From: Bacillota bacterium
GTDB taxonomy: Bacteria; Bacillota; Clostridia; Acetivibrionales; JAMNXU01
DNA: 64,000 bases
Reading direction: 5' to 3'
Assembly: GCA_023623175.1 (NCBI GenBank)
Contig: JAMNXU010000039.1
Coordinates: forward strand, 124,001 to 188,000
In this document: positions 1 to 64,000 of the stretch, piece after piece
Numbering within the stretch: the stretch's first letter is position 1
Layout of the letters: each line of letters opens with the position of its first letter
Notes under the pieces: generated by a model
Told to the model about the DNA's origin: nothing
Seen by the model: only the letters and a program-made list of their open reading frames with translations
The model's database searches: none
Program-made: the position numbers and the translations under genes

Positions 1-494
1 GCAGCGACGCGTATCTCAGGGAAATAAGCGAATCGGTAAAAGTTCCCGTACTCAGGAAGGATTTCATTATCGATGAGTACATGATTTATGAAGCAAAATT
101 GATCGGCGCCGATGCGGTCTTGCTGATCTGCGCGCTGCTCGATACCGACACGCTCCGAAGGTATATTGGAATTTGCGATGAATTGGGGCTTTCCGCCCTC
201 GTGGAAGCCCACACGGAAGAGGAGGTCGCTTCCGCGGTTAATGCAGGAGCGAGGGTAATAGGTGTGAATAACCGGGACCTGAAAACCTTCAGGGTTGACA
301 TACGCAATTGCATCAGGTTAAGAAAGCTTGTCCCTGAAAATGTCGTTTATGTGGCCGAAAGCGGCATTCAAACGCGCGAGGACATCGCAATGCTTGAAAA
401 AGCGGGAGTAGACGCAGTATTGATCGGGGAGACGCTGATGAGAAGCGATGATAAAAAGGCCATGCTGGCATATTTAAGGGGAGAAGCGCGCTGA
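1..494 (+). CDS. trpC: Indole-3-glycerol phosphate synthase, 5' end missing
   Basis: TrpC closes the indole ring of CdRP to give indole-3-glycerol phosphate in cytosolic tryptophan synthesis. The reading frame is open from base 3, so the gene starts before the window; the ORF-track ATG at 81 is internal. The first visible residues read VKVPVLRKDFIID, the conserved segment with the catalytic Lys. Later come the (beta/alpha)8 motifs GVNNRDLKTF, VAESGI and GVDAVLIGETLM (phosphate-binding end of the barrel). About 163 residues are present of a usual 255-265. It is followed by trpF, trpB and trpA in the same direction, so it belongs to a trp operon whose earlier genes and leader lie outside. Confidence 0.95.
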   Translation, partial: SDAYLREISESVKVPVLRKDFIIDEYMIYEAKLIGADAVLLICALLDTDTLRRYIGICDELGLSALVEAHTEEEVASAVNAGARVIGVNNRDLKTFRVDIRNCIRLRKLVPENVVYVAESGIQTREDIAMLEKAGVDAVLIGETLMRSDDKKAMLAYLRGEAR

Positions 495-595
495 CCGTGA
501 ACTGAAATGGCCGGACCCGTATGCGGGAACTTGCATGCTGCGTCCGTAAGCTGTATGGCCCGGCCTGGAAACTTAAGCTGCGGAGGGAGGTTCAG

Positions 596-1255
596 ATGGC
601 GAAGATCAAAATATGCGGTTTGACGAGAATGCAGGATATTGAAGCGGTAAACGAGGCCCTCCCCGATTTTGTCGGTTTTGTTTTCGCCGGGAGCAGGAGA
701 AGGATCGATGAGAATAAGGCCAGGGAGCTGAAAGTTTGCCTGAATCCCTTAATTAAGGCAGTAGGGGTGTTCGTCAATGAAAAAATCGAAACAATCGTCA
801 GGCTGTGCAATTCCCGGGTCATTGATTTAATACAGCTTCACGGCGATGAAGATGAGACTTATATCCAAAGGCTCAGAAGTCATGTTTCCAATGAAATAAT
901 CAAGGCAGTCCGTGTAAGGGAGCCGGAAGATGTATTAAGAGCCATGGATTTGTCCTGCGACTACCTGCTGCTGGACGCTTATCACCGGGATCAATACGGC
1001 GGTACGGGTATGGTTTTCGACTGGTCGGTGATTCCCGACATCGACAAACCGTACTTTCTTGCCGGAGGCATTAATTCCGGGAATATAAGGCGGGCGATTG
1101 AACAGTGCAGGCCTTACTGCGTTGATGTAAGCAGCGGCGTGGAAACCGGCGGATATAAGGACCGGGCAAAGATAATGGAAATTGTAGCGGAAACAAGGCG
1201 CCTGAGTGTTAGTGCGCACAGGGAGCAGGACACGTCCGAACAACAGGAAACTTAG
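596..1255 (+). CDS. trpF: Phosphoribosylanthranilate isomerase
   Basis: TrpF performs the Amadori isomerisation of phosphoribosylanthranilate to CdRP, just before TrpC. The family N-terminus KIKICGLTR carries the catalytic Cys, and the product is a single (beta/alpha)8 barrel of 219 residues, normal for TrpF. Other family segments seen are DFVGFVFAGSRR, IQLHGDED, LLLDAYHRDQYGGTG and FLAGGINSGN; the catalytic Asp lies in LLLDA. The track ORF starts at 521, but the ATG at 596 sits behind a strong GGAGGGAGG and matches the family start. The 177 bases after it, before trpB, hold two small hairpins. Confidence 0.95.
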   Translation: MAKIKICGLTRMQDIEAVNEALPDFVGFVFAGSRRRIDENKARELKVCLNPLIKAVGVFVNEKIETIVRLCNSRVIDLIQLHGDEDETYIQRLRSHVSNEIIKAVRVREPEDVLRAMDLSCDYLLLDAYHRDQYGGTGMVFDWSVIPDIDKPYFLAGGINSGNIRRAIEQCRPYCVDVSSGVETGGYKDRAKIMEIVAETRRLSVSAHREQDTSEQQET

Positions 1256-1347
1256 GGAAAAAGACTTTGCGGATTGTATTAAAAATAAAGAGGTATATCT
1301 CAAGATGAACAGCAGCGTGAGACTAATGAGAAGAAACAAGGGACGAT

Positions 1348-1403
1348 GCTTCGGACATACCGAAGCAGGAGAATATAGGGACGGGACTCCGGACGGACCG
1401 GAG
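1348..1403 (+). promoter_or_regulatory. Two small hairpins before trpB
   Basis: Two perfect short stem-loops lie in the trpF-trpB spacer: GCTTCGG-acata-CCGAAGC (1348-1366) and CTCCGG-acgga-CCGGAG (1387-1403). Both have five-base loops starting with AC. They end about 14 bases before the trpB ribosome binding site. No T-run follows, so they are unlikely to be terminators; an effect on mRNA stability or trpB translation is inference. The 73-aa track ORF here (1206-1427) has no family resemblance and is taken as noise. Confidence 0.4.
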
Positions 1404-1432
1404 CATCAGGAATTCCAGGAAAGGTGATGATC

Positions 1433-2617
1433 ATGTCGAAAGGGAGATTCGGAATCTACGGAGGGCAATATATCCCGGAGACTTTGATGAACGCGGTTAT
1501 TGAACTTGAAGAGGAGTACAACCGGCTCAAAAACGACGCCAGGTTCAACGGGGAACTGGAATATTTGCTTGAAAATTATGCCGGCCGGCCTTCGCTGCTG
1601 TATTATGCAGAAAAAATGACGAAGGATCTCGGCGGGGCAAAAATCTATTTAAAGCGCGAGGACCTGAACCATACCGGTTCCCATAAAATCAATAACGTGT
1701 TGGGCCAGGTGCTCCTTGCAAAACATATGGGCAAAACCCGGGTAATAGCTGAAACGGGAGCGGGGCAGCATGGCGTCGCAACGGCCACCGCCGCCGCGCT
1801 GATCGGATTGGAATGCGAAATTTTCATGGGCAGGGAGGACACGGAGCGCCAGGCGCTTAACGTATACCGGATGAAATTGCTCGGCGCCAAGGTCCATGTG
1901 GTTACAAGCGGCACCCAAACCCTGAAGGACGCGGTGAATGAAACGCTGAGGGAGTGGAGCAGGCGGGTCAGGGACACCCATTATGTGCTGGGTTCAGTAA
2001 TGGGGCCTCATCCATTCCCTACCATTGTCCGCGATTTTCAAAGCATTATCGGCCGTGAAGTGAGAAAACAGATACTGGAGAAGGAAGGCAGGCTGCCTGA
2101 TATGCTGGTGGCCTGTGTCGGAGGCGGCAGCAATGCAATGGGCCTTTTTTACGATTTCATTGAGGACAGGGATGTGCGCCTTGTGGGTTGTGAAGCGGCC
2201 GGGCACGGCATCCATACGGACAGGAACGCCGCAACGATGACCCTCGGTAAAGTGGGGATTTTCCACGGGATGAAGTCTTATTTCTGCCAGGATGAGTACG
2301 GGCAGATTACTCCCGTATATTCAATTTCCGCGGGGCTTGATTATCCCGGCGTAGGTCCCGAGCACGCATACCTGAAAGACACGGGAAGGGCAGAGTATGT
2401 GCCGATTACCGACGAGGAAGCGGTTGAAGCGTTTGAATACCTGTCGCGGACAGAAGGCATTATTCCCGCGATTGAAAGCGCCCACGCGGTTGCCTGTGCA
2501 ATAAAAGAGGCTCCAAAAATGAACCGTGATCAGATCATAGTGGTTGGCCTTTCGGGAAGAGGCGACAAGGATGTTGCCTCGATAGCACGCTACAGGGGGG
2601 TGGATATACATGAATAG
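1433..2617 (+). CDS. trpB: Tryptophan synthase beta chain
   Basis: TrpB is the PLP enzyme that condenses indole with serine; it works as an alpha2-beta2 complex with TrpA. The sequence has the PLP lysine in HTGSHKINN, the catalytic Glu segment AETGAGQHG, the phosphate cup VGGGSNAMG, and the C-terminal GLSGRGDKD. It is the common TrpB1 type and about 394 residues long. The track ORF begins at a GTG (1424); ATG 1433 is better placed 8 bases after AGGAAAGG. Its 3' end overlaps trpA by 8 bases, pointing to translational coupling of the two subunits. Confidence 0.96.
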
Positions 2618-3386
2618 GCTCAGGCAGGTATTCGAAGGCAAAAAGGCCTTTATCCCGTTTATTACCGCGGGTGATCCTTCGATAGAAATTACGGAACAGC
2701 TGGTGATGCAAATGGCAGCGGCCGGCGCCGATTTGATCGAGCTCGGCATACCGTTTTCCGATCCCGTCGCCGAAGGGCTGGTGATTCAAAATGCCAGTGA
2801 ACGGGCCCTGGCCGGCGGCGTAACCGTTGACAGCATATTTGACATGCTCATGCGTGTACGAAAGGCATGCGATGTGCCTGTAGCTTTCATGACTTATGTC
2901 AATCCTGTATATGCCTATGGCGTGGAGCGATTCTTAAGGAATTGCCATGAAGTGCAGGTGGACGCGATGATTGTCCCCGACCTGCCTTTTGAAGAAAGGG
3001 ACGAGCTCATGCCTTACTGCAGGAAATACGGGATAACGCTGATTTCCATGATTGCGCCCACTTCCGGTAAACGCATTCAGAGGATTGCAAGGGAGGCCGA
3101 AGGATTTATTTATTGCGTATCGTCAATGGGGGTTACCGGTATGAGGGATAAAATCAGCGATGATGTGAAGGACATGGTGAGACTTGTTAAAGAAGTGAGC
3201 GACATACCCTGTGCCATAGGCTTTGGCATTTCGACACCCGGGCAGGCGGCAAGAATGGCAGAGTTTGCAGACGGTGTGATTGTGGGAAGCGCCATCGTGA
3301 AAATTATTGAAAAGTATGGCAGTGAATGTGTGCCCCATGTTGTGGAATACGTGCGTACCATGAAAAACGCTGTTAGTCGGGGATAG
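2610..3386 (+). CDS. trpA: Tryptophan synthase alpha chain
   Basis: TrpA splits indole-3-glycerol phosphate and channels indole to TrpB. The 258-residue barrel shows [11 protein letters not shown], the catalytic Glu in [34 protein letters not shown] and [10 protein letters not shown] with the phosphate site VGSAIVK. Where E. coli TrpA has the second catalytic acid Asp60 in LADGPTIQ, this protein reads VAEGLVIQ, so Asp is replaced by Glu and the following Pro by Leu. I recall Glu at this position in other clostridial TrpA proteins, so the gene is probably functional. It is the last gene of the trp operon here. Confidence 0.95.
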
Positions 3387-3855
3387 ATACAGGTATGACA
3401 GATACAGGTATGGATATATGTGTGCTGCCAGGACAAGGATAAACTGGCTTTCGTTATTATGGATATACAGGTGGTGAAAAATATGTGAGAAACTATTTGA
3501 TAGCAAGTACAACAGGTTCAAGAGTTATAATGATATATGCATAACGAGCAAGAGTTAATAAACTTGTAAGAAAACCTGGAGATGACACAAATAAACGGTT
3601 CAATTGTGTTAAAAACGATTTTGATTCCCGCTGCTGTAAAACGTTGTTTATCTATGTTCCATGAGTATTTAAATAAAAATTGGATATTTTTTGGTTGGTG
3701 CCTGCCTGAATGGTGCTTTCCATAAGGTTTTTAACACGTTCTTTGATAATCATCAATATCTTTGATCTAATCCTTGATAAGCTAATCCAGGTGTTTACAC
3801 TCCAAGGTAGTAAGATATAATTAAATTTATAGAATCCGGAAAAAAGAGGAAGGTT
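3387..3855 (+). other. Spacer after the trp operon
   Basis: This is 469 bases without a convincing gene. It starts with the imperfect repeat GATACAGGTATG (twice, 3387-3412) and then becomes AT-rich. I see no strong rho-independent terminator behind trpA. The minus-strand ORFs in the track here (3110-3521, 3652-3966) run into neighbouring genes and have no recognisable features. Confidence 0.5.
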
Positions 3856-4347
3856 ATGAAACATTACAAATCCTGGTCGGATCTTAAGAAGAAACTGACA
3901 GAACAGCTTTGCGGGCCTCTGAAAAACAGAATAACATATTTTCTTACAAGGTATCACGAGGTGCACAATTCATACGGAAGAGCTTCAATTCGGCTGGACG
4001 GAAGAGAATTGGTCAATTTTTCATGGGTGGAAATGCGCAGGCAGGAGAAGGACACCTATGAACTATGGAAAGAAACGGGCGCTTGGGATTGGGAAGCACC
4101 GGAGCTTAAGCAAAAATGGAACCGTGATGCAATCTTATCCGATTATGATTTTCTCGAAGCCGCGATGGAATTTCTGCAACTTCCCATTAAGGACGCACTG
4201 CAGAGTGACAATTATCTGATACGTGTTTTCGCGATTATGGATAAACGCGTTGGAAAACGCACGCTTGAAGCAATAAAGAAAGGTGGAGAATATAAATCGT
4301 ATCCTGAATGGGTGCGGCAGTTTTACGAGCTGCGTTTTAAGGTATAG
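3856..4347 (+). CDS. SF0329-like small hypothetical protein
   Basis: This 163-residue soluble protein resembles the uncharacterised SF0329 family, judged from the N-terminal half with WSDLKKKLTEQL, FLTRYHEVHNSYGRASI and a DGRELVNFS strand. It is rich in Trp, Lys and Glu and has no signal peptide or membrane segment. The C-terminal half (LIRVFAIMDKRVGKRTL) looks helical. The ATG follows AGGAAGG by a few bases, a good ribosome binding site. It stands alone between the trp operon and a deacetylase gene. No function can be assigned. Confidence 0.7.
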   Translation: MKHYKSWSDLKKKLTEQLCGPLKNRITYFLTRYHEVHNSYGRASIRLDGRELVNFSWVEMRRQEKDTYELWKETGAWDWEAPELKQKWNRDAILSDYDFLEAAMEFLQLPIKDALQSDNYLIRVFAIMDKRVGKRTLEAIKKGGEYKSYPEWVRQFYELRFKV

Positions 4348-4637
4348 TGCAGGTGCAGAGAATGGTTCCATATCCAGTACGATACATGCACACTTTGCCA
4401 AAGCAAATTACCGATATTGAGCCCCAGCCCATACTGTCCAGGCATCAGCAGATATTTTTAACTGTTCAGCCTTGCCCTGCGTATGACATCAAACACAAAA
4501 GCATCCTGCAAAGTGGCGCAGAAAATAAACGTTACACACAAGCCAGGCCACGGTATAATACGGGACTTATACGGACATATAACCGAAATAAATGAATATC
4601 TATATACTGATATACCATTTGTTTCGGGAGAGTGGCC

Positions 4638-5411
4638 ATGAAGATTTATGTGTTGAATTTCCGCAGCGTACTGATTGCAGCCCTGGTATTTGTTTTCGCA
4701 GTTTGCATTGTCGTTGCGGCTGTTTCTTTAAAGACGGAAGTTATGGATGTTTTCAACAGTCAAAAAGAGCTTCCGATATATTCCGTGGAAGTTCCGGAGA
4801 AAAAACTGGCCATTACCTTTGACTGCGCCTGGGGCGCCGATGACATACCCGATATACTGAAAATCCTCAGGGAGGAAGGAGTACGGGCCACTTTCTTCCT
4901 CGTGGGCCAGTGGGCTCAAAAATATCCCGACTCGGTAAAGCAGATTGCTGCCGGTGGCCATGACGTGGCAAATCATTCATGGTCGCACCCCAAAATGGGT
5001 TCGCTCGGCAGCGACGCAATCAGGGAGGAACTGACCAGGTGCACCGATTTCCTGGAACAGCTTACGGGCAAAAGAACCAATCTTTTCAGGGCTCCCTATG
5101 GCGATTACAGTGACACTGTTATCAGAACTGCGCGCGAATTGGGGTATTACACGATACAGTGGGACGTGGACTCCCTTGACTGGAAACCCGAGATTACGCC
5201 CGAAACCATCAGGGAGCGGATAAGAAGCAAAGTGCAGAACGGTTCAATACTTCTTTTCCACAACGATACTGCTCACACCGCACACATTCTGCGGGATATC
5301 ATAAAGGAACTTCGAGCCATGGGCTACTCGTTCGCGCCGGTGTCAGAACTTATAATTAAGGAAGACTATATTATTGATTTCACGGGACGCCAGAAAAAGA
5401 AACAGAACTGA
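4638..5411 (+). CDS. Polysaccharide deacetylase, PdaB type
   Basis: A NodB-domain (CE4) deacetylase of 257 residues acting outside the membrane. An N-terminal signal anchor (residues 8-33) precedes the catalytic domain. Motif 1 reads TFDCAWG rather than TFDDG, as in the sporulation family PdaB/YlxY; the metal-binding HxxxH is in ANHSWSHP; FRAPYGDY, WDVDSLDW and ILLFHND are the remaining NodB motifs. PdaB-type enzymes are needed for stable spores, probably through cortex or germ-cell-wall remodelling. The track starts at GTG 4632; ATG 4638 is preferred after GGGAGA. The 290-base region before it contains only spurious ORFs. Confidence 0.85.
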   Translation: MKIYVLNFRSVLIAALVFVFAVCIVVAAVSLKTEVMDVFNSQKELPIYSVEVPEKKLAITFDCAWGADDIPDILKILREEGVRATFFLVGQWAQKYPDSVKQIAAGGHDVANHSWSHPKMGSLGSDAIREELTRCTDFLEQLTGKRTNLFRAPYGDYSDTVIRTARELGYYTIQWDVDSLDWKPEITPETIRERIRSKVQNGSILLFHNDTAHTAHILRDIIKELRAMGYSFAPVSELIIKEDYIIDFTGRQKKKQN

Positions 5412-5496
5412 AATTTAAATTACATAAAATTGTGCTTTTGGAGCATTATAAACTTACAAAACAATTGAAGAAATTCAATTGAAACGAGGTTTTACA

Positions 5497-6156
5497 ATGC
5501 TCCTGGCAGGTATTGTTGAAAGCGGCGACAAGGCTTCAAATCTCATTTACAATATAATGAAATCATGCAACCGAAAAGTTGTGTTGCAGGATTTGAGCAG
5601 TTTTTGGGCTGAAACGCCCAGGGCCTGCGGGGAAAATGTTGCATACCTTTCAGATGCGGGCACCGACATGCTTCTGTTGCGCATTAATTCAGAAGAGTGC
5701 CACATTCCTCCGGGCGGACTCAAACTGGATTTTATTGTTTACGTCGACCGCGAGTGCAGGGACAGAACCGACGGAAACGATCCGTCGCCGGACATTGTCG
5801 CGCGGCTGCACGGACTTCTCGATGATAACGGTATCGTTATCGTGAGCGCGGATAATACTGAACTGATACGGCGCCTCAGGGGATTGAAGCTGTATACCAT
5901 TACTTACGGCTTCAATTCCAGGGCGAGCGTAACAACCTCGAGCACCGGCGAGGGCATATACAAGGACAGTTTTCTGTTTTGCCTGCAGAGGACCCTTCCC
6001 ACAAGGGGAGGCAGGAGCCTCGAACCCCAGGAGTATATAATCAAGCTGCCGGCAGGCGAATATGACGCTTATACCCTGCTGGCGGCAGCAACTTTCGCGG
6101 CTGTTAATGATATTGACCTTAACCGTCTTGCTATAAACGATTTTGCTAAATGCTGA
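5497..6156 (+). CDS. Mur-ligase-like protein lacking the P-loop
   Basis: This 219-residue protein has the layout of the central ATPase domain of Mur ligases. The N-terminal strand-loop-helix reads LLAGIVESGDKASNLI, where a ligase would have GTxGKT; DMLLLRINSEECH matches the VLEVSSHAL-like strand, LDFIVYVDREC the next strand, GIVIVSADNTELIRRL the VVNADD segment, and LYTITYGFNSRASVTTSS the ITYG-type strand. The lysine-containing ATP loop is not conserved and the C-terminal ligase domain is absent. It probably does not ligate; a structural or regulatory role is possible. The start at 5497 follows ACGAGG; the track start at 5479 is a TTG. Confidence 0.6.
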   Translation: MLLAGIVESGDKASNLIYNIMKSCNRKVVLQDLSSFWAETPRACGENVAYLSDAGTDMLLLRINSEECHIPPGGLKLDFIVYVDRECRDRTDGNDPSPDIVARLHGLLDDNGIVIVSADNTELIRRLRGLKLYTITYGFNSRASVTTSSTGEGIYKDSFLFCLQRTLPTRGGRSLEPQEYIIKLPAGEYDAYTLLAAATFAAVNDIDLNRLAINDFAKC

Positions 6157-6442
6157 AGAGACCTGTCCTCTGATTTCCATTTCAACAAATAAATATGTTC
6201 TTTTAGGGATTTTCAAGTCGAAAAATATGTAATATAATTATTTTCAGTTATATGGTATAATAATCCTGTAAATTTAGCAAAATTTAGTGAATTTCAGGCA
6301 CCATGCGAAATGGCAGTGCTTTTATTGTGTAATGCCTGGTTTCAGACCGTTTTTTACTTCTAAAGTAAGGCTCGGGGGAATAAAAATACAATAGATAAAG
6401 CATTTAATGCACAGGAGCAAAAGAGAGGAGAGTGGGGGGCGG

Positions 6443-7105
6443 ATGGTCGGCAACGTCATTGAAAACAATGTGGTGACCGTATCCGGCAGGATTATTTCCA
6501 ATGCAGAATTTAGTCATGAGGTCTACGGTGAGGGGTTTTACAGCTTCCTGCTTGAAGTCCCGAGACTGAGCAAAACTTTCGACAGAATACCCGTTACCAT
6601 TTCAGAGCGTCTTATTCAGAAAGAGGAGCTGGAAATCGGAAAGCATGTCAAAATCGACGGGCAGTTCAGGTCATACAACAGTTACAGCAATGAGGGGAAC
6701 CGCCTGATACTGACCGTTTTTGCAAGGGAGATCGAGTTCCTGGAAGAAGACACTGTCATCAAAAATCCCAACCAGATATTTCTTAACGGATTTATATGTA
6801 AAAAACCCATTTACAGGACCACCCCTTTCGGAAGAGAAATAACCGATATTTTGCTGGCTGTAAACCGGCCTTACAATAAATCCGATTACATACCCTGCAT
6901 TGCGTGGGGAAGAAACGCGAGGTACTCCGAAACCCTTGAAGTGGGTGACAACATCAAGATCTGGGGAAGGATACAGAGCAGGGAGTACCAGAAGAAATAC
7001 GAGAACGGCGAGGTTGTAACCAAAACTGCCTACGAGGTTTCAATATCCAAGATGGAACTTGTGGCGAAAAGGGAAGGCAGCGCCGTGTCCGGTGAAGAAA
7101 GGTAG
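6443..7105 (+). CDS. Single-stranded DNA-binding protein with two OB folds
   Basis: The 220-residue product contains two SSB-like OB-fold domains in tandem. Domain 1 (about residues 6-105) includes VTVSGRIISNAEF and IGKHVKIDGQFRSYN; domain 2 (about 112-205) includes IFLNGFICKKPIYR, IPCIAWGRNARY and VGDNIKIWGRIQSREYQKK, typical SSB strand 4-5 wording. The C-terminus ends in KREGSAVSGEER and lacks the acidic DDDIPF-like tip by which housekeeping SSB recruits partners. It is therefore a second, specialised SSB-like protein rather than the replication SSB. ATG 6443 after a GGAGGAGAGTGGGGG tract is preferred over 6407. A terminator follows. Confidence 0.75.
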   Translation: MVGNVIENNVVTVSGRIISNAEFSHEVYGEGFYSFLLEVPRLSKTFDRIPVTISERLIQKEELEIGKHVKIDGQFRSYNSYSNEGNRLILTVFAREIEFLEEDTVIKNPNQIFLNGFICKKPIYRTTPFGREITDILLAVNRPYNKSDYIPCIAWGRNARYSETLEVGDNIKIWGRIQSREYQKKYENGEVVTKTAYEVSISKMELVAKREGSAVSGEER

Positions 7106-7157
7106 TAATAACTGGTTTAAGGATTGAAAAAAGAATGGTTATGAAAAAGAAATAAAC

Positions 7158-7184
7158 AAAGCTCCCGGATCCGGGAGCTTTTTC
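7158..7184 (+). terminator. Terminator between ssb-like gene and ndh2
   Basis: The perfect palindrome AGCTCCCGGATCCGGGAGCT is followed by TTTT on the plus strand and by a T-rich stretch on the minus strand. It sits between two convergent genes and can serve both. Confidence 0.9.
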
Positions 7185-7204
7185 ATGCTTTTTTATTTAT
7201 GTGG

Positions 7205-8980
7205 TTATTTGAACAAAAACAGTTTAATCCGCCTTCTTCTGTTAAAGTATCTCCACTGTCTCATAAGATACGGCATAAGGTAATGGTCCACTCCGAAGGC
7301 TCTGCCGGCGCCTGCCAGCATGCATATCGCCGCGGGAATGTACCACCACTGCTCGGGATACAGGCCCGTTGAAAGTATGAAGTTCACATTGAGCGCTAAG
7401 GCGCCGAGACCGGCGATGAAAGTGAATGTACCGGTAATGAAGGCCAGGCCGAGCCCGATTTCGGCCAAAACGATCATTATCTGGAAGAACAGCGCGTTGG
7501 GAACTATTATATTGTCAACAATCCATTCGTACCATTGCGGAGTGTGGTCGTATACAAGCCTGAACACCGCTTCGCCCGATTCGGATACCGAAGCACTTGT
7601 CTGCGCGTCGGTGGCCCTGCCTGCCAGAATGGCCTTTGTAAGCCAGTTGTCCTGGACTTTCTTAATGCCTTCCATCAGCCACGAGTATCCAAGGAAAAGC
7701 CTGAGGGGCACGAGCCAGAATGTGGGCGTAAGCTCTGTAAGGTGTTTTTCCGGCAGGGTTCTTCTGTGCCTCTTGTGAAGCAGCTCATGCTTGATATACT
7801 TGATAACCAGTTCGAATCCGCCTATTCCGAAAAGGTAGTGTATATTCACGAAAAATTTCATCAGCACGGCAAGGGGCCTGATAAGCTGCATTCCCATGAT
7901 GTTCGTAACCGCGAACGTGCTTCCGACGGAAACCATGACGCCGTGAAGCTTGGGCGTGATTTTTCGCTTTTCCTGTCCACGAATTTCGGCGAGGATGTTC
8001 AATGCTGCACCATGTCCGGTTTGAAGCGCTGACTCAACCAGGGCGGGCAGTGTCCCGTGCTCGGTTTGGAAAGCGGAAATGTCTCCTGCGGCATACACGT
8101 TCGGATATTGGGTCTGCGCATATTCATTTACAACTATCCTGCAGTTGCCGTTTTTGTCAAGATTCATCCCGTTTGTGATACCGCATGCTTTTACGCCGGC
8201 GGTCCAGATGAGGGTTTTGGTGCTTATCTCCGTACCGTCCTTGAGCTCGACGCTGTCTGCAGTGACTTTGGTTACGGGACTGTTGGTACGGACTTCGACC
8301 TTGAGTTTTCTTGTCAGGTAATCAAGGGACTTTTGGATTCCGCGTTCCTTCAGATGGGTAAGAATCTTGTCCAGCGCTTCTACCAGTACAAGCCTGACCT
8401 CGTCCCTGGGAATGTCATACTCGCTGCACAGAACCCGCACCCACTGCGCCAGTTCGCCGATCATTTCAACTCCCGTAAATCCGCCGCCTCCAACGACAAA
8501 GGTGAGCAGGCTCCTGCGTTTTTCACTGTCATCGGTCTGGGAAGCTTTGACAAAGCATTCCTTTATATGCTCTCTTATCCTTATGGCGTCGTTGTAGGAC
8601 CACAAGGTAAATGCATGCTCCTTGAGGCCTTCTATATTGTAAAAATTAGGTTCGCTGCCGGCCGCAAGTATAAGGTAGTCATATTTGTACTGGGTGGTTT
8701 CGGAGGCAATTAAGTTGTTTTCGAAATCAAAGCTGTTGATTTCGTCCTTGACCAACTTGACGTCGGTATACCGGAAGATGTCTCTCAGAGGCACAATGAC
8801 GCCTTCTTCGTCAATCCTGTTTCCGGCAACTTCGTGAAGCTCCGTGAGCAGCGTATGGTACGAATTCTTGTCAATCAGGACGATTTCCAAATCATCGCTT
8901 TTGCGCTTTTTTCTTTGGAGCGTAAGCGCTGCTTCCACACCGGCATAACCGGCTCCGAGTATAATGATCTTTTTGGCCAT
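7205..8980 (-). CDS. ndh2: Type II NADH dehydrogenase with DoxX-like membrane tail
   Basis: The 591-residue protein begins with a pyridine nucleotide-disulfide oxidoreductase module (residues 1-400): FAD site IIILGAGYAGVEAAL, NAD(P) site VGGGGFTGVEMIGEL, and the FAD-closing motif YAAGDISAF. This is the NDH-2 fold, which oxidises NADH and passes electrons to quinone at the membrane surface. Residues 420-570 add several hydrophobic helices (LRLFLGYSWLMEGIKK, MIVLAEIGLGLAFITGT, WWYIPAAICMLAGAGRAF) resembling the DoxX family. Normal NDH-2 is about 400 residues. Ndh2 of the Gram-positive extracellular electron transfer locus also has an extra membrane domain, and the divergent apbE-eetA-eetB-dmkB genes fit that assignment. 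The start follows GGAGGTAT. Confidence 0.85.
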   Translation of the reverse strand: MAKKIIILGAGYAGVEAALTLQRKKRKSDDLEIVLIDKNSYHTLLTELHEVAGNRIDEEGVIVPLRDIFRYTDVKLVKDEINSFDFENNLIASETTQYKYDYLILAAGSEPNFYNIEGLKEHAFTLWSYNDAIRIREHIKECFVKASQTDDSEKRRSLLTFVVGGGGFTGVEMIGELAQWVRVLCSEYDIPRDEVRLVLVEALDKILTHLKERGIQKSLDYLTRKLKVEVRTNSPVTKVTADSVELKDGTEISTKTLIWTAGVKACGITNGMNLDKNGNCRIVVNEYAQTQYPNVYAAGDISAFQTEHGTLPALVESALQTGHGAALNILAEIRGQEKRKITPKLHGVMVSVGSTFAVTNIMGMQLIRPLAVLMKFFVNIHYLFGIGGFELVIKYIKHELLHKRHRRTLPEKHLTELTPTFWLVPLRLFLGYSWLMEGIKKVQDNWLTKAILAGRATDAQTSASVSESGEAVFRLVYDHTPQWYEWIVDNIIVPNALFFQIMIVLAEIGLGLAFITGTFTFIAGLGALALNVNFILSTGLYPEQWWYIPAAICMLAGAGRAFGVDHYLMPYLMRQWRYFNRRRRIKLFLFK

Positions 8981-9034
8981 CGACTATATACCTCCATAAA
9001 TTTCAGTTTGATAAATATTTATCATTAGGGTTCA

Positions 9035-9063
9035 TATAAAAATCTTTGTTAATATTCCGGCAA
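9035..9063 (-). promoter_or_regulatory. Putative ndh2 promoter
   Basis: On the minus strand, TTGCCG (9063-9058) and TTTATA (9040-9035) are separated by 17 bases. The -35 hexamer lies inside the first Rex-like palindrome, so a bound repressor would block it. The hexamers are imperfect and this is a prediction. Confidence 0.4.
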
Positions 9064-9090
9064 TTAAAATCATTGTTAGTATTCCAACAA
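9046..9090. promoter_or_regulatory. Two tandem Rex-like operators
   Basis: Two 18-base imperfect palindromes, TTGTTAATATTCCGGCAA (9046-9063) and TTGTTAGTATTCCAACAA (9073-9090), lie 27 bases apart before ndh2. The consensus known for clostridial Rex is TTGTTAA-N4-TTAACAA; site 1 has a perfect left half, site 2 matches 11 of 14 fixed positions. Rex senses the NADH/NAD+ ratio and controls ndh in Bacillus. That Rex acts here is inference. Confidence 0.55.
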
Positions 9091-9274
9091 TGTTTACCGG
9101 AGAAACATTTATTGCATATTTTTATCAAAAAAATATTCTGACTTTTTGATTCTATTATAAAAACAATCAGACCGCAATACTCCAAATTTACGTCATTACA
9201 CCTTATTTTACTCTTTTTACAATACAGGCGAAAAAAAAGTGAATTTGTCGGCAATCGAGTTTATGCGTCTGTTC

Positions 9275-9302
9275 TTGATATACTGTCGGTATAATATATA
9301 AT
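9275..9302 (+). promoter_or_regulatory. Putative apbE operon promoter
   Basis: TTGATA (9275-9280) and TATAAT (9297-9302) with a 16-base spacer lie 45 bases before the apbE start. Both hexamers are near consensus. A second TATAAT (9331-9336) lacks a good -35 box. Confidence 0.55.
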
Positions 9303-9347
9303 GTATTTGTAGCGCAATGAAAACAGTATAATCAGCAAGGTGAATTT

Positions 9348-10391
9348 ATGCGAACAAAATCAATTATTAAGATATTTTTTTTGCTGATCGTTCCCTTAAT
9401 TGTCACGTCCTGCAGCCGCGGGGAAGAACCGCATTACAGCATGCAGGAATTTCACATGGGTACAATAATAACGGAAAAGGTTTACGGGGAAAATGCCGAA
9501 AAAGCCGCACGCGAAGCCATGGACAAAATAGTTGGAATTGAGGGTTTGATGAGTCTTGACGCGGAGGGCAGCGAAATTAAAAAATTGAATGACAATTCGG
9601 GAAAAAGCTGGGTTGAGCTTAGTCCCGAGACTATATATGTGCTTGAAAAATCGAAAGAATTTTCAGACTTGAGCGGCGGCACATTTGATATTACCGTCGG
9701 GCCCCTGGTGAAGGCTTGGGGAATCTCCACGGACAATCAAAGAATACCCGGGGATGATGAGCTCAAAAATCTCGTATCGCTGACGGATTACAATGATTTG
9801 CTGATTGACAAATCGTCAAACAGGGCGATGCTCAAGAGGGAAGGCCAGATGGTGGATCTCGGCGGAATAGCGAAAGGCTATGCGGCCGACTGTGCCATTG
9901 AAATATACAAAAAACATGGGATTAAATCGGCGATCATCAACCTTGGCGGAAACGTAAAGGTGCTGGGATCAAAACCCGACGGCACGCCGTGGAAAATCGG
10001 GATCCAGAATCCGAGGGCGCCGATAGGGAAGATAGTAGGCATTGTGGAAGTAACAGACAAAACGGTGGTATCATCGGGAGACTACCAGAGATATTTTATC
10101 GAGGATTCGGTACGGTACCATCATATAATTGATCCCAGGACGGGACGGCCCGCCGATTCCGGCCTCATGGGCGTTACGGTCATCACCGACAGTTCCATTG
10201 ATGCCGACGCGCTTTCCACCGCGGCTTTTGTGCTGGGGCTGGAAAAGGGAATGGAGCTGGTGGAAAGCCTTGATGGAGTGGAGGCTGTATTTATTGACGT
10301 CGACAAAAAGATTTATGTTACAGACGGATTGAAGGGAAAATTCATTTTTGAAGATGAAAGCAAGGAATATGAGTATGTTGAGGAAAGGTGA
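9348..10391 (+). CDS. apbE: FAD:protein FMN transferase, lipoprotein
   Basis: ApbE (FmnB in extracellular electron transfer loci) transfers FMN from FAD onto Thr or Ser of extracytoplasmic proteins. The 347-residue product starts with a lipoprotein signal ending in LIVTSC, so it is anchored outside the membrane. Family motifs are FHMGTIITEKVYG, GGTFDITVGPLVKAWG, MVDLGGIAKGYAAD (flavin and metal site), INLGGNVKVLG, TVVSSGDYQRYF and HHIIDPRTGRPAD, with the closing DADALSTAAFVLG. It leads a run of four close genes (apbE-eetA-eetB-dmkB). The substrate flavoprotein is not in the window. Confidence 0.93.
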   Translation: MRTKSIIKIFFLLIVPLIVTSCSRGEEPHYSMQEFHMGTIITEKVYGENAEKAAREAMDKIVGIEGLMSLDAEGSEIKKLNDNSGKSWVELSPETIYVLEKSKEFSDLSGGTFDITVGPLVKAWGISTDNQRIPGDDELKNLVSLTDYNDLLIDKSSNRAMLKREGQMVDLGGIAKGYAADCAIEIYKKHGIKSAIINLGGNVKVLGSKPDGTPWKIGIQNPRAPIGKIVGIVEVTDKTVVSSGDYQRYFIEDSVRYHHIIDPRTGRPADSGLMGVTVITDSSIDADALSTAAFVLGLEKGMELVESLDGVEAVFIDVDKKIYVTDGLKGKFIFEDESKEYEYVEER

Positions 10392-10749
10392 CATTGTACT
10401 TGTCGCGGTAATGATTCTTGTTGTTGCCGCCGGGTATTATATAATTAATTTGACGAGGAGCTCCGGGGACGGCGCCGTCGCGGTGATAAAGCTAAACAAT
10501 GAGGTAGTGAAAAAAATTGATTTGAACAGTGTTGCCGGGACCGAACTGGTCCGGCTTGAAGGTAAATACAGCAATGTCATTGCGGTGGAAAAGGGCCGCA
10601 TTCGGTTCCAGGACGCGGACTGCCCTGACAGGCTGTGCGTGAATACCGGATGGATTTCACTGCGCGGAGAAACGGCCGTGTGCCTGCCCAACAAGGCTAT
10701 GATTGTAATTGAAGGCGAAGACACTGCAACCGACGGAATTGCTTACTGA
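10375..10749 (+). CDS. eetA: NusG domain II protein, EetA-like
   Basis: A 124-residue protein with one N-terminal membrane helix (IVLVAVMILVVAAGYYII) and an outward NusG-II-type beta domain, with segments VAVIKLNNEVVKKIDL, FQDADCPDRLCVNTGWI and AVCLPNKAMIVIEGE. The paired Cys in CPDRLC are typical of this family. It overlaps apbE by 17 bases; ATG 10375 lies 8 bases after CAAGGA and is preferred over the track start 10348. Proteins of this type occur next to ApbE and Gx-type membrane proteins in flavinylation and extracellular electron transfer loci, where the Listeria member is called EetA. The molecular role is not known. Confidence 0.75.
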   Translation: MLRKGDIVLVAVMILVVAAGYYIINLTRSSGDGAVAVIKLNNEVVKKIDLNSVAGTELVRLEGKYSNVIAVEKGRIRFQDADCPDRLCVNTGWISLRGETAVCLPNKAMIVIEGEDTATDGIAY

Positions 10750-10763
10750 TGTCAGGAGAAATG

Positions 10764-11273
10764 ATGAGAAAAACCAGGCGTATTGTATTAATTTCCATAA
10801 TGATAGCACAGGCCCTTGTATTGTCCGTGGCAGAGTCCTGGTTCCCGATTCCGGTGCCGGTGCCCGGCGTAAAACTGGGGCTTGCGAATATTGTTACGAT
10901 AATGGCGATCGTTTATTTTACAACTGCCGAAACGTTTCTTATAGTTTTGCTTCGCACCGTCATGGCCTCATTTTTTACCGGAGGTCCTGTGATTTTGCTT
11001 TTCAGCGTAACGGGCGGGATACTGAGCACGCTTGTAATGGCGCTGCTTTACAGGAAGTTTTCGAAGGTATTCAGCCTGGTCGGCATAAGCATTGCAGGTT
11101 CGGTAACCCACAACATCGGCCAGTTGGCGGTGGCGAGCCTTGTAATGAAAAGCGTTTCGGTGTTCGGCTATTTGCCCGTGCTCATTATTTCCGGCATAAT
11201 TATGGGATTTTTTGTGGGATTGTGCAGCACCTTTCTGAAAAGGGCTCTTGATAAGGCCGGATTATCAATTTAA
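10764..11273 (+). CDS. eetB: Gx transporter family membrane protein, EetB-like
   Basis: This 169-residue integral membrane protein belongs to the family often annotated as heptaprenyl diphosphate synthase component I or Gx transporter. It has about five helices and the family segments ESWFPIPVPVPGVKLGLANI and GSVTHNIGQLAVA, an ECF-S-like look. The start at 10764 follows AGGAG; the track start 10749 overlaps the eetA stop but precedes the Shine-Dalgarno. It lies between eetA and the polyprenyl synthase. In Listeria the equivalent gene is, to my recollection, eetB, required for extracellular electron transfer. Confidence 0.75.
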   Translation: MRKTRRIVLISIMIAQALVLSVAESWFPIPVPVPGVKLGLANIVTIMAIVYFTTAETFLIVLLRTVMASFFTGGPVILLFSVTGGILSTLVMALLYRKFSKVFSLVGISIAGSVTHNIGQLAVASLVMKSVSVFGYLPVLIISGIIMGFFVGLCSTFLKRALDKAGLSI

Positions 11274-11289
11274 AGACTGGGAGAGAGAT

Positions 11290-12261
11290 ATGGATTTCTG
11301 GGACAGACATCCGGTAATTAAAAAGGAACTGCAGAAGGTTGAAAAACTGATTGAGGAGTCCGTGGTATCAAGAAACAGTCTTTTGTCCCGCGTCATTGCA
11401 GAGCAGTTCAGCGCCGGGGGCAAAAGAATCAGGCCGGCCCTCGTCCTTATTGCGTCCAAATTCGGAAAAAACAAGGGAAAAAGGGTTTTGTCGATGGCCG
11501 GAGCCGTTGAGATCCTCCACACGGCCACGCTTATACACGATGACGTCATCGACTGTGCGGGACTTCGCCGCGGCAGGGAAACCCTGTGCCGGCAACACGG
11601 AATAAATATGGCCGTTTATGCCGGGGATTACCTGTTTACAAGGGCAGTCCTGATGCTTTCGGGAGTACTGCCGGCGGAAAAGCTCGAACTCATCGCGAAG
11701 GCAATCAAGTCCATATGCGAAGGGGATGTTGACCAGTACAGGGACAGGGACAGCATTGACGTGAGCGTGTTAAGATATTTGAAAAGGGTCGGAAGAAAGA
11801 CCGCGGTGTTGTTCGGAGCGGCCTGCAGTCTCGGAGCCTACGCGGGCAAGTGTTCACCCGATGTAACGCGGAACCTTGTTGTTTACGGATATTCCTACGG
11901 TGTAGCATTCCAGATAAGGGATGACCTGATGGATTTCATATCCACTACTGCAACGGAAGGGAAACCCGTGGGCAAGGATTTGATTGAAGGCGTCGTAACG
12001 CTTCCTGCCATATATTCAATTCAAAACAATCCTCAGTTGAAAAATGAGTTCAGGGCTTTCTTTGAAGGAGAGCGAAACAGTGAGAATGCCGGGAGACTGA
12101 TCGAACTCGTGAGACAGTCGGGAGGTATTGAAAGAGCGGCGAGGCTGCTTGAAAAATATATTGAAAGAGGTTTGGCGGCGCTGGAACGGCTGCCCGACAA
12201 TTATTACAGGTCAGTCCTCGAAGAACTTATCCGCGGGCTCAGCCTGGAGGAGTTTCGATGA
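11290..12261 (+). CDS. dmkB: Polyprenyl diphosphate synthase
   Basis: A trans-prenyltransferase of 323 residues that builds a long isoprenoid diphosphate, probably the tail of a (demethyl)menaquinone. Both aspartate-rich motifs are present, DDVID in LIHDDVIDCAGLRRG and DDLMD in QIRDDLMDFI, plus GGKRIRP and the KTA segment GRKTAVLFGAAC. ATG 11290 follows GGGAGAGAG; the track start at 11248 overlaps eetB. It ends 4 bases into priA. Together with the NDH-2 next door it suggests a dedicated quinone pool, as DmkB does in the Listeria locus. The general hepT/ispB-type role is the alternative. Confidence 0.85.
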   Translation: MDFWDRHPVIKKELQKVEKLIEESVVSRNSLLSRVIAEQFSAGGKRIRPALVLIASKFGKNKGKRVLSMAGAVEILHTATLIHDDVIDCAGLRRGRETLCRQHGINMAVYAGDYLFTRAVLMLSGVLPAEKLELIAKAIKSICEGDVDQYRDRDSIDVSVLRYLKRVGRKTAVLFGAACSLGAYAGKCSPDVTRNLVVYGYSYGVAFQIRDDLMDFISTTATEGKPVGKDLIEGVVTLPAIYSIQNNPQLKNEFRAFFEGERNSENAGRLIELVRQSGGIERAARLLEKYIERGLAALERLPDNYYRSVLEELIRGLSLEEFR

Positions 12262-14702
12262 TAGCATCAGTATTTGTAAGTCCCTCGACAAGGGAATTTG
12301 ACAGGGAATATAGCTACATCGTCCCGGAAGAAGCAGAGAGCCTGATAAAACGGGGCATGAGAGTGATCGTGCCTTTCGGGAAATTCAACCGGGCTGTGGA
12401 AGGATATGTTTACAGGCTTTCGCAGGAATCCCCGGTTGAAGATTTGAAGTCAATAAGCAGGATACTCGATGAGGAACCGGTTCTGACACCGGAACTTCTT
12501 GAACTGGCTTTCTGGATGAAGGAAAGGTACGTATGCACTTTTGCGGACGCGGCCAAGACCATGCTGCCACCGGGCATAGGCATTAAAAGCATGAAGACCG
12601 TTGTATTAAAAAATGCTGCGCCTGAATTAAAGCTCGGAAAAAACCAGAAGCTGCTCGTGGACCTTGTGAAGGAAGCCGGCGGGGAGATGGAGCTCGATGA
12701 ACTCAAAGCAAAAGCCGGATTTAAGAGCTTCTCCAGGGTACTCAACTCCCTCGTGGAATCGGGGATTTTCACCATGGAAGAAGAATACGGGATGAAGGTC
12801 AGGGAAAAGACTGCGAAGGCGGCTTACCTGGCAAGACCCCGCGAAGAAATACTGGAAGAAATACAAAACAATAACCTGAAGAGGATCCAGCAGATAAGGG
12901 TGCTGGAGCTTCTGCTTGAAAACGACTGTTTGCCCGTTTCCGAAATATTGAGGTACGCCGATGTTTCGGCAGGGGTGCTTGACACGCTGAAAAGAAACGG
13001 ATACATAGATTTCAGGGATATTGAACTGGTCAGGAACCCGGCTGGCCTTCAAGGCATTGCCAGGACCGGGCCGCTGAAACCTACCGGGGAACAGCAAAAG
13101 GCCATTGATTATCTCGCGGGAAAAATGGACGAGGGCATTTTCAGCGAGGCGCTCCTTCATGGGGTTACTGGAAGCGGGAAAACGGAAGTATACCTGCAGC
13201 TGATACAGAAATGCCTGCAAAGCGGTAAACAGGCCATAGTGCTTGTGCCCGAAATATCGCTGACGCCCCAGATGGTCGAAAGGTTCAGGAGCAGGTTCGG
13301 CGAAAGCGTTGCGGTGCAGCACAGCAGGCTTTCGCTGGGCGAAAGGTACGACCAGTGGAGACTGATACGGCAGGGGAAAATAGATGTGGTGGTCGGGGCA
13401 AGGTCCGCCGTTTTCGCCCCGCTCGAAAGAATAGGTCTTATAATTATAGATGAAGAGCATGAAAACACTTATAAGTCCGAGATCACGCCGAAATACAACG
13501 CCAGGGAAATTGCCCGCCGCAGGTGCATTGCCAATAACGCACTGCTGCTGTACGGTTCAGCAACACCTTCCGTGGAGACCTATTACCGCGCCGTAAACGG
13601 GAAAATTGCGCTTCTTGAAATGAATACGAGACCCAACCGCCTGCTGCTGCCAGAGGTAACCATAGTTGACATGAGAAATGAGCTGGACAGAGGCAACCGC
13701 AGTATTTTCAGCAATCTCCTGGCCGGGGAAATACGCCGGAACCTCAGGGAGCGCCGGCAAACAATACTGTTTTTAAACCGGCGCGGTCATTCCACCTTTG
13801 TGCTGTGCAGAAAATGCGGGTATGTCATGAAATGCGTATATTGCAACATTAACCTGACATACCATGCCAGGGACGACAGGCTCATTTGCCACTACTGCGG
13901 ATATACGGTCAAAAATCCTGAAACCTGTCCCCAATGCGGCAGCAATTACATCAGGCATTTCGGCGTGGGCACTCAAAAGGTCGAGGAGGAGTTGAAAAGG
14001 CAATTCGGCTGTTCCGTAATCAGGATGGATATGGACACCACCACGGGAAAGAACTCCCACGAGGAAATATTGACCGCCTTCAGGGAGAAGAACATCGACG
14101 TGCTCGTTGGGACACAGATGATTGCGAAAGGGCACGATTTTCCCAACGTCACGCTCGTGGGGGTGCTTGCCGCCGACAGTTTGCTGAATACGGGTGAATA
14201 CAATTCTTCGGAGAGGACCTTCCAGCTGATTACCCAGGTGGCGGGACGCTGCGGCCGCGGTGACATGCCCGGCAGGGTAATTGTACAGGCGTACAATACC
14301 GAGGATTTCAGCATACAGGCAGCGAAAAACCATGATTACCACGCTTTTTACCGGCAGGAAATCAGTCTGCGCAAGGCCCTCGTTTATCCGCCATTTACAA
14401 ATATAGGCCTGGTTAAGCTCAGGGGGACTAATGACAGGACGGTTTCCGACGCATCGAGGGAAATTGCCGTGCGTCTCAGGGACTTTTTTGGGGAAAACAG
14501 CGCACAGGCAGAATTGTACGGTCCCGCAAGGTCGCCTTTCATCAGGCTCAGGGGCAACTACATATGGAGAATAATTATCAAGTGCGCGAGCAAAAAAATG
14601 CTCGTGGAAGCCTTTGCCCACATCTCTGACGAGTGGAACACTATTAAAGGCAGGCGCGCCGTTGACCTGTCGGTGGATATCAATCCTGCCGGTATGCTAT
14701 AA
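12258..14702 (+). CDS. priA: Primosomal protein N' (PriA helicase)
   Basis: PriA is the 3'-to-5' helicase that reloads the replisome at stalled forks. The 814-residue protein has an N-terminal DNA-binding domain (TREFDREYSYIVPEE), Walker A GVTGSGKTEVYLQL, DEEH box IIIDEEHENTYKS, motif III GSATPSVETYY, eight zinc-binding Cys in CRKCGYVMKCVYCN and CHYCGY...CPQCGS, and helicase motifs V-VI in VGTQMIAKGHDFPNV and VAGRCGRG. The start ATG overlaps the stop of the preceding synthase (ATGA). It opens the conserved priA-def-fmt block. Confidence 0.97.
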   Translation: MIASVFVSPSTREFDREYSYIVPEEAESLIKRGMRVIVPFGKFNRAVEGYVYRLSQESPVEDLKSISRILDEEPVLTPELLELAFWMKERYVCTFADAAKTMLPPGIGIKSMKTVVLKNAAPELKLGKNQKLLVDLVKEAGGEMELDELKAKAGFKSFSRVLNSLVESGIFTMEEEYGMKVREKTAKAAYLARPREEILEEIQNNNLKRIQQIRVLELLLENDCLPVSEILRYADVSAGVLDTLKRNGYIDFRDIELVRNPAGLQGIARTGPLKPTGEQQKAIDYLAGKMDEGIFSEALLHGVTGSGKTEVYLQLIQKCLQSGKQAIVLVPEISLTPQMVERFRSRFGESVAVQHSRLSLGERYDQWRLIRQGKIDVVVGARSAVFAPLERIGLIIIDEEHENTYKSEITPKYNAREIARRRCIANNALLLYGSATPSVETYYRAVNGKIALLEMNTRPNRLLLPEVTIVDMRNELDRGNRSIFSNLLAGEIRRNLRERRQTILFLNRRGHSTFVLCRKCGYVMKCVYCNINLTYHARDDRLICHYCGYTVKNPETCPQCGSNYIRHFGVGTQKVEEELKRQFGCSVIRMDMDTTTGKNSHEEILTAFREKNIDVLVGTQMIAKGHDFPNVTLVGVLAADSLLNTGEYNSSERTFQLITQVAGRCGRGDMPGRVIVQAYNTEDFSIQAAKNHDYHAFYRQEISLRKALVYPPFTNIGLVKLRGTNDRTVSDASREIAVRLRDFFGENSAQAELYGPARSPFIRLRGNYIWRIIIKCASKKMLVEAFAHISDEWNTIKGRRAVDLSVDINPAGML

Positions 14703-14739
14703 TACTTATATAGGCGGTTATTTGCGCTGTTATTTTTTT

Positions 14740-14809
14740 GCGCCTCCCGCGCCCGCCAGGAGTGGTCCTTTCGCAGGCTTGGTCTACGAATCGTTTTCGA
14801 TGCTGCGGC
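14740..14809 (+). repeat. Dispersed structured repeat, copy A
   Basis: This segment shares GCCAGGAGTGGTCCTTTCGC, then GCAGGC and GAATCGTTTTCGATGCTGCGGC, nearly base for base with 56840-56909, and a shorter part with 42140-42163. It lies in the 472-base priA-def spacer. Its function is unknown; see the finding on the repeat family. Confidence 0.8.
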
Positions 14810-14990
14810 ACAGGCATGTAGCGGTGATGGTAAAATTGATTGCACCCAGGCCAAATTTGGTATATAAAATATGGGGCACGTGCTGTGCAGCGAATCCCTT
14901 GGCATTATGTCAAACACCAGGGCATATGCATATAAAGGAGTAATTTAGGCAACATGAAATGATAATATAGTACATTAATAAAACGAATCC

Positions 14991-15071
14991 GAAACAAAAT
15001 AGCCAGGGAAAGAAACAAAATAAACACGGAAAGAAACAAATAACCACGGAAAGAAAACAAAACAGCCAGGG
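14991..15071 (+). repeat. Purine-rich degenerate tandem repeat
   Basis: Four imperfect copies of a 18-22 base unit, best represented by AAAGAAACAAATAACCACGG, lie in the spacer between priA and def. The plus strand is almost all purine and C. No coding potential is seen in the rest of the spacer (14810-15174). Confidence 0.75.
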
Positions 15072-15174
15072 AATCAAACAATCATGAAACGAAATAATAC
15101 GATGAGCTGAAACAGCGAAATTTTTAGATAAAAAAAGCAACACCCAAATGACAGATTGATGGAGTGATAGGTTA

Positions 15175-15633
15175 ATGGCAGTCAGAAACATAGTTTGCGA
15201 AGGCGACGAAGTTTTAAGAAAGAAAGCGCGTGAAGTCGATGTGGTGGATGACAGGATACGCACGTTGCTCAAGGATATGGCAGAAACGATGTACAAGGCT
15301 GACGGAATCGGCCTGGCCGCGCCCCAGGTCGGAGTGCTCCGCCGCGTGGTGGTGATTGATATCGGAGAAGGCCTGATTGAACTGATAAACCCCAGGATTT
15401 TGGAACAGTCAGGGGAGCAGATCAATGTTGAAGGATGCCTCAGCATTCCCGGCGTTTACGGCGAGGTTAAACGGCCGGAAAAAATAAAGGTGGAGTACCT
15501 CGACGCAAACGGCGTGAAAAGGACCATTGAGGGAACGGGGCTTTTGGCCGTCTGCCTGAGCCACGAACTTGACCATCTTGATGGAATCCTGTTCCGCGAC
15601 AAGGTAATCCGCTACGTGGAAAAAGATGAATAG
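15175..15633 (+). CDS. def: Peptide deformylase
   Basis: Removes the N-formyl group from nascent proteins. All three metalloenzyme motifs are present in this 152-residue protein: GIGLAAPQVG, EGCLSIPG (metal Cys) and SHELDHLDG (HExxH). The family more often has QHExDHL at the last motif, and Ser replaces Gln here. The start follows GGAGTGATAGG. fmt follows after 30 bases, so formylation and deformylation genes are paired as usual. Confidence 0.97.
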   Translation: MAVRNIVCEGDEVLRKKAREVDVVDDRIRTLLKDMAETMYKADGIGLAAPQVGVLRRVVVIDIGEGLIELINPRILEQSGEQINVEGCLSIPGVYGEVKRPEKIKVEYLDANGVKRTIEGTGLLAVCLSHELDHLDGILFRDKVIRYVEKDE

Positions 15634-15663
15634 GCTAAAAAACAGGCTCGGAGTGAATTGCCA

Positions 15664-16599
15664 ATGAAGGTTGTATTCATGGGAACGCCGGAATTTGCCG
15701 TTCCCTCTCTCGATATGCTTGTAAAAGAAAATTACGAAGTGGTGGCAGTTGTCACACAGCCGGACAAACCGAAGGGCAGGGGAAAAAAGGTTACTCCTCC
15801 GCCTGTTGCCGAATATGCGACGGCAAGGGGCATCAGGCTGCTGCAGCCGGAAAAGGTGAAATGCGGAGATTTTATTGCACAGCTGAAGGAATTGAACCCT
15901 GACCTCATTGTAACAGCAGCCTACGGCAAAATATTGCCCAGGGAGGTCCTGGAACTGCCCCGTTTCGGGTGCATTAACGTCCATGCCTCGCTATTGCCTC
16001 ATTACAGGGGTGCTGCGCCGATTCAGTGGGCCATTATCAACGGGGAAACCAAAACGGGCATCACGACGATGCTCATGGACGAAGGGCTCGATACCGGCGA
16101 TATCCTGCTTCAGAAAGAGGTAGAGATAACCGAGGACATGACGGCGGGGGAGCTGCATGACATCCTGGCGGTGCTCGGCGCCGCCGTGCTCAGGGAAACC
16201 CTTGCCAGGTTAAATGCCGGCACTCTGACACGTACCAGGCAGGATGACGACAAGGCATCCTATGCAAAAATGCTCGACAAAAACATAGGATGCATTGACT
16301 GGTCCAGGAGCGCTAGGGAGATACACAACCTGGTCAGGGGGACAAATCCCTGGCCCGGAGCATATACTTTTTATAACGGTGAAAAAATGAAAGTGTGGCG
16401 CACCTCCGTCAAAGACGATACTGCCGGGAAGGCGCCCGGCACAATCCTGTCCGTTAACAGGGACGGTATTTCCGTAGCCTGCGGCCTGGGAACGGTTGTC
16501 ATCAGGGAACTGCAATTCAGCAATTGCAGAAGAATGGCCGTTTGTGAGTATATATGCGGACACGAGATTGTCCCGGGGCAAATACTGAGCTCATGTTGA
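15664..16599 (+). CDS. fmt: Methionyl-tRNA formyltransferase
   Basis: Formylates initiator Met-tRNA with 10-formyl-THF. The 311-residue sequence shows the N-terminal VVFMGTPEFAVPSL, the linker loop KPKGRGKKVTPPPV, the catalytic segment GCINVHASLLPHYRGAAPIQWAI (Asn, His) and TGITTMLMDEGLDTGDIL (Asp). A C-terminal OB domain follows from about residue 210. ATG 15664 matches the family start; the track starts two codons earlier at a TTG. Confidence 0.97.
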   Translation: MKVVFMGTPEFAVPSLDMLVKENYEVVAVVTQPDKPKGRGKKVTPPPVAEYATARGIRLLQPEKVKCGDFIAQLKELNPDLIVTAAYGKILPREVLELPRFGCINVHASLLPHYRGAAPIQWAIINGETKTGITTMLMDEGLDTGDILLQKEVEITEDMTAGELHDILAVLGAAVLRETLARLNAGTLTRTRQDDDKASYAKMLDKNIGCIDWSRSAREIHNLVRGTNPWPGAYTFYNGEKMKVWRTSVKDDTAGKAPGTILSVNRDGISVACGLGTVVIRELQFSNCRRMAVCEYICGHEIVPGQILSSC

Positions 16600-16625
16600 A
16601 ATTAAAATGCAAAGGAGGAGATAGC

Positions 16626-17324
16626 ATGGGTCTGTTTTACGGATTCGATCAATATTACCTGCTGCTTGTGGTGCCGGCCTTTTTGTTTGCGCTGTATGCC
16701 CAGTTCAAGGTAAAAGGCACCTTTAACAGGTACAGGACATATAAAACGCTGCGCGGCTATACGGGTGCTGACGTGGCGAGGATCATCCTCGACAGGAACG
16801 GTTTGTATGATGTGGCCGTCGAACCTATCCGCGGCGAGCTGACTGACCATTATGACCCGAGAACCAAGGTAGTAAGGCTTTCGGAACCGGTATATTCCCG
16901 GAGTTCAGTTGCGGCAATAGGAGTTGCGGCCCACGAAACGGGGCATGCGATACAGCACAAGGTCGGATATGCGCCGCTGGCTCTCAGGAGCACGCTCGTG
17001 CCCGTTGCAAATATCGGTTCGAGCCTGGGACCCTATCTTGCCATATTCGGACTGATATTCAATTCGGATTTCCTGCTTTACGGCGGAATTCTCCTGTTTA
17101 CCGCCGCAGTGGCTTTTCTGATTGTTACGCTGCCCGTGGAATTTGACGCGAGCAGGCGCGCAATAGCGGCGCTGGAATATGAAGGCGCCCTGACGAGGGA
17201 AGAGATTGGGCCGGCAAAAAAAGTGCTGCGAGCAGCTGCGCTGACCTACGTTGCTTCAGCCGCGGTCGCCGTGGCAAACCTGCTGAGGCTGATACTTCTT
17301 GCCGGGAACAGAAGAAGGGACTGA
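16626..17324 (+). CDS. Zinc metallopeptidase, YugP family membrane protein
   Basis: A 232-residue membrane protein of the YugP/DUF neutral zinc metallopeptidase family. It has a N-terminal helix (YYLLLVVPAFLFALYAQF), the zinc motif HETGH in AAHETGHAIQHKVGY, and two or three more helices (IGSSLGPYLAIFGLIF, LLFTAAVAFLIVTLPVEFDASRRA). ATG 16626 follows AAAGGAGGAG and gives the family N-terminus; the longer track ORF runs back into fmt. The substrate is not known. The conserved position between fmt and rsmB is common in Clostridia. Confidence 0.9.
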   Translation: MGLFYGFDQYYLLLVVPAFLFALYAQFKVKGTFNRYRTYKTLRGYTGADVARIILDRNGLYDVAVEPIRGELTDHYDPRTKVVRLSEPVYSRSSVAAIGVAAHETGHAIQHKVGYAPLALRSTLVPVANIGSSLGPYLAIFGLIFNSDFLLYGGILLFTAAVAFLIVTLPVEFDASRRAIAALEYEGALTREEIGPAKKVLRAAALTYVASAAVAVANLLRLILLAGNRRRD

Positions 17325-17341
17325 AATACTGAACAAGTGCC

Positions 17342-18694
17342 ATGAAAGTGGATAAACCCCGTGAAACCGCGCTTAAAATTTTATATGAAGTAAATGAAAA
17401 AGAGGCCTATGTAAATATCGCTTTAAGCAAACACCTGGATTCCCATGGGCTTAAGGATATTGACAGGGCCTTTATTACTGACCTTGTTTACGGTACGGTT
17501 TCCCATAAACTGACGATTGACTACCTCATTGAAAAATACTCGGATATCCCGATGAGGAAACTGTCACGATGGATATTGAACATACTGAGGCTGGGGATAT
17601 ACCAGCTGATGTACATGGACAGGGTGCCCGTTTCCGCGGCGTGCAACGAAAGCGTCAACCTGGCGAAGAAATACGGCCATAAAGCTTCAAGCGGATTTGT
17701 CAACGCTGTTCTCAGGAAAATTGCGGCAACGGGCGCCCAGGCCGAATACCCTGACAGGAGCGCTGATCCTGCCAGGCACCTGTCCGTGAGGTATTCCCAT
17801 CCCGAGTGGCTCGTCAGGAACTGGATTGAGCGTTTCGGAGAAGAGTTTACAGAAAGATTGCTTGAAGCCAACAATGCCAAACCGGAATTCACCATCAGGG
17901 CGAACAGGCTGAAAACTGACAGGGAAACGCTGGCGGGAATACTGCGGGAAAAGGGATATATTACGGAGAACGGCCGATACAACATTGAGGCGCTGATTGT
18001 CAAAAACCCCGGTTCAATTACGGCGTCGGCGGAATTCAGGGATGGATTGTTCCAGGTGCAGGATGAAAGCTCCATGCTTGTATCAAGGATTCTCGACCCA
18101 AAACCGGGCAGCCTGGTGCTCGATGTCTGCAGCGCTCCGGGAGGAAAAGCAACGCATATTGCGGAGCTTATGGAGAATAAGGGCACCGTGATAGCAAGGG
18201 ATATTCATCCGCACAAAATCAGGCTTGTGGAAGAAGCCGCAGGGAGGCTCGGAACGGGCATAATAAAAACGGAAATATTCGATGCGGCAATTACCGATGA
18301 AAACCTGAGGGATAAGGCGGATTACGTCCTTGTGGACGCTCCGTGCACCGGGTTTGGCATTATTCGGAGAAAGCCCGACATCAAGTGGAGCAGGAGCGAA
18401 AAGGACACGGAAGAAATAAGGATGCTGCAGATGAAGATTCTCAGGGCCGCGTCCGCCTGCGTGAAGCCGGGCGGGATACTGGTGTACAGCACTTGCACCG
18501 TGCAGAAGGAAGAAAACGAGGACGTGATGGCGGAGTTCCTCGGCGAAAACGACAATTTTGCAGCCGATGACATTTTCGGCCTGCTTCCTGAAGGGCTTTT
18601 AAAAGAAACCGCGGCAAGGGGGTTTGTACAGTTGTATCCCCATGTTGACGGTGTGGACGGTTTCTTCATTGCACGGCTCAGGAGAATAAAGTGA
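17342..18694 (+). CDS. rsmB: 16S rRNA m5C967 methyltransferase
   Basis: RsmB (Sun) methylates C967 of 16S rRNA with AdoMet. The 450-residue protein joins an N-terminal NusB-like RNA-binding domain (residues 1-140, ETALKILYEVNEKEAYVNIA) to a Rossmann methyltransferase. Seen are the AdoMet motif LDVCSAPGGKATHIAELM, DAPCTGFGIIRRKPDIKW (motif IV Cys) and YSTCTVQKEENEDV with the nucleophilic Cys. A ribosome binding site is weak. It is in tight order with yugP and rlmN. Confidence 0.95.
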   Translation: MKVDKPRETALKILYEVNEKEAYVNIALSKHLDSHGLKDIDRAFITDLVYGTVSHKLTIDYLIEKYSDIPMRKLSRWILNILRLGIYQLMYMDRVPVSAACNESVNLAKKYGHKASSGFVNAVLRKIAATGAQAEYPDRSADPARHLSVRYSHPEWLVRNWIERFGEEFTERLLEANNAKPEFTIRANRLKTDRETLAGILREKGYITENGRYNIEALIVKNPGSITASAEFRDGLFQVQDESSMLVSRILDPKPGSLVLDVCSAPGGKATHIAELMENKGTVIARDIHPHKIRLVEEAAGRLGTGIIKTEIFDAAITDENLRDKADYVLVDAPCTGFGIIRRKPDIKWSRSEKDTEEIRMLQMKILRAASACVKPGGILVYSTCTVQKEENEDVMAEFLGENDNFAADDIFGLLPEGLLKETAARGFVQLYPHVDGVDGFFIARLRRIK

Positions 18695-18730
18695 ACGGGG
18701 CACAGATAAAGGTTTACTGGTGGTTGAACG

Positions 18731-19795
18731 ATGGAACGGAAAATAAACCTGATGGACCTTGATTTTGCAGAGCTGCAGGAATTCATAACGGGTCTCGGAT
18801 TTGAAAAATACCGCGCAAAACAGGTAATGCAGTGGATAAACTCGGGAGTCGAAAGCTTCGACGGGATGTCAAACATACCCAAAGTACTGCGTGAAATGCT
18901 TGGGGAAAAGGCAGTCACCGGCACGCTTGGGATAGTTCACAGGCTCGAGTCGAAAATCGACGGAACGGTCAAGTATGTTTTTCAACTCTGTGACGACAAT
19001 GTGATCGAAAGCGTGCTGATGAAATACAAGCACGGGCTTACGGCCTGCGTTTCCTCCCAGGCCGGATGCAGGATGGGCTGCAGTTTTTGCGCATCAACCG
19101 GAGCGGGATTTTCGAGAAACCTCACGGCGGGAGAAATACTGGGCCAGGTTGTGACAATGCAGAAAGACTGCGGCGAAAGAATCGGAAACATAGTCATTAT
19201 GGGAATAGGAGAGCCCTTTGACAATTACGACAATGTACTTAAATTTCTCAGGCTTGTAAACTCCCCCGAAGGACTGAACGTCGGGTACAGGCATATAACC
19301 ATATCGACGTGCGGGCTTGTTCCGGGCATTTTAAAACTGGCAGAAGAAAACATCCCGGTCAACCTTTCCGTGTCCCTCCATGCACCAGATGACGAGCTGA
19401 GAAGCAGGCTAATGCCAATTAATAGAATGTATTCTATTGACAAAATAATTGAAGCATGTAAGATATATGTTAAGGCGACTAACAGAAGAATAACATTCGA
19501 ATACGCTGTAATTGCAGGCTTGAACGATTCCGAGGAGCATGCTTATAAGCTTGCGGAATTGATTAAGGGCCTGCTTTGCCATGTCAATCTGATACCGGTG
19601 AACAGGGTTGAGGGTACGGGCTACAATCGCAGCTCGAGGCAGAATATTGAACGTTTCAGGAATAACCTCGAGAAATTCGGTATAAACGCAACCGTTCGCC
19701 GTGAAATGGGCGCGGACATAAATGCCGCCTGCGGGCAGTTGAGAAAAGGATTTATGGAAGCGCGGGAAAAGGAACGACCTGTTGGGAGTGATTGA
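18731..19795 (+). CDS. rlmN: 23S rRNA/tRNA adenine C2-methyltransferase
   Basis: RlmN is a radical-SAM enzyme that methylates A2503 of 23S rRNA and A37 of some tRNAs. The 354-residue protein has the cluster motif [10 protein letters not shown] (CxxxCxxC) after SSQAGC, the SAM-binding [46 protein letters not shown], and the C-terminal Cys in [12 protein letters not shown] that carries the methyl intermediate. Its TGA abuts the start of prpC directly, with no gap. Confidence 0.97.
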
Positions 19796-20533
19796 ATGAA
19801 ATTCGGAGCTAAAACCGACATAGGACGATTAAGAGAAAAGAATGAAGATAGTTACAGCATAGTTTTCGGACATTCCGATATTCCCGTAGCTTTCATTATT
19901 GCCGACGGCATGGGCGGGCATAATTCCGGCGAAGTGGCGAGCAAAACGGCTGTTGATTTCATTGCCAATTATATAACAAACAATCCCGAAATTTTTGCCG
20001 ATGAAACCACCGTAACCGCTTCAATAAAGGAAGTTATAGAAAAGGCAAATCTTGAGGTTTACAACTCTGCAAACATAGACCGTTCCAATTTGGGCATGGG
20101 CACAACGCTGATACTGGCAGTGCCCTGCGGCAACAAGCTTTATATCGGACACATAGGCGACAGCAGAGTATATCTTGTCAGGAATAATGAAATAATCAGG
20201 ATAACCACCGACCACTCCTTCGTGGAGGAACTTGTGAAATCCGGCACATTATCCAGGGAAGAAGCAGAAAATCATCCGCAGAAGAATATAATAACAAGGG
20301 CATTGGGATGCGCGGAAGACATCAAGGTCGATATTATCAACTGCAATATTTATGAGAAAGATATTTTTGTGCTTTGTACCGACGGGCTTACCAACATGCT
20401 GTCCGACGAAGAAATCCTCGAAGTGACGCTGAATTCGAAACATCCTGAAGATGCCTGTGAAGAGCTTGTGAGAAGAGCCAATGAAAACGGTGGTATTGAC
20501 AACATAACGGTTATTGTGCTGGAGAACGACTAA
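19796..20533 (+). CDS. prpC: PP2C-type protein phosphatase
   Basis: A 245-residue metal-dependent Ser/Thr phosphatase (PrpC/Stp) that reverses PrkC phosphorylation. Motifs are DIGRLREKNEDSYS, IADGMGGHNSGEVAS (metal Asp and Gly), GTTLILAVPCGNKLYIGHIGDSRVYL, LCTDGLTNMLSDEEI and GGIDNITVIVLE. There is no membrane segment, so it acts in the cytosol. It starts in the base after the rlmN stop and is followed by prkC after 65 bases, the standard Firmicute pair. Confidence 0.96.
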   Translation: MKFGAKTDIGRLREKNEDSYSIVFGHSDIPVAFIIADGMGGHNSGEVASKTAVDFIANYITNNPEIFADETTVTASIKEVIEKANLEVYNSANIDRSNLGMGTTLILAVPCGNKLYIGHIGDSRVYLVRNNEIIRITTDHSFVEELVKSGTLSREEAENHPQKNIITRALGCAEDIKVDIINCNIYEKDIFVLCTDGLTNMLSDEEILEVTLNSKHPEDACEELVRRANENGGIDNITVIVLEND

Positions 20534-20598
20534 TCCATTATATTTCTGCGCGGCAAAGACTATAAGGCGCAGACAATATAATGAACCGAGGTGCGTGT

Positions 20599-22524
20599 AT
20601 GGAAGGTATTATACTTGGAAACAGATACGAGCTGATAGAGAAAATCGGCGGCGGCGGTATGGCCGTTGTATATAAGGCCAGATGCAGGCTGCTTAACAGA
20701 TATGTTGCAGTGAAAATCCTGAGACTGGAATTTACCAATGATGAAGAATTTATCAAAAGATTCCAGGTGGAAGCACAGTCGGCTGCAAGTTTGTCCCATC
20801 CGAACATAGTCTCCATTTATGATGTAGGTCAGCAGGAAAACATTCATTATATAGTGATGGAATTCATCGAGGGGATTACGCTCAAGGAATACATTGCGAA
20901 GAAAAAATGCCTGTCATGGAGGGAAACCGTAAATATAGCCGAACAGATATGTTCGGCCATTGAGCATGCCCATTCGAAAAATATTATCCACCGCGACATC
21001 AAGCCTCATAATATAATGCTGACCAGTGACGGGATTGCCAAGGTTACGGATTTCGGCATAGCCCGGGCTGTATCGTCGTCTACAATTACGATGGTGGGCA
21101 GCACCATCGGCTCAGTCCATTATTTTTCTCCCGAACAGGCAAGGGGAGGATACGTTGACGAGAAGTCCGACCTTTACTCGCTGGGGATTACCATGTATGA
21201 AATGGCTACGGGAAAACTCCCGTTCAACGGTGAAAGTCCCGTGGCAGTGGCGCTGATGCATCTCCAGGAAACCCCGGTGCAGCCCATGGAACTCAATCCC
21301 GATATTCCCAAGGGTCTGAATGATATAATTATGAAGGCAATTACAAAGGAACAGGACAAGAGGTACCAGACCGCGACCCAGATGCTTGAGGATCTGCAAA
21401 GGGTTCGAGAGGAACCCGACGGTTCCTTTGTGAAAATTGAAAGCCAGGAAGACGCGCCGACCAAGAGAATCAGCGCCATAAACGATGAGCAACTGGCGGG
21501 GAAGGATGATAATTTGAGTAAAAAAAGCAGCGCAAAGAACAAGCCTAAAAAGTCGAAATACAAGGAAAGAATTGCAATGGCGCTTGCGATATTTACCGGT
21601 TTCATAATTATCGCCGTGACCGGTGTGCTGACCTATTATTTCATGGTCGGAGAAATAAACGCCAAGCAGACGGCAAAAATGCCCGATTTTACCAACCGCA
21701 ATTATGAGAAAATAAAAGACCAGATAAAGAAGGATTTTGACGTTGTTGAAATCAGGACATATCGCGAGGACATTGCAAAGGATTTTATTTACCAGCAGGA
21801 CCCCAAACCCGGCACGCCCTATAAAGTCAACGGGTACACGCAGCTTAAGCTGTATATAAGCAACGGACCGGAGATGGTCAGAGTTCCGAACCTGACCAAC
21901 AAGACCATGCGCGAAGCGGAAGTTGAGTTTAAGAACCTTGGATTTGAAATGGAGGTTAAGGAAGAGTTCAGCGACAAGATTGAAAAAGGACGTGTGACCC
22001 GCACCGATCCCGAAGCAGGAACGATGGTGAAAGCCGGAAGCATAATTACTGTTTATCAGAGCAAGGGTCCTGAGATTAAAAAGACGATAGTTCCCGATCT
22101 TTCCGGAATGACTGAATCGGAAGCCAAGAATGCTCTCCAGGAAGCCAGGCTGAAACTGGGCAACATGTACCCCAAGGACAAGAGCAGCAGGGTGGACAGG
22201 GTGGAAAGCCAGAAGCCGGAGGCCGGAGAAGAAGTAGATGAAAATACGGCTGTGGATATTTGGTTCAGCGAGGCCGAGCAGGTCAAAAGGCATGAAATTG
22301 TTGAGACTATCTCTCTCAAGGATCCCCAGGATTACGGTAAATCCATTAAAGTAAGGGTCGACGTCAGGCCGTCGGATACAAATGAAACTGAAACCGTATA
22401 CGAAGAGATAGTAACCAAGCAGAGCTTCCCCTTGAGAGTAAGGATTCCCATACCCGAAGACGGAGGAACATTAGTCACGGTCTACTTCAACGATAAATTG
22501 GTAAATTCATTCTGGAGGGAGTAA
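20599..22524 (+). CDS. prkC: Ser/Thr protein kinase with PASTA repeats
   Basis: PrkC senses peptidoglycan fragments and phosphorylates proteins of cell wall growth, translation and germination. The 641-residue protein has a Hanks kinase domain (residues 5-265: GGGGMAVVY, catalytic HRDIKPHNIML, DFGIARA, APE-like SPEQ), a Lys/Ser-rich juxtamembrane stretch, one membrane helix (IAMALAIFTGFIIIAVTGVL), then three PASTA domains outside (starting MPDFTNR, VRVPNLTNK, TIVPDLSGM) and a C-terminal beta domain of about 70 residues. ATG 20599 follows GAGGTG; the track start 20581 adds six residues. Confidence 0.96.
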   Translation: MEGIILGNRYELIEKIGGGGMAVVYKARCRLLNRYVAVKILRLEFTNDEEFIKRFQVEAQSAASLSHPNIVSIYDVGQQENIHYIVMEFIEGITLKEYIAKKKCLSWRETVNIAEQICSAIEHAHSKNIIHRDIKPHNIMLTSDGIAKVTDFGIARAVSSSTITMVGSTIGSVHYFSPEQARGGYVDEKSDLYSLGITMYEMATGKLPFNGESPVAVALMHLQETPVQPMELNPDIPKGLNDIIMKAITKEQDKRYQTATQMLEDLQRVREEPDGSFVKIESQEDAPTKRISAINDEQLAGKDDNLSKKSSAKNKPKKSKYKERIAMALAIFTGFIIIAVTGVLTYYFMVGEINAKQTAKMPDFTNRNYEKIKDQIKKDFDVVEIRTYREDIAKDFIYQQDPKPGTPYKVNGYTQLKLYISNGPEMVRVPNLTNKTMREAEVEFKNLGFEMEVKEEFSDKIEKGRVTRTDPEAGTMVKAGSIITVYQSKGPEIKKTIVPDLSGMTESEAKNALQEARLKLGNMYPKDKSSRVDRVESQKPEAGEEVDENTAVDIWFSEAEQVKRHEIVETISLKDPQDYGKSIKVRVDVRPSDTNETETVYEEIVTKQSFPLRVRIPIPEDGGTLVTVYFNDKLVNSFWRE

Positions 22525-22540
22525 CAGGAGGTAGAACCGT

Positions 22541-23479
22541 TTGCTCGAGGGCAAGATATTAAAAGGTATAGGGGGTTTTTACTATGTCAAGTCAGGGGAT
22601 GAGATATATGAATGCAAGGCAAGGGGAATCTTCAGGAAAGAAGAAATAAAGCCCCTGCCCGGGGATAACGTTTGCATTGAAGTACTGGACGACAGGACAA
22701 AAACAGGAAATATAATAAAAATAAAAGAGAGAAGTACGGAACTTCAGAGACCCGCTGTTGCCAACGTGGATCAGCTGGCGGCAGTGATTGCGGTAAAATC
22801 ACCGGAGCCGGACTTACTGCTGTTGGACAAACTTCTTCTTATTGCGCAAATCAAGGGCATATCCGCTTTCATCTGCATCAACAAGATTGATCTTGGAAAT
22901 GAAGATGAATATGAGGCCATTAAAAACATTTATACAGGATCCGGATACAGGGTTATCCCGTTAAGCGCGGTTACGCAGCAGGGGTTTGACGAACTCAGGG
23001 AGGAACTGAAAAGCAGCGTGACCGTTTTTGCGGGACAGTCCGGAGTAGGTAAATCCACGATTCTGAACACGATAATGCAATCAAGGGTTATGGAAACCGG
23101 CGAGGTCAGTTCAAGGATACATAGGGGGAGACATACCACGAGGCATGCCGAACTCGTTGAACTTACCACGGGCGGTTTTATTGTGGATACGCCGGGATTC
23201 AGCTCGCTGGAGCTTGAGAACCTCGGAGATATTCTGTGCGAGATATCGCTCGACATGTATTACCCCGAATTCAGGGAATATATCGGCGGGTGCAGGTTCA
23301 AGGGCTGTTCCCACAGGACGGAGCCCGGTTGCCTGGTTATTGAGGCCGTGGAGGCAGGAAGGATCGACAGGGGAAGGTACGGGCGTTACTTGCACTTTTA
23401 TTCGGTAATAGAGGATTACAGGGAAAATATATACAAAAACAGGGCGAAATCGGGACGGAAAAGCCTGAAAGAAAGATAG
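22541..23479 (+). CDS. rsgA: Small ribosomal subunit biogenesis GTPase
   Basis: RsgA (YloQ) checks maturation of the 30S subunit. It is a circularly permuted GTPase of 312 residues: an N-terminal OB fold, then G4 CINKIDLG, G1 FAGQSGVGKSTILN, G3 DTPGFSS, and a C-terminal zinc finger CRFKGCSHRTEPGC. The start codon is TTG at 22541, set by AGGAGGT eight bases upstream and by the family N-terminus. It directly follows prkC, with which it is often co-transcribed; RsgA is a known PrkC substrate in Bacillus. Confidence 0.95.
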   Translation: MLEGKILKGIGGFYYVKSGDEIYECKARGIFRKEEIKPLPGDNVCIEVLDDRTKTGNIIKIKERSTELQRPAVANVDQLAAVIAVKSPEPDLLLLDKLLLIAQIKGISAFICINKIDLGNEDEYEAIKNIYTGSGYRVIPLSAVTQQGFDELREELKSSVTVFAGQSGVGKSTILNTIMQSRVMETGEVSSRIHRGRHTTRHAELVELTTGGFIVDTPGFSSLELENLGDILCEISLDMYYPEFREYIGGCRFKGCSHRTEPGCLVIEAVEAGRIDRGRYGRYLHFYSVIEDYRENIYKNRAKSGRKSLKER

Positions 23480-23490
23480 CAGGTTACCAT

Positions 23491-23534
23491 GCAGGTTTGC
23501 TGCAGCTCACCATCAATAGCTCAGGCAAGCCTGC
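23491..23534 (+). terminator. Hairpin after rsgA, weak terminator
   Basis: GCAGGTTTGC pairs with GCAAGCCTGC across a 24-base loop just after the rsgA stop. No U-run follows, so termination is uncertain. The following 180 bases to rpe are AT-rich. Confidence 0.4.
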
Positions 23535-23719
23535 AATAATATTAATTATATTACCTTATAACAAATAAAAAAATATTGTATAACAAATTATGCAAATCTA
23601 TATTGTGCTAATATTTAAACTGGCAAATATTCAAAACGCGCCAGGATAGTATACGCAGAATACGAAAAGCTATGCGGCATGTTTTGAGACATTAGATGGC
23701 AAAACAAGGAGTTGACGAA

Positions 23720-24379
23720 ATGATTAAAATTGCTCCGTCTATACTGGCTTCAGATTTTTCGAGGCTCGGCGAGGAGATTTTAAAAGTTGAGAAGGCCGGG
23801 GCCGATATGATTCACATCGATGTAATGGACGGCCATTTTGTACCCAATATCACTATCGGGCCTCCTGTTGTGAAGAAACTCAGGGCGGTTACAAAACTGC
23901 CTTTTGACGTCCACCTCATGATTACGAATCCCGATGATTACATAGACGCTTTTGCCGAAGCGGGAGCGGACAACATCACGGTTCACGTGGAAGCCTGCAC
24001 GCACCTGAACCGCACCATACAGAAAATCCGCCAGCTGGGACGCAGGGCGTCCGTCGCGCTGAATCCGGCCACGCCACTGTGCACCCTTGACTGGATACTC
24101 CAGGATGTGGACATGGTGCTGCTCATGACGGTAAATCCGGGTTTCGGTGGGCAGGTATACATTGAGTCCATGACCAAAAAAATAGAAATGCTGAGGCAGA
24201 TTGTGGAGGAAGAAGGCCTAAAAACGGACATCGAAGTGGACGGCGGAATAGACACGGAAAACATTTATCGCGTGACAAAGGCAGGAGCAAATGTTATTGT
24301 GGCGGGTTCGACCGTTTACAATGCCCCCGACACCAGTGCGATAATAAGGGAGCTCAGGGACAGGGCATACCAGGGATAA
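23720..24379 (+). CDS. rpe: Ribulose-phosphate 3-epimerase
   Basis: Interconverts ribulose 5-phosphate and xylulose 5-phosphate in the pentose phosphate pathway. The 219-residue barrel has [33 protein letters not shown] (metal His and catalytic Asp), [26 protein letters not shown] and [10 protein letters not shown] 23720 lies after AAGGAG; the track start 23696 adds eight non-family residues. Confidence 0.96.
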
Positions 24380-24547
24380 AGTATGTAAACAATGAAAAGG
24401 TACATAAAAAAGGTATATAAAAGGCAACGAAAGGAAAGACGCAACAAATGTAACTAGCCATCTAAAGGGCAAGTCGCATTAAACATGGCGTATTAAACAA
24501 GGCGTATAAAGAAGAAAGGCAATAAATAAGATGAATAAACCGGGGGA

Positions 24548-25207
24548 ATGGCTATAAAAGCGCTCATCATCTGCAACGGGAAAATAAGGGATTATGAATA
24601 TTATAAACAATATACAGAAAACGCCGAACTGGTGATTTGCGCAGACGGGGGAGCAAACCATGCCGCAAGGATGGGGATCATACCCGATGTGATTTTGGGG
24701 GATTTTGACTCTGTCTCACCGGAAATCCGTAAATGCTATTGCGACAGCGGATGTGATAAGGTAATAGAGTTTCGTGAATTTCCCTCAGAAAAGGACATGA
24801 CCGACTCGGAACTGGCACTGGATACGGCCGTGGAAAAGGGTGCCGACCGGATTGTATTCATTGGCTGCCTCGGAAACAGGATAGACCATACGATTGCCAA
24901 CATAAACCTGTTAAAGGCGGCACTTGACAGGGGAATTGACGCGGTGCTCGTTGACGAGTACAACGAAATAAGGCTTATAAAGAATTACATTGAAATTGAG
25001 AAGAGGGAGGGATGGAAGCTGTCACTGCTTCCGCTTACTCCCGTTGTCAGTGGCATAACCACGAGCGGGCTTTATTATCCCCTTAGCGATGCGACCATGG
25101 AAATCGGCCCGACGCGGGGAATAAGCAATGAATTTACGGAGAACAAGGCTTCAGTGCGGATCAGGGATGGGCTGTTGCTCGTGATATTATCGAGGGACGA
25201 GTCCTGA
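24548..25207 (+). CDS. thiN: Thiamine pyrophosphokinase
   Basis: Transfers pyrophosphate from ATP to thiamine to make TPP. The 219-residue protein has the family motifs ICADGGANHAARMGI, GDFDSVSPE, PSEKDMTDSELALD and FIGCLGNRIDHTIANI in the N-terminal nucleotide fold, and a C-terminal beta domain with SGITTSGLYYPL and GISNEF. The ATG follows GGGGG closely. It ends the priA-to-thiN block. The 168-base gap before it is purine-rich with runs such as AAAAGGTACATAAAAAAGG. Confidence 0.95.
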   Translation: MAIKALIICNGKIRDYEYYKQYTENAELVICADGGANHAARMGIIPDVILGDFDSVSPEIRKCYCDSGCDKVIEFREFPSEKDMTDSELALDTAVEKGADRIVFIGCLGNRIDHTIANINLLKAALDRGIDAVLVDEYNEIRLIKNYIEIEKREGWKLSLLPLTPVVSGITTSGLYYPLSDATMEIGPTRGISNEFTENKASVRIRDGLLLVILSRDES

Positions 25208-25283
25208 CCGAAAAAGTGCATTGTAAAAAAAATTAAGGTTCAAAAAAAGGCTGGAAATTCAAAAATATTTTAATTTTATACAG

Positions 25284-25318
25284 AAACGGCGCTGGTCCCT
25301 GGAGGACCAACGCCGTTT
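25284..25318. terminator. Bidirectional terminator
   Basis: AAACGGCGCTGGTCC-ctgga-GGACCAACGCCGTTT forms a 15-bp stem with one G-T pair, flanked by A- and T-rich sequence. It separates convergent thiN and the aminotransferase gene. Confidence 0.9.
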
Positions 25319-25353
25319 ACTTATCGTTTACTTATCTTCAGGTTTTGCGGCCA

Positions 25354-26538
25354 TTACCCGATAAACTCCCGCGCAAGGGCTTCAAAGGCTGCAAAAGAGT
25401 TCTCAATGACTTTTACGTCCTTGCAGTAGGCTATCCTGAAATAACCGGGGCATCCGAACCCGCTGCCGGGCACGAGGATCAGGTTGTACTTCATCGCCGC
25501 GCGGACAAATTCCACGTCGTCCTCGAGCGGCGACCTGGGGAACAGGTAGAAGGCTCCGCTGGGCTTGATGCATGAAAAGCCGAGTTCTGTCAGCTTGTTA
25601 TAAAGCAGGTCCCTGCGTTCCTTGTAAATTGCCGGGTCCACGGAAAGGTAGGCTGTTTCGCCAATTACTCTCTGGAACAGCGAAGGAGCGTTGACAAATC
25701 CCAGAGTGCGGTTTGAAAAGATCAGGGCGTCTGCCAGGAGTGCGGCGTCCCTCGCCGACGGACTAACTGCTATGTACCCTATTCTTTCGCCGGGTAGCGA
25801 GAGCGATTTGCTGTAAGAATCCACCACGATGGAATTTTCAAATATCTTTAAAATGCTCGGCACTTTTACGCCGTCATAGACGAGTTTCCTGTAAGGTTCG
25901 TCGGAGACGACAAAAATGGTTGTCCCGTACTCTTTCTCCTTTTTCTTGATAACATCGGCCAGTTCCATCAGTACCTTTTCGCTGTAGACCACGCCGGTGG
26001 GATTGTTGGGGCTGTTGATCAATAACGCCTTGGTTGCGGGCGTGATCCTGCTTTCTATCAATTCCGGATCGGGTTCGAACGTATCCCTGTTTACGGGAAC
26101 GATGACGCTTTTTCCGCCGTGGTTGTCGATATAAAAAAGGTATTCGACGAAATAGGGAGATAGCACTATTACTTCCTCGCCGGGATTGAGTATTGACTTG
26201 AATACGACATTGAGAGCGCCGCCGGCGCCGGCTGTCATAATTACGTTTTCATAACCCAGTTTAACTCCGTGCTCAACGCTCAGAGCTTCGGCAACTTTCT
26301 GCCTGACATCTGCATACCCGGCATTTGGCATGTAACCGTGCAGTCCCGGCCTGTCTTCTTCAATGAGCCTGAGAAGCGCCTTCTTGACATCGACCGGCGG
26401 TTCGGGGTCGGGATTACCCAGGGAAAAATCAAAGACATTTTCGGGCCCGTATTTTTGCCTCAGTTTTTCCCCTTCTTCAAACATCGTTCTTATGAAAGAC
26501 GCTTTTTTCAGATTATTGACGACTTTTTCCGAAAGCAT
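25354..26538 (-). CDS. PLP-dependent aminotransferase, class I/II
   Basis: A fold-type I aminotransferase of 394 residues. Visible features are FSLGNPDPEPP, GAGGALNVVFKSIL (PLP phosphate), LINSPNNPTGVVY, VVSDEPYRKLVYDG (PLP Asp and Tyr) and SYSKSLSLPGERIGY with the Schiff-base Lys; SNRTLGFVNAPSLFQ and GCPGYFRIAY bind substrate carboxylates. It belongs to the aspartate/aromatic/alanine group and the exact amino donor cannot be told. The start follows AGGAGGTC. It is a lone gene between the terminator and rqcH, on the same strand as rqcH. Confidence 0.88.
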   Translation of the reverse strand: MLSEKVVNNLKKASFIRTMFEEGEKLRQKYGPENVFDFSLGNPDPEPPVDVKKALLRLIEEDRPGLHGYMPNAGYADVRQKVAEALSVEHGVKLGYENVIMTAGAGGALNVVFKSILNPGEEVIVLSPYFVEYLFYIDNHGGKSVIVPVNRDTFEPDPELIESRITPATKALLINSPNNPTGVVYSEKVLMELADVIKKKEKEYGTTIFVVSDEPYRKLVYDGVKVPSILKIFENSIVVDSYSKSLSLPGERIGYIAVSPSARDAALLADALIFSNRTLGFVNAPSLFQRVIGETAYLSVDPAIYKERRDLLYNKLTELGFSCIKPSGAFYLFPRSPLEDDVEFVRAAMKYNLILVPGSGFGCPGYFRIAYCKDVKVIENSFAAFEALAREFIG

Positions 26539-26687
26539 GTACAGGACCTCCTTTACATTTTAACAATATCCAGTTGATACTATTTACAGCTGTTTAAATT
26601 TTTCAGTTGTTTGTATTTGTTCGGTTATTTGCATTTAATCAGTTTATTTTTAAACTGTTTAATCTATCGGCCGTTTGCCAATTGATA

Positions 26688-28466
26688 CTATGATAGATTG
26701 CTGGATTTACTCAACTTCTCCGCTATTTCCCGGTCCGGTGTTACAATTATTGTCCTGTAGTTGTCGTAAATTACCATTCCCGGCTTTGCTCCCGGAGGTT
26801 TTTTCACGTTTTTTACCGTTGTATAGTCCACCGGGACGTTGGAAGAGTTCCGCGCTTTACTGTGGAAGGCGGCAAGCATGGCAGCTTCTTCGAGCGCCCT
26901 GTCGGTCAGTTTTCTTCCCTTGAGGCGGATTATTGTGTGCGAACCGGGTATCTTTTGCGTATGCAGCCATATGTCGCCGGAAGCCGCGTACCTGAGCGTG
27001 AGTTCGTCATTCTGCCGGTTGTTCCTTCCGACCAGTATTTCAAAACCGTCGCTCGAATGGAATACCAGCGGATTGAATGATTTTTCCTGGTTTTTCTTTT
27101 TGGTGTCTTTTTTCTTTTTAGCTTTTATATAACCTTCTTCCTCGAGCTCGGAGGCTATTTCCTCCACGTCCTGAAGTGTAGTGCTGCTTTCCAGCAGGTG
27201 GAGCACGCTTTCAAGATAATCCAGTTCCTTCAGGTTTTCTTCAAGCTGTTCTTTGGCATTCAAATAGGTTCTCTTTGCCTTGGCATATTTCTTAAAATAT
27301 AGCTGCGCGTTCTCCTGGGGTGTCAGGTTTTCGTCCAGCGGTATGTTCACATATTCGCCGTTTTCGCTGTAATAATTCAGCAGTGTTACGCTTTTTGCTC
27401 CGGGAGGAATGGCGTATATATTGGCCGTAATCAGTTCGCCGTACAGTTTCAGCCTGTCCCTGTCGGCCGCTTCCCTGAGCGTGTCGAGGTGAATCGCGTG
27501 TTTTTTCCTGCAGCGGTCTATGTTGTTTTCCAGGACTTTAATTAAATCGGCCTTCTTCTGGCTGAGCCTGTATATTCTGACCTTATCGGTGTAGAAAGTA
27601 TCCAGCGCGTAATTCATCATTTCAAAATATTTGGCATGCGCAGCAATCCCGAGGCGTATACAGTGGAAATCCCGCGGCAGCGCTTCTTCTCCCGGACTGT
27701 CGTAGATTATGCATGGGGAAAAGCGATTCTGCCTGAGATCATCAACAAGCTCCGACAGGACGTTTTCCAGCCGCATCAAATCAGTGCCGGTCAGCCTGTT
27801 CCCGGCAGATTTTTCATTAATGCCGGCCCTGAAGCAAATTTCCCGGCAAAGCAGCGGGCTGAATCCCCGGATATTTTCCAACAGGAATTTTTCCATTGGC
27901 AGTTCTGATACTCTTGCCTTCTCAATAAACTCCTGCAGCGACAGCTCTTCAGGATTGGTTTTTTCCTGGGACGGGGGCAGGGTATAGGGTCGAGCGGGCA
28001 TTATTTCCCTTACACTGCTTACATCGCTGTCCACGTGTTTTACTGCATCAATGATTTTATCTTCGCTGTTGAGCAGGATAATGTTGCTGTGCCTTCCCAT
28101 AATTTCAATGAGAAGTTTTTTCCTGCTCACGTCACCCAGTTCATTGACCGAATCTATATGTACAGTGATAATGCGTTCGTAATCATGAAACTCAAATTCA
28201 ACTATTCTGCCGCCCGCAAGGTGTTTTCTCAGCAGCATGCAGAACATCGGAGGAGTAGTCGGATTTTCGCGCTCGGACTGCGTCAGGTGGATACGCGCAT
28301 AGCCGGGATTGCATGTAAGCAGGAGCCTGTAGCTTCTGCCGCCGGCCCTTATATGCAGCACAACCTCATCGGCCTCCGGCTGGAATATTTTCTCTATACG
28401 ACCGCCTGAAAGAAGCGCGTTCAGCTCATTAACCACACATTTTGCCACAACACCGTCGAAGGGCAT
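26688..28466 (-). CDS. rqcH: Ribosome quality control NFACT protein RqcH
   Basis: RqcH (older name FbpA, eukaryotic Rqc2) binds split 50S subunits with stalled peptidyl-tRNA and adds C-terminal Ala tails. The 592-residue protein has the NFACT-N domain (MPFDGVVAKCVVNELN, RMHLTQ-like ARIHLTQSERENP), a helical middle with coiled coils (YLNAKEQLEENLKELDYLE), a Lys-rich linker and the NFACT-R domain (DIWLHTQKIPGSHTIIRLKG, VDYTTVKNVKKPPGAKPG). The start is set at 28466 behind GGGAGGGAT and matches the family; the track ORF adds 13 residues. Given that its tail-building partner is Ala-tRNA, the nearby tRNA-Ala is a coincidence worth noting only. Confidence 0.93.
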   Translation of the reverse strand: MPFDGVVAKCVVNELNALLSGGRIEKIFQPEADEVVLHIRAGGRSYRLLLTCNPGYARIHLTQSERENPTTPPMFCMLLRKHLAGGRIVEFEFHDYERIITVHIDSVNELGDVSRKKLLIEIMGRHSNIILLNSEDKIIDAVKHVDSDVSSVREIMPARPYTLPPSQEKTNPEELSLQEFIEKARVSELPMEKFLLENIRGFSPLLCREICFRAGINEKSAGNRLTGTDLMRLENVLSELVDDLRQNRFSPCIIYDSPGEEALPRDFHCIRLGIAAHAKYFEMMNYALDTFYTDKVRIYRLSQKKADLIKVLENNIDRCRKKHAIHLDTLREAADRDRLKLYGELITANIYAIPPGAKSVTLLNYYSENGEYVNIPLDENLTPQENAQLYFKKYAKAKRTYLNAKEQLEENLKELDYLESVLHLLESSTTLQDVEEIASELEEEGYIKAKKKKDTKKKNQEKSFNPLVFHSSDGFEILVGRNNRQNDELTLRYAASGDIWLHTQKIPGSHTIIRLKGRKLTDRALEEAAMLAAFHSKARNSSNVPVDYTTVKNVKKPPGAKPGMVIYDNYRTIIVTPDREIAEKLSKSSNLS

Positions 28467-28561
28467 CTTTATCCCTCCCTTTTTAGAAACCGCGTAATTG
28501 TTCATAGTATAACATTTAAATCATCATGATAAAAGGGGGATATTGGTATACGGGTACGGTT

Positions 28562-28816
28562 CCACCTGGGACACGGGGACGGTTCCTCTGTCCCAGGTGG
28601 TGGTACAGGGACACGGGGACGGTTCTTCTGTCCCAGGTCAAAAAAGTTATGGAGACAAAAGAATTGTATGATTGCAAAAAGGATACAAAAAAGGGGACAG
28701 TAATAGCTTAATTTTAGCCTAAATGGGGCAATCATATCTTTACCATTGTTAAGGCTTTTGCATGGGACAAGAGAACCGTCCCCGTGTCCCGGTCCCCGTG
28801 TCCCGCCCCTGTCCCT
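28562..28816. repeat. GGGACACGGGGACGG element cluster, locus 1
   Basis: Two direct units (28562-28600 and 28606-28638) of GGGACACGGGGACGGTTC followed by CTGTCCC, and two inverted units (28763-28816), lie between rqcH and the DUF503 gene. The first unit alone closes as CCACCTGGGAC...GTCCCAGGTGG, an 11-bp perfect stem. The 125 bases between the arms are AT-rich and contain AAAAAAGGGGACAGTAATAG. A related array lies at 63357-63468. Confidence 0.9.
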
Positions 28817-28900
28817 ATTATGTCTTGTTCGTGTAACAGTTGACCTGTATAATATTGGATAGGGTCAGCGCCCGATATATATGGCAAAGGATGGCATGCA

Positions 28901-29188
28901 ATGGTAATTGGCGTGTTGAAGATAAGCATGGAACTGCATGGTGTTTTTTCGCTAAAGGAGAAACGGCATATTGTTAAAAGCTTGCTTGAAAGAATCAGAT
29001 CCAGGTTCAATGTTTCCGCCGCGGAGACGGATCTCAATGAAAAGTGGGGGAACGCGGTTATCGGCATTGCCTGTGTAACCAATGAGTCCGCCCATGCCGA
29101 CAGCATAATGGCAAATATAGTGAATTTCATCGAGACAGACGGACGCGTGTTCATTTCAAATTACGTTACGGAGCTGATTAATGTATAA
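28901..29188 (+). CDS. DUF503 protein, YlxP-like
   Basis: A 95-residue protein of the DUF503 (YlxP) family, with MVIGVLKISMELHGVFSLKEKRH, LLERIRSRFNVSAAETD and WGNAVIGIACVTN. Homologues usually sit near infB-rbfA and have a ferredoxin-like fold; a role in ribosome-associated processes is suspected but unproven. Here it is alone, before a tRNA gene. No strong ribosome binding site is seen before ATG 28901. Confidence 0.85.
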   Translation: MVIGVLKISMELHGVFSLKEKRHIVKSLLERIRSRFNVSAAETDLNEKWGNAVIGIACVTNESAHADSIMANIVNFIETDGRVFISNYVTELINV

Positions 29189-29225
29189 ACGGATTAAATA
29201 GGCCAAATCAGTACAAATTTTGGAC

Positions 29226-29254
29226 TTGACTACAATAGGTTTATTGAGTAGAAT
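29226..29254 (+). promoter_or_regulatory. tRNA-Ala promoter
   Basis: TTGACT (29226-29231), a 17-base spacer and TAGAAT (29249-29254) lie about 68 bases before the tRNA gene. Both hexamers and the spacing are close to the sigma-A consensus. Confidence 0.7.
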
Positions 29255-29321
29255 ATTCTACGTAGCTTCCCTGAAGTGCTTTTTGTGGCTGCTAAATAAA
29301 TACAAATGTAAATAAATCCGT

Positions 29322-29396
29322 GGGGATATGGCGCAGCGGGAGCGCACTTGACTGGCAGTCAAGGGGTCGAGGGTTCAAGTCCCTCTATCTCCACCA
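29322..29396 (+). tRNA. tRNA-Ala (anticodon GGC)
   Basis: A 75-base cloverleaf. The acceptor GGGGATA pairs with TATCTCC, the D arm is GCGC-agcggga-GCGC, the anticodon arm is CTTGA-CTGGCAG-TCAAG with anticodon GGC, and the T arm is GAGGG-TTCAAGT-CCCTC. The G3-T70 pair is the alanine identity element, and A73 plus an encoded CCA follow. It is single, not in a cluster. Confidence 0.96.
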
Positions 29397-29405
29397 CAAA
29401 AGATT

Positions 29406-29450
29406 GCAATCGTGTACGATGGAGTTTTCACCGTACACGATTGTTTTTTT
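29406..29450 (+). terminator. Terminator after tRNA-Ala
   Basis: GCAATCGTGTACG and CGTACACGATTGT pair over a 12-base loop and are followed directly by seven T. This is a strong intrinsic terminator. Confidence 0.93.
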
Positions 29451-29451
29451 A

Positions 29452-30000
29452 ATTCTTTCCTGTGTAAAGTTATTTGAAATCCTCTGATGTTTTGGATCCA
29501 TTTTAGATCCATGCCAAAAACCGCTGTTTTGGTTTTTGGCCAGCTTAAAGAGCTGGGCCCGGTAGATTTCTGAATATTTCTCCAAAATTATATAATATTC
29601 TTGTACTAATCTTTTTATCTTCGTATTGTTTTGATAAAGCCCTGAACAAAATGTTTAAGTTTGGATGAAGTTACATTCTGTTTTTGCACAGGTCGGTTAA
29701 AAAGCAAGCTAAAACAGGACAAATAAAATCAATGGCGAAAAAGACTGAAAAGGCCTGAATTAAGGAGATAAAAGAAGTATATTCTGACGGTTTCTGAAAT
29801 AAAAGCAGACAAATTTTTAAAAAAGAGTTAGAATAGATACATGAGTGATTAAATGCCAGATTGCTGCCGGACGCCCTTCGGCGTATTTGCGGTTTGGCGT
29901 ATTTTGTTCCAGATAACCGGAAGCTTATATATTCTGCAATCATGGCAGAAACAGACGCAATCTAAGAGAAACAACAAATGCAAGAGGATGCGATTTTTAT
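29452..30000. other. Spacer between tRNA-Ala and MATE gene
   Basis: About 550 AT-rich bases without a supported gene. It contains the hairpin GGCCAGCT-taaag-AGCTGGGCC (29537-29560) with no T-run after it and the close pair TTGGATCCATTTTAGATCC. The minus-strand ORFs of 66 and 90 residues have no family features. Position just after a tRNA would suit an old integration site, but no integrase or attachment repeat is visible. Confidence 0.4.
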
Positions 30001-31392
30001 ATGCTGTTTAAAAACCGTGACATGGATATGTGCAACGGTCCGCTGTTCGGGAAAATGTTGATTTTTGCCCTGCCGATCATGGCGATGAATATATTACAGC
30101 TTTTATTTAATGCAGCGGACATGGTGATTGTAGGACAGTTTTCAGGTAAGGAAGCTTTGGCCGCGGTAGGAGCGACGGGCGCGCTCATCAATCTCATCGT
30201 AAACCTGTTCATGGGACTCTCGGTGGGAACAAGCGTTATTGTTGCACAGGATTTGGGTTCAGGCGATTCGGCCGGTGTCAGCAAGTCAGTTCACACGTCA
30301 ATGATAGTCAGCCTTATCAGCGGGCTGTTCGTAATGATAATAGGCCTGGTTTTTTGCAAGCCGCTGCTTATTTTAATGGGAACTCCCGATGATATCCTGG
30401 GACTGTCGGTATTGTACATGAGAATTTACTTCCTTGGCATTCCCGCAAGCATGGTTTATAACTTTGCTGCGGCAATACTGCGCTCAGCCGGCGACAGTCG
30501 CCACCCCATGTATTACCTGGTAGTTTCCGGTGTAGTCAATGTTATTTTAAACCTGTTCTTTGTGGTAGTGCTGAAAATGAGTGTTGATGGCGTGGCGTGG
30601 GCTACGTTTATATCTCAATATTTATCGATGATTTTGATAGTAGCTTGCCTGTTGGGGAGCGAGGGTTCTATACGCCTTGTGCCGGACCGTACACGCATTG
30701 ATACTTACAAATTGAAAAGTATCATAAGAATCGGCTTGCCTGCAGGGCTGCAAAACTTGCTTTTTTCCATTTCAAACGTGCTCATTCAGTCTGCAGTCAA
30801 TTCTTTCGGTTCCGTGATGGTGGCCGCAAGTTCCGCTTCGGGCAATATTGAGAATTTTGTAGGCACGACAATGAACGCCTACTATAATGCTGCCGTGACA
30901 TTTACCGGTCAAAACATGGGAGCGAAGAAATACGACCGTATAGACACAATTGCAAAAATCTGTACTGTATTAATTTTTGCCACGTGGATTGTCCTCGGCG
31001 GCATATTGATGCTTTTCGGAGAGCAACTGCTCAGCATATATACGTCGGAGCCTGAGGTAATCAGGCTGGGTTACATGCGCATGAAAGTCATGATGATTCT
31101 GTACTTCACCTGTGGCACCATGAACGTATTTCCGGGTATAACCCGCGGAATGGGATATTCTGTGCTGCCAATGCTTTGTACGCTCATCGGAGCTTGCCTG
31201 ATGCGAATCGTATGGCTCGCGACGATTTTTACATGGTATCCGACAATTACCGTTCTTTTTGCCTGCTATCCCGTTACATGGGGCCTGGCGGGACTCGGCC
31301 AGGTGGCGAGTTTCTTTTACGCACGCCACCACATTAGAAAAAAGGCCATGGTTAATTCCGAGCAGGCGGGGAATTTGCTGTCAATTACTTAA
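30001..31392 (+). CDS. MATE family efflux transporter
   Basis: A 463-residue membrane protein with about twelve helices in two MatE halves, exporting drugs or other small compounds against a Na+ or H+ gradient. Family cues are the N-terminal GPLFGKMLIFALPIMAMNILQ, NAADMVIVGQFSGKEALAAVG, VVAQDLGSGD and, in the second half, IGLPAGLQNLLFSISNVLIQS and FTGQNMGAKKYDRI. The substrate cannot be inferred. It has its own terminator and no partner gene. Confidence 0.92.
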   Translation: MLFKNRDMDMCNGPLFGKMLIFALPIMAMNILQLLFNAADMVIVGQFSGKEALAAVGATGALINLIVNLFMGLSVGTSVIVAQDLGSGDSAGVSKSVHTSMIVSLISGLFVMIIGLVFCKPLLILMGTPDDILGLSVLYMRIYFLGIPASMVYNFAAAILRSAGDSRHPMYYLVVSGVVNVILNLFFVVVLKMSVDGVAWATFISQYLSMILIVACLLGSEGSIRLVPDRTRIDTYKLKSIIRIGLPAGLQNLLFSISNVLIQSAVNSFGSVMVAASSASGNIENFVGTTMNAYYNAAVTFTGQNMGAKKYDRIDTIAKICTVLIFATWIVLGGILMLFGEQLLSIYTSEPEVIRLGYMRMKVMMILYFTCGTMNVFPGITRGMGYSVLPMLCTLIGACLMRIVWLATIFTWYPTITVLFACYPVTWGLAGLGQVASFFYARHHIRKKAMVNSEQAGNLLSIT

Positions 31393-31437
31393 TTGGCAGT
31401 TGTAGTTAACGCCGGCACGCTCAATTCGAAGCAAAGC

Positions 31438-31470
31438 ACGCCCGTATCAGGTACGGGCTTGTTTATTTTT
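31438..31470 (+). terminator. Terminator after MATE gene
   Basis: The stem GCCCGTA-tcag-GTACGGGC is followed by TTGTTTATTTTT. Confidence 0.85.
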
Positions 31471-31566
31471 ATAATGGTATAATATTTCCAACCGTGGCTA
31501 AACTAACAAAAGATAAAACGACAGAAAAGACAACAATAAACCATGTGGAAAAGGAGTCAGGAGAAT

Positions 31567-33006
31567 ATGAAGAAACTGTCATTTGAATACGGCCACGGTG
31601 AAATGGAAGCATATCTTCCGGACAATACCGACGTTTTTATCCCCGGCGAGACAGTGCCGGATCCTCCGTTTCTTCAAAATCCTGAAGAGGAGACAAGAAA
31701 GGCAATTCAAAACCCCATCGGAATGCCTCCGCTGTCCCAGCTTGCCAAAAAAGGCATGAAAGTCACGATTGTATTCCCGGACCGGGTAAAAGGAGGATTT
31801 CAGGCAAATTCCCACAGAAAGGTCGCCATACCTATTATAATTGAAGAACTTTTGAAAGCAGGAGTGGAAAAGAAGGATATCAAGCTCATATGCAGCAACG
31901 GCCTGCACAGGAAGAATACGGACGCGGAAATACGGGCTCTGCTCGGTGACAAGGTTTTCAACGAGTTCTGGTATTCAGGCCAGATTGTCAACCATGACAG
32001 CGAGGACTGGGACAATCTCGTTGACCTTGGCTATGATGAGCTCGGGGACAGGGTAATAATGAACAAAGAGGTGTATGAATCGGATATCGCGGTTCTTGTG
32101 GGACATACCCTCGGCAATCCCTATGGAGGATATTCCGGTGGATACAAGCATTGTGCAACGGGCATAACCCACTGGAGGAGCATAGGTTCACACCACAATC
32201 CCCAGACGATGCATCGCGAAGACTTTACGCCCGTCAGCAATTACAGCCTGATGAGAAGACAGTTTGATGCCATTGGACAGCATATGGAAAAATGCATGGG
32301 CAAGAAATTTTTCACCGTTGATGCGGTGCTTGACACCTATTCAAGGCAAATTGCGGTATTTGCCGGCTATGCGAAGGATATTCAGCCTCTTTCCTGGGAG
32401 ATTGCCGATAAAAGGACCTATGTAAAATGGGCAGACAAGAAATATGATGTCCTTGTATTTGGAATGCCGCAGGCCTTCCATTACGGCAACGGAATGGGAA
32501 CCAATCCGATTCTCATGCTCCAGGCAATATCGGCTCAAATTATAAGGCATAAGAGAGTTTTGAAGGACAACTGCGTGGTAATCTGTTCTTCCATTTGCAA
32601 CGGTTATTTCCACGATGAAGAATTCCCATCCTACAGGGAAATATTTGATCTTTTCCAGAGAGATTACAACAATATCCTTCCCGACCTTGCAAAGTATGGA
32701 GAATATGTTAGCACAAAACAGGAGTATATTGACAAGTATCGCTTTAAATACGGATATCATCCGTTCCACGGATTTTCAATGATCTCCTGCGGCCATATCG
32801 CCGAAATGCACTGCAGCGCAATTTATATCGTAGGAGCACAGGAGCCGGGTTATGCAAGGGCAATGGGAATGAAAACAAGGGCAGCTTTTGAAGAAGCGCT
32901 AAAGGATGCTGAAAAGATAGTGGGCAAAAACCCCAATATCCTCGCGCTTCCGAAAACGTTCAAACTTGCCGCGGTACACCTGTGCATGAAAGACGACAAA
33001 ATATGA
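31567..33006 (+). CDS. LarA-superfamily (DUF2088) protein
   Basis: This 479-residue protein belongs to the lactate-racemase LarA superfamily, whose studied members use a nickel-pincer nucleotide to racemise or epimerise 2-hydroxy acids. VTIVFPDRVKGG matches the LarA N-terminal loop; SNGLHRKNTDAE keeps the first catalytic-type His; GNPYGGYSGGYKHCATGITH aligns with the LarA segment that binds the cofactor through Lys, and the Lys is kept, though Tyr stands where LarA has His. It is longer than LarA (about 425). Nickel-pincer synthesis genes larB, larC and larE are not in the window. The start follows CAGGAG. It precedes the accessory operon but is separated from it by a hairpin. Confidence 0.72.
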   Translation: MKKLSFEYGHGEMEAYLPDNTDVFIPGETVPDPPFLQNPEEETRKAIQNPIGMPPLSQLAKKGMKVTIVFPDRVKGGFQANSHRKVAIPIIIEELLKAGVEKKDIKLICSNGLHRKNTDAEIRALLGDKVFNEFWYSGQIVNHDSEDWDNLVDLGYDELGDRVIMNKEVYESDIAVLVGHTLGNPYGGYSGGYKHCATGITHWRSIGSHHNPQTMHREDFTPVSNYSLMRRQFDAIGQHMEKCMGKKFFTVDAVLDTYSRQIAVFAGYAKDIQPLSWEIADKRTYVKWADKKYDVLVFGMPQAFHYGNGMGTNPILMLQAISAQIIRHKRVLKDNCVVICSSICNGYFHDEEFPSYREIFDLFQRDYNNILPDLAKYGEYVSTKQEYIDKYRFKYGYHPFHGFSMISCGHIAEMHCSAIYIVGAQEPGYARAMGMKTRAAFEEALKDAEKIVGKNPNILALPKTFKLAAVHLCMKDDKI

Positions 33007-33056
33007 AACCGGGTTGTCAAAGCTGATATGAGGCGAAACCAAACAGAAATATTCAA

Positions 33057-33170
33057 AAGACCCTCCCTTGATGTGTACTCGTTGTTTTTGGTATCACGCA
33101 ATCGAACTACTGAGTATAATAATACCAATGAAAAGACAACAGGACCCAGGGAGGGTCTTATATTTTTATC
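33057..33170 (+). terminator. Long terminator-like stem-loop after larA-like gene
   Basis: AAGACCCTCCCT (33057-33068) pairs perfectly with AGGGAGGGTCTT (33148-33159), followed by ATATTTTT. An inner pairing GTTGT...GGTAT with ATACC...ACAAC extends the stem inside the 80-base loop. It is too long for a plain terminator and may be a folded RNA or a small inverted-repeat insertion that now ends transcription. Confidence 0.6.
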
Positions 33171-33443
33171 CATGATTTCTTAACACAGCCACAAATATAC
33201 AAATTCGCATACATTACCAGCCATGTAATTTTTGTTAATTAAGTCACACAAGTATTATTTTTATGTGATTTTTGCACTATTTTATTTATGCAAAACTTTA
33301 TTAATTTAAATTATTAAGTTCACATAAAACCACATAATTACTCAATTTTAAGCCCCCTCGTTATGTTTTAATTAAGTTTCAAAATGCTTAAATTATCCTG
33401 TTAATTTGATTACATACAGTGCCTGTCACGATTTTAACAAAGG
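33171..33443. other. AT-rich upstream region of the accessory operon
   Basis: About 270 bases of very AT-rich DNA without ORFs. It contains TCACA and TGTGA half-sites (TCACACAAG...TTATGTGA, 33242-33268) and TTCACATAAAACCACATAA (33320-33338), which could bind a CRP/FNR-type regulator; the spacing does not fit a clear consensus. Confidence 0.35.
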
Positions 33444-33473
33444 TTTACATAATAAGTTTACAAGAATTATACT
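33444..33473 (+). promoter_or_regulatory. Putative promoter of the accessory operon
   Basis: TTTACA (33444-33449), an 18-base spacer and TATACT (33468-33473) lie about 170 bases before the hydrolase gene, leaving a long leader. Confidence 0.5.
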
Positions 33474-33546
33474 TGTACTTGCAGGGCCGATTTAATTGCC
33501 CAGATGCTGCAGAATTGGCCGGTTACAATGATTTTAGCCTCTGACA

Positions 33547-33584
33547 CTGACCCTGGTCCGTGAAGCTGACCCTTGGTCAGTGAA
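33547..33584 (+). promoter_or_regulatory. Two tandem palindromic repeats in the operon leader
   Basis: Two adjoining 19-base copies, CTGACCCTGGTCCGTGAAG and CTGACCCTTGGTCAGTGAA, each hold a GACC-GGTC palindrome; the second is perfect as CTGACC-ctt-GGTCAG. Together they can also form one larger hairpin, CACTGACC with GGTCAGTG, followed by AATTTTT. This would suit a repressor operator or an attenuator downstream of the promoter. Confidence 0.5.
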
Positions 33585-33646
33585 TTTTTATCACCTGGCA
33601 TTGTACCCGCCGATTTCACAGTCATATAACCTAAGGAGGCAAAATA

Positions 33647-35611
33647 ATGAGAAAAATTAAAAAGGTGTTGTTTCTCGGACTTGACGCAGCCATGCCGGAC
33701 CTTGTTAAAAAGTTTGCATCCGAGGGCAATTTGCCTAACATGTCAAGGCTCATGGAGCAGGGAATTTTTTCAAGGCTTGAGACGGTATTTCCGCCTCTAA
33801 CCGCGGCTGCCTGGACTGCCATAGTCAGCGGAGCAGGTTCCGGAACTAACGGCGTGCCAAGCCTGATGGTCAAACATGCGGGAGAGGAACTGGATCACTG
33901 GCATACGTCCTTTGACAGGAATGAAGTGCTGTGTGAGACGCTCTGGGAAGTAGCGCACCGCAGCGGACTGAAAACTGCACTGATAAACTGGCCGGTTACA
34001 TTCCCGCTTGGCGGAATTAATGAAAATCAGGGTGTGCAGGTGGCAGGCTCCTTGAATCCGCCGTTCAGGTATTTTTACATGCCGCTTTGGGATGTGGCTT
34101 CAAGTGCGGTATTTTCCGACAGGTTGCTTAACTGCAACCAGGTACCCGGAAGAGCCGTTCAAATCCAGCCACGTCCGGCTGAAGGATGGGTTAATCTTCC
34201 ACACAGCAGGAAACCGGTACTGGAGTTTGAGATCACCGTTCCGCCGACCTACGTGGAAGGCTACAGGATGCACGTGGCCGTTTACGCCACTACTGAAAAA
34301 GGTTATGACAGGGTTTTGATTTCCGAATCAAAGGATGCTTCGAAAGCAGTTACAGATATAACTTTGGGAGATTACGGCCCATGGATTGTTAAAAACTTCA
34401 AGGCAAGGGACAGGCAAAGGGATGGATGTTTCAGGTTCCAGCTATTTGAGCTTTCCGACGATGGAAAACACATTAAACTGTACCAGTCAGCGATAAATAC
34501 CGCGGAAAATTTCTGTGTACCGGAAAGCCTGACGGAAGAGATTAAGAGCGTTGCCGGCAACTACATGGAGGTTGACGACCCGTGGGCGTTTATGGATGGC
34601 TGGATGCCCATGGAGAAATACATTGAACAGCTTGGACTTCATGCCGACTGGTGGGGCAATGCCACAAGGTATGTGCTCGCAAACAAGGAATGGGATATGG
34701 CCTTTTCATGGGTAGGCACCATTGATCATATCGAGCATGTGCTCTACTCGGGAATAGAGCCGCGCGCAAGGGTCTATGACCCTGACAAGGCGGACTGGTG
34801 CATGGAACAGATAAGAACTGCTTATATGCAGGTTGATGAAAACATAGGAAAAATCCTCGAGGTAGTGGACCTGGAAGAGACCCTGGTCATCCTGATTTCG
34901 GATCACGGTATGACCCACCTGGACTGGAACCCCTATGTCAAGGAGCATCTCGCAAGAAACGGCCTTCTTGACTATGTTCTAGATCTGACCACCGATGACC
35001 CGAGCAACCTGAGCATCAACTGGAAAAACACCAAGTGCCATCCGCTCGAGCCCTGCCACGCGCATATTTTTATCAATCTCAAGGGAAGAGATCCCCAGGG
35101 TATAGTTGTGCCGGAGGATTATCACAAGGTGCAGGAAGAGATTATCAGGGCCCTTTACAATATGAAGGATCCCGAGACAGGGGAGAGCATTGCAGTCCTG
35201 GCGCTGAGAAAAGAAGAAGCCGGAACTCTTGGAATATACGAGGGTCCGGGGTATGACCGCGTGGGAGATGTGGTGTATGCGTGGAAACCGGGATATATGT
35301 CCCATCCGTTCATATACAGGTCTGCGATCAAATACAGGGACGGCTCCGAAAGAATCATTGCGAACCCGGAACTCTATGAACCCGCCGTGCTTTGCGGAAA
35401 CTTTACGGGTGTCCATCTTGCTCTGCCGTCGCTGCATGATATGCATGCTGTAATGATTATGGCCGGAGCAGGCGCTACAAGGTATGAACGCAAATTTGCC
35501 GCGAAGATAATTGACGTGGCGCCGACGGTATCAAAACTGATGGGAATAGATGTTCCGAAGGACGCGGAAGGAGGAGTTCTCTATGACGTTATCGACAGAT
35601 TTGAAGATTAA
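33647..35611 (+). CDS. AlkP-superfamily phosphodiesterase/hydrolase
   Basis: A 654-residue member of the alkaline phosphatase superfamily (type I phosphodiesterase/nucleotide pyrophosphatase branch). Metal and nucleophile motifs are LFLGLDAAMPD (Asp), FPPLTAAAWTAIVSG (nucleophilic Thr), WVGTIDHIEHVLY (Asp, His), LISDHGMTHLD (Asp-His) and LHDMHAVMIMAG (last metal His). A beta-rich insertion of about 180 residues lies between the nucleophile and the second metal motif. There is no signal peptide, so it should act in the cytosol on an imported phosphate, phosphonate or sulfate ester; which one is unknown. AAGGAGG precedes ATG. The reductase gene overlaps its 3' end by 29 bases. Confidence 0.85.
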   Translation: MRKIKKVLFLGLDAAMPDLVKKFASEGNLPNMSRLMEQGIFSRLETVFPPLTAAAWTAIVSGAGSGTNGVPSLMVKHAGEELDHWHTSFDRNEVLCETLWEVAHRSGLKTALINWPVTFPLGGINENQGVQVAGSLNPPFRYFYMPLWDVASSAVFSDRLLNCNQVPGRAVQIQPRPAEGWVNLPHSRKPVLEFEITVPPTYVEGYRMHVAVYATTEKGYDRVLISESKDASKAVTDITLGDYGPWIVKNFKARDRQRDGCFRFQLFELSDDGKHIKLYQSAINTAENFCVPESLTEEIKSVAGNYMEVDDPWAFMDGWMPMEKYIEQLGLHADWWGNATRYVLANKEWDMAFSWVGTIDHIEHVLYSGIEPRARVYDPDKADWCMEQIRTAYMQVDENIGKILEVVDLEETLVILISDHGMTHLDWNPYVKEHLARNGLLDYVLDLTTDDPSNLSINWKNTKCHPLEPCHAHIFINLKGRDPQGIVVPEDYHKVQEEIIRALYNMKDPETGESIAVLALRKEEAGTLGIYEGPGYDRVGDVVYAWKPGYMSHPFIYRSAIKYRDGSERIIANPELYEPAVLCGNFTGVHLALPSLHDMHAVMIMAGAGATRYERKFAAKIIDVAPTVSKLMGIDVPKDAEGGVLYDVIDRFED

Positions 35612-36494
35612 AGGGGTAGGCCTGGCGGGAGCAGGGACAATGGGCAAATGCATGATTGACCGCCTTGTCGCCGAAGGTTACAGGGTGGCAGCCTATGACC
35701 CTTTCCCCGCAGCGCAGGAATATGCGAGGGAGAAAGGAGCAACGGTCGTTTCGAGCCCTGCCGGGCTTGCCAAGCAGGCCACGTTGATCCTGATGTCGCT
35801 GCCCGCGCCGAAACAGGTATTTGAAGTTATCGGCGGCGAAAACGGGCTGCTCGAAGCGCTGACAGAGGAACACGTGGTAGTTGACACAAGTACCGTCGAC
35901 CCCGAGACATCGAGAAAGGGAGCGGAGATGGTCGCCGTGAAGGGAGCACAGTATGTAGACGCCCCCATTCTCGGCAGACCAAGCGCGGTCGGAAACTGGC
36001 TGATGCCTGCCGGCGGATCCCAGGAAGCGATAGATTACGCGAAACCGGCCCTGCTGACTTTTGCGAAAAGCGTCGTAAGGGTTGGCGACAATGGCGCAGG
36101 TAATGCCGTCAAGCTTCTGAATCAGCTGATGTTTTCCGTTATTAACGGAGTCAGCGCCGAAGTGATGGCGCTGGCTGAAAAGGTTGGCGTTGACAGGAAA
36201 GTGTTCTATGAAGTTGTAGCCGGCAGCGGAGCTGCGACGGTTAGCGGCCTTTTCAGAGAAACCGGATCAAGAATAGCAGCGGGAAATTACGATAATCCGA
36301 CGTTTACGGTTGAACTTCTTTGCAAGGACGCTTCGCTTGGACTTGAAATGGCAAAAAAAGCCGGAGTGACCCCGCTTATTTCCGGGTTTGTCCAGATGAT
36401 AAACGAGAACGCGAAGGGCAAAGGTTTGGCAAAGAAAGATACCAGCGCCCTGGCGAGGGTTTTCGAGGAATTTTTCTCAAAGTTTGAGGAATAG
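35583..36494 (+). CDS. NAD(P)-dependent beta-hydroxyacid dehydrogenase family protein
   Basis: A 303-residue 6PGDH/3-hydroxyisobutyrate dehydrogenase-like reductase. The Rossmann motif GLAGAGTMGKCMIDRLVAEG opens the protein; the helical half has the catalytic Lys in GAGNAVKLLNQLMFS. The substrate motif that normally reads DAPVSGG is DAPILGRPSAVGNW here, so the usual hydroxyisobutyrate or tartronate semialdehyde substrate is doubtful. The start is fixed by GGAGGAG 8 bases upstream, inside the hydrolase gene, which implies coupled translation of the two enzymes. Substrate candidates include a sulfo- or phospho-aldehyde, as inference from the neighbouring importer only. Confidence 0.85.
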   Translation: MTLSTDLKIKGVGLAGAGTMGKCMIDRLVAEGYRVAAYDPFPAAQEYAREKGATVVSSPAGLAKQATLILMSLPAPKQVFEVIGGENGLLEALTEEHVVVDTSTVDPETSRKGAEMVAVKGAQYVDAPILGRPSAVGNWLMPAGGSQEAIDYAKPALLTFAKSVVRVGDNGAGNAVKLLNQLMFSVINGVSAEVMALAEKVGVDRKVFYEVVAGSGAATVSGLFRETGSRIAAGNYDNPTFTVELLCKDASLGLEMAKKAGVTPLISGFVQMINENAKGKGLAKKDTSALARVFEEFFSKFEE

Positions 36495-36757
36495 GGTCTT
36501 TTTAACCGGACAGAAAATAATCCGGATACCCTGGTAAGGAGGTGGTGAAGGAATCCTCTGCGGCAGCAGCTATTTCAGAAGCAACCGGAGCGGTTTGCCC
36601 GGCAGCTAAGGACAATGCAGGGGAAACAGCATTATAATAAGCAGCATTGTTCACAAACAAATGATACGGAGAGAAAGTGAAAAACGAAGAAAGAAGAAAA
36701 AAGAAGTCCGGATTAAATGTACTGAATACCTATAAATTCAATGTTGGGAGGAATAAG

Positions 36758-37900
36758 ATGAAAAAGTTAATTGCTGTTATTCTGGTATTGGTTATGGCAA
36801 TGGCGGTTCTGGCCGGATGCAGCGGCAGGAAGGAGACTGGGAAAGGAGATTATACAAGGCTGACTGATGTTGAAACAACCTTCGGGCTCCAGCCCTTTGC
36901 CAAGAAGCAGACACTGCGCATAGGATTCTTCACGGGTTCGCCCCTGTCCTATCCGTTCCTGTTTGCTGACAAACTGGGTTATTTTGATGAGCTGAACATT
37001 GAAATTGAATACGTTCCCTTTACAAATGGCCCCGGAATGCTCGAAGCCAATGCCGAGTGGGATATCGGAAGCATGGGCCTCGGCGGTCTGGCTGCCGCTA
37101 TGAAGGGTTACGGATTCAAGATAATCGACATTACGGACTACGAAGAGAACCTTGCGCTGTTTGCACGCCCCGGCAGCGCTCTTGCAAAGGATCCTGCAAA
37201 TCCTGAAAACTGGAAGGGCACAACCTGGATTTATCCTGCAGGAACAACCGCGCAGGCCACATTGGTGACGGCTCTGAAGAAAGTCGGGCTTGACCTCAAG
37301 GATATCAAGTCCACAAACATGGACGTTGCCAATGCTCTTACAGGATTTAAGGGTGGCACCGGCGACGGTCTTGCCGTATGGAACGCGATTGCATTCAAGG
37401 CCGAGGACGAAGGCTTTGTAAGAATAGGCGATTCAGGATCCCTTGGTTTCAAGGCTCCGTGCGGAACGGTTGTATCTCCTGAAACCCTCGAAGAAAAGAG
37501 AGCACTGATTGAAACGGCTGTGGCAGTGTTCCACTTCACCGTTGACTGGGTGAAAGAAAACAGGGAACAGGCAGCAGAATGGTACCTCGAAGACTGCCTC
37601 AACGAAGGAATGAACATTGACGAAAGCATTGCAACCAGGGCTATTGACTGGTACAGGGGACCGACAATGGAAGAATACTTCGAGCTGTATACAAAGACGT
37701 CCCCCGACGATGCAGGACTTTACACCAAGAGGGAACTGCTGCAGGCTGAAAAGGACATTCTCGTAGGACTTGATTTCTTCATTTCACAGGGTAACTACAC
37801 CAACGAGCAGAGGGCCCAGTTCCTTGATGAAAAACTCATTGATCCCAGTGTCGCAATGGGTGTCAAGGAAATGCTCGATGAGCTGGAAATAGAATATTAA
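36758..37900 (+). CDS. ABC substrate-binding lipoprotein, NMT1/SsuA type
   Basis: A 380-residue solute receptor of the nitrate/sulfonate/taurine family. The signal peptide ends in the lipobox VLAGC; the mature protein starts a NMT1-type fold with RIGFFTGSPLSYPFLFADKLGYFDE, EYVPFTNGPGMLEA and WDIGSMGLGGLAAAM, then WIYPAGTTAQATLVTALKKVGL. ATG 36758 lies after TGGGAGG; the track start 36677 adds 27 charged residues. The gene is followed by a strong intercistronic hairpin, then two permeases and two ATPases. The ligand is unknown; family members bind taurine, alkanesulfonates, nitrate, phthalate or thiamine precursors. Confidence 0.9.
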   Translation: MKKLIAVILVLVMAMAVLAGCSGRKETGKGDYTRLTDVETTFGLQPFAKKQTLRIGFFTGSPLSYPFLFADKLGYFDELNIEIEYVPFTNGPGMLEANAEWDIGSMGLGGLAAAMKGYGFKIIDITDYEENLALFARPGSALAKDPANPENWKGTTWIYPAGTTAQATLVTALKKVGLDLKDIKSTNMDVANALTGFKGGTGDGLAVWNAIAFKAEDEGFVRIGDSGSLGFKAPCGTVVSPETLEEKRALIETAVAVFHFTVDWVKENREQAAEWYLEDCLNEGMNIDESIATRAIDWYRGPTMEEYFELYTKTSPDDAGLYTKRELLQAEKDILVGLDFFISQGNYTNEQRAQFLDEKLIDPSVAMGVKEMLDELEIEY

Positions 37901-38000
37901 GTTTCTAAAAAGAAATTAGACTCTTCAAAGAAATGCATGAACTCATTCAGGAACTCATTCAGGGAAAAAAACCTGTTTAATAATGAGAGCCTGTTGATGT

Positions 38001-38037
38001 CTGGCTTCCTCCCGCCGTGTCGCGCGGGGGAAGCCAG
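38001..38037 (+). promoter_or_regulatory. Intercistronic stem-loop after the binding-protein gene
   Basis: CTGGCTTCCTCCC and GGGGGAAGCCAG form a GC-rich stem of about 12 bp between receptor and permease genes, without a T-run. Such hairpins commonly protect the upstream mRNA so that the receptor is made in excess over the membrane subunits. Confidence 0.65.
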
Positions 38038-38086
38038 GCCATAACTTTATAAACGTTTAATTTACTTTTGAAGGTGGGAGCAAAAG

Positions 38087-38929
38087 GTGGCACAGAATAC
38101 AAAAACCAGATCCAATCAAAACAATGAACGGATTGCTCTGATTCAAAAGCAGAGGAAGAGGACGCAGGTTCAAAACACTATGCTGGCGGCCTCCGGGATA
38201 CTGGGATTTATTCTCATATGGCAGATTGCGGCTGTAAGCGGCCTTGTCAACAGCAGGTACATTGCTAAGCCGCTGGAGATAGTCAATCTCTTTATTGTCA
38301 AGCTGACGGATCCCAATCCCGACGGTGCAGTTCTCGGAGTCAACGTAATGTCGAGCCTTGCGGTTTCTCTTTCCGGTTTTGGACTGGCAGTGCTTATCGG
38401 AGTGCCTCTCGGGCTGTTCATGGGATGGTACAGGGGTTTTGACAGTTTCATGAGACCCATATTTGAAATTATCAGACCTATACCTCCCGTATCATGGATA
38501 CCGCTGACGATAGTCTGGCTTGGGATAGGACTCAAAGCTAAGGCGATTATAGTTTTTTTCGCGGCATTCGTACCGTGCCTGATCAATTCCTACACGGGCA
38601 TAAAACAGACCAGCGAGGTTTTGATAAATGTGGCCAAAACCTGCGGAGCATCCAATTTTACAATTTTCAGAAAAGTAGGTATACCCTCGGCGATGACGCT
38701 CACTTTTGCAGGAATAAAGGTTGCAATAGGAAATGCCTGGGCTACGCTCGTCGCTGCGGAAATGCTCGCGGCCTCAAGCGGTCTCGGATACATGATCCTT
38801 ATGGGCAGGCAGTTCGGGCGTGTTGACCTTGTTATTCTCGGAATAGTTGTAATCGGCGCTATAGGCTTGGTTATATCGAAACTTATAGACATGCTTGAAA
38901 ATAAAGTATTGGGGTGGAAGAAACTATGA
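38087..38929 (+). CDS. ABC transporter permease (SsuC/TauC type), first
   Basis: A 280-residue permease with about six helices and the cytoplasmic EAA loop INVAKTCGASNFTIFRKVGIPSAM that contacts the ATPase. RPIPPVSWIPLTIVWLGIG is the family signature. The start codon is GTG at 38087, after GGTGGGAG. Its stop overlaps the start of the second permease (ATGA), so the two are translationally coupled and probably form a heterodimeric channel. Confidence 0.92.
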   Translation: MAQNTKTRSNQNNERIALIQKQRKRTQVQNTMLAASGILGFILIWQIAAVSGLVNSRYIAKPLEIVNLFIVKLTDPNPDGAVLGVNVMSSLAVSLSGFGLAVLIGVPLGLFMGWYRGFDSFMRPIFEIIRPIPPVSWIPLTIVWLGIGLKAKAIIVFFAAFVPCLINSYTGIKQTSEVLINVAKTCGASNFTIFRKVGIPSAMTLTFAGIKVAIGNAWATLVAAEMLAASSGLGYMILMGRQFGRVDLVILGIVVIGAIGLVISKLIDMLENKVLGWKKL

Positions 38930-39738
38930 GCAGAGTAAAAACAGCAGCCATGAGTTCGTCCGAGAGAAAAGCCTACTACCTGAACCGGCTCTATATGATA
39001 CTGCCCGTTATTTCGGTTCTGCTTCTTTTATTGCTTTGGACCACCGCGTCGCTCAACTCGGATTTTCCTTCGCCGGTGGAAACCTGGAACAGGCTGATTG
39101 AGTTGTTTGAAAGGCCGATCAAGAACAAGACCATTATCGGTCATACCCTGGCAAGTTTGACGAGAGTTTTCCTGGCCCTCGCGTTTAACTGGACCTTCGG
39201 TATTGCCTTTGGTATTCTTATCGGCTGGAACAAGAAATGCAGGGCATTGTTTACGCCGCTGTTCAACGCTTTCAGGGCTGTCCCGCCTCTTGCTTGGATT
39301 CCGCTGATTACGATGTGGTTTGGAATCGGCGAGTTCCCAAAAGCGTTGACCGTTATTATCGGATCAATAGCGGCGGTGGTTGTTAACACCCAGGCAGGCC
39401 TCAGCAATGTACAGCAGATTTACCTCGACGTCGGAACAATGTTTAACGCCAATGTAAGGCAGAAATTATTCCAGATAGCCATTCCGTCGGCTCTTGACGC
39501 AATTTTTGCCGGAGTCAGAACATCAACGAGTGCGGCATGGATGGTCGTGCTTGCCGCTGAAATGCTTGGCGCCAAGTCCGGCGTTGGATTCCTTATTACC
39601 AGAGGCATGGATTCGATGGATATGCCGCTTGTGCTCATGTCGATGGCAGTCATCGGTATAGTCGGCGCAATGCTCGCCGTGGTTACACAATTTGCAGAAA
39701 GGTTGATATGCCCATGGACAAGAAAAAGGTCAAATTGA
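38926..39738 (+). CDS. ABC transporter permease (SsuC/TauC type), second
   Basis: A 270-residue partner of the first permease, with [20 protein letters not shown] and the EAA loop [27 protein letters not shown] 38926 overlaps the previous stop; the track start 38914 is a GTG inside the upstream gene. Its end overlaps the first ATPase gene by 31 bases. Two different permeases together with two different ATPases predict an all-heterodimer importer, unlike SsuABC or TauABC, which use homodimers. Confidence 0.92.
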
Positions 39739-40475
39739 GACTTGAAAATATTTCCCAGAGCTATGTGGTGAATAACGAGGTTCGTGACGCTGTCTCAAAT
39801 GTTTCGATTGATGTCTATGACAACGAATTCCTGGTTATTCTCGGCCCGGGCCATTGTGGCAAAAGCGTGCTTCTGAACATTATCGGCGGTTTGGAAAAAC
39901 CCGTTGAAGGCAACAAGTACATTGACGGTGTGAAATTCACCGGGAGCGACAAGCGAATAGGCATGGTGTTCCAGAGACTTGCGCTCATGCCGTGGAAAAC
40001 CGTTATGGGCAACGTGGAGTTCGGACCAAGGCTTGCAGGTGTGGATAAAGCCACGAGGAGGAAAATTGCCCAGAAATATATTGATCTGGTTGGACTTAAG
40101 GGATTTGAGAAAGCATATCCGCACCAGCTCTCCGGGGGTATGAAGCAGAGGGTAGGAATAGCCAGGGCTTACGCCAACAGCCCTGAAATTTTGCTGATGG
40201 ACGAACCCTTCGGCCAGCTCGACGCCCAGACCCGCATAGTCATGGAGGAAGAAATTCAGCGAATCTGGCAGCAGGAGAAAAGAACCATTATATTTGTTAC
40301 TAACAATATTGAAGAAGCGGTTTATCTTGGTGACAGAATTATCCTTTTGAGCAAGTGTCCCGCAAGGGTTAAGCAAATATATGAAATAAACCTGCCAAGA
40401 CCCCGTAACACAATGGATCCTGAATTTTTGAGGATTCGCAGGGAAGTATCGGAAAACACCGACCTGGCGCTATAG
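39708..40475 (+). CDS. ABC importer ATPase 1, H-loop His missing
   Basis: A 255-residue NrtD/SsuB-like ATPase. Walker A is GPGHCGKSV, the Q-loop [11 protein letters not shown], the signature LSGGMKQR is consensus, and Walker [13 protein letters not shown] has the catalytic Glu. The switch histidine of the H-loop, normally in VTHDIDEA, is Asn: the codons read ACT AAC AAT for T-N-N. The partner ATPase keeps the His but has lost its signature. The gene overlaps the permease upstream and is 20 bases from the next ATPase. Confidence 0.93.
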
Positions 40476-40495
40476 TAAAGGGGGAGAAATGGAAA

Positions 40496-41248
40496 ATGAA
40501 TGCTGAAAAGCAGGATTACAAAGTTGTGGTCAAAAATCTGACCAAGTACTTTGGAGATTTGCACGTTTTGGACAATATATCCTTCAATATAAGGAAAGGC
40601 GAGTTTTTGTGCGTAGTCGGGCCTACCGGCTGCGGCAAAACAACGTTTCTCAATCTGCTGACAAGGATATACACGCCGACGAAAGGAGACCTTTATATCG
40701 ACGGCAAGCCTGCTGATCCCAAGAAGCACAACCTGGCATTTGTGTTCCAGGAGCCTTCAGCGATGCCGTGGCTTACCGTTGAGCAGAATCTCCGGTTCGG
40801 GCTTGAGATAAAAAAGCTTAGTAAAAAGGAAATCGACGAAAGGGTTAACGAGATAATTTCACTGCTGGGTCTCGAACCCTTCAGGAAAGCCTATCCCCAT
40901 CAGCTGTCCGTAAGTACGGCGCAGAGGATCATTATAGGAAGGGCATTTGCCATGAATCCTGACCTTTTGCTTATGGACGAGCCCTATGGTCAAATGGATA
41001 TTAAACTTCGATTTTATCTCGAGGATGAAGTCATTCGTCTATGGAAGAAGCTTGGCAGCACCGTTGTGTTTATCACTCACAATATAGAGGAAGCGGTTTA
41101 TCTGGCAGAAAGAATACTGATCCTCACAAACAAGCCGACAACCATCAAGGAGGAAGTAATCGTCGACCTGCCGAGGCCGAGGGATGTTACTTCGCCGGAA
41201 TTTGTAGAAATAAGAAAGCACGTAACGGAGCAGATAAAATGGTGGTAA
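40496..41248 (+). CDS. ABC importer ATPase 2, signature motif degenerate
   Basis: A 250-residue NrtD/SsuB-like ATPase. Walker A is GPTGCGKTT, the Q-loop FVFQEPSAMPW, Walker B LLLMDEPYGQMD and the H-loop FITHNIEEAV are consensus. The ABC signature expected as LSGGMxQR reads LSVSTAQR, so both glycines are lost. In an ATPase pair each site combines Walker motifs of one chain with the signature of the other. The site from this chain's Walker motifs and ATPase 1's signature is therefore complete, and the opposite site lacks both signature and switch His. A strong hairpin follows. Confidence 0.93.
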   Translation: MNAEKQDYKVVVKNLTKYFGDLHVLDNISFNIRKGEFLCVVGPTGCGKTTFLNLLTRIYTPTKGDLYIDGKPADPKKHNLAFVFQEPSAMPWLTVEQNLRFGLEIKKLSKKEIDERVNEIISLLGLEPFRKAYPHQLSVSTAQRIIIGRAFAMNPDLLLMDEPYGQMDIKLRFYLEDEVIRLWKKLGSTVVFITHNIEEAVYLAERILILTNKPTTIKEEVIVDLPRPRDVTSPEFVEIRKHVTEQIKWW

Positions 41249-41253
41249 CGGAT

Positions 41254-41293
41254 GCTACTTTCCCCTGGAGACAATAATGCCAGGGGAAAGTGC
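41254..41293 (+). terminator. Strong hairpin after the ABC genes
   Basis: GCTACTTTCCCCTGG pairs with CCAGGGGAAAGTGC over an 11-base loop. There is no T-run after it, so it may be a partial terminator or an mRNA 3' stabiliser that sets the tauE-like gene apart. Confidence 0.65.
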
Positions 41294-41401
41294 TTATCTG
41301 ACGTTTGCAGATATAAGGAATAAATCGTTATCTGAAACAGAGCAGGATATGCTTTCAGTTTGTCTTCGGTTGAAGCATGTCCGGGTACAGGAGGAAGGCC
41401 G

Positions 41402-42121
41402 TTGACTATAATAACCGTTGCACTGATCAATTTTTTGTCTGCGTTCATCCAGGCGGCCAGTGGTCTTGGCTACGCCATATTTGCCATGTTTTTTATGCCG
41501 ATGGTACTGCCGTTTCAGCAATGCTCCCTCATAAGCGCGGCGGTAATTGTTGTAATTGGCATTCAAATGACTGTGTCATTAAGGTCTTACATAGATGTCA
41601 GGAAAGTAATACTGCCAATGTTTTTTTGCATACTGACGACGGGAGTGGGGATTTACATCATCCGTGTGACCAACGCCGGTGTGCTGAGAAAAACAATGGG
41701 CGTATTTCTGCTTGTGCTTTCCGTTTATTTCTATATTACCGAAAAGCACGGTATCAAGGTGAAGGAAAGTTTCCTGAGCGGTGCCGCAATAGACGCCATA
41801 ACCGGGCTTACAACCGGGATGTTCAATATTGTCGGTCCTTTTCTTACCCTGTACTACTACGGAAACAGCAAAAACAACCTCGAATTCAAGGCCAATCTCG
41901 AATTCAGTTTCCTGATTGCCGGAATTTACTCCCTTTGTCTTAATCTTTTTTATATAAAACCCGATGCTTTTTTGCTAAAAACCATCGGTCTATCGGCGAT
42001 CGCATCCGTTGCGGCTGGAATAACGGGCCTGCGGCTGTTCAGGAAACTGGACAGGAAGAAACTGAAATATGTGATTTTGTGCACGTTGCCGCTGATGGGT
42101 GTAATTCAGTTGGTCAGATAA
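41402..42121 (+). CDS. TauE/SafE family membrane permease
   Basis: A 239-residue protein with about seven helices of the TauE/SafE family, members of which export sulfite, sulfoacetate or related anions; others have unknown cargo. The repeated family motif is seen in NFLSAFIQAASGLGYAIFAMFF and in the second half as AIDAITGLTTGMFNIVGP. The start codon is TTG at 41402, fixed by AGGAGG seven bases upstream; the ORF-track start at 41360 lies before this site. It fits a cluster that breaks down a sulfonate or a related anion, but that is inference. Confidence 0.82.
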   Translation: MTIITVALINFLSAFIQAASGLGYAIFAMFFMPMVLPFQQCSLISAAVIVVIGIQMTVSLRSYIDVRKVILPMFFCILTTGVGIYIIRVTNAGVLRKTMGVFLLVLSVYFYITEKHGIKVKESFLSGAAIDAITGLTTGMFNIVGPFLTLYYYGNSKNNLEFKANLEFSFLIAGIYSLCLNLFYIKPDAFLLKTIGLSAIASVAAGITGLRLFRKLDRKKLKYVILCTLPLMGVIQLVR

Positions 42122-42124
42122 AAT

Positions 42125-42179
42125 ACAATTCATCCGGCCTTCGAATCGTTTTCGACGCTGCGGCTCGTCGGAGAATTGT
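42125..42179. repeat. Dispersed structured repeat, copy B
   Basis: The core TTCGAATCGTTTTCGACGCTGCGGCTCG matches copies A and C with few changes. It is enclosed by ACAATTC (42125-42131) and GAATTGT (42173-42179), which can close a stem. Confidence 0.7.
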
Positions 42180-42215
42180 TATAAAAATAACGAAAAAGTA
42201 CAAAATACTACAAGA

Positions 42216-42233
42216 TTGTTAAAGAATTAACGC
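42216..42233. promoter_or_regulatory. Rex-like operator before MtaA-like gene
   Basis: TTGTTAA-AGAA-TTAACGC matches the clostridial Rex consensus TTGTTAA-N4-TTAACAA at 12 of 14 fixed positions. It lies just before a TATAAT (42246-42251), in the -35 region. It is the best Rex-like match noticed in the window. Confidence 0.55.
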
Positions 42234-42268
42234 TTCCGTGGACAGTATAATTAACCCGGAGGTGTATA

Positions 42269-43309
42269 ATGATGAATTCGTTGGAACGCGTATCGTTGAT
42301 TTTGCAGCACAAGGAAGCGGACCGTGTTCCGGTTTACCCGCTGATTAACAGTATTTCAAGAAAATATACCGGTATCAGTTATGCTCAATGGGCAAGGGAC
42401 GCTGAAAAATGCGCCGAGTCTATTATCAAGGCAACGGACGACATTGACGTTGATTGCATATGCTCCCTCGTAGACCTTTCGGTTGAGGCAGCTGATTTCG
42501 GACAGGAGATAGAATATCCTGAGGATGCGGCGGCCAGGCCTTCTCACAGCAACTGGCTGATTAAAACCGCCGAAGAATATTCAAAAATCGAGCCTGTCAA
42601 TCCCCGTAAAACACCCAGGATGAGCGGGCATATAAAGCTATGCGACATACTTGTGAAAGCCAGGGGAAAGGAGAAACCCGTAGTGGCCTTTGTATTTGGC
42701 CCTCTTGGCGTTCTGAGCATGATGAGGGGACAGCAGGATCTTTTCATGGATTTGTATGACGAGCCGGACAGAGTGAAATCTGCACTGGAAGCGGTTAATG
42801 AAACCCTCCTGGAATATGTCAGGGCGCTTATTGAAACCGGCGTACATGCCGTAATGTTTGATACGCTTTTTGCCTCCCAGTCAATAATGAGCAAAAGCAT
42901 GTGGGACGAGTTTGAAGGCATTTACGTGGAAGAACTGGCGCAGTATGTCCATGGGCAGGGCCGGATGGTCATGATACACAACTGCGGAACGGGAATTTAC
43001 TTTGACGCGCAGATAAAACGCATGAAGCCCGAAGCAATTTCATTTTTGCACATTCCCGACGACTGCTCTTCCTTTGCGGAGGCCAAGGAAAAATACGGAA
43101 ACGTGACGACTCTCATAGGCCATATTCCTCCGGAATGGCTGATTACCGCTACTAAGGAAGAAATAGAGGAGGAATGCAGGAAGGAAATAGAGATGCATAA
43201 GAAAGGCGGCGGGTTCATACTGGCGACGGGATGCGAATTTCCTTCGGTCCTGGGACCGGAAAAGGCCAAATATATCGTTGAGGCCTGCAGAAAATACGGG
43301 AAATATTAA
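42269..43309 (+). CDS. MtaA/UroD-family methyltransferase
   Basis: A 346-residue barrel of the uroporphyrinogen decarboxylase superfamily. The zinc ligands of the corrinoid methyltransferase branch (MtaA, CmuA) are visible: HxC in MVMIHNCGTG and the later Cys in FILATGCEFPSV, plus GHIPPEWLITATKEE. True HemE has a different N-terminal Arg motif and no such zinc site, so a heme role is unlikely. The enzyme probably moves a methyl group between a corrinoid protein and a thiol or folate; no corrinoid protein gene is in the window. The start follows GGAGGTG. A terminator-like hairpin follows. Confidence 0.85.
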   Translation: MMNSLERVSLILQHKEADRVPVYPLINSISRKYTGISYAQWARDAEKCAESIIKATDDIDVDCICSLVDLSVEAADFGQEIEYPEDAAARPSHSNWLIKTAEEYSKIEPVNPRKTPRMSGHIKLCDILVKARGKEKPVVAFVFGPLGVLSMMRGQQDLFMDLYDEPDRVKSALEAVNETLLEYVRALIETGVHAVMFDTLFASQSIMSKSMWDEFEGIYVEELAQYVHGQGRMVMIHNCGTGIYFDAQIKRMKPEAISFLHIPDDCSSFAEAKEKYGNVTTLIGHIPPEWLITATKEEIEEECRKEIEMHKKGGGFILATGCEFPSVLGPEKAKYIVEACRKYGKY

Positions 43310-43403
43310 TTGAAGATTTGCTATTGATAAAACTGAAATTAAGTTTTATAATGTTTTTAAATTGTCTGAATAAATTATACTGTATTAACTAAATTGTATA
43401 AAT

Positions 43404-43440
43404 TAAACTGTGCGGGCCGGTTTTCAGCCCGTACAGTTTG
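43404..43440 (+). terminator. Hairpin after MtaA-like gene
   Basis: AAACTGTGCGGGC pairs with GCCCGTACAGTTT over a 9-base loop. Only GTTTGTG follows, so the T-run is poor. Confidence 0.65.
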
Positions 43441-43527
43441 TGCAGTACGGTAGCAGATTATTAATTGCAGGCTGTTTAGACAATTAAATTTTAAATTTAA
43501 TAACGGTAGAACGGGAGGACGGTAGGT

Positions 43528-45162
43528 ATGCCTATCACTGAATTTTTGTCTCGCAACGCCGAGCTTTACGGCGATGAAAACTGTCTTACTGAAATCAATT
43601 TTGACGTCAGCGAGAGACAGAATGTCCCATGGAAACAGTATGAACTTATTGAAAGCAATCCGACCGGCAAATACCGGAAGGAGATGACGTGGCGCGCTTT
43701 CGAGGAAAAGGCGAACCGGTTTGCCAACCTGTTGATCAAAAGAGGTATAAAAAAGGGAGACAAGGTAGCAATTCTTTTGATGAACTGCCTGGAATGGCTA
43801 CCCATTTATTTCGGCGTATTGAAATCCGGCGCCATTGCTGTGCCGCTGAACTTCCGTTATACGGCGGAAGAAATCAGGTACTGCCTGGATCTTGCCGATT
43901 GCGTTGCCCTGATTTTCGGCCCGGAATTCATCAGCCGCATGGAGTGCATACTTGATCGCATACCAAAGGTAAGGTTGATTTTATCCACCGGTGAAAACCG
44001 CCCGGGTTTTGCGGAGAGCTATGAAGACCTTACGGCCGAATGCAGCACGGAAGCTCCGGATGTTAAAATTTGTGATGATGATGACGCAGCCATTTATTAT
44101 TCATCGGGCACAACGGGTTTCCCCAAAGCGATTTTACATACCCACGGAAATCTCGTTGCGGCCTGCATTACTGAACAGAAGCACCATGGACAAACGCGCG
44201 ACGACAATTTCCTTTGCATCCCGCCGCTGTACCATACCGGTGCGAAAATGCACTGGTTCGGCAGCCTGATTTCAGGAAGCAAAGCTGTCCTGCTGCGCGG
44301 AATAAAACCCGAATGGATTTTGAGGACTATTTCCGAAGAAAAAATAACAATAGTGTGGCTGCTGGTTCCCTGGGCCCAGGACATTCTCGACGCCCTGGAC
44401 AGGGGAGATGTAAGGCTTGAGGATTATGATCTGTCGCGGTGGAGACTGATGCATATCGGCGCGCAGCCTGTTCCGCCGAGCCTGATACGCCGCTGGAAGC
44501 AGTATTTCCCGCACCATGAATATGACACCAACTACGGCCTCAGCGAATCGACAGGTCCGGGATGCGTCCACCTTGGAATAGAAAACATTCACAAGGTAGG
44601 AGCCATTGGTTTGCCGGGCTACAACTGGCAGGCCGAGATTGTTGATTCCGGGGGCAGGCCCGTCAGGCAGGGCGAGGTCGGGGAGCTGATTGTAAAAGGT
44701 CCGGGCATAATGAAATGCTACTACAAGGATCCCGAAGCGACAGCGGCCGTCCTGAAGGACGGATGGCTGTATACCGGCGACATGGCGCGCAGGGACGAAG
44801 ACGGGTTCATTTACCTCGTGGACAGGAAGAAAGACGTGATCATCAGCGGCGGAGAAAACATTTATCCGGTCCAGATAGAAGATTTCCTGCGCGAACACGA
44901 AGCAATCAAGGATGTAGCGGTAATAGGGCTCCCCGACGAGCGGCTTGGCGAGATCGCGGCGTCCGTTATCGAGCTGAAACCCGGATATCAGTGCACGTGC
45001 GAGGAAATTGAAGAGTTCTGCAGGCAGTTGCCCCGTTACAAGCGTCCAAGGAAAATCATATTCGACACTGTTCCGCGCAACCCAACCGGTAAAATCGAGA
45101 AACCCCGTCTGAGGGAAAAATACGGCGCGGTGCAACTGGTGGCAATGCAGATGCAAAGGTAA
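43528..45162 (+). CDS. Acyl-CoA synthetase, class I adenylate-forming
   Basis: A 544-residue ANL-superfamily enzyme that activates a carboxylate with ATP and, very likely, loads it on CoA. Core motifs are YYSSGTTGFPKAILHTH (P-loop), NYGLSESTG, YTGDMARRDEDGF, DRKKDVIISGGENIYP (hinge) and the A10 Lys in RNPTGKIEK. The substrate acid cannot be read from the sequence. The first 45 residues (FDVSERQNVPWKQYELIESNP) are longer than in most acyl-CoA ligases. The ribosome binding site is GGGAGGACGG. It is the last gene of the accessory region. Confidence 0.9.
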   Translation: MPITEFLSRNAELYGDENCLTEINFDVSERQNVPWKQYELIESNPTGKYRKEMTWRAFEEKANRFANLLIKRGIKKGDKVAILLMNCLEWLPIYFGVLKSGAIAVPLNFRYTAEEIRYCLDLADCVALIFGPEFISRMECILDRIPKVRLILSTGENRPGFAESYEDLTAECSTEAPDVKICDDDDAAIYYSSGTTGFPKAILHTHGNLVAACITEQKHHGQTRDDNFLCIPPLYHTGAKMHWFGSLISGSKAVLLRGIKPEWILRTISEEKITIVWLLVPWAQDILDALDRGDVRLEDYDLSRWRLMHIGAQPVPPSLIRRWKQYFPHHEYDTNYGLSESTGPGCVHLGIENIHKVGAIGLPGYNWQAEIVDSGGRPVRQGEVGELIVKGPGIMKCYYKDPEATAAVLKDGWLYTGDMARRDEDGFIYLVDRKKDVIISGGENIYPVQIEDFLREHEAIKDVAVIGLPDERLGEIAASVIELKPGYQCTCEEIEEFCRQLPRYKRPRKIIFDTVPRNPTGKIEKPRLREKYGAVQLVAMQMQR

Positions 45163-45218
45163 GGGATATAGGGGGAGTAATTATTTATCGAGGATACAGA
45201 TAAGAGGATAAAGATAAC

Positions 45219-45328
45219 AGGTAACATACAGGTAACATACAGGTAATAAAAACAAGAAAATCAAGTTAAGATATCTATAATTGCTGGCTATTGATGATTG
45301 CTGAAATATAGATGATTGCTGAAATATA
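45219..45328 (+). repeat. Two short tandem duplications
   Basis: AGGTAACATAC occurs twice plus a partial third copy (45219-45247), and GATGATTGCTGAAATATA is perfectly duplicated in tandem (45293-45310, 45311-45328). Both lie in the 386-base spacer before znuA. Confidence 0.9.
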
Positions 45329-45356
45329 ATATTGTTGTCATAAAACCTGAAACAAT

Positions 45357-45414
45357 GCTTCCTGAAAGACAAACCAATGGCGTTGGCAGGATTGTCTTTC
45401 GGGAAGCTTTTTTG
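45357..45414 (+). terminator. Strong terminator before znuA
   Basis: GCTTCCTGAAAGACAA pairs with TTGTCTTTCGGGAAGC around an internal CCAATGGCGTTGG hairpin and is followed by six T. It lies about 190 bases after the acyl-CoA synthetase gene and probably ends that transcript. Confidence 0.9.
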
Positions 45415-45548
45415 TTTATGGGGCCGTGTTTTTGCGGCGGTTGTAAAGGGTATAATACTGACGGTAGTTCCAAATTTGAGAAATAAGTGTATAATAGAAA
45501 TGCTTACAGCAAACTTATAGCAAACTCCCTTGCTTTTCGGAGGTACAA

Positions 45549-46490
45549 ATGAGGATCATCAGGCTGTTGGCGGCGGTTCTTGCCGTCGCATTAATATTTG
45601 GAGCATGCAGTCTGAAAAAGGACAGCAACCCGGATGGGGGCGCGGATAATAAAGATCCGAGGATCATTGTCACGTCTTTTTATCCGATGTATGTTTTTAC
45701 GCTGAATATTACGCAGGGTGTCGAAAATGTAAAGGTTGTTAACATGACCCAGCCGTCGACTGGCTGCCTGCATGATTATCAGCTTACTCCGGGCGATATG
45801 AAATTGCTGGAAAAAGCTGACGTACTTGTTATAAACGGGGCAGGGCTTGAGAACTTCATAGAGGATGTGCGGCCGCGCCTGGGGGATACAAAGATAATAG
45901 ACGCAAGCGAAGGATTGGAGCTCCTGGAAAACGGCGAAGAACTTGAACCCGGGGAAAGGGAGGACCATGGGCATTCCGTCAATCCCCATATCTGGGTCAG
46001 CGTTTCCGGCGCGATCGGCCAGGTGACGAACATAGGCAATGAACTGGCGGAAATTGACCCGGCCAATGCTGAAAAATACCTGTCCAATGCACGGGCGTTT
46101 GTCAATAAACTGGAACAGCTCAGGGACAAAATGCACAGGGAGCTGGAAGACCTGCGAAGCAGGGATATTGTAACCTTTCATGAAGCTTTTGAATATTTTG
46201 CCGAAGAGTTCGACCTGAACGTGGTTGCAGCAGTAAGGCAGGAACCTGATAATGAACCCGGTCCTCAGCAGTTGGCAAGAATAATTGAAATTATACGGGA
46301 CAAAGGGGTTAAGGCCGTTTTCACGGAACCCCAGTATCCGTCGAAAATTGCGGAAACAATCGCGAGGGAAACGGGTGTTGAAATTTACGAACTCGACCCT
46401 GTCGCAACCGGTCCCGAAAAACCGGGTCCCGACTATTATGTCCGAGTAATGGAATCAAATATTGAAGTGTTGAAGAAGGCGTTGGAGTAA
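45549..46490 (+). CDS. znuA: Zinc ABC transporter substrate-binding lipoprotein
   Basis: A 313-residue cluster A-I metal receptor anchored by a lipoprotein signal ending in FGAC. Metal-binding His are expected in CLHDYQLTPGDM, the short loop EDHGHSVNPHIWVS, TFHEAFEYFAEEF, and an acidic residue near FTEPQYPS. The His-rich loop is very short compared with gamma-proteobacterial ZnuA. znuC and znuB follow in one operon. Zinc is most likely; manganese is the alternative for this family. A TATAAT (45490-45495) lies before it with a weak -35 region. No Zur box was recognised. Confidence 0.9.
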   Translation: MRIIRLLAAVLAVALIFGACSLKKDSNPDGGADNKDPRIIVTSFYPMYVFTLNITQGVENVKVVNMTQPSTGCLHDYQLTPGDMKLLEKADVLVINGAGLENFIEDVRPRLGDTKIIDASEGLELLENGEELEPGEREDHGHSVNPHIWVSVSGAIGQVTNIGNELAEIDPANAEKYLSNARAFVNKLEQLRDKMHRELEDLRSRDIVTFHEAFEYFAEEFDLNVVAAVRQEPDNEPGPQQLARIIEIIRDKGVKAVFTEPQYPSKIAETIARETGVEIYELDPVATGPEKPGPDYYVRVMESNIEVLKKALE

Positions 46491-46491
46491 T

Positions 46492-47265
46492 ATGGAATTA
46501 ACCGGTGGAAAGCACATACGCGGAACATGCAGCGGGATGTGTTGCCTGAAAATTGAAAACTTAGGCGTTAAATTCGGCAAAAAGGTCATCCTGAGCGATG
46601 TCAACCTCCATGTTCACTGCGGCGAACTGACAGCAGTGATAGGACCGAACGGTGCAGGAAAAAGCACTCTGCTCAAGGCTATTTTGGGGGAGGTAAAGCA
46701 TACTGGGAGCCTCCAGTTTGTCAACGCTTTCTCGGAAATGGCGCAGCGCCCGCTGATAGGCTATGTGCCTCAGCACCTGGAATTTGACGCCGGCGCTCCT
46801 GCAAGCGTTTTTGATTTGTTCATGTCCTGCACGAGCAGATTGCCCGTGTGGCTTATGAAACCTTCGGGAATAAGGAAAAACGTGTTGAATGCGCTGGAAA
46901 GGGTGGAGGCTGCCCATTTGATAGACCGCTCGCTGGGTTCGCTTTCCGGCGGGGAGCTTCAGAGGGTGTTGCTGGCGCTTGCCCTTGAACCTTTGCCCAA
47001 CCTGCTGCTGCTCGATGAACCGGTATCGGGCGTAGACCGTAAAGGGCTCGAGCTTTTCTATGATTTGGTTTCTGAAATGAGAAAAAGGCACGACCTTTCC
47101 ATAATACTGGTATCCCACGATCTTGAGCTTATTGCGCAGCATGCCGACAGGGTCCTGCTGCTGAACGGCACCGTTCTGTCTTCCGGAACTCCCGGTGAAG
47201 TATATGCAAGCAGCGCATTTTTCGAAATTTTTGGCGACAATGGCTTCAGAGGAGGAAGTAAGTAG
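46492..47265 (+). CDS. znuC: Zinc ABC transporter ATPase
   Basis: A 257-residue ATPase with Walker A IGPNGAGKSTLL, Q-loop GYVPQHLEFD, signature SLSGGELQRV, Walker B LLLLDEPVSGVD and H-loop LVSHDLEL, all consensus. An internal Met at residue 16 (MCCLKIENLG) could be the true start by family alignment; ATG 46492 has GGAG five bases upstream and lies one base after the znuA stop. It energises the ZnuB channel. Confidence 0.93.
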   Translation: MELTGGKHIRGTCSGMCCLKIENLGVKFGKKVILSDVNLHVHCGELTAVIGPNGAGKSTLLKAILGEVKHTGSLQFVNAFSEMAQRPLIGYVPQHLEFDAGAPASVFDLFMSCTSRLPVWLMKPSGIRKNVLNALERVEAAHLIDRSLGSLSGGELQRVLLALALEPLPNLLLLDEPVSGVDRKGLELFYDLVSEMRKRHDLSIILVSHDLELIAQHADRVLLLNGTVLSSGTPGEVYASSAFFEIFGDNGFRGGSK

Positions 47266-47266
47266 C

Positions 47267-48106
47267 ATGATGGACGCATGGTACAGGCTTGTGGATCTTG
47301 TTCTGCCCTTTGAATGGACGAGCCATATTTTCATGAAAAACGCACTGCTTGCGGTTTTGCTTTTTTCTCCCCTGTTCGGCCTTTTGGGTACTATGATTGT
47401 TAGCAACAGGATGGCCTTTTTCTCTGACGCGCTGGGCCATGGAGCTTTTACCGGCATTGCAATCGGCGGTCTGATGGGACTAATGGATCCGGTTTGGACC
47501 GCAGCGCTTTTCTCCATCGCTTTTTCCGTAGTTATAACGCTGATAAAGCATTACAGCAAGGCCTCGACGGATACCGTCATAGGCGTGTTTTCATCAACCA
47601 CCATTGCCACGGGACTGGTTATCATGTCGCGCGGCAAGGGGATTCCCAATTCCCTGCTGGTTGGCGACATATTGAGCATCACTCCGGGTGAAATTGCGTT
47701 TTTTTTAGGCATTTTCGCAGTTGTCATCGTTTTGTGGATCCTGATTCTCAACAGGGTGTTTCTCATCAGCATAAACCGTTCATTGGCGCTGAGCCGGGGA
47801 ATAAACCCGCTCTGGACCGAAATGCTTTTTACCGCGATAATAGCGGTAGTCGTTACCGTTTCACTTCAGTGGGTGGGAATCCTGATTATCAACTCAATGC
47901 TGGTACTCCCGGCTGCGGCCGCCAGGAATATTGCCGGCAGCGTGCGCAGTTACCATGCGTTTTCCGTGGCATCGGCGCTTGTTTCTGGAACGGGCGGCCT
48001 TGTGCTTTCGTACTTCTGGAACACCGCCACGGGAGCGACGATGGTCCTGTTGGCGGCACTGATCTATTTTGCCACGCTGGCGGTAAAAATCCGTTTCAGG
48101 AAGTGA
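47267..48106 (+). CDS. znuB: Zinc ABC transporter permease
   Basis: A 279-residue ABC-3 family permease with about eight helices: FMKNALLAVLLFSPLFGLLGTMIVSNRMAFFSDALGHGAF is the family N-terminal pattern (quoted in parts), and LQWVGILIINSMLVLPAAAARN lies near the C-terminus. ATG 47267 after AGAGGAGGAAG is preferred; the track start lies 24 codons inside znuC. A short terminator follows. Confidence 0.92.
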   Translation: MMDAWYRLVDLVLPFEWTSHIFMKNALLAVLLFSPLFGLLGTMIVSNRMAFFSDALGHGAFTGIAIGGLMGLMDPVWTAALFSIAFSVVITLIKHYSKASTDTVIGVFSSTTIATGLVIMSRGKGIPNSLLVGDILSITPGEIAFFLGIFAVVIVLWILILNRVFLISINRSLALSRGINPLWTEMLFTAIIAVVVTVSLQWVGILIINSMLVLPAAAARNIAGSVRSYHAFSVASALVSGTGGLVLSYFWNTATGATMVLLAALIYFATLAVKIRFRK

Positions 48107-48112
48107 AAAAAG

Positions 48113-48140
48113 AAAGAGGCCGGTTGAGCCTCTTGATTTA
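48113..48140 (+). terminator. Short terminator after znuB
   Basis: AGAGGC-cggttga-GCCTCT is followed by TGATTT. It also lies just past the end of the minus-strand small ORF and may serve both strands. Confidence 0.6.
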
Positions 48141-48143
48141 AGT

Positions 48144-48236
48144 TTAATCCCAGTCAATAAGCAGTAATATGATTATGATGATTATAATTATCCAAATCCA
48201 CTGACCGCAAAAGCCAAAACCTCTGTTTTCCTCCAC
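48144..48236 (-). CDS. 30-residue acidic-hydrophobic small membrane protein
   Basis: This ORF is too short for the track. GTG at 48236 follows AAGGGAG by 10 bases. The 30-residue product starts EENRGFGFCGQ and continues as a single helix WIWIIIIIIIILLLIDWD. Its shape resembles the tiny YjcZ-type or other small sporulation membrane proteins of spore formers. A second ORF of the same design lies upstream on the same strand. Function unknown. Confidence 0.6.
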   Translation of the reverse strand: MEENRGFGFCGQWIWIIIIIIIILLLIDWD

Positions 48237-48314
48237 CGATAGATCACTCCCTTCCCCTGCCGGTTGAGACTGCTTGATTGTGCTGATTAAGCCTGAAGCC
48301 GCCGGATTAGTCAA

Positions 48315-48425
48315 TTAGTCACGGAATTTTCTGCTATTCCAGAAAAGCAGCAGGAAAAGGATTATGAACCATAAAATTTCGTCATCGTTGAAGAATTTGC
48401 CGAGAAAGCCTCTGTCTTCACTCAT
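48315..48425 (-). CDS. 36-residue small membrane protein
   Basis: This ORF is not in the track. ATG at 48425 lies 8 bases after a perfect AGGAGGT. The product begins MSEDRGFLGKFFNDDEI, followed by the helix LWFIILFLLLFW and a basic tail NSRKFRD. Like its neighbour it joins an acidic aromatic head (EDRGF against EENRGF) to one hydrophobic helix, which suggests duplication and a shared role, possibly in sporulation. Function unknown. Confidence 0.75.
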   Translation of the reverse strand: MSEDRGFLGKFFNDDEILWFIILFLLLFWNSRKFRD

Positions 48426-48641
48426 TTTGTATACCTCCTGATTATTATGTTGGTTGAATTTTCTGTTACATACTATTCCGCTCTGGGTAAATTTGTTACA
48501 AGGAATAACATAAAACCTTTAAATAAAGTCTAATGAAATATCGAACTGGTCGAGCAATTATCCCGGGTATAAAAATGTGAAAACTGAAATAGCCTAGATT
48601 TGTTACGATGCAGTTTGTGCATAAGAAAGGTATGGTGCCTG

Positions 48642-48797
48642 ATGTGCATGGAGGGCATTAATGTATTAAGAGAAAGGCTTGATAAGTTGCTTGCCGACAA
48701 AAACGCGACAAGCGAGGAAATACTTGAGTTAAGCAGGGAACTGGACAAGCTGATTGTTGAATTTATCCGACGCAATGAGGGAGAAAATCACAAATAA
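48642..48797 (+). CDS. Spo0E-like aspartyl phosphatase
   Basis: A small protein (about 51 residues) with the Spo0E signature: a first helix INVLRERLDKLLAD, a short loop, and ILELSRELDKLIVEF with the SxELDxLI motif that removes phosphate from Spo0A~P and so delays sporulation. ATG 48642 or 48648 is possible; AAGAAAGG lies 11 bases before the first. The longer track ORF adds Cys-rich residues that do not fit the family. Confidence 0.82.
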   Translation: MCMEGINVLRERLDKLLADKNATSEEILELSRELDKLIVEFIRRNEGENHK

Positions 48798-48924
48798 TAT
48801 TGTTAAAAATGCACTAAAGACCATGGAATATTTTATAAAACTATTTAATTACAGTCGGCGAATTGTATGGTAATATAGAGTTGAGGCTATTTATGCCAAT
48901 ACACTCTAAAAGGAGCAATAAACC

Positions 48925-50886
48925 ATGGTAAATGCCAGAGTGAAAAGGATTATCACTTGTATAGTATTGCTTTTTATTGCTTTCACGTTACCAACTGCAT
49001 CCTTTGCTTCAGACAATGTTGAAGCGGCCGGAACAGGGATTGCTCTCGATACATTCTACAGTATTTTTGCCGGAAGAACACAGGAAGCCAACTGTTTTAC
49101 AGTTGGGGACAGCACGGAGCGCGTAGTTCAGCTCATGGGCGAGCCGGATGCGGTCTTGAATATTCCCGGCCAGAAACACTGGAGATACAGAAATTCCTAT
49201 GTATATTTCAATGATTCCGACAAGGTCATAACGTGGACAAATACCGGCAATCTGCTCGTCAGTATCGGAAGAATCGATTATTCATACAAAGGTTTTACAT
49301 ATAAATCGGGTTATCTTGATGTTGTAAGGGCAATGGGAACTCCCGACACGGTTAAATATGATCCCAATTTGAACCAGGTTATTTTCGGCTACGGTAAAAA
49401 CACCGTTATATTCAATGCCGAAGGCCTGGTTATAGGATGGCTCGGCGATGGAAAGCTCAGGGTCTATATGGGCGAAAGGGAACCGGACGCTCCGCCCGTT
49501 ACAGTCGGTTCCACAAAGGAAGATGTCTTAAGAGCCATGGGAACGCCGACCTCTCTTTATGAAACCGATTCTGTATTATTCTGGGGCTATGGCATTTCCA
49601 ACATTTATTTCGATGAAGAGGGCAGGGTCGAAAATTGGTCCAACCTCGGAAGAAACCTCAAAGTAACCTTTGGCGACGATACAACCGTTGAAGGCATTTT
49701 CGGAATAGGTTCGACCAAGGACGAGGTGCTAAAGATAATGGGAACGCCGGATTACATGTTCGAATCCCTCAGCACATCCTACTGGCGCTATGGCAACTCA
49801 CGCGTGGAATTTGACAGGAACGGGAAGGTAAGAGCGTGGCACAATATTGATTTTAACCTTAAGGTGGATTTCAGCGTAAGAACGTTTGAAAACAAATACA
49901 TAACCTTTGATTCTACGAAAAATGACGTGGCAAGCATAATGGGCACACCGTGGTCCATCGTGCGCAGCGGCGAATCGGAAGTCTGGGGGTATGACCTGTC
50001 AACGATCCGGTTCGTGGGTGAAAGCATAGAATCAATTTACAACGTAAACAACAGGCTCAAGGTGGGACTGCCTTCTGAGGCCGATCCCTTCGCAGATCCG
50101 TTTACTCTGGGCTCAACCAAGCTTGAAGTTGCAAAAGTCATGGGCCCGCCTGATGTAGCCAATGATACAAGGGAAGGCTCAACCTGGACTTATGGCCAGT
50201 CCACCGTATATTTTGACGCGAATCAAAAAGTAAGCGGATGGTCCAACAATGGCAACAACCTTAAATTAAAACTCGGTCCCGATAATCCGGACGGCTATTT
50301 CACCATTGGTTCCGACGCTTCGGCAGTTATAAACTGCATGGGTACTCCAACGGTCATATACACCGGAGGAAATGAAACTTATTGGAAATATGGTATTTCC
50401 ACGATATATTTTGACAAAAACGACAGGGTTGTTTCCTACGCAAACTGGGGAAACAATCTCAAGGTTAACCTTGGGTCGGCGGACGAAACAGCGCCTCCCT
50501 TCACGCTGGGTTCCGGCAGGGAGGAAGTACTTCGCGCCATGGGCACGCCCCAGGTTATCAGCGTGGCCGGAGACAAGCAAACCTGGTACTATGGCAATTC
50601 AACGGTTTATTTTGACAGCAGGGGGAAAGTTACTTCCTGGAACAATTACGGAAACCTTAAGGTCAGCATGGGAAAATGGAGTGAGCCTCCGTCAACGTTC
50701 ACCGTTGGCTCTTCAATGGAAGACGTGATAAAGGCGATGGGAACGCCCGACAGCATTTATACGAACAATTTCTCAGTATACGCCACATGCTGGCGCTACG
50801 GCTGGTCGACGGTCTATTTTGACAAGAACGGCAAGGTTCTTTACTGGGACAACATGGGAGGCAATCTCAGGGTTGTTGAACTGTAA
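48925..50886 (+). CDS. Secreted protein of nine tandem BamE/SmpA-like repeats
   Basis: The 653-residue protein has a Sec signal peptide (residues 1-29, ending PTASFA) and then nine copies of a 58-70 residue module, from about residue 57 to the end. Each module reads FTxGSTxxDVxxxMGTP, then about 12 variable residues, W(R/K)YGxSTVYFD, GKVxxWxNxGxNLKV. The first half matches the SmpA/OmlA/BamE pattern of a helix ending in GxP followed by a three-stranded sheet with W-Y-Y. No lipobox, sortase signal or S-layer module is seen. Copies 3 and 6-9 are most alike. It may bind the cell wall, spore coat or a surface ligand; no function can be assigned. Confidence 0.8.
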   Translation: MVNARVKRIITCIVLLFIAFTLPTASFASDNVEAAGTGIALDTFYSIFAGRTQEANCFTVGDSTERVVQLMGEPDAVLNIPGQKHWRYRNSYVYFNDSDKVITWTNTGNLLVSIGRIDYSYKGFTYKSGYLDVVRAMGTPDTVKYDPNLNQVIFGYGKNTVIFNAEGLVIGWLGDGKLRVYMGEREPDAPPVTVGSTKEDVLRAMGTPTSLYETDSVLFWGYGISNIYFDEEGRVENWSNLGRNLKVTFGDDTTVEGIFGIGSTKDEVLKIMGTPDYMFESLSTSYWRYGNSRVEFDRNGKVRAWHNIDFNLKVDFSVRTFENKYITFDSTKNDVASIMGTPWSIVRSGESEVWGYDLSTIRFVGESIESIYNVNNRLKVGLPSEADPFADPFTLGSTKLEVAKVMGPPDVANDTREGSTWTYGQSTVYFDANQKVSGWSNNGNNLKLKLGPDNPDGYFTIGSDASAVINCMGTPTVIYTGGNETYWKYGISTIYFDKNDRVVSYANWGNNLKVNLGSADETAPPFTLGSGREEVLRAMGTPQVISVAGDKQTWYYGNSTVYFDSRGKVTSWNNYGNLKVSMGKWSEPPSTFTVGSSMEDVIKAMGTPDSIYTNNFSVYATCWRYGWSTVYFDKNGKVLYWDNMGGNLRVVEL

Positions 50887-50916
50887 ACCCGATTTTCAAT
50901 GCCCCTTTATAATTAA

Positions 50917-50955
50917 AAGGACTTCCGCTGCGAGTTGCGGAAGTCCTTGGTTTTT
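50917..50955 (+). terminator. Terminator after the repeat protein
   Basis: AAGGACTTCCGC pairs with GCGGAAGTCCTT over an 8-base loop and GGTTTTT follows. Minus-strand prs ends 28 bases further on. Confidence 0.92.
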
Positions 50956-50982
50956 GCCCGGAAGTCCTGATTTTTGTTTTGA

Positions 50983-52191
50983 CTATTGGGATGCTTCCTG
51001 TTGGGATGTTTCCTTGGTCGAAGCTCTTCCCGCAAGCAAACGGTTGATTTTTTCCGTCGGGTTCAAAAGCGGGCTCAGGGATTCGTCATGATTCAGTGTG
51101 TCTATTATAAGCGTAATGAATTTCGACATGTCCACATCCCTGTACCACGGAGCGCTGAGCAGTTCGGGGCGCCTGTAGGTGAGATTGGTGCCGTAAATTC
51201 TTGTGATTATTCCTTCCTCGTAGCACTTGTTGAATTCTTCAAGCCCTTCCGTGAAAAGGGCAAAGGTCACGTTTATGAAAATACGGCGGGCTTTTCTGCG
51301 CTTGAGTTCCCTTGCGATATCGAGAATCGACTCTCCGGAAGACAGTATGTCATCGGCTATGATAATATCCTTGCCTTCGACCGATGATCCCAGGTATTCA
51401 TGGCTTATGATGGGATTTCTTCCTTTTACGATCCTCGAATAGTCCCTGCGCTTGTAAAACAATCCGAGGTCAAGGCCGAGCATGCTTGAATAATAGATAC
51501 ACCTTTCAATGGCGCCTTCATCGGGGCTTATGACCATTGTATGGTTCTTGTCGAAAATGAGGTCCTTCTCTGTGTTAATCAGCGCCTTGATAAACTGGTA
51601 GGTGGGGTGCAGGTTTTCAAAACCTTTCAGCGGAATTGCGTTTTGCACCCTTGGATCGTGGGCGTCGAAGGTGATAATATTGTCAACGCCGAGGTGCGCC
51701 AGTTCCTGCAGCGCGAGGGCGCAGTCCAGCGATTCGCGCGTTACTCTCTTGTGCTGCCTGCCCTGGTAAAGCAGGGGCATGATAACGTTTATGCGGCGCG
51801 CTTTACCGCCTATGGCCGCAATAATTCTCTTAAGGTCCTGGTAGTGGTCATCGGGACTCATCGGGCAATCCATCCCGAACATCTTGTACTTTATGCTGTA
51901 GTTTCCTATATCCGTTATTATGAAAATATCATGGCCGCGCACGGTTTCATTTATTACGGCCTTTCCTTCTCCCGATGCAAACCTGTAACATGTGCATGAA
52001 ATAAGATATGAATCTTTTAAGAATCCGGGGAAAGTAACATGTTTCGGGTGAGTCTTGGTAAACTCAAGGCGGTTTTCACGCATCTGGCGGTCTACAAGGT
52101 TGCCGAGCTCCCTGCTTCCTTCCATTGATATAATGCCCAAAGGGCCGACCGGTACTTTTTGAAGCACCCTGGCCGTTTCTTTATATGCCAT
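50983..52191 (-). CDS. prs: Ribose-phosphate pyrophosphokinase, long divergent form
   Basis: PRPP synthetase joins ribose 5-phosphate and ATP. This protein is 402 residues against about 315 for the usual enzyme. The catalytic region MPLLYQGRQHKRVTRESLDCAL corresponds to the usual PYARQDRK-type loop, ITFDAHDPRVQNAIPL is the ribose-phosphate/ATP His-Asp segment, VISPDEGAIERC matches VVSPDxGGV, and the PRPP motif is DIIIADDILSSGES. The N-terminus carries about 50 extra residues and the C-terminus ends in a Gln/Ser tail. Long versions of this kind occur in Clostridia. The start precedes a 200-base AT-rich leader. Confidence 0.85.
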   Translation of the reverse strand: MAYKETARVLQKVPVGPLGIISMEGSRELGNLVDRQMRENRLEFTKTHPKHVTFPGFLKDSYLISCTCYRFASGEGKAVINETVRGHDIFIITDIGNYSIKYKMFGMDCPMSPDDHYQDLKRIIAAIGGKARRINVIMPLLYQGRQHKRVTRESLDCALALQELAHLGVDNIITFDAHDPRVQNAIPLKGFENLHPTYQFIKALINTEKDLIFDKNHTMVISPDEGAIERCIYYSSMLGLDLGLFYKRRDYSRIVKGRNPIISHEYLGSSVEGKDIIIADDILSSGESILDIARELKRRKARRIFINVTFALFTEGLEEFNKCYEEGIITRIYGTNLTYRRPELLSAPWYRDVDMSKFITLIIDTLNHDESLSPLLNPTEKINRLLAGRASTKETSQQEASQ

Positions 52192-52338
52192 TTCAGTTCA
52201 CACTCCAAATTATTATCATCGGTTTTTGTTTAACCGGTTCAGTTTCCAACCGGTATACATTTAATGAAATAATTGGCTGACCTATAAATTATCTTCTGAT
52301 TATATAGTAACATTTATTCTAAATTTTACAAAGCCCGC

Positions 52339-52366
52339 AAAAAAGGTCGGCAACAAAACGCCGACC
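52339..52366 (-). terminator. Terminator after oadG
   Basis: On the minus strand GGTCGGC-gttttgtt-GCCGACC is followed by TTTTTTG. It separates oadG from prs. Confidence 0.88.
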
Positions 52367-52398
52367 GAATCCTTTGCAAAACTCACGGTCCACTGAAT

Positions 52399-52581
52399 TT
52401 AGTTTCTTTTTCCGAACAATCTCCTGAGCAGAGGTTCGCTTGTTTCATTGGGATAAAGATTTTGCAAAACCTTTATCAGGACAAAGAAAGCTATCAGTGA
52501 CAAAAACACTACGACAATACCTGCTATCATTACAAAAAGTCCTTGCGTAAAAGGAGCAGCCGACTTTAAGCTTTCAAACAT
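52399..52581 (-). CDS. OadG-family decarboxylase gamma subunit
   Basis: A 60-residue protein with one membrane helix (GLFVMIAGIVVVFLSLIAFFVLIKVL) and a short basic tail, the form of OadG/MmdD gamma chains that hold sodium-pumping decarboxylases together. ATG 52581 follows GAGGTGAT; the track start 52590 is a GTG. It lies 48 bases behind oadB on the same strand and shares its operon. Confidence 0.75.
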   Translation of the reverse strand: MFESLKSAAPFTQGLFVMIAGIVVVFLSLIAFFVLIKVLQNLYPNETSEPLLRRLFGKRN

Positions 52582-52628
52582 CGATATCACCTCGGTAAAA
52601 ATATTGATTTAACGCATCAGTCCGGATT

Positions 52629-53768
52629 TTAAGCTATAAGGTAACCAACAAGAGCGAGAATCAGTCCTCCGGCCATTATTGAACCCAACTGGCCTGCAAC
52701 GTTTGCGCTGACGGCCTGCATGAGCACGAAGTTGGTGGGGTCTTCAGCCTTTGCCATTCTCTGAATAACTCTTGAAGACATCGGGAATGCAGATATTCCG
52801 GCTGCACCTACCATCGGGTTGATCTTGTTCTTTACAAAGAGGTTGACCAGTTTTGCAAAAAGAACTCCGCCTGCCGTGTCAAATATGAATGCCACAAGGC
52901 CGAGAGCCAGTATGAACAGCGTGTCCCATCTCAGGAATTTGTCTGCAACCATGGTGGAACCAATGGTAATGCCGAGGAGAATTGTTACGATATTAGATAA
53001 TTCGTTCTGGGCTGCGTTGGAAAGTCTTTCGAGAACGCCGCTCTCCCTTATAAGGTTACCGAACATCAGGAGACCTACAAGCGGAACGCTTATCGGGGCA
53101 AGTATGCCTGCAATGATGGTTACGCCTATCGGGAAAGCGATTTTCACAGCCTTGGATACCGGAGCTTCAGTATATTTCATCCTTATCATGCGTTCTTTCC
53201 TGGTGGTAAGAAGCTTGATGACCGGCGGCTGAATAATGGGAACCAGCGACATGTAGGAATAGGCTGCGACCGTAATGGGTCCGAGGTAGTCCTTGGCGAA
53301 TTTGGTTGCAACAAATATGGACGTCGGTCCGTCTGCCGCGCCGATAATACCTATTGATGCAGCTTCAGCGAGCGAGAAGTTCAGTCCGAAAACGGGCCCC
53401 AAAAGAAGCGCTACAAGCATTGTTGCAAATATTCCGAACTGAGCGGCTGCACCGAAGAAAATCATTACGGGATTCTTGAAAAGTGGAGTAAAATCAATCA
53501 TTGCTCCGATTCCTATGAAAATCAGGCAGGGAAACAACTCTGTCGCTATACCCGCGTCAAACAATACCTGTAAGACACCGGGCATACCTTCATAGGAAAG
53601 AACCGACGAAAGCGGCAGATTTACAAGAATGGCTCCGAACCCTATGGGCAGCAGTAGCATTGGCTCGTAATCCTTTTTTATGGCGAGGTATATCAGAATG
53701 AAGCCGATGAAGAACATTACAATTGACCCTAAACTCAGGGAAGTAAATCCTGCTAGAAGTTGTTCCAT
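52629..53768 (-). CDS. oadB: Sodium-pumping decarboxylase beta subunit
   Basis: This 379-residue membrane carboxybiotin decarboxylase exports Na+ while releasing CO2 from biotin (OadB/MmdB/GcdB). It has about nine helices and the essential Asp segment GIIGAADGPTSIFVATK; other family stretches are GAMIDFTPLFKNP and GAAGISAFPMSSRV. The start at 53768 follows GGAGG; the track adds 19 residues upstream. Only the beta and gamma genes are here: no carboxyltransferase or biotin carrier gene is in the window, so the decarboxylated acid (oxaloacetate, methylmalonyl-CoA or glutaconyl-CoA) is unknown. Confidence 0.92.
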   Translation of the reverse strand: MEQLLAGFTSLSLGSIVMFFIGFILIYLAIKKDYEPMLLLPIGFGAILVNLPLSSVLSYEGMPGVLQVLFDAGIATELFPCLIFIGIGAMIDFTPLFKNPVMIFFGAAAQFGIFATMLVALLLGPVFGLNFSLAEAASIGIIGAADGPTSIFVATKFAKDYLGPITVAAYSYMSLVPIIQPPVIKLLTTRKERMIRMKYTEAPVSKAVKIAFPIGVTIIAGILAPISVPLVGLLMFGNLIRESGVLERLSNAAQNELSNIVTILLGITIGSTMVADKFLRWDTLFILALGLVAFIFDTAGGVLFAKLVNLFVKNKINPMVGAAGISAFPMSSRVIQRMAKAEDPTNFVLMQAVSANVAGQLGSIMAGGLILALVGYLIA

Positions 53769-53830
53769 GATTAATCCTCCATATCCCCAAAAATAAAAAT
53801 AAACAGACCGGGCCGAACAGGCCAATTTGT

Positions 53831-53859
53831 AGTATACAGGAATTTATTTTTAATATCAA
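53831..53859 (-). promoter_or_regulatory. Promoter of oadB-oadG
   Basis: On the minus strand TTGATA, a 17-base spacer and TATACT give a near-consensus sigma-A promoter about 60 bases before the oadB start. Confidence 0.75.
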
Positions 53860-53948
53860 TATAAATGTCGAACAAAAAAAGATTTTACGCGTTGTATAGT
53901 TTTTTCGACAAATTCTGCCGCTTATAATCGTTTTTGCTTGGGATGATA

Positions 53949-53988
53949 AAAAGGAAGGCCGCTCAAAACAGGTGCGGACCTTCCTTTT
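53949..53988. terminator. Bidirectional-looking terminator upstream of oadB
   Basis: AAAGGAAGGCCGC pairs with GCGGACCTTCCTTTT over an 11-base loop, with T-runs on both sides. No gene ends nearby on either strand, since oadB starts at 53768 and the DUF72 gene at 54319. It may be left from a lost gene. Confidence 0.75.
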
Positions 53989-54235
53989 ACAAGGATGATC
54001 TTTTGGTATGTCAGTTAGCTAATAATTGTGGTAAATGTTACTATGTTTATGGTAATTATATTGCTGCTTCTTACGGCATGTTCTAAACCTGGATCGCTGT
54101 TGCATTCGTTCTCCAACTGGAGTCAATAGTTATATACCCCCGTATTTAAATTTTTAAACGGATAATTTCAAATTTTTTTCAGGTAATTTTTGGGTGATGA
54201 TTTATACTTTTTTCCGGGAAACGGAGCTTCTAAAA

Positions 54236-54287
54236 AAGTTTTGCAGAAAGAGAAGTTTTGCAGAAAGGTCGGTCTTGAACTTATAAT
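54236..54287 (+). promoter_or_regulatory. Direct repeat and promoter before DUF72 gene
   Basis: AAGTTTTGCAGAAAG is repeated at 54236-54250 and 54253-54267. Within it TTGCAG (54258-54263) and TATAAT (54282-54287), 18 bases apart, make a fair promoter. The remainder of the 54000-54235 spacer is AT-rich without features. Confidence 0.5.
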
Positions 54288-54318
54288 ATAAATATAAACA
54301 GGTATTGGGGGAAATACA

Positions 54319-55092
54319 ATGATTTATATCGGAACGGCCGGTTATTCCTACCGCGACTGGGTTGGCAGTTTTTATCCTGATGACATAAAGCCGACTTCGA
54401 TGCTGAGGTTTTACTCGGAGCATTTCAGTTTTGTCGAGTTAAACTCGTCCTATTATCATATGCCGGGCTCCCGGCTTTTCAGCAGCATAAACGCAAATAC
54501 ACCGGATGATTTCAAAGTGGCTGTAAAGCTTTTTAAGGGATTTACGCACGAAAGAAACCTCGGAGAAGCTGAAGCCGCAAAGTTCATGTACTCTCTCCAA
54601 CCCATCGCTGAAAGCCGAAAGCTTGCATGTATCCTGGCACAGTTTCCCTACTCATTCCATTATAATCAGCAAAATGCCGATTATTTGAAAAGGCTCAGGG
54701 AATGGTTCATGGACGTGGAAATCAACGTGGAATTCAGAAACAACAACTGGATCCGCGGGGAGGTATTCGGCTTTTTGAAGAGAGAAAAGCTGGGATTTGT
54801 ATGTGTTGACGAACCTAGAATAAAAGGCCTGATCGGGGCGGTTGTGGCGGCGACCTCCGATGTGAGTTACATCAGGATGCACGGTCGCAATGCGGCCAAG
54901 TGGTATACAGGGGAGGACTCGGAGCGGTACGACTATCTTTACGACCGTTCGGAGCTTGAGGAATGGGTGCCGAGGATAAGGGAGCTTGAACGAAACGCCA
55001 CCGTAACCCTGATTTCTTTCAACAACCATCCTCGGGGAAAAGCGGTGCAAAATGCGAAAATGCTTTTGGCGCTGCTGGAGCAGGGAATATAA
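54319..55092 (+). CDS. DUF72 protein
   Basis: A 257-residue TIM-barrel-like protein of the DUF72 (YecE) family. Family segments are MIYIGTAGYSYRDWVGSFYP, FVELNSSYYHMP, FKVAVKLFKGFTHER, LAQFPYSF, VEFRNNNW and VTLISFNNHPRGKAVQNA. The biochemical role is unknown; conserved acidic and aromatic residues in the barrel suggest an enzyme. It stands alone with a terminator just behind it. Confidence 0.92.
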   Translation: MIYIGTAGYSYRDWVGSFYPDDIKPTSMLRFYSEHFSFVELNSSYYHMPGSRLFSSINANTPDDFKVAVKLFKGFTHERNLGEAEAAKFMYSLQPIAESRKLACILAQFPYSFHYNQQNADYLKRLREWFMDVEINVEFRNNNWIRGEVFGFLKREKLGFVCVDEPRIKGLIGAVVAATSDVSYIRMHGRNAAKWYTGEDSERYDYLYDRSELEEWVPRIRELERNATVTLISFNNHPRGKAVQNAKMLLALLEQGI

Positions 55093-55117
55093 GGGCCGGT
55101 CGACTGCCGGCCCTCTT
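55092..55117 (+). terminator. Terminator after DUF72 gene
   Basis: AGGGCCGG-tcgactg-CCGGCCCT is followed by CTTTAAATT and begins at the last stop base. Confidence 0.8.
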
Positions 55118-55304
55118 TAAATTCTGTTATTTAAAATATTGTCTTGTTATAACTTTTTTTATCTAGTTATAACTTTTTATCGATTTATCAAATTTTTCCA
55201 GCTTCCCAAATCTGTCGTGAAAATTTGTCAAGCACTTGTAAACAAATTTCTAAATACGTTTAATTTTCTTATTCAAATTTTTTCTTATCGTTATCTTTCC
55301 CGAA

Positions 55305-55520
55305 TTATTTCTTACCTGCCATCTGTTCTTCGGCCATGCGAATCATGTTCCTTACCATGTTGCCGCCGATCCTTCCTGCGTCGCGCGAAGAAAGATCCCC
55401 GTTATAGCCCTGCTTCAAATTTACTCCAACCTGGTTCGCGATTTCGAATTTCATTTTATCCAGGGCGCTTTTTGCGTTGGGCACCACTGTTTGATTGCGG
55501 CTTCCGCTGTTATTCGGCAT
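55305..55520 (-). CDS. Alpha/beta-type small acid-soluble spore protein
   Basis: A 71-residue SASP that coats spore DNA and feeds the outgrowing cell. Both family motifs are seen: KMKFEIANQVGV, with the GPR cleavage site between Glu and Ile, and GYNGDLSSRDAGRIGGNMVRNMI, the DNA-binding stretch. The start follows AGGTGAAAA. The matching protease gene gpr lies 6 kb away in the window. Transcription by a forespore sigma factor is expected, but no clean sigma-G promoter was picked out. Confidence 0.97.
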   Translation of the reverse strand: MPNNSGSRNQTVVPNAKSALDKMKFEIANQVGVNLKQGYNGDLSSRDAGRIGGNMVRNMIRMAEEQMAGKK

Positions 55521-55604
55521 AAATTTTCACCTCCGTTTTTATTGTGTTCTTTTATTGCGAAATCCAAGCAAGTATTTCATGGCAAAACTGCTTTTTAAGC
55601 CAAT

Positions 55605-55634
55605 TTGACAAATTAAACGCAATAAGGATATAAT
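55605..55634 (+). promoter_or_regulatory. Promoter of the riboswitch-nlpC unit
   Basis: A perfect TTGACA and a perfect TATAAT are separated by 18 bases, just ahead of the riboswitch. Confidence 0.85.
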
Positions 55635-55652
55635 TGTTGTGTCGGACAAAAT

Positions 55653-55772
55653 ATAGAGGCTGAATCCTTCTGAAAAAGAAGGTACGGAGGAACCGGAACA
55701 AGGGGTTAATCCATTTTCATGGTAGGGTACTCCTATTACCCGAACCCGTCAGCTAACTTCGGAAGCCTGAAT
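55653..55772 (+). promoter_or_regulatory. Cyclic di-AMP riboswitch (ydaO-yuaA type)
   Basis: The leader has the conserved ydaO pieces in order: GAGGAACCGG, GGGGTTAATCCATT, a GTAGGGTACTCCTATTACCC arm, then CCGAACCCGTCAGCTAACTTCGG and the closing AGCCTGAA, with AGGCT/AGCCT as the outer stem and CCTTC-GAAGG as an inner one. This RNA binds c-di-AMP and usually turns off cell wall hydrolase and K+ transport genes. The ribosome binding site AGGAGGT follows within 5 bases, so control of translation start as well as transcription is possible. Confidence 0.93.
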
Positions 55773-55783
55773 AGGAGGTCAAA

Positions 55784-56701
55784 ATGACAAAACTGAAGAA
55801 AGCCCTTACCAGTTGTGCTGTCATAGGCATTCTTGTTGCTTTTGCGTGTGTGGCAGCCTATGCAGCCCAGGAACAGACGGGCAAGGTTACCTGTAACGTA
55901 CTGAATGTCAGGGCCGGCGCCGGTACCGGAACAGCGGTAATAGACCAGATAAATAAGGGCACGGTCGTGACGATTATCAGCAGTTCCAACGGCTGGTACC
56001 ACGTGCGTTACGGCAACGGAAAAACCGGTTGGGTGTGCGCGGACTACATAGAAATTGGATTTGCCGGCTACGGCGTCATAACTGGAAGTGTTGTGAATGT
56101 TCGCTCCGGACCGGGGACCTCATACGGTATACTGACGACGATGAAAAAGGGCCAGAAGGCAGGAATCATCGGCAGGTACAACGGATGGTACAATATCCGG
56201 ACACCGGACGGTATCACTGGATGGGTAACCGGGGAATACTTCAGCGTCACCGAAACCGTATCAAGAGGCGGAACATCGGACATACCCGTCATCGAGCCTT
56301 CGGTGCAGACCGCTGTCAACCTTTCCAGGCAGGAGAGCATAGTTGCCCTCGCCAAATCTTACCTGGGGTACAGGTATGTCTACGGAGGTTCGACACCCGA
56401 AGGAGGTTTTGACTGCTCAGGATTTACAAAGTACATTTTCGGCCGCTTTTCCATTAATCTCTACAGAACGGCTGCTGAGCAGGCAAAGATGGGAACGCCC
56501 GTATCCAAGTCCGAACTGAGGATAGGGGACCTGGTATTCTTCAATACCTACGGAAGCAGCTATATAAATCATGTTGGGATTTATATAGGCGACGGCAAAT
56601 TCATCCACGCGTCCAACCCCAAATACGGGGTCACCATTACCGATTTGACAACCGGTTTTTACGCCAACTGTTTTACAACAGCAAGGAGAATTATTCAGTA
56701 A
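55784..56701 (+). CDS. Secreted SH3-NlpC/P60 peptidoglycan endopeptidase
   Basis: A 305-residue cell wall hydrolase. A Sec signal (residues 1-27, ending AAYA) is followed by two bacterial SH3 domains (KVTCNVLNVRAGAGTGTAV and VITGSVVNVRSGPGTSYGI), which bind the wall, and a C-terminal NlpC/P60 domain from about residue 185 with the catalytic Cys in FDCSGF, His in INHVGIYIG and the third polar residue in FIHASN. It likely cuts gamma-D-Glu-diamino acid bonds. The c-di-AMP riboswitch upstream fits known control of wall hydrolases. Confidence 0.95.
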   Translation: MTKLKKALTSCAVIGILVAFACVAAYAAQEQTGKVTCNVLNVRAGAGTGTAVIDQINKGTVVTIISSSNGWYHVRYGNGKTGWVCADYIEIGFAGYGVITGSVVNVRSGPGTSYGILTTMKKGQKAGIIGRYNGWYNIRTPDGITGWVTGEYFSVTETVSRGGTSDIPVIEPSVQTAVNLSRQESIVALAKSYLGYRYVYGGSTPEGGFDCSGFTKYIFGRFSINLYRTAAEQAKMGTPVSKSELRIGDLVFFNTYGSSYINHVGIYIGDGKFIHASNPKYGVTITDLTTGFYANCFTTARRIIQ

Positions 56702-56724
56702 AACTCCTGGAGAGAGTGCATGAA

Positions 56725-56748
56725 GGCTGCCATAAGGCAGCTTTTTTT
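56725..56748 (+). terminator. Terminator after the NlpC gene
   Basis: GCTGCC-ataa-GGCAGC is followed by seven T, 24 bases after the stop. Confidence 0.93.
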
Positions 56749-56760
56749 GTCCGATTTTCC

Positions 56761-56957
56761 CCCAAAAACGAGATTTGCAAAGATGTCGTTGAAATCAGCA
56801 ACATCTCGCCTTGTGTCTCAAACGAACGGACCACATACGCGCCTCCTGCGCCAGGAGTGGTCCTTTCGCAGGCATCCGGCCTGCGAATCGTTTTCGATGC
56901 TGCGGCTCGACGGCTGATTTTAACAACTCATGTTTAAAGCAAATCTCGTTTTGCGGG
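56761..56957. repeat. 197-bp inverted-repeat element with structured repeat copy C
   Basis: The ends CCCAAAAACGAGATTTGC (56761-56778) and GCAAATCTCGTTTTGCGGG (56939-56957) are inverted repeats. Inner arms AAAGATGTCGTTGAAATCAGC and GGCTGATTTTAACAACTCATG continue the pairing. The core (56828-56912) folds as GGACCAC...GTGGTCC around CTCCTG-cgc-CAGGAG, then TCGCAGGC-atccg-GCCTGCGA, then the shared GAATCGTTTTCGATGCTGCGGC. It looks like a small non-autonomous mobile element or a folded RNA. Confidence 0.75.
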
Positions 56958-57027
56958 AAATCGCATAACGTATTGAAGAATATGTAATATTTTGGTATAA
57001 TACACACAAAAAGGAAACGATGCCTGT

Positions 57028-59367
57028 ATGAAAAGACCCCTGGTGTATTGTACCATATGCTATATCACAGGAATTCTCGCGGCAAGGCAATATTACAATA
57101 TTGTGCTGCCGGTAGGCTTTATCCTTTGCGGGCTGTTTTCCTGCCGTATCCTTGCCGTGGGATGTGGCGGGCGTCGTTTTCATGCGCTGCCAATGGCGGC
57201 CCTGTTCTTTGCTGCGGGATACTTTTTATTTCACGTACATAATCACGTGCTTGAAAACAAGTATGCATGTTTTGAAGGCAACGAGATCACGGTGACCGGC
57301 TCTGTTTCCGATGTCAGGGAAGGGGAGTACGGGCCGGTTTATACGGTGAAAACTTCAAAAGTGTATTTTAATGAGCATAATTACAATATAAAAGGGTTGA
57401 TACAGGTATATGCGAAGGCCGGCAGCGGAAACGTCCTGCGCTGCGGGTCCAGGGTAAGCGCGCGCGGCATGCTGAATCTGCCCAGGGGGAAAAGGAATCC
57501 CGGGGGTTTTGACCACAGGCTTTACCTGAAAGGGCGGAAAATCAGCGCGCTGATGAATGCCGGTGCCATAGAAGAAACAGGCCCGCCGCCGCGATTTTCA
57601 GTGAAACTTGCGGCATTGAATGTCCGAAGCAGGATTGTAAATGTCATAAACAAGTGCCTGCCAAGAGAAGAAGCCGGGTTACTGAGCGGTATGCTCATCG
57701 GCTACAGGGAAGACCTGACGGAGGATATGGAGGATGCCTTCAGGGACGCGGGACTGACCCATATAATGGCCGTGTCCGGTGCCAATGTGCTCTTCATTGC
57801 GCTGCCCTTTGCCTTCATTTTCAAAAAGGCGGGCATCCCAAGGCGCATTTCAAACCTTATTATTTCAGGCATCCTGTTTTTTTTCGTATTCATTACCGGT
57901 TTTTCGGCTTCCGTTGTCAGGGCGGTAATAATGGCCGTTACGGCACTGTTTGCGCAAATACTTTACCGTGAAACCGACGTGTTAACAAGCATCGCGTTTT
58001 CTGCATTTGTTTTGCTGGTCTACAACCCGTTCCTGCTCTACGACATCGGGTTTCAGCTGTCTTATGCAGCGACCCTGTCCCTTGTTTTCCTTTATAATCC
58101 GTTCAGGGAAAAACTGAAACTACGTTTTATCCCCAAGGTCATGGCAGACATTCTCGCTGCGACCATGGCGGCGCAGGCAGGAGTCCTGCCCATATCGACT
58201 TGGCATTTTAACCGGATATCCCTCGTCTCGCCGGTTTCGAACCTGCTGGCTCTGCCTGTTGTACAGGTTGTGACCATCCTGGGAACGGTTACCGCGGCGC
58301 TGAGCCAGGTGAGTATACCCGTTGCAAGGCTGCCGGCGTTTATAAACTATTTTCCGCTGAAGTTCATAATCAGCGTAACCTCCTTTTGCGCGCGAATTCC
58401 CCATGCGGCGATAAATGTTCCGACGCCGGAATTGCACGTAGTTTTTCTATACTACTTCTTATTGGTTTTTGTTTTCATAATTGCTCCCAAAATAAAACTC
58501 AGGCTGAAGATAAAGCATTTAATTGCTTTTGCCGTATGCATTGCCCTGATTGCTTTCGTGAAATCAATGATTCCTCGTAAGCTTGAAGTGGTATTCATAG
58601 ATGTCGGACAGGGCGATGCAATCCTTGTTTCAACGCCTGCCGGGAAAAGTGTACTGATTGACGGCGGAGGAAGCTTTTCCGGCGAGGGGAGCGCGGACAC
58701 GGGGAATAAAATCGTGCTGCCGCTGCTTATGGATTACGGAATACGGAAGCTTGACGCTGTTGTAGCGACCCATCCCCACAGCGATCATTTGCAGGGGCTG
58801 TTTGCCGTGGTTGAAAAAATGCCTGTAAAAAGTATTATTTTACCTGACAACCCTCTTGTGCTGGACGATTTCCGGGATTTTCTCAGTCTTGCCGAAAGCA
58901 GGGACGTGCCCGTCAGTTTCTGCAGCAGGGGAAGCTTTATAAGCCTGGACCGCGGTGTAAGGCTCGTGGCGCTGCATCCCGACAAGAACAGGCCCCTGGC
59001 TGAATCGCCGGCAAACAACGCGTCCCTGGTGTTGAAATTGGAGTATGGAAATACTAAAATACTTTTAACGGGGGACATTGAAAAAGCTGCCGAGGAAATG
59101 CTTGTCGAAGTTAAAAATGATTTGTCCTCGCTTTTTTTGAAAGTGCCCCACCACGGTTCCTCCACGTCCACGGGACCAGCGCTGCTCGAGGCGGTAAATC
59201 CAGCCGTGGCTGTTATAAGTGTTGGCAGCAACAACTTCGGACATCCGTCGCAGGCGGTGATTGAACGATTGGAGAAAGCGGGCTGTAAAATATACAGGAC
59301 GGACCGTTGCGGAGCCGTCAGGCTTGTAAGCGACGGGCGCACCGTGAAAGTATATACAATGGCTTAG
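57028..59367 (+). CDS. comEC: ComEC/Rec2 DNA uptake channel
   Basis: ComEC is the membrane channel that brings single-stranded DNA into the cell during transformation. The 779-residue protein has an N-terminal OB domain (residues 60-165, EITVTGSVSDVREGEYG), a ten-helix competence domain with LTHIMAVSGANVLFIALPF and GFSASVVRAVIMA, and a C-terminal metallo-beta-lactamase domain (VVFIDVGQGDAILV, THPHSDHLQGL, VPHHGSS). All three parts are intact. holA follows as in many Firmicutes. Other competence genes are not in the window, so natural transformation is not shown. Confidence 0.95.
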   Translation: MKRPLVYCTICYITGILAARQYYNIVLPVGFILCGLFSCRILAVGCGGRRFHALPMAALFFAAGYFLFHVHNHVLENKYACFEGNEITVTGSVSDVREGEYGPVYTVKTSKVYFNEHNYNIKGLIQVYAKAGSGNVLRCGSRVSARGMLNLPRGKRNPGGFDHRLYLKGRKISALMNAGAIEETGPPPRFSVKLAALNVRSRIVNVINKCLPREEAGLLSGMLIGYREDLTEDMEDAFRDAGLTHIMAVSGANVLFIALPFAFIFKKAGIPRRISNLIISGILFFFVFITGFSASVVRAVIMAVTALFAQILYRETDVLTSIAFSAFVLLVYNPFLLYDIGFQLSYAATLSLVFLYNPFREKLKLRFIPKVMADILAATMAAQAGVLPISTWHFNRISLVSPVSNLLALPVVQVVTILGTVTAALSQVSIPVARLPAFINYFPLKFIISVTSFCARIPHAAINVPTPELHVVFLYYFLLVFVFIIAPKIKLRLKIKHLIAFAVCIALIAFVKSMIPRKLEVVFIDVGQGDAILVSTPAGKSVLIDGGGSFSGEGSADTGNKIVLPLLMDYGIRKLDAVVATHPHSDHLQGLFAVVEKMPVKSIILPDNPLVLDDFRDFLSLAESRDVPVSFCSRGSFISLDRGVRLVALHPDKNRPLAESPANNASLVLKLEYGNTKILLTGDIEKAAEEMLVEVKNDLSSLFLKVPHHGSSTSTGPALLEAVNPAVAVISVGSNNFGHPSQAVIERLEKAGCKIYRTDRCGAVRLVSDGRTVKVYTMA

Positions 59368-59440
59368 TCCGGTGTTTAATGTCCGCCTCCTTATTTGCAT
59401 AAGCGGCCTGCGACACAAAAGACCGAAAGGAGAAAGGTTT

Positions 59441-60481
59441 GTGAGTCTTTCCATACTGAAAAACCAGATAAAAAGCGGCAAGCTTTCCAATTTGTATCTC
59501 TTTTACGGCCCCGAGGAATTCCTTAAGAAATATTATCTCGACTGCATGGAAAAGATCCTTGTAAGAAGCGGGACAGAGGACCTCAATAAAACTGTGGTCG
59601 AGGGCAAGGTTGACGAGAAAAAACTGTCCGAATACTGCGAGGCGTTGCCCGTGTTTTCGGATTACCGTCTCGTGGTTGTTAAAAATTCCGGCCTGTTTAA
59701 ATCGGCGAAGAAAGATGATGAATCCGGCGAAAAAAAAGATGAAAAGAAAAGCAGGTCGCGAGACGATTCAATTGCAGATTATCTTGAAAAATTGCCGCCA
59801 TATACCTGCCTGGTTTTTTACGAGGACGAAATTGACAAAAGGCTCAGGATAACCGGCCTGGTCGCGAAAAAAGGCCTGGTCGTGGAATTCCCGTACCAGG
59901 AAGCTGCCGACCTTATCAAGTGGATTAAAAAAGGATTTCGGTCAAACGGTCTTGAAATCGGCGACGCAGCGGCGTCAATGCTCGTTGAATACTGTGAGCC
60001 GGGCATGACTGACATACTCAATGAAATTAACAAGCTTGTGCTGTATAAATCAAAAGGCGGAGAAGTTACAGAAGAAGATATTGCAGCCGTATGTACCAAA
60101 TCGATTAAGAGCAGGATTTTTGATCTCACCGATGCCATTGCAGAAAAGAACGGCGAAAAGGCTCTGGCACTGCTCGAAGAAATGATTGCTTTAAAAGAAC
60201 CCATACCGAGAATTTTTTACATGATTACGCGCCAACTTAGGCTTGTTCTGAAAATGAAGCTCATCACTGCGGAAGGAATTTCAACTTCTGAAGCCGCATC
60301 CAGGCTTTCGCTGACTCCCTATGCCGCGAGAAAAATAGCGGCCCAGGGCAGGGGATTCACTGAAGAAAAGCTTGCCCAGGCGCTTAAAAGCTGCCTGTAT
60401 CTTGACGCGGCCGTCAAAACCGGCAGGCTGAAGGACCGGATTGCTGCCGAGCTCTTGATAGCGGAACTGGCAGCCCAATAA
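59441..60481 (+). CDS. holA: DNA polymerase III delta subunit
   Basis: HolA opens the sliding clamp as part of the clamp loader. The 346-residue protein has NLYLFYGPEEFLKKYYLD at the N-terminus, an AAA-like domain, RDDSIADYLEKLPPYTCLVFYEDEIDKR, and the C-terminal helical collar. A Lys/Glu-rich loop (KSAKKDDESGEKKDEKKSRS) is longer than usual. The start is GTG 59441 behind AAAGGAGAAAGG; the track ATG lies 23 codons upstream. It is the normal neighbour of comEC and rpsT. Confidence 0.93.
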   Translation: MSLSILKNQIKSGKLSNLYLFYGPEEFLKKYYLDCMEKILVRSGTEDLNKTVVEGKVDEKKLSEYCEALPVFSDYRLVVVKNSGLFKSAKKDDESGEKKDEKKSRSRDDSIADYLEKLPPYTCLVFYEDEIDKRLRITGLVAKKGLVVEFPYQEAADLIKWIKKGFRSNGLEIGDAAASMLVEYCEPGMTDILNEINKLVLYKSKGGEVTEEDIAAVCTKSIKSRIFDLTDAIAEKNGEKALALLEEMIALKEPIPRIFYMITRQLRLVLKMKLITAEGISTSEAASRLSLTPYAARKIAAQGRGFTEEKLAQALKSCLYLDAAVKTGRLKDRIAAELLIAELAAQ

Positions 60482-60568
60482 GTGAAGGTAATAAAGCGGC
60501 CTGTACAAGGGGATGCTGCACCAGGGTTGATAGAACAGGTATCGATAAAATAAGGATAAGAAGAATAC

Positions 60569-60695
60569 AAGGTTTGAAGCAAAGGTATTGAGAAGGATAT
60601 AAGGTTTGAAACAAGGGCACAAGGTTAATACAAGGTTTAAAACAAGAGTTAAGGCCGAAAGGAAAGTGTAAGGTTAAAGAAAGGTATAAGGGTTG
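60569..60695 (+). repeat. Purine-rich degenerate tandem repeat after holA
   Basis: Six or seven imperfect units of about 20 bases beginning ACAAGGTT or TAAGGTT (for example AAGGTTTGAAACAAGGGCAC) follow holA. The plus strand is nearly free of C. No gene is supported in 60482-60853 apart from the terminator. Confidence 0.75.
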
Positions 60696-60742
60696 GAAGA
60701 AAACGGGATTGAAAATAATATCGGGAGAAAAATGGGAAAAAT

Positions 60743-60771
60743 AAAAAAACGTACGCTCAGGTACGTTTTTT
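60743..60771. terminator. Bidirectional terminator between holA and rpsT
   Basis: AAAAAAACGTAC-gctcag-GTACGTTTTTT is a symmetrical A/T-flanked stem between two convergent genes. Confidence 0.93.
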
Positions 60772-60853
60772 ATCCTCTTTTTTACACATATTGCCTGACT
60801 GTCCGGTTGTCCGAATGTCAATAAATATCAATTAGAATGTCAATAAGTATCAA

Positions 60854-61129
60854 TTAGTTGTTTGCGCTTGCGGCCAATTTGTTCAAAGCCTTGGCAAGTC
60901 TTGATTTCTTTCTCGCAGCGGTGTTTTTGTGGATAACATTCTTTGCTGCAGCCCTGTCGATTACCTTCATGGTTTCCTCAAGGACCTTTTTGGCGTTGGG
61001 ATCATTGCTGTTTATAGCTTCTCTGCACTTTCTTATGGCAGTTCTGAGCGAGGACTTGATCATTCTGTTCCTTAAGGTTTTGGCCCTGGTAACCTTTACC
61101 CTTTTAATTGACGACTTAATATTCGGCAA
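60854..61129 (-). CDS. rpsT: 30S ribosomal protein S20
   Basis: S20 binds the 5' domain and h44 of 16S rRNA. The 91-residue product begins LPNIKSSIKRVKVTR and has the helical repeats TLRNRMIKSSLRTAIRKCREA and NVIHKNTAARKKSRLAKALNK. The start is TTG at 61129, fixed by AGGAGGTGAACAG directly upstream; the track start seven codons earlier is before this site. E. coli rpsT also starts with TTG, which helps its autogenous control; a similar case here is inference. Confidence 0.96.
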   Translation of the reverse strand: MPNIKSSIKRVKVTRAKTLRNRMIKSSLRTAIRKCREAINSNDPNAKKVLEETMKVIDRAAAKNVIHKNTAARKKSRLAKALNKLAASANN

Positions 61130-61401
61130 ACTGTTCACCTCCTGCGACAAAGTATGTATTAAAACGGCAATTTAAAGCCACCATTTACGGTGGCGCAAGC
61201 ATTGCGACGATTAACACGAAACATTTTACCATGAACAAATTCAATTTGCAAGAGTTAATAAAGGCATTTTGCGATTGTCGAAAAATCCTTTTTGGATGTA
61301 ACGATTGCCAGTTTGATTAATAAATAATAGCAAAATAATTGTGTGCAAAAAAGCAAAAATAATAATATGATTAAAAGCTGCCATTTGAAAGGAATGAAAA
61401 C

Positions 61402-62406
61402 ATGGACAGGAACAGAAGCGTAAGGACAGACCTGGTTCTGGAGGCACACGAGCTTTTCAAGCAGCAGAAAATGGACAGGGTTGTGCAGGAACAGGGGCCG
61501 CCTCCGGGAGTGGAAATTGAGGAGGACGGGAATGAAGATATAAAGATATCAAGAGTGCGCGTAGTCTCTCCTGTAGGTGAACGCGCCATCGGGAAACCCA
61601 TGGGCAATTACATTACGCTGGAGATTCCGCGGCTGAAGGAAAATGACCGGGATCTTTATGAAGAAACATGCAGGGCTTTGGCAAAAGAACTGGAAAAAAT
61701 ACTGAATCTTCCTCCGAAAGCCACGGTCCTGGTTGTGGGTCTCGGCAACTGGAATGTTACTCCGGACGCCCTGGGTCCCAGGGTTGTGGCAAATCTGATG
61801 GTCACAAGGCATCTTCTTGAATATGTGCCCGACCAGGTGGACGAAGGAGTCAGGCCTGTTTGCGCGGTCGCTCCAGGTGTATTGGGCATTACCGGCATAG
61901 AAACCGGAGAAATAATAAAAGGGATTATTGACAGGGTAAAGCCCGATGCGGTTATAGCCATTGACGCACTCGCGTCGCGCAAAATGGACAGAATCAGCAC
62001 TACCGTGCAAATTGCCGATACTGGCATTGTTCCGGGATCGGGTGTCGGCAACAAGCGCATGGAACTGTCAAGGGACACGCTGGGTATACCCGTGATTGCC
62101 ATCGGCGTTCCCACCGTGGTCGATGCGGCTACGATGGCTAACGACACTATAGACCTGGTGCTTGACAGCATGATAAAGCAGGCTCCAACGGGCACCGAAT
62201 TTTACAGGATGCTTGAAAGTATTGATAAAAATGAAAAATTCGAGCTTATAAGAGAGGTTCTCAGTCCGTATGTGGGCAACCTCATAGTAACACCAAAGGA
62301 GATTGACGAAATAATCGAAAAGATCGCAAAGGTAATTGCCAACGGTTTGAACATCGCGCTGCACCAGGGCATTACGCTCGACGACGTAGACAGGTATCTC
62401 AGCTGA
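61402..62406 (+). CDS. gpr: GPR germination protease
   Basis: GPR degrades SASPs early in germination. The 334-residue sequence has the propeptide region RTDLVLEAHEL with an expected self-cleavage site, then GDEDIKISRVRV-like stretch, VGLGNWNVTPDALGPRV, APGVLGITGIETGEII, DALASRKMDRISTTVQIADTGIVPGSGVGN and VIAIGVPTVVDAATM, all hallmarks of peptidase family A25. The ATG follows AAAGGAATG. It lies between divergent rpsT and cwlD; a forespore promoter is expected but not resolved. Confidence 0.96.
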   Translation: MDRNRSVRTDLVLEAHELFKQQKMDRVVQEQGPPPGVEIEEDGNEDIKISRVRVVSPVGERAIGKPMGNYITLEIPRLKENDRDLYEETCRALAKELEKILNLPPKATVLVVGLGNWNVTPDALGPRVVANLMVTRHLLEYVPDQVDEGVRPVCAVAPGVLGITGIETGEIIKGIIDRVKPDAVIAIDALASRKMDRISTTVQIADTGIVPGSGVGNKRMELSRDTLGIPVIAIGVPTVVDAATMANDTIDLVLDSMIKQAPTGTEFYRMLESIDKNEKFELIREVLSPYVGNLIVTPKEIDEIIEKIAKVIANGLNIALHQGITLDDVDRYLS

Positions 62407-62582
62407 ATTTTCGCGGCCCGCCAGGCCTCACAATATTTTATAAAAAATATTTTATAAAAACAATAACGAAAGTCTGCGTGCAATTGGTAATTTCCACTGG
62501 TATAATTAAATGTATAAATTTTAATTAAGTCGTTTAAGTCGTTATAACTGAGCCGTTAAATTAATTAAAGATGGGTGAACGG

Positions 62583-63356
62583 ATGGGCAAACAGTATCTG
62601 GCAGCGGTTTTGATGGTGGCGGTACTTGTTTTTTCCGGCGCCGTCCTGAACAGAAATATGAAAAATATTGGCGACAGGAAAACGGACCGGTTAAATGACG
62701 CTGAAGAAAACCCTCAAAATAACGAACAACCTGTCTTTGAGGATATAAACGCTTTAATAGCCATAGATCCGGGTCACGGGGGAATTGACGACGGCAGCAG
62801 CTTTGACGGCGTTGTGGAAAAAGAGGTAAACCTTGATATTGCCCTGAGACTTGAGAGATTGCTTAACGAAGCTGGTGTTGACACCGTAATGACGCGCCGC
62901 GACGACAGCCTGATTGAACTGAGGGAAAGGGCGAAAATAGCCAATGTAGCCGGTGCCCATCTGTTTATCAGTATTCACGCCAACTCTCTGCCCGGTTATC
63001 CCCGATTTGGGGGTACCGAGACTCTCTATGCTGCTCCTGACAATCCCATTCCATCGAAAATAGACAGCAAAAGGCTTGCCGAACTCGTACAGCAGGAAGT
63101 GACGAGACATCTCGGCACCGATGATCTGGGCCTGAAATACCGGCCGGAACTGGCTGTACTGCACAGGACGAATATGCCGTCGGTAATCGTTGAAATTGCG
63201 TTTTTATCAAACATCAAGGAGAGAGAACTGCTTTCAAAGGCTGAATACAGGGAAAAGGCGGCCAGCGCCCTCAGGGATGCCGTACTGAAGGCACTGGAAG
63301 AGGATGGCGCATTCAAAAACAAAGGGGGACAATGGATATACAGGAAACAGCGGTGA
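62583..63356 (+). CDS. cwlD: N-acetylmuramoyl-L-alanine amidase CwlD
   Basis: CwlD cuts the peptide from muramic acid during spore cortex synthesis so that muramic-delta-lactam can form. After an N-terminal signal anchor (residues 5-22), the Amidase_3 domain shows the zinc ligands in IAIDPGHGGIDDG (His), EKEVNLDIALRL (Glu) and ISIHANSL (His), and the catalytic Glu in VIVEIAFLSN. ATG 62583 lies after GGTG; the track ATG 62571 adds four residues. A GGGACACGGGGACGG array begins in the base after its stop codon. Confidence 0.93.
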   Translation: MGKQYLAAVLMVAVLVFSGAVLNRNMKNIGDRKTDRLNDAEENPQNNEQPVFEDINALIAIDPGHGGIDDGSSFDGVVEKEVNLDIALRLERLLNEAGVDTVMTRRDDSLIELRERAKIANVAGAHLFISIHANSLPGYPRFGGTETLYAAPDNPIPSKIDSKRLAELVQQEVTRHLGTDDLGLKYRPELAVLHRTNMPSVIVEIAFLSNIKERELLSKAEYREKAASALRDAVLKALEEDGAFKNKGGQWIYRKQR

Positions 63357-63468
63357 GGGACACGGGGACGGTTCCTTGGGACACGGGGACGGTTCTCTTG
63401 TCCCAACTGGGTTGAAAAAAGTGACAGCGGGACAGAAGAACCGTCCCCGTGTCCCACCCGTGTCCCAG
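63357..63468. repeat. GGGACACGGGGACGG element cluster, locus 2
   Basis: Two direct units (63357-63404) and an inverted part (63429-63468) form a near-perfect stem of about 27 bp, GGGACACGGGGACGGTTC...GTCCC against GGGAC...GAACCGTCCCCGTGTCCC, over a 24-base loop. The array begins directly at the cwlD stop codon. Confidence 0.9.
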
Positions 63469-63506
63469 TTCCCTGTCCTGCACATTATTAAACAGGTGGT
63501 GGCGTT

Positions 63507-64000
63507 ATGATTAATGTAAAGGACAATAATATTTACATTGAAACGAAAACACTGACGGCTGAAATTTCCAATGGCGTCCTGACATCGATCCGGTCGAGGG
63601 AAACCGGCGAGGAGTTTCTTGAAGATGTTGACGCTGCGAAGAGCACAGCAATACAGCTGGTATACCTGCATGAACAGGCTGTATCGCTGGACAAAGGCAC
63701 TTTGTGCAATATTTCGGTACATAAGATGAATGACCGCTATGCCGAGGTGAGGTTTGAGTCCTGGTACGGAAACGGAATAATTGCCTTTTCCGAGGATACT
63801 GAAAACGGCGACCTGGTTGTCGAACCGTCGGCATGGTCTACAAGGCCCGGTGTACTGGCGGTACGCTGGAATTTGCACGGAATCAGGAAAGACCTTGAGC
63901 TCGTGGCGCCGCTTTTCCAGGGAATAAAACTTAAGCTCGACGACCTTCTTATCAGAAACAAACACTGGAGATGGCCCGATGTCTGGGAAGCCGGTTTTGC
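63507..64000 (+). CDS. Unidentified protein, 3' end beyond window
   Basis: An open frame from ATG 63507 (after AGGTGGTGG) runs off the end, giving 164 residues and no stop; the track omits it for that reason. It starts INVKDNNIYIETKTLTAEIS, a beta-rich opening like the N-terminal sandwich domain of some glycoside hydrolases and DUF6259-type proteins, and continues with AWSTRPGVLAVRWNL and NKHWRWPDVWEAGF. No signal peptide is seen. A carbohydrate-active enzyme is a guess from the fold pattern only. Confidence 0.65.
   Translation, partial: MINVKDNNIYIETKTLTAEISNGVLTSIRSRETGEEFLEDVDAAKSTAIQLVYLHEQAVSLDKGTLCNISVHKMNDRYAEVRFESWYGNGIIAFSEDTENGDLVVEPSAWSTRPGVLAVRWNLHGIRKDLELVAPLFQGIKLKLDDLLIRNKHWRWPDVWEAGF

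Follow-up and report, generated by a model that had tools for sequence, protein, structure and literature searches.

We find that ndh2, which encodes a type II NADH dehydrogenase in the 64-kb stretch of Bacillota DNA analysed here (the window), is probably a member of the Rex regulon (probability about 0.6), with the palindrome at 9008-9025 as its candidate operator. The first-pass annotation had also placed ndh2 under Rex, but through two boxes further upstream; Rex control gains support from a rex gene, a Rex regulon, the palindrome at 9008-9025, which that annotation missed, and sites before the NDH-2 genes of relatives, whereas the two boxes that it flagged do not appear to be the operators.

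The features of the locus are collected in Table 1. The ndh2 product (Pyr_redox_2, 139.5 bits, domain profile) matches 4nwz, YjlD and S. aureus NDH-2 in the PDB over residues 4-397, and residues 414-569 give a weak DoxD match. The products of the three genes that follow apbE are, we presume, EetA-like, EetB-like and DmkB-like, in that order. A 367-bp gap of 72% AT, which holds both flagged boxes, separates ndh2 from the divergent apbE, and the promoter-like site of apbE lies ~185 bp from the boxes, which therefore concern ndh2 only. The claim that a flagged box covers the −35 of ndh2 holds in so far as a weak TTAACA overlaps box 1, but a stricter standard promoter scan did not find an ndh2 promoter.

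Table 1 Features of the ndh2-apbE locus, in window positions.
Feature	Position	Strand	Description
ndh2	7205-8980	-	Type II NADH dehydrogenase with C-terminal membrane (DoxX-like) extension, 591 aa
Best Rex operator candidate	9008-9025		TTGATAAATATTTATCAT; perfect 16-bp palindrome inside; 28-45 bp upstream of ndh2 ATG
Possible weak ndh2 promoter	9024-9052	-	−35 TTAACA (9052-9047), 17 bp, poor −10 CCTAAT (9029-9024); 9/12 consensus bases
27-bp direct repeat, two copies	9036-9090		Includes boxes 1 and 2; 22/27 identity
Flagged box 1	9046-9063		TTGTTAATATTCCGGCAA; one good half-site, without palindrome
Flagged box 2	9073-9090		TTGTTAGTATTCCAACAA; imperfect palindrome, copy 2 of 27-bp repeat
Promoter-like site of apbE	9275-9302	+	TTGATA-16-TATAAT; 11/12 consensus bases
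apbE	9348-10391	+	FAD:protein FMN transferase family (FmnB-like); ApbE 321.5 bits
NusG domain II protein	10348-10749	+	NusG_II 106.6 bits
Heptaprenyl diphosphate synthase component I family membrane protein	10749-11273	+	Hpre_diP_synt_I 156.4 bits
Polyprenyl diphosphate synthase	11248-12261	+	polyprenyl_synt 211 bits

The absence of rex had been named in advance as a finding that would speak against Rex control, and a single clear rex gene is present (G000:C25). Its product combines a winged-helix N domain (PF06971, 78 bits) with a Rossmann NAD(H) domain (CoA_binding, 75.7 bits), reaches equivalog score (NCBIfam Rex equivalog, 326 bits; cut-off 233) and aligns over its full length with solved Rex proteins, best with 3wg9 (DNA-binding domain 50/63 identical). 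The clostridial Rex consensus is the 18-bp palindrome TTGTTAANNNNTTAACAA (PMC8457756), and T. ethanolicus Rex recognises ATTGTTANNNNNNTAACAAT (PMC5886521). The sole perfect consensus match of the genome is found 60-77 bp upstream of a hydrogenase operon, hydrogenase being a conserved Rex target in clostridia (PMC8457756). Good sites also precede adhE, pta, PFOR and a further hydrogenase operon, all of them known Rex-type targets (PMC8457756), and a less clear one precedes rex. Judged from these promoters, a Rex regulon can be recognised in this genome. In its own adhE promoter (L143/L015, G000:C14, from 47944), two Rex-type sites at −91 and −70 have a spacing of exactly 21 bp, an arrangement that recurs in L144, L145 and L147. 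A search with TTGTTAANNNNTTAACAA at up to three mismatches was discarded as too loose to serve as evidence, since it returned 245 genome sites against 315 for the reversed control.

Sites were scored with a clade matrix of 39 sites (78 half-sites) from the hydrogenase and adhE promoters of relatives, with the window's own genome left out; as many as 60 genomes supplied the promoters, almost all of them from the order to which the window's genome belongs. Matrix scans covered the 64-kb window and the promoters, and genome-wide searches were pattern searches. Hydrogenase promoters of relatives show a near-invariant TTGTTAA-type site, and their adhE promoters show tandem sites, of which several are spaced by 21 bp and many include a TTATCAA (TTGATAA) half. 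At a score of at least 12, the matrix found sites in 29/30 hydrogenase and 18/24 adhE promoters, the two sets that trained it, and in 14/30 promoters of PFOR, which did not; the corresponding counts in reversed sequences were 0, 3 and 0.

The palindrome at 9008-9025 is the top Rex match of the window by the clade matrix (18.4; P 0.001, region shuffle), and its score falls in the range spanned by this genome's adhE (19.5, 18.2) and PFOR (20.0) promoters, scored with a matrix built from other genomes. With a hydrogenase-only matrix it ranks third (P 0.015), and it does not stand out (10.3; P 0.14) when the matrix is built from published sites of other genera. It thus scores above shuffled AT-rich DNA as a clade-type Rex palindrome, but not when published sites alone are used. 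Its two halves both follow the less common TTGATAA form, a pairing absent from the training sites. Similar half-sites are seen repeatedly in relatives' adhE arrays; since the clade matrix scores the palindrome highly and the published-site matrix does not, its assignment leans on this half-site variant.

An alternative interpretation is that 9008-9025 binds a regulator of the Crp/Fnr family rather than Rex. Its TGATA-N6-TATCA core has the 16-bp 5-6-5 layout that fits this family, and the genome encodes at least two Crp/Fnr-family proteins, which could use a 16-bp palindrome. We consider this improbable because adhE-type Rex arrays share half-sites with 9008-9025 and because the closest other genome copy of the TGATA-N6-TATCA pattern precedes a gene resembling PEP carboxykinase. 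With at most one mismatch, the TTGATAANNNNTTATCAA pattern has only two matches in the genome, namely 9008-9025 and the site before this PEP carboxykinase-like gene. The latter is a perfect TTGATAANNNNTTATCAA palindrome (G000:C28:5155-5172; L173), and the gene, named from its translation only, is possibly a further Rex target. A Fur/PerR site at 9008-9025 was rejected on layout, Fur/PerR boxes being 7-1-7 and of odd length.

Rex-like sites also occur elsewhere in the window. Two good Rex-type sites 40 bp apart, at 42176-42193 and 42216-42233, have the third and second highest clade scores in the window (15.2 and 16.2, respectively) and lie 5′ of a uroporphyrinogen-decarboxylase-like gene (42269-43309; named from sequence only). 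Rex-like matches are also found at 33155, 33232, 33398 and 33423, within the intergenic region (33007-33646) flanked by LarA-like and phosphatase/phosphodiesterase-like genes.

The ssb-ndh2/divergent apbE layout is widespread in the order. By the clade matrix, a Rex-type site scoring at least 12 is present in 9/29 NDH-2 promoters (own included) compared with 0/29 reversed sequences, in a set whose members are not independent of one another. All eight other genomes with such sites have rex. The sites include TTGTTAATTATATAACAT at −40 (L025), TTGTTAAACAATTAGCAA at −136 (L043) and, before a longer type of NDH-2 with about 50% identity, six tandem TTGTTAAA-units of the form TTGTTAAAATNTTAGCTAA with a 21-bp period (L045 1310-1434, genome G007), which resemble an array of several Rex sites along a single face of the helix. 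The remaining 20/29 promoters have no site, and the positions of the sites vary, none sharing the same place; the link between Rex and NDH-2 thus seems to be recurrent rather than conserved. In three relatives, a long-type NDH-2 gene and rex share a contig (G007:C27, G010:C52 and G022:C26) and lie about 10-16 kb apart. A search for close relatives among genome contigs returned one distant match only.

These comparisons bear on the possibility that all of the sites are chance palindromes without a regulatory role, as might be expected of an intergenic region of 72% AT in which a perfect 16-bp palindrome arises in 2.5% of shuffles, and as the lack of a position common to orthologs might suggest. 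We consider it unlikely, because 9008-9025 reaches P 0.001 to 0.015 with hydrogenase, adhE or combined training and because Rex-type sites are enriched before NDH-2 across relatives.

The flagged boxes had been described as two 18-base palindromes 27 bases apart. Both sequences are present and their starts are 27 bp apart, but the palindrome is confined to box 2, in which 7/9 positions pair (9/11 if extended to 9071-9092, a quality that turns up in 19% of shuffles of the gap); pairing counted on the sequence of box 1 is 4/9. The boxes have 4 (box 1) and 3 (box 2) mismatches to the TTGTTAANNNNTTAACAA consensus and, relative to the shuffled gap, their clade-matrix scores are 3.2 (P 0.74) and 6.4 (P 0.34). 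The published-site matrix gives P 0.33 and 0.12, and 73% and 16% of shuffles reach their scores with the hydrogenase-only matrix. The low scores are due to half-site positions 6 and 7, which are A/T in at least 77/78 training half-sites and G in none; G occupies position 6 or 7 in 3/4 half-sites of the flagged boxes: one side of box 2 has it at position 7 and the opposite side at both positions, and the right half of box 1 is TTGCCGG. As Rex operators, then, the boxes score no better than shuffled AT-rich DNA, the very outcome that the first-pass annotation had said would tell against them.

One feature of box 2 nevertheless preserves a small chance that the boxes are real Rex sites. Its outer arms (ATTGTTAN6TAACAAT) match the T. 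ethanolicus Rex motif at 13/14 positions and, with at most one mismatch, have three matches in the genome, box 2 and two sites upstream of hydrogenase operons (the reversed pattern, as control, has 1); arms this good would arise by chance in the ndh2-apbE region with a probability of 0.2%. Tandem Rex sites moreover exist at the genome's own adhE. We nonetheless think it quite unlikely that the boxes act as a tandem pair of Rex operators blocking the ndh2 −35, because, besides their scores and the G residues absent from all 78 training half-sites, their 27-bp spacing places them on opposite helix faces, compared with 21 bp for the adhE tandem sites, box 1 has one usable half only, and the TATTCC centre common to both boxes lies outside Rex site requirements.

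The boxes are better described as parts of the 27-bp direct repeat, the best 27-base self-match of the gap (22/27 at offset 27), a similarity far above chance (equalled by 0.05% of dinucleotide shuffles, P 0.0005). Because the copies share letters that Rex does not need, the repeat might be a direct-repeat operator of another ndh2 regulator, acting alone or beside Rex. This is doubtful given that a recent neutral duplication would give the same repeat, that a genome scan for further copies of the flagged unit found no third copy above control (20 matches including both boxes; control, 33) and that neither the boxes nor the repeat unit were conserved in the NDH-2 promoters of orthologs (footprinting). 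An arrangement of two controls on ndh2, with Rex at 9008-9025 and a second regulator at the repeat, such that NADH/NAD+ and another signal jointly gate entry into extracellular electron transfer, is improbable in our estimation. We regard the tandem duplication as no more than a weak accessory Rex site, with another role or none being more likely.

RNA structure was considered at both places. On the minus strand, RNA of 9071-9092, read towards ndh2, would fold box 2 into a hairpin of 9 pairs, and a 41-nt piece containing the box folds better than its shuffles (−9.0 kcal/mol, z −2.9) and is labelled terminator-like by the scan. An RNA hairpin or attenuator at box 2 was rejected because there is no sign of transcription of that stretch. 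At 9008-9025, a 5′ leader RNA structure was not stable (z +1.0).

For Rex control through the palindrome at 9008-9025, we infer the following sequence of events. The palindrome would overlap the start of the ndh2 transcription unit, such that, when NADH is low relative to NAD+, a Rex dimer bound there would block ndh2. A rise in NADH would cause NADH-bound Rex to leave, NDH-2 would be made and NADH would be reoxidised, with electrons passing to quinone and perhaps on to flavin-based extracellular electron transfer. If so, the NADH/NAD+ ratio would set the flow of NADH to quinone, and possibly to outside acceptors, within a regulon shared with hydrogenase and alcohol dehydrogenase, and extracellular electron transfer would join the electron sinks that Rex controls in fermenting clostridia. 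The palindrome offers a simple and testable operator candidate, and the case illustrates that a consensus judged by eye can choose wrong sites adjoining the right one.

Rex control of an NADH dehydrogenase is already known and is here probably extended to a new gene context; a limited search of the open literature found no paper linking Rex to a clostridial ndh2 of the electron-transfer type. Rex binds ndh2 in S. avermitilis (gel shift) and represses yjlC-ndh in B. subtilis (PMC5355995), and the present genome resembles both in that it encodes Rex and has a Rex-type palindrome upstream of the gene for an NADH dehydrogenase. It differs from them in that the organism is an anaerobe, the NDH-2 has a membrane extension, apbE lies opposite, the operator is of the clostridial type and control is predicted from sequence. 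The predicted regulon is like those of C. thermocellum and Caldicellulosiruptor bescii in its consensus type and its core targets hydrogenase, PFOR and rex, but ndh2 is not among the Rex targets named for those species in the accessible portions of the two reports (PMC8457756; PMC6391272). In Listeria monocytogenes, the genes for flavin-based extracellular electron transfer are ndh2, eetA, eetB, fmnB, dmkB and pplA (PMC7901989). The locus studied here likewise clusters ndh2 with an ApbE-type FMN transferase and with NusG-II, Hpre_diP_synt_I and polyprenyl synthase genes, a likeness by domain families, and because the neighbours of ndh2 resemble the Listeria locus, the electrons may leave the cell; unlike in L. 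monocytogenes, ndh2 is divergent here.
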